DNA from: Acidithiobacillus marinus | Lineage (GTDB): Bacteria > Pseudomonadota > Gammaproteobacteria > Acidithiobacillales > Acidithiobacillaceae | Assembly (NCBI RefSeq): GCF_002847505.1 | Contig: NZ_MXAV01000002.1 | Location: 1-41,928 of the forward strand | Reading direction: 5' to 3' | Length of the DNA: 41,928 nucleotides | Shown here: positions 1 to 41,928 of the stretch, one piece after another | Layout of the letters: every line of letters begins with the position of its first letter | Numbering within the stretch: position 1 is the first letter of the stretch | Translations under genes and position numbers: made by a program | Notes under the pieces: generated by a model | What the model was told of the DNA's origin: nothing | The model's database searches: none | Seen by the model: only the letters and a program-made list of their open reading frames with translations

Positions 1-1281
1 GGTAGGGGGTAGAATGCTGTGGAGCGGTCGTGCCCTGAATTGGAGTTAGCTGATGGTCCCTGAAGAGCTGTTTTCTCTCGCGTTAGGATTGGTTCCGCCG
101 TGGTTGGTGGATCATGTGACTTTCACGGTGGAGGAGAAACGCCTGGATCTGCACATCAACTTTCCCAAGGGTAGTCGCTTTGCTTGCTCCGTCTGTGGTG
201 AGGAGTGTCCGGTACATGATACCCGTGACCATACTTGGCGGCACATGGATTTCTTCCAGCATGAAGCCTATCTCCATGCCCGCGTACCTCGTGTGAAGTG
301 CCAGGAGCATGGAGTGCATCAGATATCTGTTCCCTGGGCACGGGAAGGCTCGCATTTCACCCTGCTCTTCGAAGCGCTGATCATGACCCTGGTGCGGGAG
401 ATGCCGGTATTGACCGTAGCCCGCCTAGTCGGCGAGACCGACACGCTCCTGTGGCGGGTGATTGACCACTATGTGCCAGAAGCCCGTACCAGAGTGGATA
501 TGGCCCATGTCCATGCCGTCGGCGTCGATGAAACCAGCAGTCGGCGCGGCCACGACTACATCACGCTCTTCGTGGATCTGGATGCCCGGCGACTCTTGTT
601 CGCTACTCCCGGCAAGGATGCCAAGACCTTTGAGAGATTCTCCGCAGATCTACAGGCCCATGGTGGTAGCGCGGAAGCGATCACCGATGTGAGCATGGAC
701 CTCTCGCCGGCCTTCCAGAAAGGGGCTGCCGAGCACCTGCCCAATGCGGAGATCACTTTCGATCGTTTTCACCTCATGAAGCTCGTCAACGAGGCCGTGG
801 ACGACGTGCGCAAGGGGGAAGTCCTCACTCAGCCAAATCTCAAAAAGACCCGCTGGCTCTGGCTCAAGAACGATTGCAACCTCAAGGTGAAGCAGAAAGA
901 AAAGCTGCAGGCATTACTCAAAGACCAGAACCTCAAGACGGCGCAGGCCTACCAGTTCCGCCTGACCTTTCAGGACATCTTCACGATCAAGAATCGCCAT
1001 CAGGGGGCTACCCTCTTGAAAGCCTGGTTGGAAAACGCCAGAACCAGCGATCTGCCGCCTATCGTCAAGGTCGCCTACACCATCATGAATCACTGGGATG
1101 GCGTGCTCCGATGGTTCGAGAGCCAGATCACCAATGGAATTCTGGAAGGTTTCAACAGCCTCATTCAATCCGCCAAGGCCAAGGCTCGGGGTTACCGCAC
1201 GCACAAGAACTTTATCAACATGGCCTACCTGATCCTGGGCAAGCTGGATCTCAGGCTACCCACTTGAAATGACGAGGAACC
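1..1281 (+). mobile_element. ISL3-family insertion sequence, left end outside the window
   Basis: The element carries a full-length ISL3-type transposase. Its right end lies within about 15 bases after the transposase stop, because pelF coding sequence on the other strand resumes there (the conserved EHGIYTKER segment of PelF is intact from about 1290 upward). I place the end near 1281, where inward reading on the minus strand begins GGTTCCTCGTC. No matching inverted repeat is present in the first 52 bases, so the left end must lie just beyond the window. ISL3 elements are usually about 1.3 kb with an 8-bp duplication; the one from Acidithiobacillus ferrooxidans, ISAfe1, is of this family. 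The exact right boundary is uncertain by a few bases. Confidence 0.8.
53..1267 (+). CDS. ISL3-family transposase
   Basis: This 404-residue protein has the layout of ISL3 DDE transposases. An N-terminal zinc-finger region contains C45, C48, C52 and C83. The catalytic RNase-H-like domain shows D159 (in GVDET), an aspartate at D212 or D216 (ITDVSMDLS) and E365 (NGILEGFNS), the last followed by the basic stretch KAKARGYR that is typical of the family. The start is supported by GGAG eight bases upstream of the ATG. The reading frame is intact, so the element may still be active. Its insertion interrupts pelF, which is read on the opposite strand directly to the right. Confidence 0.95.
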   Translation: MVPEELFSLALGLVPPWLVDHVTFTVEEKRLDLHINFPKGSRFACSVCGEECPVHDTRDHTWRHMDFFQHEAYLHARVPRVKCQEHGVHQISVPWAREGSHFTLLFEALIMTLVREMPVLTVARLVGETDTLLWRVIDHYVPEARTRVDMAHVHAVGVDETSSRRGHDYITLFVDLDARRLLFATPGKDAKTFERFSADLQAHGGSAEAITDVSMDLSPAFQKGAAEHLPNAEITFDRFHLMKLVNEAVDDVRKGEVLTQPNLKKTRWLWLKNDCNLKVKQKEKLQALLKDQNLKTAQAYQFRLTFQDIFTIKNRHQGATLLKAWLENARTSDLPPIVKVAYTIMNHWDGVLRWFESQITNGILEGFNSLIQSAKAKARGYRTHKNFINMAYLILGKLDLRLPT

Positions 1282-1947
1282 AATCCGTCTTTCCTTGGTA
1301 TAAATACCGTGTTCTGAAATAACTAGAGGACAATCTCTATGATTGCTAAGCAAACTTCCCAGATATCCTGCATAACCAGTTGAGGGACAATGGACAATAC
1401 GTGTTGATGGTGCATTATTGAGCGCATTTTGTAGAAACCAAAGCGGTGCGTGCATTCCACGAATAGTCCAGAAGTAGTCCACAAAAGAGGGTTGATCGCT
1501 AATTTCTGAATAACAGGATAAAATGTATTCCCATACTTCCTTGCTTGCATAAAAATCATATTCTGAAATACCAAAATTGGTTGCAAATGCCCTGATCTCT
1601 AAATTGTTATGACCATGTAATGGACAATTTTTTATATTGTTATGTGCAGTTCTGGTTTTTTCTATAAGGTCAATCATGGCCCTTTTATGGGTTTTTCTTG
1701 ATGGTGTTTTCTTATTAACATCGTAAAGAAAGTATTCAGCATAATATTTAACATTTTCGGGCAACGGGTAAGGCTCGCTTGTGTACTCCTCACGCATGCT
1801 CCCAAGAAAAATTATTCCAAATTGATATTCCGAAAATCCTGTTATCAGACGATTTACCCATGAAGACACTCCTCCACGGACATATGGAAACGTGCCTTCA
1901 AGCACAAGAAGGATATCTACCGACTCTGCTGGTGAGGTGCCTAGCAT
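1282..1947 (-). pseudogene. pelF: pelF, N-terminal fragment (Pel polysaccharide glycosyltransferase) truncated by ISL3 element
   Basis: PelF is the cytosolic GT4-family glycosyltransferase that polymerises the Pel exopolysaccharide. The fragment keeps the N-terminal signature LLVLEGTFPYVRGGVSSWV and continues through about 220 residues to ISEHGIYTKER; the frame then runs into the insertion sequence and stops at 1225. PelF is normally around 500 residues, so the nucleotide-sugar-binding C-terminal half is missing here. I use the ATG at 1947, which overlaps the pelE stop (translational coupling), rather than a TTG six codons upstream. The rest of pelF, and pelG, may lie left of the window beyond the insertion sequence. 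The region is notably AT-rich. Confidence 0.85.
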
Positions 1948-2864
1948 GTTTTCTGACCTAACCAATAGGATATGGAGGGCCCATAACGGGATGATAAATA
2001 TATTTCAGGATATTTGCGATATATCTCACGAAGCTTGTCCATATTTTTTTTCTTGAAATATGCGGCCGCTAGATATGGTGCAATTGTAGAGCCAGCGATG
2101 TTTGATTTTTCGGCATCTTGGAGATGAGTGATCGCTTCATCTACTTCTCCAAGCTGTAGCGCATCAAGTCCTTGGAGCATTTTCATCGATGGTGATTGAT
2201 GATAAATTCTTGTGGTGTCCACCGACCTCTTTGTGCTTGATGGGGATGCAGCAGTAGTTATTTCCTGAACGGCAGAGTGCCTTATATTCCAGTATATCCA
2301 TTGTTTGTAGTCTTGCATGCGGATTAATGTTTTAGAGTTGCGTGTGAGTTTTATTTGTTTATTGAGGTTGATCAATAGTTCGGTATTTTCTTGTTCCCGT
2401 CTATCCAACGCGGCGTAAGCTAATAGTCGAACCTCTTCTGCATCATCGGATAATGCACCTCGCAGTAATTGAGATTGGCTATAAAATTGGGAATCAGCTA
2501 TTTGCGAGATGGCTTCTAGTCGTTGGCGGGGGTCACGGGAATGACGGAGCCTTGCAGATACACTTCCGGGGGCTATAGTTGATAGTGTTAGTCGTGCATC
2601 ACGCATTACAGCGGGCAGTTGTATTTTTTCAACAATCGGCGCATGCGCTTGTCTTAGAATGCTGCGCAGAAAAAATGCATAGACAAATACTATCACTGGG
2701 CCGAAGAGTGGAATGGTTGTTGCTATAATCACGATTAAAGAGAAAGAAAATAGTTTTTGCTGAGCTGCTTCGGATTTTGGGATAACGAGAAAGCTGAAGA
2801 GAACAAGGAGGAGCCAATATCCAGCGTATATAAACAGATCAATTTTGCTGAGTAATATACTCAT
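1941..2864 (-). CDS. pelE: PelE, inner-membrane TPR protein of Pel secretion
   Basis: This 307-residue protein has two N-terminal membrane segments (about residues 10-28 and 39-66) followed by a soluble alpha-helical part with tetratricopeptide-like helices, including an alanine- and leucine-rich stretch near residues 245-290. This is the layout of PelE, which works with PelD and PelG in the inner-membrane synthase complex. It has no enzymatic motif. Its ATG overlaps the pelD stop by four bases and its stop overlaps the pelF start, so the three genes are translationally coupled. Identification rests mainly on position between pelD and pelF and on topology, because PelE sequences are poorly conserved. 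Confidence 0.85.
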   Translation of the reverse strand: MSILLSKIDLFIYAGYWLLLVLFSFLVIPKSEAAQQKLFSFSLIVIIATTIPLFGPVIVFVYAFFLRSILRQAHAPIVEKIQLPAVMRDARLTLSTIAPGSVSARLRHSRDPRQRLEAISQIADSQFYSQSQLLRGALSDDAEEVRLLAYAALDRREQENTELLINLNKQIKLTRNSKTLIRMQDYKQWIYWNIRHSAVQEITTAASPSSTKRSVDTTRIYHQSPSMKMLQGLDALQLGEVDEAITHLQDAEKSNIAGSTIAPYLAAAYFKKKNMDKLREIYRKYPEIYLSSRYGPSISYWLGQKTC

Positions 2865-4156
2865 GATGCTATGCCTTCTTCAAGTATCTGTCTGATCTGG
2901 CTTTCACAAGATCTATTGTTGACAGCCACAACTTTGTGGCTTGTATAACATTGATCCCATTGCTTACGATAATGAATATTGCTTTCGGCACGCATGCGTT
3001 GAAAGTGTCCTTCGGCAGCCATGTTTCCTGCAAAAGGTAATAAAGCGATTAAGTTAACTTTTTCATGGTTGTCATGGATCCAAAGAATATCCAATCCTCG
3101 CCGTAATCTCCCCAAATACTCCAGAACCTGATCTGAGGCTGGGCCCTTATGAAATTCATAAAGAACGAACATGCCTACCTGGGGGATGCGTTGTGCGAGT
3201 TTCTGTAATTGCATTAAGTCTATGGCAAACTCGGCAGGACAATCAGGCCAGATGTCTAGCAACGTGGCAGCTTTAATCTGAGAATCAGCATAATTACATA
3301 AATATTGGAAAATGACTTCAATGGTTTGTAAGCTTTCTTTATTAATGGCAAAAAATGACATGTCTTCGACTGTTAAGATGAAATGCATTCCGGGAGAGCT
3401 AGTATGAACATGCGCACTGATATAAGTATCGATCGCGGTTATTTCCAGGTTTGCCAGAGTTTGACTGTGTGCGCTTTCCATCGCTTCTCGCAGGACTGGA
3501 TCATGGATTTCCCAAGGATGTACATCCCCAAAATTGGCAATGAGTGAAGGATTCGCCGCCCCTTTTTTAGTTTCGAAAATACTAGCAACTTGCACACCAA
3601 CGAGTTGGTTCAAAAAATAAAGAATGCTTTCGCCAAGATCCTTATCTAAGACTCCCTTTTTTTCAGCAAGTTGTTTTTTCAGCTCGAGCATGGCACTGCG
3701 TATGGACATAGGGTGGTAAAGCAAACTTTGCTCTAAGCGATCCTGTGAGATTCTAGTAACATACAGATCATCTGATAACTGCCGGAAGCGCGTGGTGGTA
3801 ATTTCTTCCTGTAATGATCTGCCTGCTTCTTTCCGTGTCCAGTAACCCGCATATTCTGAGGCAATCAAAATTACCAGTACTGTTCCGGCGAATACCTCAA
3901 GACCGCGAATTTCTGGATAGGGGTGCCATAAGAAGGTGCTTGCAAGAATTATGACGGACAGCAATGCTGGTAGTAACTCATAGCGAAGTGCAATCAGCAA
4001 TGGAATAATCAAAAGCCAAGGGAATGGTTGTTTGAGCAATAGGGGATCTGTGGGGCTGAGCTCCCAGGCCAGCAGTAACCCAAGGACCGGAAACAGGAAA
4101 GCCTCTATCCATCCTGCTCCCCAGCGAGGGAGTGCGGTAATTAAGGTTATACGCAT
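2861..4156 (-). CDS. pelD: PelD, c-di-GMP receptor of the Pel synthase
   Basis: PelD is the inner-membrane protein that binds cyclic di-GMP and switches on Pel synthesis. The 431-residue protein has four N-terminal hydrophobic segments between residues 17 and 101, a helical linker to about 170, a GAF-like domain (about 175-310) and a C-terminal degenerate GGDEF domain. No GGDEF active-site motif is visible, but RGLD at residues 353-356 fits the RxxD inhibitory-site motif through which PelD binds the dinucleotide. The gene lies 13 bases after pelC and overlaps pelE. The operon is therefore expected to respond to c-di-GMP, although polymer synthesis would also need an intact pelF. Confidence 0.93.
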   Translation of the reverse strand: MRITLITALPRWGAGWIEAFLFPVLGLLLAWELSPTDPLLLKQPFPWLLIIPLLIALRYELLPALLSVIILASTFLWHPYPEIRGLEVFAGTVLVILIASEYAGYWTRKEAGRSLQEEITTTRFRQLSDDLYVTRISQDRLEQSLLYHPMSIRSAMLELKKQLAEKKGVLDKDLGESILYFLNQLVGVQVASIFETKKGAANPSLIANFGDVHPWEIHDPVLREAMESAHSQTLANLEITAIDTYISAHVHTSSPGMHFILTVEDMSFFAINKESLQTIEVIFQYLCNYADSQIKAATLLDIWPDCPAEFAIDLMQLQKLAQRIPQVGMFVLYEFHKGPASDQVLEYLGRLRRGLDILWIHDNHEKVNLIALLPFAGNMAAEGHFQRMRAESNIHYRKQWDQCYTSHKVVAVNNRSCESQIRQILEEGIAS

Positions 4157-4169
4157 GCTGCTGAATTCT

Positions 4170-4700
4170 TTAGTGTAGAGCGCGCTGGAGCAGGCGCTGA
4201 ATCAAGCCTTGGGCGAGTCCTCCAGTTCCGCCACGACCCAGACTACCACCATGGGCGCTCCCAACCCCGGTCCAGATGACTTTTTGTTCTGGCACATTGA
4301 CGATCCAAAGTGTCATCGTCACTACAGGCTCCGCATTTATTCCTGCACGATAATTCCATTCGTCCACACTACCGCCCAAGGCATAGTGGATGCCGTCATT
4401 ATGGGCACGACTCAGCGCTGCGGTATATTCTTTTTTCCAGTCACCCCCTAATAATGACTGGATACGGCTCCGTATAGGCAGAGTCCCTATCACCTTTTGA
4501 TTATCACTTTGTAGAATGCCGGCCGCCAGCGCTGCAGCGCGTTCATTGGCCAGTGGGGTTTCGGTATTGTTGGCAAAGGGCAGTATGGTCCAGGTTGCAT
4601 TCTTGCTCAAGGCAACAGGCTTAGCAGATTGTACGGTCATTCCAGCGCAGCCGCTGAGCATCAATATCAGGACGGGAATCCACAATCCTCTGGTTTTCAT
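4170..4700 (-). CDS. pelC: PelC, outer-membrane lipoprotein of Pel export
   Basis: The protein has 176 residues, close to the usual PelC length. It starts with a lipoprotein signal peptide ending in the lipobox LSGC, which makes Cys18 the lipidated residue. The mature part resembles the alpha/beta fold of PelC, with a conserved stretch (TWTILPFANNTETPLA) after the lipid anchor. PelC forms a ring on the periplasmic face of the outer membrane under the PelB barrel and guides the cationic polymer outward. It follows the barrel-encoding pelB gene by 23 bases and precedes pelD by 13. Confidence 0.92.
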   Translation of the reverse strand: MKTRGLWIPVLILMLSGCAGMTVQSAKPVALSKNATWTILPFANNTETPLANERAAALAAGILQSDNQKVIGTLPIRSRIQSLLGGDWKKEYTAALSRAHNDGIHYALGGSVDEWNYRAGINAEPVVTMTLWIVNVPEQKVIWTGVGSAHGGSLGRGGTGGLAQGLIQRLLQRALH

Positions 4701-4723
4701 GATTTCTCCCTTTACGAGTCGTA

Positions 4724-6409
4724 TTAAAAATAAAATCGATAATTCAATGAGAAGATTTGTTGATTTAATGCCAGACCATTCCCGCCTTGTCCCTGAGAAT
4801 AGTCCAGACTGAGACGATCGGGCCCCAGTATTGCTGTGCTGATTCCTGCATTGAATTGATATTGAAATCCAAATCGGGAATTATCATATACGCTGAGCTG
4901 TAGGTCGGGAGTCCAGTCAGGGCGCAGTTCCTGATCCAGGGCGCCCCACTGGAGCCGCAGGCCATAATCGCCGTAACTTCCTGGTAGCACACTTTGCATG
5001 TTGCGATCATTCGCAGAGAGTACCTCTGCGACTACGCCCTCTGGTTCGGCACGGCGTTGGAGCGCGTGGTAGTCTGCAAAGGGACCGATATGAAATTCCC
5101 AAGGACCGAGATGGGTCCGCCAGAAAGCACCCAGCTCTCCATATTTATCCGTGCCCTGCTGGATGCCGTCTTGCCCCAGATATTGTGTCCAGCCTAATGC
5201 TGCATTAGCTGTCCAGGCATCAACTGTTTGCGTTAACTGCACTTGTGCTCGATTGGCCATGCCTGCAACAGCTAAAGCCGGGCTCTGAAAAGTCTGGGAA
5301 TGATAACTGAGAAGTGTTGAAAGATTGGTTCCGTTCGTCAACTGCCAGTTCAGCACAAGCTTGCTGGTCCAGTTATTTCGTAGACCTCGGTATTCTCCGG
5401 CAGTGATATCCCCCTGCCAATGCAGGGTGCGCCAAAAAAATCCCATACTCGTACGATGTTGCATTCGAGGTGGCCGAACCAGTTGTGCATTTGGGCTGGC
5501 GTATTGCCACAAATTTTTACTTTTAAGCAAAATGCCCCAAAAAGGAGAGATGTGGATATGTGCGCTCAGCTCTGGCCCATACAACTGCAGCCCGTTGAAA
5601 CTCTGCCAACTTCCCTGCACATGCACAAAACTGGACGTACGGGACAGACTCTCGACATACATGAGGCGGAGTTCGCGATCAAACGGGTTTACCTGCAATG
5701 CCTTGACGGCTAAGGCTTGCGCCTGAAGAGGGCGTCCCAGGTCTTCTTCGGCCTGAAATATCTCCTTGGGCGGCACGTCGGCAGGATGGGCCACGAGTGT
5801 CTGAATGGTATCCATGTCCCGTTTGTGTAAGGCCAGACTCAAAAGGGCCCAAGGTGGTGTTCTCGACGGATTGTTTTTGATAAGAAGCTCTGCCAATCCC
5901 CAATATTTTCGGGAAAGGCTCCAGGATATGGCGGGTAAATAGTTCCCACGCTCTGCAGCAGCCATAAGAATGGCTTGCGTTTGATTGCCCTCCTGGGGTG
6001 ATGCGGACAGAGACTCAGCGAGTGTCTGCAATGCATCTTCCTGGCTTTGAGCCCCGAGCGGAGAAACTGATGATATGGCATTGGGTAGTTTGGCTGAGGC
6101 GGGCAGACTAGGTGCTGCCAGAGATGCACCTTCCATTCCTACAGGAATAGCCTCGTGTTCCAGTGCCTCTCTTTCAGCACGGTGTTTTTGATTGATCTCT
6201 TGATCGCGCAAAATAACCCGCAAATCAGGTTTGATGTTATTTTGCTCAGGATGGCTGTGCCGCTTTGATAAGGTGCTGGAGTCGGGCTTCGGCACGCTGT
6301 TTTGGGTATCCGCCAGCGCTTCCACGCTGGATGCCAAAGCGCAGGTGGCCAACAGCCACTTGCTGAAAATGCCAATTTTGGAATAAAGAGACATGGGAGC
6401 ATTATTCAT
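4724..6409 (-). CDS. pelB: PelB, third part: exported TPR plus outer-membrane beta-barrel protein
   Basis: I use the ATG at 6409, which has AAGGAG eight bases upstream, instead of an upstream in-frame start. This gives 561 residues. A clear signal peptide (KWLLATCALASSVEALA, cleavage after about residue 33) is followed by a low-complexity linker, helical TPR-like repeats (about 130-255) and a C-terminal half of alternating amphipathic strands that ends in NYRFYF with a terminal Phe, as outer-membrane barrels do. This matches the C-terminal porin of PelB, through which Pel leaves the cell. In Pseudomonas PelB is one chain of nearly 1,200 residues; here the barrel is a separately exported protein. 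The start overlaps the upstream pelB part by eight bases. Confidence 0.88.
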   Translation of the reverse strand: MNNAPMSLYSKIGIFSKWLLATCALASSVEALADTQNSVPKPDSSTLSKRHSHPEQNNIKPDLRVILRDQEINQKHRAEREALEHEAIPVGMEGASLAAPSLPASAKLPNAISSVSPLGAQSQEDALQTLAESLSASPQEGNQTQAILMAAAERGNYLPAISWSLSRKYWGLAELLIKNNPSRTPPWALLSLALHKRDMDTIQTLVAHPADVPPKEIFQAEEDLGRPLQAQALAVKALQVNPFDRELRLMYVESLSRTSSFVHVQGSWQSFNGLQLYGPELSAHIHISPFWGILLKSKNLWQYASPNAQLVRPPRMQHRTSMGFFWRTLHWQGDITAGEYRGLRNNWTSKLVLNWQLTNGTNLSTLLSYHSQTFQSPALAVAGMANRAQVQLTQTVDAWTANAALGWTQYLGQDGIQQGTDKYGELGAFWRTHLGPWEFHIGPFADYHALQRRAEPEGVVAEVLSANDRNMQSVLPGSYGDYGLRLQWGALDQELRPDWTPDLQLSVYDNSRFGFQYQFNAGISTAILGPDRLSLDYSQGQGGNGLALNQQIFSLNYRFYF

Positions 6410-8066
6410 GAGTGGTCTCCTTCTTTTGCGGAAGGACGTGATGAAGTTGGGCCAGGCTACCTGCCATAGCTTCTTGGCGCATTGACCAGGCAATACCGGA
6501 TTGGCCGGTAGATTCCCAAAGAGAAGCTTTATTGAGTAGTTGACGGTTATTCAGTTTTGACGGTTGCGAAGTTCGTTGAGCAAGAAATAATGCGCTTCTG
6601 TAGTGTCCCAAACGTTCCAGTGCATTCATAACAACGTCATGAAGCTCAGTTGATGGATGCAGGACGTCACCTACCAGCAAAGCTTGCAAAGCAGGCACAT
6701 TACCGGAATCAACCAACATCCAGAGGAGATTGTTTTTGGCAATATTATCTTCTGGATTCATATGCAAAGCTTCTGCATATGCGCTCTCGGCTAGGTCATA
6801 GTTTTTCAGGGCATTGGCCCATTGACCCATGGCTAACCAATAGGTGGCATAGGAGAGGAGTCCCTGAGGATCATGCTTCGGAACAGATCGCAATAATTGT
6901 CCCAAAGTCTTCCAGTGTTGGGCCTGTCCTGCGTATGTCAGGCTCTCAAAATAAAAATAGGGGAGCTGAAATTTTTTCCAGCCCCGTTGGGCAACGGCAA
7001 GAGCGGCTTCCGGATTCTCTGCGCCAACCAGCATGATCAAACGTTGCAGGTCATATTGGCTGGCAGCATCAAGCAGATAGAGTTTTTTTTCGGCATCCAG
7101 AGCCGCTTGATGATCATGGAGTTCCCAGGCCAGTACGGCAAGTAAATGCCAGAATGGCACATCATTTAAGGTTGCTTGATTCCGTGTCCGGTTCATAGCG
7201 GCAAAAGCTTCTGCGTATTTACCTTGCATGGATAGCAGGCGAGCTTCCTGAATGGCAATATCCGGGGTGGCCTTAAAGTGTTTTTGAACACTTTGCAGTG
7301 CTGCCAGGCTTTGCGCGATTTCACCCCGCTGATAACTGAGATAAGCTTTTTGCTCTAATAAAAAGCGATTCGGTCCGGTGTGTTGCAGCGACAGATTGAT
7401 GTCAGAAATAGCCTTGTCTGGCTCGCTCAGTTGTCCATAAGCATAAATCAGGGTTTTCCAGTCGGCATTACTCAGCCGACCGGCTCTTGCCAGAGGCGAA
7501 AGTAGCTGGATAACAATATCCGGCCGGGATAGTGCAGCGGCTAATTTGACTGCGGCCGCGAGGGCCCCCGGTTCCTTGTGGCGTGCTAACCAACGCCACT
7601 GCTGTAAAACGGTTTCGCGTTGCCCAAGCCAGGTACCCACCTGAATGAGCTTTTGGCGCCAGGAAATACTTTCTGGCTTTTGCAGCACAGCGGTGTAGGC
7701 CAGACGATAAGCTTCGTCCAACTGCCCAGATTGCAGGAACGCGCTATAGGCTAAATCGTAAAGTTCAGGAGAATAGCTGCCAGGAAAAGGCTGAACGACC
7801 ATGGGAGGTTTATACCAGGATGGTGAAATGCCACCCTGATCCAGATATCCCATACCCTTTCCCGATTTGATGCTTTGCGCAAGGCTGGCCGCAAAAGCAT
7901 CAACATTTGCCTTTTGCTGAGCATATTCTGTTCGCCATTTTGCGTCATCAGCGGCCAGGCTGCCGGGAGCTTTCCACCACGGTGTTACTGTGGCCGCATC
8001 ATGGGCGAAAGCGGCGGATCCTGTGGCGATGAGAAAAATCCCGAGCAGTAAGGGGAAGTGTTTCAT
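6402..8066 (-). CDS. pelB: PelB, second part: exported periplasmic TPR protein
   Basis: This 554-residue protein begins with its own signal peptide (MKHFPLLLGIFLIATGSAAFA, cleavage near residue 21) and then consists almost wholly of helical tetratricopeptide-like repeats, rich in Ala-Leu pairs with motifs such as YAEAFAAMNR and YAEALHMNPEDNIAKNNL. It has no barrel and no internal membrane segment. It corresponds to the middle TPR scaffold of PelB, which binds the deacetylase PelA in the periplasm. The ATG overlaps the stop of the first pelB part as ATGA, and the stop overlaps the start of the third part, so the three are translationally coupled. No Shine-Dalgarno sequence stands out at this start. 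Confidence 0.85.
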   Translation of the reverse strand: MKHFPLLLGIFLIATGSAAFAHDAATVTPWWKAPGSLAADDAKWRTEYAQQKANVDAFAASLAQSIKSGKGMGYLDQGGISPSWYKPPMVVQPFPGSYSPELYDLAYSAFLQSGQLDEAYRLAYTAVLQKPESISWRQKLIQVGTWLGQRETVLQQWRWLARHKEPGALAAAVKLAAALSRPDIVIQLLSPLARAGRLSNADWKTLIYAYGQLSEPDKAISDINLSLQHTGPNRFLLEQKAYLSYQRGEIAQSLAALQSVQKHFKATPDIAIQEARLLSMQGKYAEAFAAMNRTRNQATLNDVPFWHLLAVLAWELHDHQAALDAEKKLYLLDAASQYDLQRLIMLVGAENPEAALAVAQRGWKKFQLPYFYFESLTYAGQAQHWKTLGQLLRSVPKHDPQGLLSYATYWLAMGQWANALKNYDLAESAYAEALHMNPEDNIAKNNLLWMLVDSGNVPALQALLVGDVLHPSTELHDVVMNALERLGHYRSALFLAQRTSQPSKLNNRQLLNKASLWESTGQSGIAWSMRQEAMAGSLAQLHHVLPQKKETTHE

Positions 8067-8947
8067 GGCTGATGAGCCTGTACTGGTTTTTCAAGTTCTG
8101 CTTTTAACCATCGGGCGGCCTGCTTGGGTTGTCCGGTGGATATGGCCAGACGAGCCATGATCAGAACAATCTCACGTTCCTTGGCGATGCCGGGGAGCCG
8201 GGATAAGGTTTTTTCTCCTTGGAACAGTGCGAGCTTGGCGCCCCCTCCTCCTTGAATCAGAGTAAGACCACGGATGAAATAGTCTTTCTGCAGTGGCGCT
8301 TGATCACAGTGCAGCGCCATTTGCAGCAGGAGTTGTCCAGCTTTGACGCTTTTGCCATTAGCTGTCCACGCTGCAGCTGCCGCGTGCATGGCATGAACGG
8401 CTACAGCAGGGTTTTTCCGGGCTACCGCCAACCAGGCTTCTGCACTTTGATCATAGGCTCCAATTCGCAGGGCATCGTTAGCAAATTGTGTATATTCTTT
8501 GGCAGACCAGCCGCCTTCCTTGAGTAATTGCTCCAAATAAAGGATGAGTGCTGCCTGCGCTCTTTTTCTAGCGAGAGAAGCGGGTGGCAGCGCCATGGCA
8601 TGCGTCCAGTCTATTTTCCATTGCATGTGTTGCGCCTGCCGATATACCGGATCTTGAGGGTTACCAAGAATCGGTTGCAGTTGTTTTCTTGCCGCCATGT
8701 ACTGGCCGCTGTGCAGCAAAAGCTCAGCGCTCTGGATACGGGCTATACCGTTTGCTGTTGAGCTTTGAAAATTCAGGCGCCCACGCCATCCATAACCCCA
8801 GGCAATAGCTACAATCACTATCAGTATGGTGAATACGAAAATCCAAATGCTAGCAGATCGCAGTACAGGTTGCGCCGGCGGCTGAGATTTATGGTGTGCA
8901 GGTGACATGCAAAGTGACATGCTGGGCTGAACTTTGAAGTTGTTCAC
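8063..8947 (-). CDS. pelB: PelB, first part: membrane-anchored TPR protein
   Basis: The protein has up to 294 residues. A short N-terminal tail is followed by one transmembrane helix (about residues 33-50, SIWIFVFTILIVIVAIAW) and a helical TPR-like domain with repeated Ala-rich pairs. This is the arrangement of the N-terminus of PelB, which anchors the scaffold in the inner membrane. The start at 8947 is GTG and overlaps pelA by 59 bases; ATGs at 8920 and 8908 are alternatives, none with a strong ribosome-binding site. The helix is intact whichever start is used. The stop overlaps the next pelB part. Confidence 0.8.
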   Translation of the reverse strand: MNNFKVQPSMSLCMSPAHHKSQPPAQPVLRSASIWIFVFTILIVIVAIAWGYGWRGRLNFQSSTANGIARIQSAELLLHSGQYMAARKQLQPILGNPQDPVYRQAQHMQWKIDWTHAMALPPASLARKRAQAALILYLEQLLKEGGWSAKEYTQFANDALRIGAYDQSAEAWLAVARKNPAVAVHAMHAAAAAWTANGKSVKAGQLLLQMALHCDQAPLQKDYFIRGLTLIQGGGGAKLALFQGEKTLSRLPGIAKEREIVLIMARLAISTGQPKQAARWLKAELEKPVQAHQP

Positions 8948-11651
8948 TGGCTGGAACTTTTGTTGTCTGGCCGTTCATGCTTGCACGACAATTGCGGGCA
9001 TTACCTAATTGTATTTGTACGGGAACAAAGCCCTCCAGTTTGGCGATAAAGCCGTTGTTTTCAGATGTGAATCCAGAGATGGGTGCGTTAGCGCTGACAA
9101 TATAGGGAAGCGACCTGGGGTTCTTGCTGAGCGATAAATAGATAGATGGAGCTCCATCCATATGCACATAGAGCTTACCGTTGGGGCTCTGATTATATCC
9201 TGCTATGCCGTGGCTTTGGGCGATGTCAGGAATCCCGAGGCTGCTCGGCATCCGCAGCTCCCGCAGAGCACCAGCCTCGCCAATCCAGAAACCGCTTCCC
9301 TCGCGAGCGAGATGAATCGTATAAAAATTGTTGGCTATATGTGCGTAGTCAGCCACATAAATAGGGGTGATGGACTGCGTCAGCACCCAGTTATAAACTT
9401 TATCTACAGCTGAAATGGAAGCCAGTTTCGTGGCGCTGTACCAATGCGTATATATGTCTATGGGTTTAAGTCGATGCGGTTTGTTGGTCATTTCAAAGGT
9501 CTGAATGACATTTTCAAAGCCCCAGTATGGTCCGTGCCATTGATTGGTAAAGTAATCTTCATTCGCATCTGGCGCAAAAACCTGCAGCCATTTGCCCCGG
9601 AAAATACCAATGGGTGGCACTGCCGTAATACTGGGATCTTTTTTGCTAATGGTGCTTTCGCCGCCGTTGATATTCATAAGCCCGGCCTTGTAGGCAAGAC
9701 CAACCACCTGAGCATCGGGTTCGCAATCACCTGACCACTGATCAATCACCACCTTTTTGTCCGGTGGGGACAGGTGTTTATCAATCCATTTGGCGGCGCC
9801 AACCGCTTCCATATAAGGACTGAATTTGTAACCCGGTACCGGCAGATTGATGCCGGGATAATCCTTGCCGGCCTCAATGGCGGGCCAGTCAAAGGGATGC
9901 GACCACATGTGTGAACCAATTTCCACATAAGGTAACCGGAATACCTCACGCGCCACTTTGGTGCCCAAAGGTACCAGAGCCGGATACAGGCCGCGGTCAC
10001 CCGGTAATAAATCACCGACTATGATAGAGCCGGTAAAGGGTAGTTTATATTTCTCCAGGATCCGGTGCATGTAGACCTCCCCGGCAATGTGGTAGGGAGG
10101 AAACTGCGCACGGCTGACAAATCCATCGCCATCGGTATGCGCCATAAACAGTCTGCGTCCACTTTCTGTAGTGGTGTCGGGAACCGGTATATCCGGCAAA
10201 CGAAATGCCTCGGTGTATAGCTGGAAGGGATTGATCAGCCAACGGGTATCTTTATTAGGCAGGGTAGTGAGGAGATAGGGTGAGAGTACATAGCCTCCCC
10301 AAGGGGTTATGGCTGCAGCATCTTCAGTTTGGCCCCCAGGACTTTTCAGCGTGAGCCATACATGGCTATCGGAAGGCGCGGTGATTTGCAAAAAATCTCT
10401 GGGGTTTGCCGTAATGGGCATCTCATAGCTCATGTTTTTGTTTTGAGATGTAATGCTCAGGGAACTGACGTTCTGGCTCACTGGCTTGCTCATGCCCAGG
10501 TCCATATAAGTTTTGTCATCCAGAGCATCCTGAAAATCGCCGATCAACAATATAGGAATGCCTGCTGCCTTGGCTTCATCCAGCCAGTGAGATATGCCAG
10601 CAACATCTTTGACAGGCTCACCATCACTCCAAAGTATGACGCCGGCATATTCTCCGGGGCGAGGACTATCGGGTAATCCTTCGGATAGGCGACGAAATTG
10701 CGGAACATAACCGAGGTATTCAAGAGGCATCGCGCCATTGGCAAAGGCAGAGCTATATTGTTTCGGATCAGAGCTGTTATACAAAATGAGCACGTGGCGA
10801 GGCATGGGTTCCCGTAAACCAGCACCCACAGCACTTAGCCCAGCATCAGTAACATACGGAACAAAACCCAGAGATTGGATTTTTTGTGCATCTTTCCACC
10901 AGCAGTGACGATTCAGCTGGGGTGGCATGTAGTCGATCACAATAGCGGGCAATCCATACGCCTGAACTTTCCTGAGTTCGGAAATCAGCTCTTTCTGGAC
11001 AGGCTCAGGAACGGACGAGTAGCTTCTTGTTTCTTGATCCCACTGTTTGAACAAAGATTCTGCAACTACTCCGACAATATCTTTATGAATCTCGGGAAGC
11101 ACTGAAAAACCGCGATTGGCGATGAGCTGAACATTGGGGTGGGCGCTTTTAATGGCCTGGATGAGTTGCACTAATCCATTTTCTTGCGCTTTTTGAGCCA
11201 TGGGATTTTTATCAACGAGCTTGAATGAATCCAGAGTGTCCATGAAAAAGGCGTGATAACCTTGTTGCCATATAGGATTAATCACCTGCTTCAGCAAATA
11301 GTTGCGACAGTCAGCATGAGAGAGATTGATGATTTTCCCTCCCCAAACTGCATTGCTGCCCAACACGCAACTCTCTGGAAGGTTCTGGTAGCGGGCATCT
11401 CCCGGGGTGGTTTCGCCGATGCTGACATAAGCAAAAACCTGTTGGTTCTGATCAAAGTCGCTCGGCAGTCGCTGATTGCCGGGGTTTACCACAACCCACT
11501 TGAAGTCTCGGAATGCTTCTGGGGCAGAACCAGAACCATAATAGAAGCCTACGCTGGGCAGGGTGCTGGCCAGGGCTGACCAGGGCAGAAGCGTCCAACA
11601 CAAAAGCAAGATACTTAATCTGGGCCGCAGCAGCGTAATGAATTTTGTCAT
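8889..11651 (-). CDS. pelA: PelA, Pel deacetylase and glycoside hydrolase
   Basis: PelA is the periplasmic enzyme that deacetylates and trims the Pel polymer. The 920-residue protein has a signal peptide (LLLCWTLLPWSALA, about residues 14-28), an N-terminal TIM-barrel hydrolase of the GH114-like type (about 32-285) with MDTLDSF near 137 and an acidic residue at E198 (VVAESLF), a flavodoxin-like region (about 285-380), and a polysaccharide deacetylase domain (about 495-780). The deacetylase shows metal and catalytic residues in HTDGDGF (D507, D509) and SHMWSHP (H581, H585), the same spacing pattern as in Pseudomonas PelA. It is the first gene of the operon and its 3' end overlaps the first pelB gene. 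The catalytic residues look complete. Confidence 0.94.
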   Translation of the reverse strand: MTKFITLLRPRLSILLLCWTLLPWSALASTLPSVGFYYGSGSAPEAFRDFKWVVVNPGNQRLPSDFDQNQQVFAYVSIGETTPGDARYQNLPESCVLGSNAVWGGKIINLSHADCRNYLLKQVINPIWQQGYHAFFMDTLDSFKLVDKNPMAQKAQENGLVQLIQAIKSAHPNVQLIANRGFSVLPEIHKDIVGVVAESLFKQWDQETRSYSSVPEPVQKELISELRKVQAYGLPAIVIDYMPPQLNRHCWWKDAQKIQSLGFVPYVTDAGLSAVGAGLREPMPRHVLILYNSSDPKQYSSAFANGAMPLEYLGYVPQFRRLSEGLPDSPRPGEYAGVILWSDGEPVKDVAGISHWLDEAKAAGIPILLIGDFQDALDDKTYMDLGMSKPVSQNVSSLSITSQNKNMSYEMPITANPRDFLQITAPSDSHVWLTLKSPGGQTEDAAAITPWGGYVLSPYLLTTLPNKDTRWLINPFQLYTEAFRLPDIPVPDTTTESGRRLFMAHTDGDGFVSRAQFPPYHIAGEVYMHRILEKYKLPFTGSIIVGDLLPGDRGLYPALVPLGTKVAREVFRLPYVEIGSHMWSHPFDWPAIEAGKDYPGINLPVPGYKFSPYMEAVGAAKWIDKHLSPPDKKVVIDQWSGDCEPDAQVVGLAYKAGLMNINGGESTISKKDPSITAVPPIGIFRGKWLQVFAPDANEDYFTNQWHGPYWGFENVIQTFEMTNKPHRLKPIDIYTHWYSATKLASISAVDKVYNWVLTQSITPIYVADYAHIANNFYTIHLAREGSGFWIGEAGALRELRMPSSLGIPDIAQSHGIAGYNQSPNGKLYVHMDGAPSIYLSLSKNPRSLPYIVSANAPISGFTSENNGFIAKLEGFVPVQIQLGNARNCRASMNGQTTKVPASEQLQSSAQHVTLHVTCTP

Positions 11652-11846
11652 GAGGTTCGCTCGTTATCACTCCATTTTGCGTATGAGAATAACATAAAAA
11701 CCTATGCATAACAGGAGCGACTCAGGACATTATCACTTTCTAAAATCTAATGTATGTATTCGCATGAATAGCGAAGTCTATAACAATTTTTTATCAGGGC
11801 GCTGAGTTATATTGAAAATATACTCAGGGGGACCTTACTGAATCTC
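11652..11846 (-). promoter_or_regulatory. Upstream region of the pel operon with an imperfect hairpin
   Basis: This AT-rich stretch separates the 3' end of the nitroreductase remnant from pelA and must hold the pel promoter if the operon has its own. An inverted repeat at 11802-11827 pairs CTGAG(T)TATAT with ATATACTCAG around a TGAAA loop, with one bulged base. It has no T-run on either strand, so it may be an operator or a weak terminator for the nitroreductase. A GATAAT hexamer is visible on the minus strand, but I found no convincing -35 partner. No strong Shine-Dalgarno sequence precedes the pelA ATG. Confidence 0.35.
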
Positions 11847-11986
11847 TCAACGCAGTAAAAACCCTTGCTGACGCAAAAATTCCGCCATGTGCGGGCGGGC
11901 CTCACGTCCAGTCAGGCCTGCAACCTCCTGACTCCAGCTGCTGGTTTTCTGTCCTGCGGAGCGATTTTGGTAGTAGGTAGCCATGT
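11847..11986 (-). pseudogene. nfsA: NfsA-type nitroreductase, C-terminal remnant
   Basis: Reading the minus strand leftward from the ISAs1 element gives MATYYQNRS, then SSWSQEV, ARPHMAEFL and RQQGFLLR with a stop at 11847. This matches the expected C-terminus of NfsA nitroreductases (in E. coli EYYLTRGS, TWSDHI, SRPFILDYLHKQGW). Joined to the part at 14034-14640, with one copy of the 9-bp duplication removed, it gives exactly 246 codons including stop. The remnant has no start of its own and would not be made. Confidence 0.9.
11978..11986. repeat. Target-site duplication, left copy
   Basis: TAGCCATGT directly precedes the left end of the ISAs1 element and is repeated exactly at 14034-14042, directly after its right end. 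A duplication of 8-10 bp is usual for ISAs1-family insertions. Confidence 0.93.
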
Positions 11987-12079
11987 CAGGGCCCTGTCAA
12001 CCTTCCATCTAAGCTGCTGATGGAGTAGCACAAAGGGTTTTTCTGGACTTCTCAGGATGAATGCGGTAACTTTTGCCGC

Positions 12080-13054
12080 ATGGAAGTCCCAACTCTCACC
12101 GAAAACCAGCAAGCCAGCCTGCACCGTGTTCAGGTGCGACCCATCCTGCCCACGGAGCGGGAACGCTGGAATACGCTGATGCAAACGTATCACTACCGGG
12201 GCTTTCGCACCTTGGCGGGCCGTAACCTGCGCTATGTGGCTACGCTCGATGGTCGCTGGGTAGCGTTACTGGGCTGGCATGCCGCCGCTTTTCAATGCCA
12301 GGCGCGGGATCGGTGGATCGGCTGGTCCTGGATCTTGCGCCGCCAGCGCTTGCATCTCATCGCCAACAATGCCCGTTTTCTGATCCTGCCCGGAGAATCC
12401 TTCCCGAATCTGGCGTCCCGTATTCTGGCGCTGAACCTGCACAGGCTCTCTGCGGACTGGCAATCCGTCTATGGGCATCCCATCGTGCTGGCTGAGACCT
12501 TTGTGGAATCCCCCCGTTTTACCGGTGCCTGCTACCGGGCCGCCAACTGGGTGGATGTCGGCGGAACCAAGGGCTTCGCCCGCCGTCCCGGTGGTGGCTA
12601 TGTCCACCACGGCCAACCTAAACGTCTTCTGCTCTTTCCTCTCCATCCACAGGCGCGGGCCTGGTTGGCCCAGCCGCAGCCCCAACTCGAATGGACCCAT
12701 ACCCCCATGCAAACCGTGACGTTGAGCGACCGCGCAAATGGAAGGCTTGCGCCAAATCTTTTTCCGCCTTCCCGATACCCGCAGCAAACTAGGCAAGCAG
12801 CATCCCCTCCCGGCCATCCTGACGGTGGCCGTGGCCGCTGTCCTGACGCGGGCCGAAAGTTATGCCGCCATCGCCGAGTGGGGCGGTCGCTTGACCCAGG
12901 CTCAATTGAAGCGCATCCGCGCCCGATTCGATCCCAAAACCAAGCGCTACCTCGCCCCCTCCGAACCGACCATCCGGCGCGTCTTGCAAGGGGCCGATGT
13001 GGAGGCGCTGGATGCGGCGATCGGCGCCTGGCTACTGGGTACGGCGGGCTTTGA
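12080..13054 (+). CDS. DUF4338 (DruA-like) domain protein of the ISAs1 element, N-terminal part of a broken fusion
   Basis: The first roughly 218 codons (to about 12733) encode a DUF4338-like domain, seen in QTYHYRGFRTLAGRNLRYVA, GWHAAAFQCQARDRWIGW, NNARFLILP, NLASRILALNLHRLSADW and FVESPRFTGACYRAANW. DUF4338 is also the domain of DruA in Druantia phage-defence systems, and it occurs next to or fused with ISAs1 transposases. After TLSDR the frame departs from the transposase and the remaining residues to 13054 are out-of-frame translation. Dropping one base near 12732-12735 would give LSDRQMEGLRQIFF, joining smoothly to the transposase. I infer a fusion broken by a one-base shift, although a separate overlapping gene or programmed frameshifting is possible. 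The role of the domain in transposition is unknown to me. Confidence 0.7.
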   Translation: MEVPTLTENQQASLHRVQVRPILPTERERWNTLMQTYHYRGFRTLAGRNLRYVATLDGRWVALLGWHAAAFQCQARDRWIGWSWILRRQRLHLIANNARFLILPGESFPNLASRILALNLHRLSADWQSVYGHPIVLAETFVESPRFTGACYRAANWVDVGGTKGFARRPGGGYVHHGQPKRLLLFPLHPQARAWLAQPQPQLEWTHTPMQTVTLSDRANGRLAPNLFPPSRYPQQTRQAASPPGHPDGGRGRCPDAGRKLCRHRRVGRSLDPGSIEAHPRPIRSQNQALPRPLRTDHPARLARGRCGGAGCGDRRLATGYGGL

Positions 13055-13836
13055 AGCGGTGGCCGTCGATGGCAAAGTCCTCAAAGGGGCCGCACGCGCA
13101 GACGGCGCTCAGGTGCATCTGCTCAGCGCGTTCCTGCATGGACAGGGGGCCACCATCGCGCAAAAAGAAATCGCCCGGAAAACCAACGAAATTCCAGAAC
13201 TGCGCAACCTGCTCCAGGACGTCAACATCGCGGGCAAGGTCGTCACCGCCGATGCCCTGCATACCCAGCGGGAGACCGCCCGCTTCCTCGTCGAAGACAA
13301 GAAAGCCGATTATCTCTTCACCGCCGTCAAAGGCAATCAACGAAAACTCCGCGACCGTCTGACGTGCCTCCCTTGGGGCGATTTTCCCCCTCAACGCTGA
13401 AACCACAGAGGTCGGGCATGGCCGCTTTGAATACCGCAAAATCATCGTCGCCACCCGGGCAACCGGCCTCCATTTTCCGCATGTCGGACAAGCTTTCCTG
13501 ATCCAACGCTCCACCATCAACAGCAAAGAGGGCACGATTCGGGATGATTATGCCTTCGGACTCACCAGCCTGACCCCGGATCGTGCCACGCCCGAAAATC
13601 TGTTGGGCTTGGCCCGTGGTCACTGGGAAATTGAAAACCGGAACCATCATGTCCGCGATGTGACTTTCCACGAGGACCTCTCCCAAGTCCGTACCCAGAA
13701 CGGTCCCCATATGATGGCGACCTTGCGCGAACTGGCCATGAGCATTATGCGTCTCACTGGCGTCAAGAATATCGCCAAAGCGTGCCGGGATTTCGCCGCC
13801 AGCGCGCACAAAACGCTCCGCCAACTCGGATACTGA
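12738..13836 (+). pseudogene. ISAs1-family transposase, frameshifted
   Basis: The N-terminal part (12738-13400) has the H-repeat/ISAs1 signature: PDTRSKLGKQHPLPAILTVAVAA, SEPTIRRVLQ, VDGKVLKGA, QLHLLSAF-like segment, ITAKVVTADALHTQ-like segment (here AGKVVTADALHTQRETA) and FTAVKGNQ. It stops at 13400. The C-terminal part continues in the +1 frame with NAETTEVGHGRFEYRKI, LARGHWEIENRNHHVRDVTF and the end at 13836, which supplies the catalytic Glu region (HWEIENRNHH). The shift lies between 13360 and 13397, most likely in the GGGG run at 13375-13378. With the upstream shift also corrected, the DUF4338-transposase fusion would be 584 residues. As it stands, no complete transposase is encoded. Confidence 0.88.
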
Positions 13837-14033
13837 GGCGCCACCACGGGGTTTACCTATCCGAGAATAGCTCCGGAGGGCGAGCTGCGTCCGTCAGCCA
13901 CCCCATTCACGATTCTGCACCCAAAATCGCCTGAAAATGCCGCATTTCCACCAACTATAGCCCCTTCAAACCACCATTAAAATCAGTGGCGAAAACCTCT
14001 GCTACTATATCTGGCGAGCTTGACGGAGCCCTG

Positions 14034-14042
14034 TAGCCATGT
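14034..14042. repeat. Target-site duplication, right copy
   Basis: TAGCCATGT follows the right inverted repeat of the ISAs1 element and repeats 11978-11986 without a mismatch. Confidence 0.93.
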
Positions 14043-14640
14043 TGCGATCGTAGTCTTCGATGAGTGCTGCATCCTGGCTTTCGTCAAAGCGGTTTTCCTG
14101 AAGGACTGCTGCCAATGGTAAGCGGGGTTTGACCTCCACTTCCTGGGCGGGATACCCGAGACACAGGCCAAAGAGCGGATAAACCTGTTGGGGTAATCCT
14201 AACAATGTGCTGATTTCGGCAGGATGGTTGCGTACGGCCCCGATATAACAGGCACCCAAGCCTTGAGATTCTGCTGCTACGGTACAGTTTTGCGCACACA
14301 AAGCCGTATCAACGGTGGCAATCAGAAAATGCTCAGTCATACCGGCCACGAAGGGCGGCCCTATCTGATCGCAAACCCCTTGAGCACGCCGCAAGTCCGC
14401 ACAGAACACCAGAAAAACGGGGGCCTCCAGCACATATGTCTGCTGCCCTGCCAGTGTCGACAACTGTTTGCGTAAATCCGGATCGGTAATTTGAATGATG
14501 CGATAGGCTTGCAGGTTACTGGAGCTGGAGGCCTGCTGCCCGCATCGGACAATATCCTCAAGAAGACCATCGGGCAGAGGATCAGAACGAAATTTTCGAA
14601 TCGAACGATGAGACTGCAAAAGTGGGAGAACATCAGTCAT
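14034..14640 (-). pseudogene. nfsA: NfsA-type oxygen-insensitive nitroreductase, N-terminal part, interrupted by ISAs1 element
   Basis: The flavin-binding nitroreductase fold is clear: HRSIRKFRSDPLP near the N-terminus, ASSSSNLQAYRIIQITD, VDTALCAQNCTVAAESQGLGACYIGAVRN and PLFGLCLGYPAQ. These closely follow NfsA, an FMN enzyme that reduces nitroaromatics and quinones with NADPH. The start has AGGAG eight bases upstream. The native frame is cut after MAT; the open frame then runs 10 codons into the insertion sequence and stops at 14005. The lost C-terminal 43 residues lie at 11847-11977. In this family that end helps shape the NADPH and flavin site, so the truncated product is probably inactive. 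It lies 91 bases downstream of the dehydrogenase gene on the same strand. Confidence 0.92.
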
Positions 14641-14731
14641 GCGTCAGCTCCTGGATAGAAGGGTTCGAAAAGGAGTAAAGCCATTGGCGCAAATTTCATT
14701 GAGAATTTGACGATCTCTGCGCGCTTGTTCC

Positions 14732-15466
14732 TCAAGGCGTGATTTGCTTCACGGGGCGCACCAGAATTTCCTCAACCAGAACATGCGGCGGCTGGGCAAA
14801 GCTGTACACGAGTGCCTGGGCTACATCTTCTGGATGCAGGGCCTCCAGGGACTGTCGCCTTTCGCGCATGCTTTCTTCGGGAACATTGAACCCCCATTCT
14901 GTCCATACAGCGCCGGGTTCAATGAGCGCCACGCGAATGCCCTCAGGTCCCAATTCCTTACGCAGGGCATCGTGAAATCCCACGACCGCAAATTTTGTCG
15001 CATTATAAACGGACCATCCCGGTAGTCCATAGCGGCCCCCCACACTGGAAACCGTGGAAATCATGGCGCCAGGGCGACCTCTGAGTAGAGGAATAGCCAA
15101 ATGAGTACAGCGCAGGACGCCATATAAATTGGCTTCGATCATTTCCTCCCATTCCACGACCTTGCTCTCTGCAAAAGGGGCGTGATAGCCCAGCCCGGCA
15201 TTATTGAAAAGTAGATCGATTCCCTGGTATTTATTGCCTATAAGCTCAAAAAGATGGTGAACTTCTTCAGGATTTCGCAAATCGGCCGGAACAACTTGTG
15301 CTGATGCACCTATTTCCTGTGCTAATTTTTCGAGGCGCTCTTTTCGCCGCGCCACCAGCACCACTTGCATGCCCTCTGCAGCAAGCAGGCGGGCGCTAGC
15401 CTCACCGATTCCACTGGAAGCGCCAGTGATGACGGCAACTTTATGGGTTAAATCTTGCATTTTCAT
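14732..15466 (-). CDS. Short-chain dehydrogenase/reductase
   Basis: This is a classical SDR of 244 residues from the ATG at 15466, which has GAGG eight bases upstream; an in-frame ATG 10 codons earlier lacks one. It shows the dinucleotide-binding motif TGASSGIGEA, an ARRKERL stretch after the second strand (Arg residues that favour NADP), NNAG, the catalytic Ser in STVSSVGG and the YNATK (YxxxK) pair, followed by a PGAV loop. These are enough to call an NAD(P)-dependent alcohol/ketone oxidoreductase of the YdfG-like type, but the substrate cannot be read. It is transcribed away from the aldo/keto reductase and towards the broken nitroreductase, which suggests a small set of detoxifying oxidoreductases. 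Confidence 0.9.
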   Translation of the reverse strand: MKMQDLTHKVAVITGASSGIGEASARLLAAEGMQVVLVARRKERLEKLAQEIGASAQVVPADLRNPEEVHHLFELIGNKYQGIDLLFNNAGLGYHAPFAESKVVEWEEMIEANLYGVLRCTHLAIPLLRGRPGAMISTVSSVGGRYGLPGWSVYNATKFAVVGFHDALRKELGPEGIRVALIEPGAVWTEWGFNVPEESMRERRQSLEALHPEDVAQALVYSFAQPPHVLVEEILVRPVKQITP

Positions 15467-15531
15467 GGTGATTACCTCGTTAAATGGACAGTGCAAGCCG
15501 ATTTTTGCTATAAATTGCCCAGTGGGTCTAA

Positions 15532-15551
15532 AATACCGGCTAGTTGGTATT
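15532..15551. promoter_or_regulatory. Inverted repeat between divergent oxidoreductase genes
   Basis: AATACC and GGTATT form perfect 6-bp arms around GGCTAGTT. The GCTAGT of the spacer is repeated directly at 15555-15560. It lies in the 223-bp divergent intergenic region and could be an operator; no regulator gene is nearby. Confidence 0.35.
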
Positions 15552-15565
15552 TAAGCTAGTCAATG

Positions 15566-15580
15566 TGACGTTTTACGTCA
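15566..15580. promoter_or_regulatory. Palindromic operator candidate TGACGT-TTT-ACGTCA
   Basis: The arms TGACGT and ACGTCA are perfect inverse complements with a 3-base spacer. The site is centred in the region between the divergent dehydrogenase and aldo/keto reductase genes, about 100 bases from each start, as expected for a shared transcription-factor site. Confidence 0.4.
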
Positions 15581-15689
15581 AGGCAAAAGTGAATGTCATG
15601 CAGCAGTCGTGTCGAATGCAGCGGTATATTCAGTCCGTGTTCTCCGGGAGTTAATGGAGAAATCACCATCATTTCACAAGGAGAAAATC

Positions 15690-16706
15690 ATGTCCGTAAA
15701 CAAAGACCAGACATCCATGATATACCGCAGGCTCGGACGCAGTGGTTTGCAAGTGAGTCTATTTTCGCTGGGTTCCTGGGTTACCTTCCATAATCAAGTC
15801 GATCATGTCGGCGTGCGCGAGATGATGGCCATGGCATGGGATGCCGGGGTCAATTTTTTCGACAATGCCGAAGTGTATGCCAATGGTGAAAGTGAAGTCT
15901 TGATGGGAAAAGCACTGAAAGAGCTTTCCTGGAATCGGCTGGATTATGTGATTTCCAGTAAATTTTATTGGGGATTGAAAGGCGGCGAAATGCCGCAGTC
16001 GTCGATCAATAGCCGCAATACGCTCAATCGAAAATACTTGCTGCAGGCGGTTGATGGTAGCCTCCAGCGTTTGGGTCTGGAATATCTGGATCTGATTTAC
16101 TGCCATCGGGCAGATCAGCATACGCCTATCGAAGAAACCGTGTGGGCCATGCACCATATTATCGAGCAAGGCAAAGCACTGTACTGGGGAACCAGCGAGT
16201 GGAGTGCCGCTGAAATCATGGCTGCCTGGGAGATTGCCGAACGTCACCATTTGCACAAACCGGTGATGGAACAACCAGAATACCATTTATTCCATCGGCA
16301 GCGGGTAGAAAAAGAATATGCGCGACTCTATGAGCATATGGGTTTGGGGTTGACTACCTGGAGTCCCCTGGCTTCCGGATTGCTCACTGGAAAATATTTA
16401 AACGGTGTTCCGGAAGGCAGTCGTGCCTCCTTGCAGGCACTCTCTTTTTTGAAAGAAGGTTTGCTGGACCCGGATAAAAATGCTGCTGTCGCAGAGCTGC
16501 GGGATTTCGCCCAATCTATCAATTGCAGCGTTTCGCAGTTAGCCTTGGCCTGGGTGGCTCATAACCCCCATGTAAGTTCTGTCATTCTGGGGGCCTCCCG
16601 CCAGGAGCAATTGCAGGAGAATCTTGCCGCCCTCCATGTTCTCAAAGCATTAACGCCCGAAAATGTGCAGCGAATTGAATCCATCACGGAAAAATATGCG
16701 GACTGA
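15690..16706 (+). CDS. Aldo/keto reductase, potassium-channel beta-subunit-like subfamily
   Basis: The ATG at 15690 follows AAGGAG closely and gives 338 residues. The TIM-barrel AKR catalytic tetrad is present: Asp and Tyr in [14 protein letters not shown], Lys in SSKFYWG and His in LIYCHRAD. The C-terminal NADPH-binding part contains [15 protein letters not shown] and [15 protein letters not shown]. The N-terminal [14 protein letters not shown] and the overall layout match the Kv-beta/YghZ group of reductases, which act on aldehydes such as methylglyoxal. The natural substrate cannot be told from sequence. It is divergent from the dehydrogenase with two inverted repeats between them, and convergent with tatC. 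Confidence 0.93.
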
Positions 16707-16780
16707 AAAAACAGGATCAGGGCAGAAGATTACTCTCTACAAAGCGCTTCTTTAGGTAGTCCATCGTTATTTTCCATAGC

Positions 16781-16805
16781 GGGATGACTTATTTCTGGTC
16801 ATCCC
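16781..16805. terminator. Hairpin between convergent aldo/keto reductase and tatC
   Basis: GGGATGAC (16781-16788) pairs perfectly with GTCATCCC (16798-16805) around a 9-base loop. The loop contains the tatC stop codon. Neither strand has a T-run after the stem, so it is not a classical intrinsic terminator, but its place between convergent genes suggests a bidirectional 3'-end structure. Confidence 0.4.
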
Positions 16806-17631
16806 CGTTCTCATTCCTGAAGCTTGCTTCTGCGGCATCCATTTCATCGGCGGCACTACGTTCAGGGATCTGCTCGTCTTCATCGTTGCTTTCTTCCACC
16901 ACCGGTTTAGGTGTCGGTATTCTGGCCGCGAAGAACAGGCCCAGCTCAAAGAGCATGTACATGGGGATGAGAAGCAGCACCATGGACATGACATCGGGAG
17001 GACTCAGAATGGCTGAGGCAATGGCGCAGATTAAAAAAGCGTAGCGTCGGCTTCGCTTTAATGTGGCGACCTGAAGAATACCCACGCGCACCAGTACAAC
17101 AATCAAAATGGGAATCTGAAAAGCCAGACCAAATGCCAGAGAAAACTTCACGATCAGGGCCAGATAACTGTCCACTTTTGGCATGGCGGTAATATCCGAC
17201 CCGGAGAAGCTGGTAAAAAAGCGAAAAGCGTTGGGAAAAACGATAAAGTATGCGAAGAGCATACCGCCCACAAACAAAAAAATGGAAGCAAATATAAGCG
17301 GGAAAAAAGCCCTGCGCTCGTGTTCATACAAGCCTGGAGCCAGGAATGCCCAGAATTGATAAAGCACCACCGGCAACGCGATCACAAAGCCTGAAATCAG
17401 GGATAATTGTACATAGGTCAGAAATACTTCCGGAAGGCTGGTGTAAATCAGATGGCTGCCCTTGGGCAGAACGGCAATCAGGGGAGCGGCGAGAATATTA
17501 TAAATACTTTTGGAGAATGGATAGGAGACCAGGAAGCCGACAAAAATAGCAATAATAGCAATCAGTACCCTTCGGCGCAGTTCCAGCAAGTGACCGATAA
17601 AGGTGTTTTCCGCCAGCTTCTCCTTCTCCAT
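16789..17631 (-). CDS. tatC: Sec-independent protein translocase TatC
   Basis: TatC is the multispanning receptor that recognises twin-arginine signal peptides of folded proteins. The 280-residue protein shows the family N-terminus (FIGHLLELRRR), six hydrophobic segments up to about residue 240, LPVVLYQFWAFLAPGLYEHERR with the conserved first-loop and Glu region, and FGLAFQIPI. The C-terminal tail after about residue 245 is acidic and longer than in E. coli (ESNDEDEQIPERSAADEMDAAEA). The gene is separated from tatB by 128 bases in which I see no gene, and its stop lies in a strong hairpin. In an acidophile, Tat exports cofactor-bearing periplasmic proteins such as Rieske and copper proteins. 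Confidence 0.97.
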   Translation of the reverse strand: MEKEKLAENTFIGHLLELRRRVLIAIIAIFVGFLVSYPFSKSIYNILAAPLIAVLPKGSHLIYTSLPEVFLTYVQLSLISGFVIALPVVLYQFWAFLAPGLYEHERRAFFPLIFASIFLFVGGMLFAYFIVFPNAFRFFTSFSGSDITAMPKVDSYLALIVKFSLAFGLAFQIPILIVVLVRVGILQVATLKRSRRYAFLICAIASAILSPPDVMSMVLLLIPMYMLFELGLFFAARIPTPKPVVEESNDEDEQIPERSAADEMDAAEASFRNENGDDQK

Positions 17632-17759
17632 GTTTATACAATTTCCTCAGGCGGAATATCAGAGATAAAGTAAAAACGACAAGATGAGATGATTCCAGAA
17701 ATCAACGGAAAACCGAGGGCATTGAAGCTCATCAATCCATTAGCGGGCTTGTAAATGCA

Positions 17760-18161
17760 TTAATGAAGCCGATCTTCCGGGCCGGGACGGTCTTCAGCAT
17801 GAATGCTTGGCGGGAAGGTATCAATATCCAGTTCTGCCTGCCGACCAACATGGCTCTCCGGTGGGGACACAGTGGCGCTGACTGGTGCGTTTTCGCTGCT
17901 CGCCCGTAAGGTGGACGATGCAGTAATGTCACCAGGCAGCAATTCCTCATTGGCGTAATCCCTGAGATTGTCGGCCTCTTTGCGCAACTCGTCCAGCAAA
18001 AGCTGCTGCTCTACTTCGGAGCGCAGACCGGTCATGGTACGACGCATTACCCCGTACCATTTCCCCGCCGTACGTGCCATCTCAGGCATTTTCTCGGGTC
18101 CGACCACGAGCAGGACAATAATCCCGAGAAGCGCCAGTTCGCCAAAACTGAAATCAAACAT
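17760..18161 (-). CDS. tatB: Sec-independent protein translocase TatB
   Basis: The 133-residue protein begins MFDFSFGELALLGIIVLLVVGPEKMPEMAR-type: a short periplasmic tip with the conserved Glu, one membrane helix, the GPEKMP hinge and an amphipathic helix, followed by a charged, Pro/Ser-rich tail. The FSFGELALL and VVGPEKMP motifs mark TatB rather than TatA. TatB forms the substrate receptor with TatC. It lies six bases after tatA in the same operon. Confidence 0.95.
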   Translation of the reverse strand: MFDFSFGELALLGIIVLLVVGPEKMPEMARTAGKWYGVMRRTMTGLRSEVEQQLLLDELRKEADNLRDYANEELLPGDITASSTLRASSENAPVSATVSPPESHVGRQAELDIDTFPPSIHAEDRPGPEDRLH

Positions 18162-18167
18162 GGCGGA

Positions 18168-18389
18168 TCAACGATTGACGGTTTCGTGCTCTTTACTGGG
18201 CTGGACACTGGCATCTATGGTATGACCGATGCTCGCGTCCTTTTTTTCTTCCTCTTCCTTAACGGCGGAGCGGAAGCTTTTGATGGCGGAACCCAGATCC
18301 GAACCGACATTACGTAATTTGGCGGTTCCAAAAAGCGCTACCACAATCAATAAAATGATCACTAAATGCCAGATACTAAAAGCGCCCAT
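18168..18389 (-). CDS. tatA: Sec-independent protein translocase TatA
   Basis: This is a small 73-residue protein with a single N-terminal membrane helix ([18 protein letters not shown]), the [11 protein letters not shown] amphipathic helix (here [17 protein letters not shown]) and a charged tail (KEEEEKKD). The FGTAKLRN hinge, without GPEK, marks it as TatA, the pore-forming subunit. The ATG at 18389 has AAGGAG seven bases upstream; the codon before it is an in-frame GTG. It follows hisIE by 74 bases, and a short GC-rich inverted repeat (GCCCCGAGGGGC, 18403-18414) lies in the gap. Confidence 0.95.
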
Positions 18390-18463
18390 CACTGCTCTCC
18401 TTGCCCCGAGGGGCTATGCGCTACAAGCTAACTCTTTGACCATAGGAAAAAGTATTGGTTGCG

Positions 18464-19195
18464 TCAAGCTGGTGGACGGCGTGCTGCCTTTTCCTCCAGA
18501 CCGGAAACACCCTCACGTCTTGCCAGTTCACCGAGGACGTCATCAATATGCAATTCCTGTTCCTCCAAGGCGACCATCATGTGAAAGAGCAGATCGGCGG
18601 CTTCGGCAATAATCTGTTTTTGCTCATGATTTTTGCATGCCAGAACAAACTCCGTGGCTTCTTCACCGACTTTTTTCAAAATCCGGTCCTGTCCGCCATG
18701 GAGCAGCTGCGCCACGTAGGACTGGCCGGGATCAGCCTGCCGGCGTTGCTGCAGGGTGGCCTGCAGGCTGTCGAGAATGCTGCCGGGCGGCGGTGCCTGG
18801 TGTTGCCAGCCATCGCTGCCCGCCACCCCCTGAAAAAAACAGGTGGGCTCTCCGGTATGGCAGGCTGCTCCTTCCTGAATGACGCGCATCAGCAGGGTAT
18901 CTCCATCACAATCCAGCCGTAGGTCGACCAGGTGCTGATAATGCCCGGAGCTTTCGCCCTTGCGCCACAGTGCCTGGCGGGAGCGTGACCAGTAGGTGCC
19001 CATCTGGTCCTGTAGCGTTGCCTGGAGGGCTTCGGCATTCATCCATGCCAGCATCAATACCTGACCGGTGCGGGCATCCTGGGTGATGGTGGGTACCAGA
19101 CCATCGGCATTCCAGCGGATCGCCGTCAGCAGCTCCCTGTATTGTTTGTCACCCATGTGCTTGTCCATCTCCATCAGTGTCTCATGCTTGCTCAT
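18464..19195 (-). CDS. hisI: HisIE, phosphoribosyl-AMP cyclohydrolase / phosphoribosyl-ATP pyrophosphatase
   Basis: This bifunctional enzyme carries out steps two and three of histidine synthesis. The N-terminal HisI domain shows [42 protein letters not shown] and the zinc ligands in [13 protein letters not shown]. The C-terminal HisE domain has [25 protein letters not shown] and the acidic [11 protein letters not shown]. The order HisI-HisE is that of HisIE fusions. The start is uncertain: 19195 is used, but ATGs at 19174 and 19159 are possible, all upstream of the first conserved residue. The open frame upstream of 19195 only mirrors hisF. It is the last his gene before tatA. Confidence 0.93.
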
Positions 19196-19238
19196 TGAAT
19201 ACGCAAAATATTCGCGGCTGGATGCAAGCCCACGATTT

Positions 19239-20000
19239 TCAGGTCGATTCCCGTACGGGAATGCCGGACTTGGCCATCTCGGCCTTGACCTCAGCAATAC
19301 GAAACTGGCCAAAATGAAAGACGCTGGCGGCCAGGACCGCATCAGCATGGCCTTGCAATATCCCTTCGGCAAAATGATGGATGGCGCCGACGCCGCCCGA
19401 AGCAATGACCGGAACTGCAACCGCATCGCTGACTGCGCGGGTGAGATCCAGATCAAATCCCAGGCCGGTACCATCGCGGTCCATGCTGGTCAGTAGAATT
19501 TCACCAGCGCCGTATTCTGCCATGCGTTGGGCCCAGTTCACTGCGTCAAGGCCGGTGGCGTGACGGCCGCCATGGGTAAATACTTCCCAATGATCTCCTA
19601 CCCGCTTGGCATCAATGGCCACGACGATGCAGGAGTTACCGAAACGCCGGGCTGCCGTCCGCACCAGTTCCGGTTCCTTGACAGCGGCGCTGTTGATGCT
19701 GATCTTGTCAGCACCCGCCAATAAGATTTGCCGGATGTCTTCTACGCTGCGCACCCCACCACCGACGGTCAAGGGAATGAATACCTGGGCGGCAACAGCA
19801 GAAACTACATCGGCGAGGGTACCTCTTTGTTCATGGCTGGCTGAAATATCGAGAAAGGTCAGTTCATCCGCCCCTTCGTCGTTGTAGCGCTTTGCGACCT
19901 CTACGGGATCGCCGGCATCGCGCAGGGCCACAAACTGGACGCCCTTGACGACGCGTCCGTGGTCAATATCCAGACAGGGAATGATGCGCTTGGCGAGCAT
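19239..20000 (-). CDS. hisF: HisF, imidazole glycerol phosphate synthase cyclase subunit
   Basis: HisF takes ammonia from HisH and turns PRFAR into IGP and AICAR. The 253-residue TIM barrel starts [13 protein letters not shown], carrying the catalytic Asp11, and has [47 protein letters not shown], and TSMDRDGT with the second catalytic Asp, then PVIASGGVG. The family N-terminus fixes the ATG at 20000, although its AGGAGG lies directly against the ATG with no spacer and overlaps the hisA stop, so translation probably depends on coupling to hisA. Confidence 0.97.
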
Positions 20001-20004
20001 CCTC

Positions 20005-20733
20005 CTAAGCCTCGGCCTGAGCACGGGCACTGGCGAAATCCAAGCTGCCTTCATAAATGGCCCGACCGGTGATGGCGCCGGTAATACCATCTTCTTCATG
20101 GGCCTTGAGTTCCAGCACCTGCTGCAAATCGGCAATTCCTCCGGAGGCGATGACGGGAATCGGCACTGCCTGAGCCAGCGCGACGGTGGCAGGAATGTTG
20201 GGTCCGTTCAACATGCCATCGCGGCTGATATCTGTATATATGATGGCTTCGATACCATCAGCAGCAAAATGTTGGGCCAGATCTACCGGATCATGACGCG
20301 ACAGCTTGGACCAGCCTTCGGTGGCGACTTTCCCGTCCCGGGCGTCGATGCCGACCATGATGTGCCCCGGAAAACTGACGGCCGCGTCTCGCACGAATCC
20401 CGGAGCCTTGACAGCCTGTGTGCCGATGATGACATAGCGGACTCCCGCCTGGATGTAGATTTCGATTTGTTCCTCACTGCGGATGCCGCCACCGACCTGG
20501 ATTTCCAGATCGGGAAAGCGGTCGCAGATAGCGGCAATAGCCTGAGCATTGACGGGGGTGCCTTGGACCGCACCATCCAGATCGACAATATGCAGGCGTT
20601 TGGCGCCACCATCCACCCAGCGCTGGGCAGTGGCTACGGGGTCATCGGAAAAAATGGTATGGTCTTCCATCCGTCCCTGGCGCAAGCGCACACAACTCCC
20701 GCCCTTGAGGTCGATGGCCGGAATCAACAACAT
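20005..20733 (-). CDS. hisA: HisA, ProFAR isomerase
   Basis: HisA isomerises the aminoaldose ProFAR to the aminoketose PRFAR. The 242-residue half-repeat TIM barrel shows [16 protein letters not shown] with the catalytic Asp8, [32 protein letters not shown] with the second catalytic Asp, and PVIASGGI. The start has GGAGG eight bases upstream. It lies 38 bases after hisH and five bases before hisF, in biosynthetic-operon order. Confidence 0.97.
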
Positions 20734-20771
20734 GACAACATCCTCCGTAAATTCACTTTTACATCATCTGC

Positions 20772-21437
20772 TTAAATGACACATTGGGAGCCGCAATCGC
20801 CATCCCAGGTCAGAAAATTACCGAGCAGGCGGAGTCCGGCATTGCCGCTTTTTTCCGGGTGACATTGCAAGGCAAATAGATTGTCTGCCGCCACTGCTGC
20901 GCAGAAAGGGAAAGCGTAGTCGCTGAAGGCTGCCAGAATTTCCGGTGCCGCAGGCTCCACGTAGTAGGAATGCACAAAGTAAAACTGAGCATTCTGAGGG
21001 ACACTGGCAAAAAGCGGATGATCCACCAATTGATGCAATTCATTCCAACCCATATGGGGGATTTTCAGGCGTTGGCCATCAGGTTTTTGCAGGGTTTCTT
21101 CGGGAAAAGGAATGACCCGCCCCGGCAGCAGGCCAAGCCCGGCATGTTCGCCATGTTCTGCGCTACTGTCCATGAGCATTTGCATCCCCAGGCAGATCCC
21201 CAGAAAGGGACGGGTCTGGGCTGCCACCCGGACAAAATCACTGAGTTCACGGGCTTCCAGGGCGGCCATGCAATCCCCGAAAGCACCGACACCGGGAAAA
21301 ATGATCCGATCGGTAGTGGCCAGTTCGCTCACCTGATCGCTGACGACGGCTTTACCACCCAGATATTCCACGGCTTTGGCCACGGAATACAAATTGCCCA
21401 TGCCATAATCAACAATGCCCACCCGCGCGCCATTCAT
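20772..21437 (-). CDS. hisH: HisH, imidazole glycerol phosphate synthase glutaminase subunit
   Basis: This class I glutamine amidotransferase of 221 residues supplies ammonia to HisF. The nucleophile is in [12 protein letters not shown] and the His-Glu pair in [12 protein letters not shown]; the N-terminus [17 protein letters not shown] and the [11 protein letters not shown] oxyanion strand are typical. The ATG overlaps the hisB stop by four bases. The stop is followed by 38 bases with the hisA ribosome-binding site. Confidence 0.97.
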
Positions 21438-22033
21438 AGGCTCAGAGTACCTTTGGTGCTGGGCACATGGCCGGCCATGCGCGGATCGGGAGTAATGGCC
21501 ATACGCAGGGCGCGGCCACAGGCCTTGAACAGGGTTTCGGCAATGTGGTGGGTATTACGGCCGCGCAAGGCATCCAGATGCAGGGTGAGCATGGCATGGT
21601 TGACAAAACCCTGGAAAAACTCATGAAAAAGATCCACGTCAAAGCCGCCGACCTGGGCACGGGGGAACTCCACGGCAAAAACCAGACCCGGGCGACCGGA
21701 AAGGTCTACCACGACCCGGGACAAGGCTTCGTCCAGCGGCACATAGGCATGTCCGTAGCGCTGAATGCCAGATTTATCCCCTACCGCCTGAGCAAAGGCC
21801 TGGCCCAGCGTGATGCCGATGTCTTCGACGCTGTGGTGGGCATCAATATCCAGATCTCCCTGCGCCTGAATGTGCAGATCAAAAAGTCCATGGCGGACAA
21901 TCTGATGGATCATATGGTCCAGGAAAGGCAGGCCGGTGTGTAAATCTGCCTGGCCGCTGCCATCCAGGTTGAGCTGCACACGAATCTGGGTTTCCAGAGT
22001 GTTTCTTTCGACTTCGGCTTGACGCGACTTCAC
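21434..22033 (-). CDS. hisB: HisB, imidazole glycerol-phosphate dehydratase (monofunctional)
   Basis: The 199-residue enzyme dehydrates imidazole glycerol phosphate to imidazole acetol phosphate with two bound manganese ions. Metal-binding motifs are present: [31 protein letters not shown] and [11 protein letters not shown]. It lacks the histidinol-phosphate phosphatase domain found in the E. coli HisB fusion, so that activity must come from another gene outside the window. It overlaps hisC and hisH by four bases each. Confidence 0.97.
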
Positions 22034-23097
22034 AGTAATGACTCCAGCACGGAGAGGAAACGATCATTTTCGGCGGGTTTGCCGACACTTACCCGCAGAT
22101 AGTCGCCGAGACGGGGGTGACCTGTAAAGGCCTTGATCAATACCCCGGCGTTTTTCAGGCCTTCATAAATGGCGGGAGCTTTGCCGGGAGCGTGAAACAG
22201 CAGGAAATTGGCGGCACTTGGCCATGTCTTCAGATGCAGGGTGGTGATGGCCTGGAACAGCCTTTCCCGTTCAGCCCGGAGAATCTCTGCCTGATTATCC
22301 AGCACTTGACTGTGCTGAAGAAAAAAAGCGGCGCTGCGCTGGGTGAGGACGTTGATGTTGTAGGGCAGGCGCAATTTATCCAGTTCCTGAATCCATGCGG
22401 TGGGCCCGGCGAGCATGCCCAGGCGTAATCCTGCCAGCCCCTCCTTGGACAGTGTGCGCAAGAGCAGCAGGTTGGGATGCTGTCCCAGTCTCCCGGCAAA
22501 AGTGGTCTGGCTGAAGGCATGATAGGCTTCATCCACCACAACCAAACCTGGCGCTGCCTGAATAATGGCCTCTAGAGCGGCCTCAGGGAACAGGCTGCCA
22601 CTGGGGTTGTTGGGCCAGTCGAGAAAAACGATGGCTGGCTGATCCTCGCTCATGGCCCGAAGCATGGCGGGCAGGTCCAGCTGAAATTCCGCATCCAGAG
22701 GCACACCGACAAAGGGCAGCCCCAACTGCTGGGCTAACAGGCGATACATGACAAAACTCGGATCTAGCGCCATGATCGGCCGCCTCGCCCCGGCTACGGC
22801 GGTGACCAGAATCTGAATCAACTCGTCGGAGCCGTTACCGAGCATCAGTTCGATGCCAGCTGGCAAGCCAATGTGGGTCTTGAGCGCAGTAATGAGGGAT
22901 TCGGGACGAGGATCCGGGTAGCGATTCAGCGGGGCATCCGTCAGGCTCTCCAGCCAGGCCTGGCGGAGCAGATCGGGAAGTCCATAGGGATTTTCCATGG
23001 CATCCAGTTTGATCAGCCCAGTACTGGGCGCGACCGCATAGGCCTTGCTGGCCAGTAGTTCCGGGCGCAGCAGCGCGGCCATCAGGCTGCTACTCAT
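22030..23097 (-). CDS. hisC: HisC, histidinol-phosphate aminotransferase
   Basis: This is a class I/II PLP-dependent aminotransferase of 355 residues. It shows [13 protein letters not shown] and LNRYPDP at the N-terminus, [30 protein letters not shown] and the PLP lysine in [16 protein letters not shown], ending with an arginine-containing [11 protein letters not shown]. These follow HisC, which uses glutamate to transaminate imidazole acetol phosphate. The ATG overlaps the hisD stop and the stop overlaps hisB. Confidence 0.96.
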
Positions 23098-24381
23098 GAT
23101 TGAGGGTCCGTCACCCGGCAGGCAGCCGAACGGGCATGGGCGGTCAAACCTTCCCCCAGGGCCAGGCGTTCGGCCAGACGCCCCAGGGTGTTGGCACCGG
23201 CGGAGCTGGCCTGAATCAAGCTGCTGCGCTTGACGAAATCATACACTCCCAGCGGGGAGGAGAAGCGGGCGCTGCCGCCCGTGGGCAGGACATGGTTGGG
23301 TCCTGCCACATAGTCACCCAAGGCTTCGCAACTGTGGATGCCCATAAAGATGGCGCCGGCATTGTGAATATCGGGCAACCAGCTTTCCGGGTCGCTGACG
23401 GCCAGTTCCAGGTGCTCGGCGGCGACCAGATTGGCAATATGGCAGGCCTCGGCGCGATCCCGCACACGGATGACCGCACCGCGATCGGCCCAGCTCTTGC
23501 CGGCGATGGGCGCACGGTCGAGCATGGTCAGGGCCTTGTCCACGGCGGCGACCACAGCTTCAATGTGGGCGTCATCCCAGCTGATAAAAATACTCTGGGC
23601 GATTTCATCATGTTCGGCCTGGGAGAGCAGATCCCAGGCCAGCCATTCCGCTGGTGCTGAAGCATCGCTGAGAACCAGGATTTCACTGGGTCCGGCAATC
23701 ATGTCTATGCCGACCCGACCAAAAACCATGCGTTTGGCAGTGGCCACATAAATATTGCCGGGCCCGACAATCTTGTCGACGGCGGGCACCGTCTCCGTGC
23801 CATAAGCCAGTGCGGCAACGGCCTGGGCACCACCGATGCGAAACACCCGATGCACGCCGGCAATGGCGGCAGCGGCCAGCACCCAGGGATTCACCTGCCC
23901 TTTGGGAGTGGGGACCACCATAATGATTTCTTCAACGCCGGCGACCTGGGCAGGAATCGCATTCATCAGGACGGAGCTGGGATAGGCCGCCTTGCCGCCG
24001 GGTACATAAATCCCCACGCGGGATAACGGAAGAATGCGTTGCCCCAGTCGGGTTCCATCGCTTTCCGTGAAGCTCCAGCTCGCACTGCGCTGATGTTCGT
24101 GATAACTGCGAATACGTTGGGCGGCGGCTTCTAAGGCTTCGCGCTGCAAAGGCTCCAGGCTGGTGAGGGCTTTTTCCAGATCTGCCCGGGGTATTTCCAG
24201 TTCGCCAGCGGTGCTGGTAGTGAGACCATCAAAACGCTCGGTAAAGCTGCGCAGGGCCGCATCGCCCTGATCTCGCACGGCCGTGACAATCTCCCTGACG
24301 CGGCTTTCCACCTGCATATCCAGATTGGCATCCCAATCATGCAGGGCATGAAATTGCCGGGTGAAATCGGGGTCGCGGGTG

Positions 24382-24395
<14 letters not shown>
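23094..24395 (-). CDS. hisD: HisD, histidinol dehydrogenase
   Basis: HisD oxidises histidinol to histidine in two NAD-dependent steps at a zinc site. The 433-residue protein has the family signature around [37 protein letters not shown] (a stretch near residues 212-248), the Gln/His zinc ligands in [13 protein letters not shown], the [10 protein letters not shown] segment and [19 protein letters not shown] with catalytic histidine. It overlaps hisG by 14 bases. Confidence 0.97.
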
Positions 24396-26330
<1,935 letters not shown>

Positions 26331-26654
26331 TCAGGCGCTTTGGGCTTTCTCCACCAGTTTCTGGAGTTCACCCTGCTGGTAGAGGTCAGACATGATATCG
26401 GAGCCGCCGACAAATTCACCCTGAATATAGAGCTGGGGAATGGTCGGCCAGCTGGAAAACTGCTTGATGCCATCGCGGATTTGCGGATCGGCCAGGACGT
26501 CTACGGTGAAAAGTTCCTTGACGCCGGATTGTTGCAGCAACTGTACCGCACGGGCAGAAAATCCGCACTGGGGAGCGCGGGGGTTACCCTTCATGTAGAG
26601 TACAACCGGATGCTTTCCAACTTGTTCCTGAATCAGTTCTTGAATGGTAGCCAT
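26331..26654 (-). CDS. grxD: Monothiol glutaredoxin (Grx4/GrxD type)
   Basis: This 107-residue thioredoxin-fold protein carries the monothiol active site CGFS at residues 30-33 (NPRAPQCGFSARAV), TVDVLADPQIRDGIKQFSSWPTIPQLYI and GGSDIM. CGFS glutaredoxins bind a bridging [2Fe-2S] cluster with glutathione and pass it on, usually in partnership with a BolA protein, which is encoded immediately upstream. The start has AGGA nine bases upstream. In an iron- or sulfur-oxidising acidophile this pair probably serves iron-sulfur assembly and iron sensing. Confidence 0.96.
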   Translation of the reverse strand: MATIQELIQEQVGKHPVVLYMKGNPRAPQCGFSARAVQLLQQSGVKELFTVDVLADPQIRDGIKQFSSWPTIPQLYIQGEFVGGSDIMSDLYQQGELQKLVEKAQSA

Positions 26655-26689
26655 GCTAATCCTCGTTACGTGTACAGCGTGAATGGGTT

Positions 26690-26944
26690 TCAGTGGCGGG
26701 TAGGGTGACGTATCTGTTCCGCCTGGTCAGGGGTGAGGGTGCGCAGGGACAAGGCATGGATTTCTTCACGCATGCGCTCGCCCAGGGCAGCATAAACCCG
26801 CTGGTGTTGCTTGACCGGGGACATGCCGACAAAAGAAGCCGAAATGACGAGCGCCTCGAAGTGGGCACCGTCATCTCCCAGTACTTCTACCTGGGCGTCC
26901 GGGAGTTCCTGCTGAATAAGTGATTTGATCAAGTTTGCGTTCAT
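26690..26944 (-). CDS. BolA-family protein (IbaG-like)
   Basis: The 84-residue protein follows the BolA fold, with ISASFVGMSPVKQHQRVYAALGERM matching the family core across residues 34-58 and the C-terminal IHALSLRTLTPDQ. BolA proteins bind [2Fe-2S] clusters together with CGFS glutaredoxins, and the partner gene lies 35 bases downstream. Its place before murA matches IbaG (YrbA). Unlike most loci of this kind, no mla phospholipid-transport genes precede it here. Confidence 0.93.
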   Translation of the reverse strand: MNANLIKSLIQQELPDAQVEVLGDDGAHFEALVISASFVGMSPVKQHQRVYAALGERMREEIHALSLRTLTPDQAEQIRHPTRH

Positions 26945-27015
26945 GAGATCTATTGTACCTCATCAGCAGTGATTTGTGATCCCCTGTGACTGGTTTTTCA
27001 ATACCCGATCCAATT

Positions 27016-27840
27016 CTACTGGCGGAGTTTGTAACCCCGATCCAGGAGGCGCCAAGCAAAAAAGCCGGTAATCAGTGCAAAGGCCAGGCTGACACCCAGG
27101 CTGACCCAGATACTGACATCCGAATCGGCAAAAAAACCGTAACGAAAACCATCAATGATATAGAAAAAGGGATTCACCAAAGAAATCTTCTGCCAGATAC
27201 CCGGCAAGGATTGCACCGAATAAAACACTCCGGCCAGAAAGGTCAGAGGCATGATGACAAAATTCTGGAAACCGGCGATCTGATCAAATTTTTCGGCCCA
27301 GAGCCCGGCGATAAGGCCCAGACTACCCATACCACTGGCTCCGAGGATAGCAAAAACCAAAATCCAGAAAGGGTGAAGAATGGGAATATGCAAATACAAC
27401 AAGGCCAGCGCAAAAATCGCCAGTCCCACCAAAAGGCCCCGAAACACCGAGGCGGATACCATGGCCGTAAATATTTCGCTGGGGGTGAGGGGGCTGAGCA
27501 GTACAAACACAATATTTCCGGTCACCTTGGACTGAATAAGGCTGGAGGAGCTGTTGGCAAAAGCGTTTTGCAAAACAGACATCATCATCAGACCGGGTAC
27601 AATGAAAGCCGTATAGCTCACGCCCGGATAGACGGTGACATGGCTGCCCAGCGCATGTCCAAACACCACCAGATAGAGGATGGTGGTAATGAGCGGAGCG
27701 GCAATGGTTTGCAGCCAGACTTTGCTGAAACGCAGAGTTTCCTTGTAAAACAGGGTCCAGGTGGGAGCCAGGCTGCCCTGGATGCGGGAAGAATTCCTGT
27801 TTTCAGGCATGGATTGAAGGTGGTTCGAGATTTCAGACAT
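27016..27840 (-). CDS. ABC-2 type transporter permease
   Basis: The 274-residue membrane protein has a cytosolic N-terminus, an amphipathic helix (TWTLFYKETLRFSKVWLQTI) and six membrane segments. APLITTILYLVVFGHALG, FIVPGLMMMSVLQNAF and MPLTFLAGVFYSVQSLPGIWQKISLVNPFFYIIDGFRYG match the YadH-type ABC-2 permease family. Such permeases usually pair with an ATPase encoded next to them (YadG); none is present in the window, with surA upstream and bolA downstream. The substrate is unknown. The start overlaps the surA stop by eight bases. Confidence 0.9.
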   Translation of the reverse strand: MSEISNHLQSMPENRNSSRIQGSLAPTWTLFYKETLRFSKVWLQTIAAPLITTILYLVVFGHALGSHVTVYPGVSYTAFIVPGLMMMSVLQNAFANSSSSLIQSKVTGNIVFVLLSPLTPSEIFTAMVSASVFRGLLVGLAIFALALLYLHIPILHPFWILVFAILGASGMGSLGLIAGLWAEKFDQIAGFQNFVIMPLTFLAGVFYSVQSLPGIWQKISLVNPFFYIIDGFRYGFFADSDVSIWVSLGVSLAFALITGFFAWRLLDRGYKLRQ

Positions 27841-29272
27841 CGCTACCGCGCAGGCTGGATTCCAGGATTTCTACATAGGCGCTATCACGAATGCGATGTT
27901 GCCATTCTTCCATGCGCTCGCGGACGATACGATTAAACAGTTGCATACGCGCGGCGGCCATCAGCTGTTTTTCTTCTACGGGTTGCTGACGTTTGCCCTG
28001 AGACTGGAGAATGTAGATGGCATCCCCTTCACGAATCGGGCTACTGACCGCACCGGGTTGCAGGGTAAGCAGCGTACGTTCCAGCGTATCCGGCAATTGT
28101 CCAGGGGTAATCCAGCCCATTTCTCCGCCTTTGGCGGCGGTATTGGGATCCTGGCTGTAATTTCGCGCAAGCTCAGAGAAACGACTGCCATCTTGCAGGG
28201 CTGTTTGGATATCCTGAGCACGCGCTTCGGCTTCCTGAAGCTGCAGACTGTTTCCGGCGCGCAGCACAATGGCTGCAGCCTTGACTTCAGTAATGGTCGG
28301 TTGCTCTTCTTTTTTGTCGAGAAGCTTGAAAATATGGAAACCAGTAGGGCCGGTGATCACCGGGCTGATATCTCCGATTTTCAGGGACATGAGGCTTTGG
28401 GATACCGAAGGGGGCAGCTCTCCAGCTTTCACCCAGCCAATGCGTCCACCCTGGAGCGCTTCGCGGCCACTGCTGACCTGCGCGGCGAGACGCGAGAAGT
28501 CCTCGCCGGCAATCAGATGGTCCCGCACCTCAGCAGCCTGCTGACGGGCGGCACTGATGGCATTAGGGGTCGGATTATTGGGCAAGGGGATGAAAATCTG
28601 CTGCAGATTGAAGCTGACGCCACCCATTTCCTTGAGTTGATGGGCGAAGGTTTTGACTTCATCGGGGCCAACATGGACGTGGCTTTCCACTTCTTGCTGC
28701 ATAAGTCGATCGACAACAATGCGATCTTTGAGGTCATTGGTGAAGCTTTCCCAGGATTGCCCCTGGCTGGTCAGGGCTTCCCGCAGTTGATCGGCCGTCA
28801 GATGATTAGCTTGAGCCAGGTTATTGACGGCCTGATCCAGCATGCTCTTATCCACTTTGATATTGGCGCGGTGGGCCATCTGGAGTTCGATATCCTGCAG
28901 GATCATCTGCTGTAGCACCTGACGACGGAGGATGTCCTCGGGGGGCATGGCATTGGGGTCGCTCTGCTGGAGCCGAGCCCTGACGGCACTGACCCGCTGC
29001 TCCAGTTGCATGGAAGTGATAATGTTGTCGTTGACGATTGCGATGACTTTATCCAGATTCACGATATTGCTGGGCATGGGTGCCGTCACGGGGGCTAGCG
29101 TCGAGTTCTCTGAATAGGTATGGGTGGCTGGTGCTGACGTGGCGGCAGGCAGCGGTCTCTGGGCCAGAAGGGTATCCCGATTCAGAAAAGGGACGCTGGC
29201 CCAACCCGCTACAGGCAGTGTTCCGAGTAATAGACCCAGGGCAATAACAATTGGACGACGTTTGCAGGACAT
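27833..29272 (-). CDS. surA: SurA, periplasmic peptidyl-prolyl isomerase chaperone
   Basis: SurA escorts unfolded outer-membrane proteins such as LptD across the periplasm. From the ATG at 29272 (the codon before it is TTG) the protein has 479 residues. It has a signal peptide ending near GWAS, a Pro/Thr-rich linker, the N-terminal chaperone domain (VNLDKVIAIVNDNIITSMQLEQRV onward, about residues 72-215), two parvulin domains (about 220-320 and 330-430, each with the GG-(R/E)-(I/M)-GW and F-H/I pattern, e.g. LQGGRIGWVKAGELP and KGGEMGWITPGQLP) and a C-terminal helix. TTGATG couples it to lptD, which encodes one of its main clients. Confidence 0.96.
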   Translation of the reverse strand: MSCKRRPIVIALGLLLGTLPVAGWASVPFLNRDTLLAQRPLPAATSAPATHTYSENSTLAPVTAPMPSNIVNLDKVIAIVNDNIITSMQLEQRVSAVRARLQQSDPNAMPPEDILRRQVLQQMILQDIELQMAHRANIKVDKSMLDQAVNNLAQANHLTADQLREALTSQGQSWESFTNDLKDRIVVDRLMQQEVESHVHVGPDEVKTFAHQLKEMGGVSFNLQQIFIPLPNNPTPNAISAARQQAAEVRDHLIAGEDFSRLAAQVSSGREALQGGRIGWVKAGELPPSVSQSLMSLKIGDISPVITGPTGFHIFKLLDKKEEQPTITEVKAAAIVLRAGNSLQLQEAEARAQDIQTALQDGSRFSELARNYSQDPNTAAKGGEMGWITPGQLPDTLERTLLTLQPGAVSSPIREGDAIYILQSQGKRQQPVEEKQLMAAARMQLFNRIVRERMEEWQHRIRDSAYVEILESSLRGSDV

Positions 29273-31461
29273 CAAAACTCCATACTGGCGCCCGGCACAT
29301 ACTGGCTGAGCAAACCGGTTGAGGCATTACCCAGGCTGGTTAGGCCGCGCAACACGATCTCGAAATAAACAGCATTATTGGACTGTCCGCCAAGCAGGAT
29401 CTGATGGTAAACCATCATATGGGCTGCCCAGCAGCCGCCATCATAGCCGATCCCTACCAGCTCCTCCAGAGGCTTGCTGTCGGTCACATCATACTGATAG
29501 CTCCCCAGTAACTGCCAGTTCTTGAGCACCGGCCAGGCAGCAGAAACTCCGGTTTGATCGACGAAATCCCGGGTAAAGCGATAGTCGAGGTTGATGACCC
29601 GCTGGCGGCCAGGCAACCATTGGGCGCGAAAGTTGAGGCGGTCAAGCTGACCGCTCTGGGGATTGATCTGGGAGCTGGCGAGCAGATTCATGTCCGCCAG
29701 CGGCGCGTATTGCCCCTCGAAAAAATAATTGGACTGGACGCTCTGGGGAACGATGTCTCCGGCAAGGTTGATTTGCCGCTGGTTGAAGTAGCGAATCTGG
29801 CCCACGGCGGCTTCCCAGAGTTGACGCCCGCCGGGAGTCAGCCAGGTACCGCGCAGACCATAGGCGATCTGATTGGCGGCATTGATGCGATCACTGCCGG
29901 TATAGAGGACGTTATCGGTAAAAATACTGGGAAAATCCAGATAGGGGGTGCTGGCATCAAAATTGGGAATGTCATTCTGGGCCTGCAAAGGAATGTAGGT
30001 ATATTTGAAAATGGGTTGCAGAAGCGCCGTGCTGCCATTGCTGCCATAACGGATAAAGTTTAGCCCGCCCTTTAGACTCAGGGCGGGAAGGGTACGGTTG
30101 ACGGCACGGGCATAGGGCGCATTGCGCTGGACCTGGTAATGGCTATAGTACAGCCGCGCCTGGGGTTCAAGAAAACCCCAGCCCCGACTGAAGCGCCAAC
30201 CCAGGGTGGGGGTCAGATCCAGGCGCTGACCAATGGGCCCGGTGTTTGCCGAAAAATAATTGAAGCTGCTCTGCCAGTTAAAATAGCCGTTACGGCCCAC
30301 CCGCCAGTAGCCATCAGCATAAAGGCGAGGCAGTTGGGCGTAGGGTGCCGTACTATCCGGCGCGAGCTCCTGATAACCCTGCAACACCGCGCCCGCACTG
30401 ATGTGGGCATTGTTGTAATAAATCCCCCCGTTAGAGGTGATATAGGGGGCATTACCAATTCCGCCAATGAAACTGCTGCCGAAACCTGCGGTGCTGCCGA
30501 AGTCCGAGAGAAAGTTTTTGTAACTGACACGATTGTAGTTGACATTGAAACTGAAGCCGTCGCCCAGGTTCTGGTTGTGTTGCCAGGAAAGGGCCCAGAC
30601 ATTTTTATGGGTGAGTTGATCCGAGGGGAGCAAATCCACAAAAAGCTTGCCGCTGTAATTGGGCTCTAAATAACGAAACTCGTTTTGCAGCATGACCCCA
30701 CGGCGGGTGAAATAATTCAGGGTCAAGGTGTCATCCAGATTGCGGGCAATATCAAAATAATAGGGGATGCCCAGGTAAAAGCCGTTGATGGTGGAACTGC
30801 CTACCCCCGGAGCCAGAAAGCCCGAATGGCGTTTGAGGGGGAAGCTGAAATAGGGCATCCAGAATACCGGCACTCCCGCCACATTCAGGGTGGTATTTCG
30901 GGTGGTCACATAATTATTATTCTGGTTGAGGTCGATCTGGCTGCTCCAGAGTTGCCAGGCCGGGACTTTGCCGTGGCAGGTGGTGTAGCAGGCCTCATTG
31001 AGTTGATAGTGACCCTTGCTCAACTCCCGGCCACTTTGGGCGTGGCCGTGTCCCTGTTCGGCTTCAAGCAGATAACGGGGGTGTACGACCACACCTTCGT
31101 TGGCCTTGAGATGAATGGTGGCCTGGGGTGCGGCGGTGACCAGCCCCGGGCTGACCATGCGCACATGGCCGTCCGCCAGGATTTCATCCTTGCGCTGGTC
31201 GTAGTGCACAGTATCGGCATACACCCGTCTGTCTCCGTAGAGGACCTCGACATTACCGGTGGCCGTCCAATGGCCGCTTCCCAGCCCGTTGACCTGGTCG
31301 GCGTAAAGGGTGACGGGTTTTTCCGCCGCCCAGGCCAGGCCGGGACTCAACAAGGTTGCCAGCAGTGCCAGATAAATCCGCCGTCGTGATACAGCGCTGG
31401 GTCCGGACGGAAGCGGACTGCCATGCCGAAAATCACGAAGCTGCTGGAGAGGGCTTTTCAT
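29272..31461 (-). CDS. lptD: LptD, LPS-assembly outer-membrane protein
   Basis: LptD is the outer-membrane barrel that inserts lipopolysaccharide at the cell surface. The 729-residue protein has a signal peptide ending near AWA (residue 45), an OstA/LptA-like periplasmic domain (about 50-190, with YADTVHYDQRKDEILADGHVRM) and a large beta-barrel that starts around PVFWMPYFSFPLKRHSGFL and ends MEF. I count only three cysteines: C158 and C162 in the periplasmic part and one in GGCWAAHM near the C-terminus, where E. coli LptD has four including a C-terminal CC pair. The disulfide pattern therefore differs. It heads the surA operon and diverges from amgK. Confidence 0.96.
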   Translation of the reverse strand: MKSPLQQLRDFRHGSPLPSGPSAVSRRRIYLALLATLLSPGLAWAAEKPVTLYADQVNGLGSGHWTATGNVEVLYGDRRVYADTVHYDQRKDEILADGHVRMVSPGLVTAAPQATIHLKANEGVVVHPRYLLEAEQGHGHAQSGRELSKGHYQLNEACYTTCHGKVPAWQLWSSQIDLNQNNNYVTTRNTTLNVAGVPVFWMPYFSFPLKRHSGFLAPGVGSSTINGFYLGIPYYFDIARNLDDTLTLNYFTRRGVMLQNEFRYLEPNYSGKLFVDLLPSDQLTHKNVWALSWQHNQNLGDGFSFNVNYNRVSYKNFLSDFGSTAGFGSSFIGGIGNAPYITSNGGIYYNNAHISAGAVLQGYQELAPDSTAPYAQLPRLYADGYWRVGRNGYFNWQSSFNYFSANTGPIGQRLDLTPTLGWRFSRGWGFLEPQARLYYSHYQVQRNAPYARAVNRTLPALSLKGGLNFIRYGSNGSTALLQPIFKYTYIPLQAQNDIPNFDASTPYLDFPSIFTDNVLYTGSDRINAANQIAYGLRGTWLTPGGRQLWEAAVGQIRYFNQRQINLAGDIVPQSVQSNYFFEGQYAPLADMNLLASSQINPQSGQLDRLNFRAQWLPGRQRVINLDYRFTRDFVDQTGVSAAWPVLKNWQLLGSYQYDVTDSKPLEELVGIGYDGGCWAAHMMVYHQILLGGQSNNAVYFEIVLRGLTSLGNASTGLLSQYVPGASMEF

Positions 31462-31490
31462 AGGCGCCTAAAATCGCACAAAATGCTTTT

Positions 31491-32513
31491 ATGTCGCAAT
31501 CTCTAAAATCGAACAACATCACTGCGCCGATGATTTCTGCGGAGGGTCTGACGGTACATGCTGCAGCCTGGTTACGCAGCCGGGGGGTGAACCCCGCGCA
31601 GGTCCAGGCCATTCCCGGAGACGCCAGCGCCCGGCGCTACTGGCGGCTGACCGGGCAAAGGCTGTTTATGGATGCTCCGGCGCCGGAGGATATTCTGCCT
31701 TTTTTGCGGGTGCAACGGCGTTGGCAGAATGCCGGGCTGCCGGTACCCCGCATTCTGGCGGCGCAGTTGCAGCCGGGATTTGTTTTGCTGGAGGATTTGG
31801 GGAATACAGACCTCAAGACCATGATCGATGCGGGTACCCATACCGATCTGTGGTTGCAGCAGTCCCTGGATCTGATCATCGCGCTGCAACGGGCTGGCAG
31901 TGCTGATCCATCCCGACCCCTCTTGCCCTGTTTTTCCCGGCAACGCCTGGAGGATGAGCTGGTTTTATTCCAGGACTGGTATTTGCGCAAACATCTGGGC
32001 GTGACTCTGGATGAAAATGAGCGACAGGTATTGCAACAGCTTTTCGGACTCCTGGTGGACAATGCCTTGCAGCAGCCTCAGGTATGGGTGCACCGGGATT
32101 TTCACGCCCGCAATCTCATGGTGCAGCTGGAGCCCCAACGTCTGGTCATGATTGATTTCCAGGATGCCGTGACCGGGCCCTGGACTTATGACCTGGCCTC
32201 CTTGCTTTGGGATCGCTATTGGGATTGGGGACAGGACCGACGGCGAGGCTGGATTCTCGATTTTCAGCGCAGGCTGACATCCGGGAGCAAGAAAGCTCTG
32301 CCGCAAGAAGCTTTCTTGCGCAGTGTCGAAAGGATGGCTTTGCAACGTAATCTCAAGATTCTCGGCATTTTCTGTCGTCTGGCTTATCGGGATGGCAAGC
32401 CCGGCTACCTGGATTTGCTGCCGCAATTTCGAAAATATGTGCTGGATGCCTTGACAGAAGATGCGCAGTTGAGTGCATATCTCCCGATCTTTGTGCGCTG
32501 GCTGGAGGCATGA
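31491..32513 (+). CDS. amgK: AmgK-type N-acetylmuramate/N-acetylglucosamine kinase
   Basis: This 340-residue protein has the aminoglycoside-phosphotransferase fold: IPGDASARRYWRL, the catalytic loop VHRDFHARNLM (H201, D203) and the metal-binding IDFQDAVTGPWTYDLASLLWD (D222). Immediately following murU, and next to lptD-surA as in Pseudomonas, supports AmgK, the anomeric sugar kinase that feeds recovered MurNAc back to UDP-MurNAc. The start is uncertain: the ATG at 31491 leaves only 29 bases to divergent lptD, while the ATG at 31530 would leave room for promoters. Neither has a clear Shine-Dalgarno sequence. Confidence 0.88.
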   Translation: MSQSLKSNNITAPMISAEGLTVHAAAWLRSRGVNPAQVQAIPGDASARRYWRLTGQRLFMDAPAPEDILPFLRVQRRWQNAGLPVPRILAAQLQPGFVLLEDLGNTDLKTMIDAGTHTDLWLQQSLDLIIALQRAGSADPSRPLLPCFSRQRLEDELVLFQDWYLRKHLGVTLDENERQVLQQLFGLLVDNALQQPQVWVHRDFHARNLMVQLEPQRLVMIDFQDAVTGPWTYDLASLLWDRYWDWGQDRRRGWILDFQRRLTSGSKKALPQEAFLRSVERMALQRNLKILGIFCRLAYRDGKPGYLDLLPQFRKYVLDALTEDAQLSAYLPIFVRWLEA

Positions 32514-33187
32514 TGCGCGCGATGATTCTCGCCGCCGGGCGTGGCGAGCGCTTGCGTCCTTATACGGATCATCTTCCCAAACCCCTGCTGGAAGTGGGCG
32601 GCAAGCCCCTTATCGTGCGCCACCTGGAGTCGCTGGCGGCGGCGGGTGTTCGCGAGGCCGTCATCAATATCGGTCATCTCGGTGATCAGATTGTGGCGAG
32701 GTTGGGGCATGACTGGCAGGGTGTAAAAATCATCTACAGTGACGAAAGAGCGGGGCGACTGGAGACGGGAGGTGCTTTGATCCGGGCCCTGCCTTATCTG
32801 GGCAGCGAACCTTTCCTCTTGGTCAACGGCGATATTTGCACGGATTTTTCCTGGAATCTGCTCCTGCAGGAGAGCACGGCTTCGGTGCATTTGGTGCTGG
32901 TGCCCAATCCTGATCACCACCCTGCTGGTGACTTTGTCCTGGATGCGGGGGTAGTGGCTTTGCAGGGCGAAGAACGTCATACTTATGCTGGTATCGCGCG
33001 TATTGATCCGACCTTGTTGCAGGCTTATCCGGAACAGTCGGCGCCATTGGCTCCCTGGTTGCGGGAATGGATTGCCGAGGGCATCGTGGCGGGAACCCTG
33101 TATCAGGGAATGTGGACCGATGTAGGTACGCCGGAGCGATGGCAGTTGGCGCAAGAAAGATGTAGGGTACGGCACGATGGAATTTGA
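32513..33187 (+). CDS. murU: MurU, N-acetylmuramate 1-phosphate uridylyltransferase
   Basis: This is a sugar-1-phosphate nucleotidyltransferase with the signature MILAAGRGERLRPYTDHLPKPLLEVGGKPL-type N-terminus (residues 4-33), then INIGHLGDQI, the LETGGALIRALPYLG segment and LLVNGDICTDF with metal-binding Asp, ending in MWTDVGTPERW. It makes UDP-MurNAc from MurNAc-1-phosphate, bypassing MurA and MurB. I use the ATG at 32513, with GGAGG four bases upstream, over the ATG one codon earlier. It overlaps the amgK stop. Confidence 0.9.
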   Translation: MRAMILAAGRGERLRPYTDHLPKPLLEVGGKPLIVRHLESLAAAGVREAVINIGHLGDQIVARLGHDWQGVKIIYSDERAGRLETGGALIRALPYLGSEPFLLVNGDICTDFSWNLLLQESTASVHLVLVPNPDHHPAGDFVLDAGVVALQGEERHTYAGIARIDPTLLQAYPEQSAPLAPWLREWIAEGIVAGTLYQGMWTDVGTPERWQLAQERCRVRHDGI

Positions 33188-33611
33188 TCTGGTAGCGGTC
33201 CAGAAGGCGACAACCGTGCCCACGGAAAGTCGCGAGCATTGGCGTCAGGACTGGTTAAAGTTGATGGATCTCGCGGTCTGGGGAGACTTACGGAGTCAGC
33301 AGATTGGTCTGGCTGGCAAATTGCGCAAAAGGGTGCTGGAGTTTGGCGAGCGGTTGCGCTCTTACGCCAGTGACCGGAGCTGGATACCCCATCCCCGTGA
33401 GCAGATTAAAAATGCTCTGAGTAGTAGCTTGCAACTACGCGAAGTGATGGCAAAAGTGGGAGAGGTGCTGGGCCAGTTCGCCGAGGGAACCGACCTCGCC
33501 GGTCTGCAGGTTTTCTGGGAGGCGTTCAGTGGCGGGCTGATGATGGATATTACGGAGCGCGAAGGCGCGCTGGTTGCCTTGTTGAACCAGCAATACCAAG
33601 AAGAAGTTTGA
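33177..33611 (+). CDS. Uncharacterised 144-residue protein
   Basis: I do not recognise this protein. It has no signal peptide or membrane segment and looks mostly alpha-helical and charged, with a basic-amphipathic region (LAGKLRKRVLEFGERLRSYASD) and a helical C-terminus (REGALVALLNQQYQEEV). It overlaps the end of murU by 11 bases and precedes a small membrane protein, so it is likely part of the amgK-murU transcript. Codon composition resembles its neighbours, which argues for a real gene. A cytoplasmic role linked to envelope genes is only guessed from position. Confidence 0.7.
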   Translation: MEFDLVAVQKATTVPTESREHWRQDWLKLMDLAVWGDLRSQQIGLAGKLRKRVLEFGERLRSYASDRSWIPHPREQIKNALSSSLQLREVMAKVGEVLGQFAEGTDLAGLQVFWEAFSGGLMMDITEREGALVALLNQQYQEEV

Positions 33612-33642
33612 TTTATTTTATTCAGGTCTATCAGAACCCTCT

Positions 33643-33924
33643 ATGAAGATTGTTTATACGTTAGTCATTATTGGTGCCTTGGCATTATTTGCCCTGCTTT
33701 TGTGGTGGGCGCGTGGACAGGTGGCGATTGGCAGCCATGCGCCGAAAGACAGCAGCAACTGGTATGTCCAACATCCCCAGCACCTTGCCGCAGAGAACAT
33801 GCGCTGCTGGACCTTGCTGCGTGAAACTTCATTTGCCGACCTTGACAAGGTCATGGCCGCCCATCCCCATTGTCATGCCGTATATGAAGCCATTCAGGAA
33901 CAGGATGTGACTCGTGCGGATTGA
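33643..33924 (+). CDS. Small single-pass membrane protein, unknown function
   Basis: The 93-residue protein has one N-terminal membrane helix (VYTLVIIGALALFALLLWWA, residues 4-23) followed by a short periplasmic domain with a conserved-looking pair of cysteines (MRCWTLLRET and AAHPHCHAVYEA). The pair could form a disulfide outside the membrane. I recognise no family with confidence. It sits between the unknown 144-residue gene and kdsD, in a cluster devoted to the cell envelope. The start follows the previous gene by 31 bases. Confidence 0.7.
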   Translation: MKIVYTLVIIGALALFALLLWWARGQVAIGSHAPKDSSNWYVQHPQHLAAENMRCWTLLRETSFADLDKVMAAHPHCHAVYEAIQEQDVTRAD

Positions 33925-33936
33925 GCGGTGCGTTCC

Positions 33937-34920
33937 ATGATATCTGGTGTGGATGTCAACAGACTGCTGGTCACCGGGCGCGATGTATTGCGTCTCGAGG
34001 CGGAAGCAGTGGGCGCATTGGAGGCGCGCCTCGACAACAGTTTTGTCGAAGCCTGTGCAGTCCTGCTGCAATGCGCGGGGCGGGTGGTCGTGAGTGGCAT
34101 GGGCAAGTCCGGTATTATCGGCAAAAAAATCGCCGCGACCCTGGCCAGTACCGGTAGCCCGGCCTTGTTCCTGCACCCCGCCGAGGGCAGTCATGGTGAT
34201 CTCGGGATGCTGACCCGCTCCGATTGCCTTCTGGCCCTATCCAATTCGGGAGAAACAGCAGAGTTGCTGGCCATTCTTCCGGTGGTAAAGCGCTTGGCCG
34301 TGCCTCTCATCGCCATGACCGGCAATCCTCAATCGACCTTGGCACGCAGCGCCGCTGTGCATCTCAACTGCAGTGTGGAGCGCGAAGCCTGCCCCCTGAA
34401 TCTGGCGCCAACGGCTTCTACCACAGCGACCCTCGCCATGGGCGATGCCCTGGCCATGGCCTTGTTACAGGCTCGGGGATTTTCGGCAGACGATTTTGCT
34501 CTTTCCCACCCCGGCGGCAGTCTCGGCAAGCGCTTGCTGCTGCGGGTCCAGGATGTGATGCATCGGGATCAGGCCCTGCCCAAAGTGCAAAGGGAAACCC
34601 TGATGCGTGATGCAGTCCTGGAAATGACCAGCAAGGGGTTGGGCATGACGGCGGTAGTGGACGCAGAGGACCGGGTGCTGGGGATTTTTACCGATGGCGA
34701 TTTGCGCCGGGCCTTTGCCGAGCGTCAGGATCTCTGGGAGCAACCCATGGCGGCCCTCGCCCATACCCAACCCCGTAGCATCCGTGCCGAGGCGCTGGCC
34801 GCCGAAGCACTGGCCCTGATGGAAAGCCATCGAGTGGGTGCCTTGCTGGTCGTCGATGATGATTACAGGCTGATTGGCGCGTTGAATATGCATGATTTGC
34901 TGCGGGCCGGGATTGTCTGA
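33937..34920 (+). CDS. kdsD: KdsD, arabinose-5-phosphate isomerase
   Basis: KdsD converts ribulose 5-phosphate to arabinose 5-phosphate, the first step to Kdo. A sugar-isomerase (SIS) domain (about residues 35-175) shows VVVSGMGKSGIIGKKIAATLASTG, EGSHGDLGM and LALSNSGETAELL. Two CBS domains follow (about 205-265 and 270-327; GIFTDGDLRRAF and LVVDDDYRLIGALNMHDLLRAGIV). I use the ATG at 33937; an in-frame GTG at 33928 would add three residues. The stop overlaps kdsC by one base. Confidence 0.96.
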   Translation: MISGVDVNRLLVTGRDVLRLEAEAVGALEARLDNSFVEACAVLLQCAGRVVVSGMGKSGIIGKKIAATLASTGSPALFLHPAEGSHGDLGMLTRSDCLLALSNSGETAELLAILPVVKRLAVPLIAMTGNPQSTLARSAAVHLNCSVEREACPLNLAPTASTTATLAMGDALAMALLQARGFSADDFALSHPGGSLGKRLLLRVQDVMHRDQALPKVQRETLMRDAVLEMTSKGLGMTAVVDAEDRVLGIFTDGDLRRAFAERQDLWEQPMAALAHTQPRSIRAEALAAEALALMESHRVGALLVVDDDYRLIGALNMHDLLRAGIV

Positions 34921-35468
34921 TGCTTTTAGCGCCGCAAGCCCTGACAGACCGTGCCGCGCAGATTCGGCTGCTGATCCTGGACGTGGACGGAGTGATGACT
35001 GATGGCCGCCTGTATTTTGATGATACCGGCTGCGAAAGCAAGGCCTTCCACGTGCGCGATGGTTACGGGATCAAACTGCTGCAGTCCCGGGGGGTGGAGT
35101 TGGCCATCATTACCGCACGCTTTTCGCCGGCGGTGGCCCACCGCGCCCGGGATCTGGGTATCCAGCATCTTTTTCAGGGCTGCAAGGACAAACTGCTGGC
35201 TTACCGTGAGCTGAAGCTGGCCTTGCAGATCGATGACCCCGAGGTGGCCTACATGGGCGACGATTTGATTGATCTCCCGATTTTGCTCCGCGCCGGACTG
35301 GCCACGGCACCTGCTGACGCGCACCCGGAACTGGCCCAGCAGATCCATTGGCAAAGCCGCTATCAGGGTGGTCGCGGCGCCGTGCGCGAATTGTGTGACC
35401 TGATTTTGCAGGCCAAAGGTTGCTGGCCAGAGCTGTTGCTGCAGGCCAGCCAAAAGGGACATTGCTGA
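34920..35468 (+). CDS. kdsC: KdsC, Kdo-8-phosphate phosphatase
   Basis: This 182-residue HAD-superfamily phosphatase carries the nucleophile motif LILDVDGVMTDGR (D21, D23), the tetramer-stabilising YFDDTGCESKAFHVRDGYGIKLL region, IITAR and the MGDDLIDLPIL metal motif, all typical of the capless KdsC type. It releases phosphate from Kdo 8-phosphate. It is coupled at both ends: TGATG with kdsD and again with lptC. Confidence 0.96.
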   Translation: MLLAPQALTDRAAQIRLLILDVDGVMTDGRLYFDDTGCESKAFHVRDGYGIKLLQSRGVELAIITARFSPAVAHRARDLGIQHLFQGCKDKLLAYRELKLALQIDDPEVAYMGDDLIDLPILLRAGLATAPADAHPELAQQIHWQSRYQGGRGAVRELCDLILQAKGCWPELLLQASQKGHC

Positions 35469-36022
35469 TGTTGCGCCTGCGTCTCCCCAGCCTGGGTTTC
35501 ACGGTGCTGGTGCTGATTCTTGCCGGGCTGGTCTGGTGGTCCTGGCCGCAGCGTCCCCTGTCCTTGCCCCAGATTGACTGGCAAGGAGAAATCCACAAGG
35601 GCGATCAGGCTGCTGAAGATGTGGTCATGCGTCAGTATGATGCTGCCGGGAAACTAGACCTGCTGGCCACTGCCCGGACAGCCTATCACGAACCCCATCG
35701 CGATCAGACCATTCTCAGCGACGTAGAGGTGAAACGCTTCCGGCCCGGTCAGGAGCTGAACTTGCGCGCTGATCAGGGAAAAGTCCTGGGTTCCAGTCAT
35801 CTCATTACCTTGTGGGGAAATGTCATCGGGACGTTGAAACCGGATACCCGCTTTCTGACCGCGAAGGTGCACTATGATCCGCAAACGGGCATTATTAACA
35901 CCGACGACGCCGTTCGTCTGGAGCGTGGCCAGGATTGGATGACTGGCCATGGACTCTGGGCATCGGTCAAAACCGAGGAGGTCAATATTTTGCAGAATGT
36001 GCATGGTGTGTATGCGCCTTAA
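35468..36022 (+). CDS. lptC: LptC, LPS-transport inner-membrane protein
   Basis: The ATG at 35468, overlapping the kdsC stop, gives 184 residues with one N-terminal membrane anchor (residues 9-26) and a periplasmic beta-jellyroll (DVEVKRFRPGQELNLRADQGKVL, TLWGNVIG, INTDDAVRLERGQDWMTGHGLWA). LptC takes LPS from the LptBFG extractor and hands it to LptA. LptF and LptG are not in the window. Upstream in-frame ATGs lie inside kdsC and are unlikely starts. Confidence 0.94.
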   Translation: MLRLRLPSLGFTVLVLILAGLVWWSWPQRPLSLPQIDWQGEIHKGDQAAEDVVMRQYDAAGKLDLLATARTAYHEPHRDQTILSDVEVKRFRPGQELNLRADQGKVLGSSHLITLWGNVIGTLKPDTRFLTAKVHYDPQTGIINTDDAVRLERGQDWMTGHGLWASVKTEEVNILQNVHGVYAP

Positions 36023-36026
36023 CTAC

Positions 36027-36557
36027 ATGCGTCGCAAGCGTTTTTCGGCAAGGCCTTACTGGCCGCTGGCACTGGTCCTGGTTTCCTGGGCAGCGCTGGC
36101 AGCGCCCGCCGCCCAACCGCCATTGGCCAAGGGACCTATTCATATCAGTGCCGATACTCTCCATGCCGAAAATAAACCTTCCCAGCAGGCTACTTATCTG
36201 GGCAACGTGATCATGACCCAGGGGGATGTGGTCATTCATGCCCACAAGCTCGTGATTGATGCGCTGCAGGGTAAGGTGCAAACGGCCACTGCCACGGGAA
36301 GTCCGGTCAGCTTTACCATGTCCAGTGCGCAGCGGCACGGTTATGGCGATACGCTCATTTACAAGCCGGGAACGGCGGAAATTGTGTTGCAGGGGGACGC
36401 TCATCTCTGGCAGGAAAAAAACGAAATCAGCGGCCAGCAGGTGACGTACTTTCTCAACAGCCAGCAGACGGCAGTGACCGCCGCGCCCGGACAGCGCGTC
36501 CACTCCGTGTTTTATCCTGCAGCAGCCAACCGCTCTGCCAGCGGTGGGAGGCCATGA
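36027..36557 (+). CDS. lptA: LptA, periplasmic LPS-transport bridge protein
   Basis: From the ATG at 36027, just after the lptC stop, the protein has 176 residues: a signal peptide beginning MRRKR with core [14 protein letters not shown], then an OstA-type jellyroll ([39 protein letters not shown] region, residues 37-76; [26 protein letters not shown] near the end). LptA oligomers bridge LptC to LptD across the periplasm. An alternative ATG at 36012 would overlap lptC. The stop overlaps lptB. Confidence 0.93.
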
Positions 36558-37279
36558 GCGACCTGCTCCAGGCCCAGTCCCTGGTCAAATCCTACCGGCG
36601 CCGCACGGTAGTCCGCGATGTATCTGTCGAGGTTGCGGCTGGCGAGGTGGTGGGCTTGTTGGGCCCCAACGGCGCTGGAAAGACCACGACGTTTTACATG
36701 ATGGTCGGGCTGGTGCGTCCGAATCGTGGCCACATTTTCCTGCAACAGCGGGACATTACGGCCCTGCCCATGCATGAACGGGCACGTATGGGGCTGGGTT
36801 ATCTGCCTCAGGAACCCTCCGTATTCCGGCAGATGACAGCAGCAGATAATATTCTCGCGGTTCTGGAAATTCTGCCCCTCAGTAAGACAGAACGGCAGGA
36901 GCGGCTGGAACAGCTTTTGGCCGAATTGCATCTGGGGATGCTGCGTGACACCAAGGGGCACAGTCTTTCCGGCGGTGAGCGACGGCGGGTGGAAATTGCC
37001 CGTGCCCTGGCCATGAGCCCACGCTTCATCTTGCTGGATGAGCCTTTTGCTGGCATCGACCCGATCTCGGTGCTGGAAATCCAGCGGCTGATTCAGGATT
37101 TGCGGGAACGCGGCATTGGCATCCTGATTACCGATCACAACGTGCGCGAAACATTAGGGATTTGCGAACGCGCCTATATACTGCATGATGGCAAGGTGTT
37201 GACGGCTGGGAGTCCCCAGGAAATTGTGGATGATCCTATGGTGCGTCAGGTATATCTGGGAGATCAGTTCAGAATCTGA
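36554..37279 (+). CDS. lptB: LptB, LPS-export ABC transporter ATPase
   Basis: This 241-residue ABC ATPase has Walker A GPNGAGKT (37-44), the Q-loop region [15 protein letters not shown], signature LSGGE (138-142), Walker B FILLDEP (159-165) and the H-loop in [26 protein letters not shown] and [16 protein letters not shown] are characteristic of LptB. It powers extraction of LPS from the inner membrane. The ATG follows GGAGG closely and overlaps the lptA stop. rpoN follows 12 bases later. Confidence 0.97.
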
Positions 37280-37291
37280 ATCTGGAAAGCC

Positions 37292-38725
37292 ATGAAACAA
37301 GGTTTAGAACTCAAACTCGGTCAGCATCTGGCCATGACCCCGCAACTGCAGCAGGCTATTCGTCTGCTGCAGTTGTCGACGCTTGATCTGCAGCAGGAAG
37401 TGCAGGAAATGCTGGAAAGCAACCCCCTGCTCGATGAGGACGCTGCCGGCGATGAGACCGGGATGTCAGCTGCCGCTCCAGAAGCCAGTGAGGCGCCCGG
37501 CGAAGATCGCCAGCTGGATTTGTCTGCCGAAGATACCCTGCCCGATGAATTACCCGTCGACAGTCAGTGGGATGATGTATTTGATATGGGTTCCAGCACC
37601 TCCGGTGGCGGTGCTGATGATGAACTTCCCGACTTTGAGGCGCGCAACAGCCAGAGTCAGAGTCTTCAGGATTATTTGCGTTGGCAGGCGGATTTGACGC
37701 ACTTCAGTTCTGAAGAGCGAAATATGGCAGAAATGATCATTGATGCCATTGATGAGCGCGGCTATCTGATCGAAAAGCCAGAGGATCTTGCGGGCGCTAT
37801 GGGGGTCGAAACAACACTGCTCCAGGCCGTGTTGCAGCGTATTCAGGACTTTGATCCTCCCGGTGTGGCAGCCCGGGATCTGGGAGAATGTCTTTATTTG
37901 CAACTCCGGCAGTTGCCCGATGTGGATCCTGAGGTCCAACAATTGGCGATGAAGCTGGTGCAGGACCATTTGCAAGCCCTGGGCCGCCATGATTATTCCC
38001 GCTTATGTGCCAGTCTGGGGGTCGATGAAGTCAGACTAGGAGCAGCCATGGCGCTGATTTCTGCTCTCAATCCCAAGCCCGGTGAAGAAATCGGCAGTGA
38101 AAACACCGAGTACGTCATTCCCGATGTCATCGTCCGCTGGTCTGGCAAAAGATTGCGGGTGGATCTGAACCCTGAGGCTATGCCCAAACTCCGCATCAAT
38201 CGCCGCTACGCCGGTATGGCGGGTGGTAAGGATGCCGCCCATAAATATATTCAGGATCAGCTCAATGAGGCACGCTGGTTTATCAAAAGCCTGCAAAGCC
38301 GCCAGGAAACCATTCTGAAAGTTGCCCGGGCGATTGTCGAAAAACAGAAAGATTTTTTTATCAACGGCCCCGAGTCCATGCGACCCATGGTGCTGCGCCA
38401 TATTGCCGAGGCTGTGGAAATGCATGAGTCCACCGTCTCCCGGGTAACCAACCAGAAATACATGGTCACGCCTCGGGGTCTTTATGAGTTCAAATACTTT
38501 TTTTCCAGTCATGTGGGAACGGACAGCGGCGGTTCGGCATCGGCGACGGCCATTCGTGCCCTGTTGATCAAATTGACCCAGGCCGAGAATCCCAAACATC
38601 CCTTGAGTGATGCGGAAATAGCCAAGGTGCTTGCCGAGCAGGGCATCCAGATTGCCCGGCGGACCGTAGCCAAGTATCGGGAGGCCGCCAATATTCCTCC
38701 CGCGAGCCAGCGCCGGCGGCTTTAG
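37292..38725 (+). CDS. rpoN: RNA polymerase sigma-54 factor RpoN
   Basis: The 477-residue protein has the activator-interacting region I (LKLGQHLAMTPQLQQAIRLLQLSTLDLQQEVQEML), an acidic region II (about 45-115), the core-binding region, a helix-turn-helix (ESTVSRVTNQKYM) and the C-terminal RpoN box ARRTVAKYRE, ending at SQRRRL. It directs RNA polymerase to -24/-12 promoters and needs AAA+ activators. The order lptB-rpoN-hpf-ptsN is conserved in many proteobacteria and links sigma-54 with the regulatory PTS genes that follow. Confidence 0.97.
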   Translation: MKQGLELKLGQHLAMTPQLQQAIRLLQLSTLDLQQEVQEMLESNPLLDEDAAGDETGMSAAAPEASEAPGEDRQLDLSAEDTLPDELPVDSQWDDVFDMGSSTSGGGADDELPDFEARNSQSQSLQDYLRWQADLTHFSSEERNMAEMIIDAIDERGYLIEKPEDLAGAMGVETTLLQAVLQRIQDFDPPGVAARDLGECLYLQLRQLPDVDPEVQQLAMKLVQDHLQALGRHDYSRLCASLGVDEVRLGAAMALISALNPKPGEEIGSENTEYVIPDVIVRWSGKRLRVDLNPEAMPKLRINRRYAGMAGGKDAAHKYIQDQLNEARWFIKSLQSRQETILKVARAIVEKQKDFFINGPESMRPMVLRHIAEAVEMHESTVSRVTNQKYMVTPRGLYEFKYFFSSHVGTDSGGSASATAIRALLIKLTQAENPKHPLSDAEIAKVLAEQGIQIARRTVAKYREAANIPPASQRRRL

Positions 38726-38846
38726 GCTTCCATCTGCCACAGGACACAGCAGGGTTTTTTGTGGCGGCAGTTGGCGCTACACTGAAGTTGGACCCCATTC
38801 AGGGGGATTATCATAAGCAAGCCTCGCAAGAGGACAGGAGAGCGCC
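38726..38846 (+). promoter_or_regulatory. rpoN-hpf intergenic region with weak promoter and terminator signals
   Basis: This is the largest gap in the right-hand gene set. A weak stem CTGC/GCAG (around 38740-38759) followed by GGTTTTTT could end rpoN transcription. Further on, TTGGAC (38788-38793) and TATCAT (38809-38814) are spaced 15 bases apart and could be a suboptimal sigma-70 promoter for hpf. I see no sigma-54 -24/-12 element. A GGACAGGAG ribosome-binding site lies before hpf. Confidence 0.3.
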
Positions 38847-39188
38847 ATGCAAATTACCATTACCGGTCAGCACCTGGATCTGACAGAAGCTTTGAAAAAT
38901 CATACAGAAGAAAAAATTGGCAAACTCGATCGACATTTTGATCAGGTGATTGATGCCCGGGTTGTCCTGAAACATGCGCCTCATGAGAATCCCGAAAACA
39001 CCGCTGATGTGACCATGTATGCGGCGGGCCACGTATTCCACGCCGAATCCCGGCACGCGGACATGTATCGGGCACTGGATATGGTAACGGAAAAGCTGGA
39101 GAGTCAAATTGATAGTTACAAGGAAAAGCGTCAGGACCGCCGTAACGATCATTCTGCCGACTTGGCCGTTATTGCCGAGACGGAATGA
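38847..39188 (+). CDS. hpf: Ribosome hibernation-promoting factor (short HPF)
   Basis: The 113-residue protein matches the short ribosome-associated S30AE fold: MQITITGQHLDLTEALKNHTEEKIGKLDRHF-type start and HAESRHADMYRALDMVTEKLESQIDSYKEKRQDRR. It binds the 30S decoding centre and promotes 100S dimers in resting cells. It is longer than E. coli HPF (95 residues) by an acidic tail (NDHSADLAVIAETE) but lacks the C-terminal dimerisation domain of long HPF. Location after rpoN and before ptsN is typical. Confidence 0.95.
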   Translation: MQITITGQHLDLTEALKNHTEEKIGKLDRHFDQVIDARVVLKHAPHENPENTADVTMYAAGHVFHAESRHADMYRALDMVTEKLESQIDSYKEKRQDRRNDHSADLAVIAETE

Positions 39189-39197
39189 ACCCTGACG

Positions 39198-39644
39198 ATG
39201 ACGACTCTGCCTTTAGCTCCCCAACACATTCTGATTGATCCCCCGGTTGCGGATGCCGGAGCAGCGCTTGAAGCTCTGGCGGCCCTGTTGGCAGAGTCTA
39301 CGGGACAATCCCCCGCCCTGATTGCCGAGGCCCTGAAAAGCCGGGAGGCCCAGGGTTCCACAGGGATAGGACATGGCGTAGCCCTGCCCCATGCGCGCAT
39401 TGATGGCGCCAGTGAAGTGGCTGTGGCGGTATTGCGCAGTGCTCAAGGCATTCCTTTCGCCGCTCCCGACGGGCTGGATGTACGGGTGTTTATTGCTGTG
39501 GCTGTGCCCAAGGCTGCTGCCACGGCGCATCTTGAAGTTCTTTCGAATCTGGCCGTGCGTCTGGCATCTGAGGAAGTGCGCACAGAGTTGCTCAAGGTGT
39601 CCGATAGTGCCGGTTTTTTTGCGGTATTGACTCATTCTGATTAG
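39198..39644 (+). CDS. ptsN: PtsN, nitrogen-regulatory PTS component EIIA-Ntr
   Basis: The 148-residue protein has the EIIA fructose/nitrogen fold with the phospho-acceptor His65 in GVALPHARIDG, preceded by LKSREAQGSTGIGHG. The C-terminal VFIAVAVPKAAATAHLEVLSNLAVRL is conserved. It belongs to the regulatory phosphotransferase chain (PtsP/PtsI, HPr, PtsN), which adjusts potassium, nitrogen and envelope processes rather than sugar uptake. It lies nine bases after hpf. Confidence 0.95.
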   Translation: MTTLPLAPQHILIDPPVADAGAALEALAALLAESTGQSPALIAEALKSREAQGSTGIGHGVALPHARIDGASEVAVAVLRSAQGIPFAAPDGLDVRVFIAVAVPKAAATAHLEVLSNLAVRLASEEVRTELLKVSDSAGFFAVLTHSD

Positions 39645-39664
39645 CTTTCAGGAGGGACGCAGGC

Positions 39665-40597
39665 ATGGAAAGACAAATCAGTCTGCGTCGGCTGTGCGAA
39701 GATCTCCACAAGGAAATGTTCTGGGACTGTCTTTACCGACCAGATAAGGATTTTCACTTACGCGGTGATCCCTGGGCAGAAGACGATGTCGGCGGAGCCG
39801 CCCTGGTTGGATTCCTGAATTTTATTCGTCCTCATGTCGTGCAAATAGCGGGCACCTGTGAGCTGCAGTTTTTACACCAGCATCCCCAGCGTTTCGCACA
39901 GTTCCTGACGGAAAAGCTGCGTTTGATCGTGCTTTGTGAAAAGCAGAGCCTGAGCCCGGAAATGCTGGAAACCCTTCAGAATCGCCAAGTGGCGGTCATG
40001 GCGACCACCCTGGAGGCGCAGAAAGTGCTGGCCCGCCTGCAGCTTTATCTGCATCGTGTGCTCGCCGCCCGCCAGCAGGTTCATGGGGTGTTGGTGGATG
40101 TGCTGGGGGTGGGGTTGCTGTTGCAGGGCGAGGCGGGTATCGGTAAAAGCGAGTTGGCTCTGGAACTGGTCAGCCGGGGTCATCGTCTGGTGGCGGACGA
40201 CAGCGTCCTTTGTGTGCGTGAGGCTCCTCAGGTCATCACCGGCCATTGTCCAGCGCCACTCAGGAATTTTCTCGAGGTGCGCGGTCTGGGCATCATTAAT
40301 ATCCGGGAGTTTTTTGGGGCGGCGGCCATCGTCCGTTCCAAGCGCATTCGCCTGGTAGTGGAAATTCAGGATATGCATGACATGGAAATGGCCGATATCG
40401 ACCGTCTCCAGGGTAAAGTCGATCATCTCGATATTCTTGGGGTTCCCTTGACCCGGCTGCGTATTCCGGTATCGGCCGCCCGTAACCTTGCGGTATTGGT
40501 AGAAGCGGCGGCGCGCAGTCAGTATGTGAAAGAGTCAGGAGGCGATATGCTGGCTGACTTTGAAGAGCAGGTACGCCTGAGTGCCGGAGAGGAATGA
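39665..40597 (+). CDS. hprK: HprK, HPr kinase/phosphorylase
   Basis: HprK phosphorylates and dephosphorylates HPr on a serine. The 310-residue protein has an N-terminal regulatory domain (to about 128), then the kinase domain with Walker A GEAGIGKS (155-162), LVADDSV, and the HprK signature EVRGLGIINIREFFG (about 209-223). The start has AGGAGG 11 bases upstream. It occurs with ptsN and rapZ in proteobacteria that have an incomplete PTS without sugar transporters. Confidence 0.96.
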   Translation: MERQISLRRLCEDLHKEMFWDCLYRPDKDFHLRGDPWAEDDVGGAALVGFLNFIRPHVVQIAGTCELQFLHQHPQRFAQFLTEKLRLIVLCEKQSLSPEMLETLQNRQVAVMATTLEAQKVLARLQLYLHRVLAARQQVHGVLVDVLGVGLLLQGEAGIGKSELALELVSRGHRLVADDSVLCVREAPQVITGHCPAPLRNFLEVRGLGIINIREFFGAAAIVRSKRIRLVVEIQDMHDMEMADIDRLQGKVDHLDILGVPLTRLRIPVSAARNLAVLVEAAARSQYVKESGGDMLADFEEQVRLSAGEE

Positions 40598-41496
40598 CGA
40601 TGGAAAGGGATTTCATTATTGTCAGCGGGCTGTCCGGATCGGGAAAATCTACGGTACTTCAGGCGCTTGAAGATCAGGGTTATTACTGTGCAGATAATTT
40701 ACCCGCTACCCTCCTGCAGGCTTTTGGTGCGCAGTTGGCGCATCGCGAGGGACATGCCCTGCTAGCCGCCGTCAGCATTGATGTGCGCAACCGTGACTTT
40801 TTTGCGGCTCTGCCCCAGGCGTTGAAGGATTTACGGGATGCTTACGGATTGCATCCGCGCATCCTCTTTCTGGAGGCCAGTGAAAGCACTCTCCTGCAAC
40901 GCTATAGTGAAACCCGGCGCCGCCATCCGCTGACGGATGACAGTGCTGCCACTCCCGGCGAATCCCTGATCAAAGCCTTGCAGCGAGAACGGGAGTTGGT
41001 GCAACCCCTGGCCGATATGGCCGATAAAAGGCTGGATACCTCACAGATCAATACTCACCAGCTGCGTTTGCGAGTGCAGGCCTGGAGCCTGGCGTCCCGC
41101 CATTACGGAGAACTGGTGCTGCTCTTGCAGTCTTTTGCTTTCAAGCGGGGCCTGCCTTTGGATTCGGATTTTGTGTTTGATCTGCGTGCCCTGCCCAATC
41201 CACATTATGAGCCAGAACTGCGGGCCTTGACCGGGCGCGATCCGGCAGTGCAGGCGTTTCTGGCCAGACGCCCAGAGCTGCAAGCGGCTATGGGGTCTCT
41301 CAACGAGTTTCTCCGAAACTGGCTGCCACCTTTTGCCCGTGAGCACCGTAATTATGTGACCGTTTCCCTGGGCTGTACGGGAGGACAGCATCGCAGCGTC
41401 TACATGGTAGAAGTGCTGGCCCGGGAACTGTTGGGCAAGGGCCAACGTATCCTGATACAACATCGGGAACTCAACATCACCGAGACCTTGACATGA
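40594..41496 (+). CDS. rapZ: RapZ/YvcJ-family nucleotide-binding protein
   Basis: The 300-residue protein shows Walker A GLSGSGKS (12-19), the YYCADNLPATLL segment, LFLEASESTLLQRYSETRRRHPL and the C-terminal RapZ region (FDLRALPNPHYEPELRALTGRDPAV, then SLGCTGGQHRSVYMVEVLA). RapZ binds RNA in E. coli, where it steers decay of the GlmZ small RNA that controls glucosamine-6-phosphate synthase; whether that holds here is unknown. A second ATG at 40600 could be the start. It overlaps both neighbours by four bases. Confidence 0.95.
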   Translation: MTMERDFIIVSGLSGSGKSTVLQALEDQGYYCADNLPATLLQAFGAQLAHREGHALLAAVSIDVRNRDFFAALPQALKDLRDAYGLHPRILFLEASESTLLQRYSETRRRHPLTDDSAATPGESLIKALQRERELVQPLADMADKRLDTSQINTHQLRLRVQAWSLASRHYGELVLLLQSFAFKRGLPLDSDFVFDLRALPNPHYEPELRALTGRDPAVQAFLARRPELQAAMGSLNEFLRNWLPPFAREHRNYVTVSLGCTGGQHRSVYMVEVLARELLGKGQRILIQHRELNITETLT

Positions 41497-41912
41497 TCCA
41501 CATCGTGCTACTGACTCATGTGGGGATGGGGCAGGCATTTGCCAATACCCTGCGGCATATTTTCGGCACATTGCCGACGGCGGTGGAAGTGGTGGAGATT
41601 CTCCCCGATGAAAGTCCGGAAAATGGGCGTCGCTGTCTCTGGGAGTTGATAGAAAACCTGGCTGATGATGATGCCATGCTGATTCTTAATGATCTTTATG
41701 GAGCGACGCCAGCCAATCTGATTCCGGCGATTCTTCCCGAGGAGCGGGTGGCAGCAGTGAGTGGTTTGAGCCTGCCCATGTTGCTGCGCGCTTTGTCACG
41801 ACGTGAAGAAGGGCTGGCTGCAGCCCGTCAAGGCGCCATGGATGGTGCTGTCCAGGGTGTCGTGGACATTCTGGCCAAGCGCGCGGCGCCACTTGCTCGT
41901 CCTTCCCCCTGA
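41493..41912 (+). CDS. Mannose-type PTS EIIA domain protein
   Basis: The 139-residue protein is a single EIIA-Man domain: IVLLTHVGMGQAFANTL carries the phospho-acceptor His9, and MLILNDLYGATPANLI plus VSGLSLPMLLRAL are conserved. The residue after His9 is Val where many EIIA-Man proteins have Gly. In bacteria with hprK-rapZ clusters this gene precedes ptsH and ptsI, which would lie to the right of the window. With no EIIB or EIIC beside it, a regulatory role is more likely than sugar uptake. The start overlaps the rapZ stop. Confidence 0.92.
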   Translation: MIHIVLLTHVGMGQAFANTLRHIFGTLPTAVEVVEILPDESPENGRRCLWELIENLADDDAMLILNDLYGATPANLIPAILPEERVAAVSGLSLPMLLRALSRREEGLAAARQGAMDGAVQGVVDILAKRAAPLARPSP

Positions 41913-41928
41913 CCCCGGCACAGGGCGA

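Follow-up and report, generated by a model that had tools for sequence, protein, structure and literature searches.

The pel operon of Acidithiobacillus marinus raises the question of whether three consecutive reading frames can stand in for PelB, which carries a biofilm polysaccharide through the cell envelope and in Pseudomonas is one chain with an inner-membrane helix, a tetratricopeptide repeat (TPR) scaffold and an outer-membrane barrel, or whether they are the remains of a broken gene. We thus analysed a stretch of 41,928 nucleotides (contig NZ_MXAV01000002.1, positions 1 to 41,928; hereafter the window), whose open reading frame listing contains three intact minus-strand frames, B1, B2 and B3, between pelA and pelC. 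B1 (8063..8908, 281 aa) carries a membrane helix at residues 17-38 (8795..8860; from hydrophobicity and a predicted model) and about six TPR-like repeats; B2 (6402..8066, 554 aa) a signal peptide and a TPR solenoid that aligns with PelB from about residue 298; and B3 (4724..6409, 561 aa) a signal peptide, a charged linker, a helical collar and a barrel. The block is flanked by both neighbours expected of PelB, with pelA (deacetylase/hydrolase; 8889..11651, Pfam Glyco_hydro_114 match) adjoining B1 upstream and pelC (4170..4700), which has no Pfam match and was assigned from orthologues at the same operon position, on the other side. On the same minus strand lie pelD (2861..4156, Pfam PelD_GGDEF) and pelE (1941..2864, assigned by comparison with the loci of relatives). 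The sequence-only reading, which had seen three frames dividing the roles of PelB at this position, was thus upheld, with intact frames and homology of each part to a PelB module, but its B1 frame from GTG 8947 was replaced by one from ATG 8908, where the alignment of relatives begins and which overlaps pelA by 20 bases; the alternative starts at 8920 and 8947 are considered unlikely. Since the modules lie in three frames with separate leaders, and not in one polypeptide, we call the product a split PelB homologue and not PelB proper; nor is it the two-gene form found elsewhere, as B2 and B3 occupy separate frames.

The three parts were assigned to PelB modules by profile searches. B3 matched the PelB C-terminal β-barrel family PF24604 over residues 257-560 (4730..5641, minus strand) with 188.6 bits (cut-off 31), the sole such match in the genome, and the Pfam TPR families matched B2 and, weakly, B1. 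A profile of B2 together with its B3-fused relatives aligned with residues 298-1174 of the Pseudomonas protein (PaPelB, PDB 9h80; E 4.8e-72) and with the crystallised PelA-binding TPR fragment 5wft (E 1.8e-9), the latter at profile positions 142-241, so that homology to the PelA-binding TPRs falls inside B2. The B1 profile aligned with PaPelB 73-240 (E 2.3e-6), and phmmer with B3 alone found no PDB relative, one being found by the profile search alone. A3 comprised 62 of 64 sequence references, the single-chain L168 and L172 having been dropped. Read off the alignments with extrapolated ends, the first cut lies at about PelB 280-285 and the second at about 740-750. In the available text of PMC12022489, PaPelB is described with TPR1-19 at 69-726, followed by a helical region, a collar of ten helices, and by the barrel at 876-1193; PelA sits on TPR9-15. 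By this alignment the cuts fall near known module borders, and B1 would be the membrane helix plus TPR1-6, B2 TPR7-19, and B3 the helical region plus the barrel. The comparison with PelB structures that had been proposed for this locus thus bore out the assignment, the three parts matching successive PelB segments (9h80 and 5wft).

Predicted models agreed with this division. That of B1 contained 12 main helices (about six pairs) beyond the membrane helix, with a mean pLDDT of 86.9, and that of a natural B2-B3 fusion from A. ferrianus contained 26 helices (13 pairs), a break, 8 helices and 16 strands, with a mean pLDDT of 87.4 and a low-confidence break at 529-546, at the gene joint. Since the pTM of the fusion model was 0.50, the placement of its modules relative to one another is uncertain. 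By our own count, the 6 helix pairs of B1 and the 13 of the fusion add up to the 19 TPRs of PaPelB, and the collar was modelled with 8 helices, as against the ten described. The 16-strand barrel with its collar was seen on the model of the homologous A. ferrianus fusion. A Foldseek search with the fusion returned PelB 9h80 as the best match (E 2.1e-14, TMt 0.83), followed lower down by BcsC and by the polysaccharide secretin 4y25, which we take to be PgaA; the B1 model retrieved TPR solenoids of a general kind, and PelB was absent from the 50 matches listed. In the alignment, the column of the conserved gate tyrosine of PaPelB, Tyr-1103, is shifted relative to the S-Y-x-D-Y-G stretch in B3.

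We next turn to the joints and leaders. The overlapping starts and stops noted earlier were recovered, as an ATGA of 4 bases shared by the B1 stop and the B2 start (8063..8066) and as an 8-base overlap of the B2 stop with the B3 start (6402..6409), both on the minus strand. The strong ribosome-binding site claimed for B3 is indeed present, as AAGGAG inside the end of B2 (6417..6422, minus strand), and its pairing energy with the anti-Shine-Dalgarno sequence is -8.8 kcal/mol, as compared with -2.5 for B2 and +1.2 for B1. Because the sites of B1 and B2 are weak, these two genes look translationally coupled, while B3 may recruit ribosomes separately. The 19-residue mean hydrophobicity of the N-termini is 2.69, 1.72 and 1.32 for B1, B2 and B3, respectively. 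B2 and B3 begin with signal-peptide patterns ending in A-x-A sites (8004..8066, cleavage after residue 21, and 6311..6409, cleavage after residue 33, both on the minus strand), as judged by a home-made rule, not SignalP, that was set after the sequences had been viewed. B1 instead has, as PelB does, an N-terminal inner-membrane helix ahead of its TPRs; A-x-A-like triplets occur inside this helix too (14 of 16 rows), and we regard it as probably uncleaved because it is long and parallels that of PaPelB. Among the split loci of the family, the signal-peptide rule was passed by B2 in 14/14 and by B3 in 12/14, and it was also passed by 21 of the 23 B2B3 proteins of the two-gene form. Few control starts passed: 56 of the 1116 that lie internally and in frame in the pelB of relatives (12 single-chain and 23 two-gene sequences, leaving out L124), and 12 of the 384 that are open but out of frame, so that the leaders exceed chance expectation. 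The claim that each downstream part has its own signal peptide therefore stands by this rule, and the loss of leaders in related split versions, which had been named as a refutation, was seen nowhere for B2, and two of the 14 B3 proteins failed the rule.

The arrangement is conserved in the family. The PelB barrel was detected in 19 of its 29 genomes, including the one studied here, and 19 regions were retrieved from the 18 others. Fourteen of these regions are readable through the end of B2, five (L032, L034, L044, L046 and L048) being cut by contig ends or insertions. Every one of the 14 has separate B1 and B2 genes, and in 13 B2 and B3 are separate as well; 12 have complete B1, B2 and B3, in L047 B3 runs off the contig, and in the A. 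ferrianus locus L043 B1 is separate and B2 and B3 are fused. A close relative with an uninterrupted pelB, which would have spoken against the split, was thus absent among these 14 with respect to the first cut, while one locus has the second joint closed. Two relatives have a broken B3 frame, by a frame shift in L032 and by an insertion in L101. With start codons chosen nearest to a 4-base overlap, the B1|B2 joint showed a start codon with an exact 4-base overlap in 15/15 loci, the window included, and the B2|B3 joint overlapped by 4 bases in 12/16 and by 8 bases in 4/16, the latter all in the subclade of the window. Overlaps of 4 bases are in themselves common in operons, and the weight lies on their conservation. 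The dN/dS values against A. montserratensis are 0.161 for B1, 0.121 for B2, 0.136 for B3, 0.075 for pelA and 0.085 for pelC; only this comparison is quoted because that with A. concretivorus was saturated, giving no dS for pelA, B3, pelC and pelE. By these comparisons the three-gene arrangement is old and stable and is shared across three genus groups. Sequencing error or decay as the cause of the split was considered and ruled out by the conservation across relatives.

To place the split among other pelB loci, we kept the best 80 of 280 PelA relatives, which gave 79 distinct loci, and tallied their architectures by hand. Within this set, 15 loci have three genes (one with a broken B3 and one running off its contig), in two more the contig ends inside a separate B2, and two have B2 and B3 fused within the three-gene clade; 27 have two genes (B1 and a joined B2B3) and 27 a single-chain pelB, some of each running off contigs, with one further single-chain copy broken, and five are unreadable or lack pelB beside pelA. 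Among the three-gene species are A. montserratensis, A. concretivorus, A. sulfurivorans and A. ferrivorans DSM 22755, together with metagenome bins, and the two-gene form occurs in Mizugakiibacter, Acidiferrobacter, Curvibacter, Rhodoferax, Geobacter and Pelotalea. Of the 24 two-gene loci examined, 22 have a second gene that begins with a 4-base overlap on an upstream frame of 200 or more open codons. As the two-gene pelB is, by this tally, widespread, the B1|B2 cut is not special to the Acidithiobacillus lineage. Wider searches for the barrel gave matches in 22 genomes at class level (369 searched) and in 17 at phylum level (398 searched), weak ones below the cut-off included, and outside the family 24 of the 28 distinct genomes with a match above the cut-off have a barrel frame of more than 900 aa. 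Among plasmid records, only distant matches to B2 were found (10 records, identity 23-27%).

The history of the two cuts was traced on a PelA tree of 82 rows, consisting of the 79 scan loci minus 11 (L109, L112, L117, L119, L127, L139, L143, L148, L152, L170 and L178, omitted because they were truncated at a contig end, had no pelB next to pelA, gave an incomplete PelA or carried a broken frame) plus 14 rows from elsewhere, including the window. On this tree, the three-gene loci and the two fused loci form one clade of 20 rows (SH-aLRT 100), and the separation of B2 and B3 takes 3 changes, for which a single split followed by two re-fusions is the best reading. A thinned tree of 57 rows (25 of the 82 dropped, with a simpler model, the group having been named after the tree was viewed) also supported the joint clade at 100, and a tree constrained to keep the fused rows out of this clade was rejected (p-AU 9.7e-45). 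In a first, smaller tree counted by hand, a retained and a re-fused A. ferrianus fusion had cost equal numbers of changes; re-fusion is now favoured over an ancestral state because of the deeper three-gene row L116 and the AU test. Both natural fusions lack the B3 leader. Compared with A. ferrivorans, the A. ferrianus fusion seems to have arisen by a clean in-frame deletion that removed the tail of B2 together with the start, signal peptide and linker of B3, and the second fusion, L107, keeps a long linker with no leader-like stretch seen by eye. L107 comes from another family and yet groups beside Acidithiobacillus loci, and its pel operon was therefore probably gained horizontally. The B1|B2 cut takes 2 changes on the 82-row tree and 3 on the thinned tree, on which a single origin was not rejected (p-AU 0.11), and we therefore claim no convergence for it. 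No re-fusion of B1 with B2 was found in the three-gene clade.

Our preferred reading, to which we give a probability of roughly 0.78, is that the three genes are a stably split PelB homologue whose pieces are realigned end to end in the periplasm. B1 would be anchored in the inner membrane and present TPR1-6 to Pel as it comes out of the synthase, B2 would be set free in the periplasm, where its TPR7-19 solenoid would dock PelA and form the middle of the groove, and B3 would reach the outer membrane and place its collar and barrel inside the PelC ring as the exit. End to end, the three would rebuild the groove that one chain makes in Pseudomonas. We infer here the reassembly of the parts in the periplasm, as well as the membrane location of each, the binding of PelA and PelC, the end-to-end assembly and the transport of Pel. 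The adjacency of the parts is argued from the two B2-B3 re-fusions and from the single-chain and two-gene relatives, and, judging by the natural re-fusions, B2 and B3 seem able to function as a single chain. A rather unlikely alternative is that there is no continuous scaffold, with B3 and PelC exporting alone, B2 serving as a diffusible PelA carrier and B1 as a synthase adaptor. Such independence would suit the accessible text of PMC12141448, in which a collar-barrel fragment and PelC self-assemble when expressed in E. coli, and that of PMC9734138, in which alginate export likewise divides the TPR protein and the barrel between AlgK and AlgE; it sits poorly with a clade in which B2 and B3 were fused twice with loss of the B3 leader, and with a module order that is the same as in single-chain PelB. 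Within the split-PelB reading, we tentatively consider a more specific version. After the leader, B2 of the clade carries a conserved segment of about 75 residues (WW.APGSLA ... SPSWY.PP), whose SPxWY and WW marks, counted over the first 140 residues, are present in 15/15 clade B2 proteins, the two fused ones included, and in 0/24 two-gene proteins. It is possible, if doubtful, that the system is an obligate three-piece conduit, in which the end parts are built in the membranes and a replaceable B2/PelA linker docks via the B2 N-terminus; Pel export could then be switched by assembling the bridge only while PelD and the synthase are active.

Two further explanations concern the origin of the split. 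That a single pelB fell apart through nonsense or frameshift mutations of recent date is highly improbable: three genus groups have in common the positions of the cuts, the leaders, the overlaps and the low dN/dS of all three genes, as expected from the sequence-only reading, which had argued against frame-shift decay, even if B3 is broken in L032 and L101 and pelF in this very operon is interrupted. The pelF 5' half (1282..1965, minus strand) abuts an ISL3-family element (1..1281, plus strand; transposase 53-1267), whose right border at 1281 was fixed by comparison with four other copies and whose left terminus may extend past the start of the contig by one or two bases. The 8-base target site duplication AATCCGTC (1282..1289), read by eye, is repeated at the end of another contig (C1), before the other, 3' half of pelF, and that contig ends inside the element. 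Of the 31 genomic matches to the element, 13 are full length and identical, so the insertion may be recent. Since pelF is interrupted, though the pelB genes are intact, the pel operon of this isolate probably makes no Pel, unless the culture was mixed. An earlier reading of the locus had overlooked this element. We also give little credence to the idea that the split is an acid adaptation, for example because a membrane-spanning chain folds badly at low periplasmic pH. Acidithiobacillus species are acidophiles, and all three-gene loci with a species name belong to this genus, but the B1|B2 cut also occurs in Rhodoferax, Curvibacter, Geobacter and Pelotalea, which are not known as acidophiles, A. 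ferrianus has re-fused B2 with B3, and the link is confounded by one origin. We thus retain the stably split PelB homologue as the reading of the locus.

Division of pelB is already in print. The Fig. 5 legend of PMC7112194 names a 'pelB fission' in aquatic thermophilic species, likewise with pelB in more than one gene, and the text available gives neither organisms nor cut sites; the word Acidithiobacillus is absent from its main text. The portions available of papers on the pel operons of A. caldus and A. thiooxidans (PMC4331095, PMC5852609 and PMC7825692) make no mention of a split, and no description of a three-gene pelB was found in the open-licence PMC text accessible. The PelB rail has been severed in nature near the borders proposed from structural work, and one of the cuts was closed again on two occasions. 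Each module is a whole protein that can be removed, tagged or swapped in a biomining bacterium with gene deletion, as in the ΔpelD work in A. thiooxidans, from which Pel matters for biofilm according to the sections available (PMC5852609 and PMC7825692). The accessible part of PMC12141448 proposes that PelB 'may physically bridge' both membranes, a question that becomes directly testable because the modules are separate proteins in a deletable host.

Among known systems, alginate export by AlgK-AlgE also separates the TPR scaffold from the barrel and carries a modifying enzyme on the TPR part, a likeness in the published description; AlgK differs in being an outer-membrane lipoprotein, and the portion of PMC9734138 available describes no inner-membrane TPR anchor for that system. 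The natural B3 is very close to the engineered fragment PelB 762-1193, which in the available text of PMC12141448 was given a foreign signal peptide, reached the outer membrane and bound the PelC ring, while the barrel alone did not hold PelC; B3 has its own leader. The two-gene pelB shares the first cut, a TM-TPR protein being followed by a signal-peptide TPR-barrel protein, but keeps B2B3 as one chain and lacks the conserved B2 N-terminal segment (0/24). Finally, PaPelB (PDB 9h80 and 5wft; available text of PMC12141448 and PMC12022489) has the same module order and the same pelA and pelC neighbours as B1-B2-B3, in one chain of 1193 aa where Acidithiobacillus has three chains, two of them with signal peptides of their own.

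B2, the middle one of the three consecutive minus-strand genes that replace a single pelB, carries a conserved N-terminal segment (WW.APGSLA ... SPSWY.PP; residues 22-99, window 7770-8003), which was present in all 15 B2 proteins of the clade of three-gene and B2-B3-fused loci, whereas none of the 24 B2B3 chains from two-gene loci (B1 | B2B3) contained it. This segment is a candidate docking element, and no confident fold was found for it in the predicted structure of the natural A. ferrianus B2B3 fusion. B3 in turn contains a charged linker (residues 34-123, window 6041-6310), which includes a conserved stretch ending in HEAIPVGMEG. In the B3 alignment this linker is common to the window and the relatives' pel loci L100, L102, and L118, and is missing in all 10 remaining rows. 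Much of this linker is gone in the close kin Acidithiobacillus sp. HP-2 (locus L101), where it is ~60 codons shorter.

The HP-2 B3 is also interrupted by foreign DNA, at the equivalent of about residue 199 of the A. concretivorus B3 (L101, about 13487 to the contig end). The first ~343 bases of the reverse complement of locus L034 (genome G010) look like the far side of such an insertion, with an overlap of 4 bases. Other frames are broken as well, namely pelB of Cupriavidus pauculus (L178; 1166+206 aa), pelB of L083 (G291; 242+767 aa), and B3 of L032 (G027; 231+391 aa), and these breaks reflect either decay or assembly error.

In the window's own genome (G000), pelF is interrupted by an ISL3 insertion sequence (window 1-1965 and the end of contig C1). 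The element is accompanied by an 8-base target duplication, and 13 copies of it in this genome are identical and full length. Finally, since dS against A. montserratensis is 0.4-0.9 from pelA to pelC versus 1.6-2.8 from pelD to pelF, a recombination border may lie between these two parts of the window operon.
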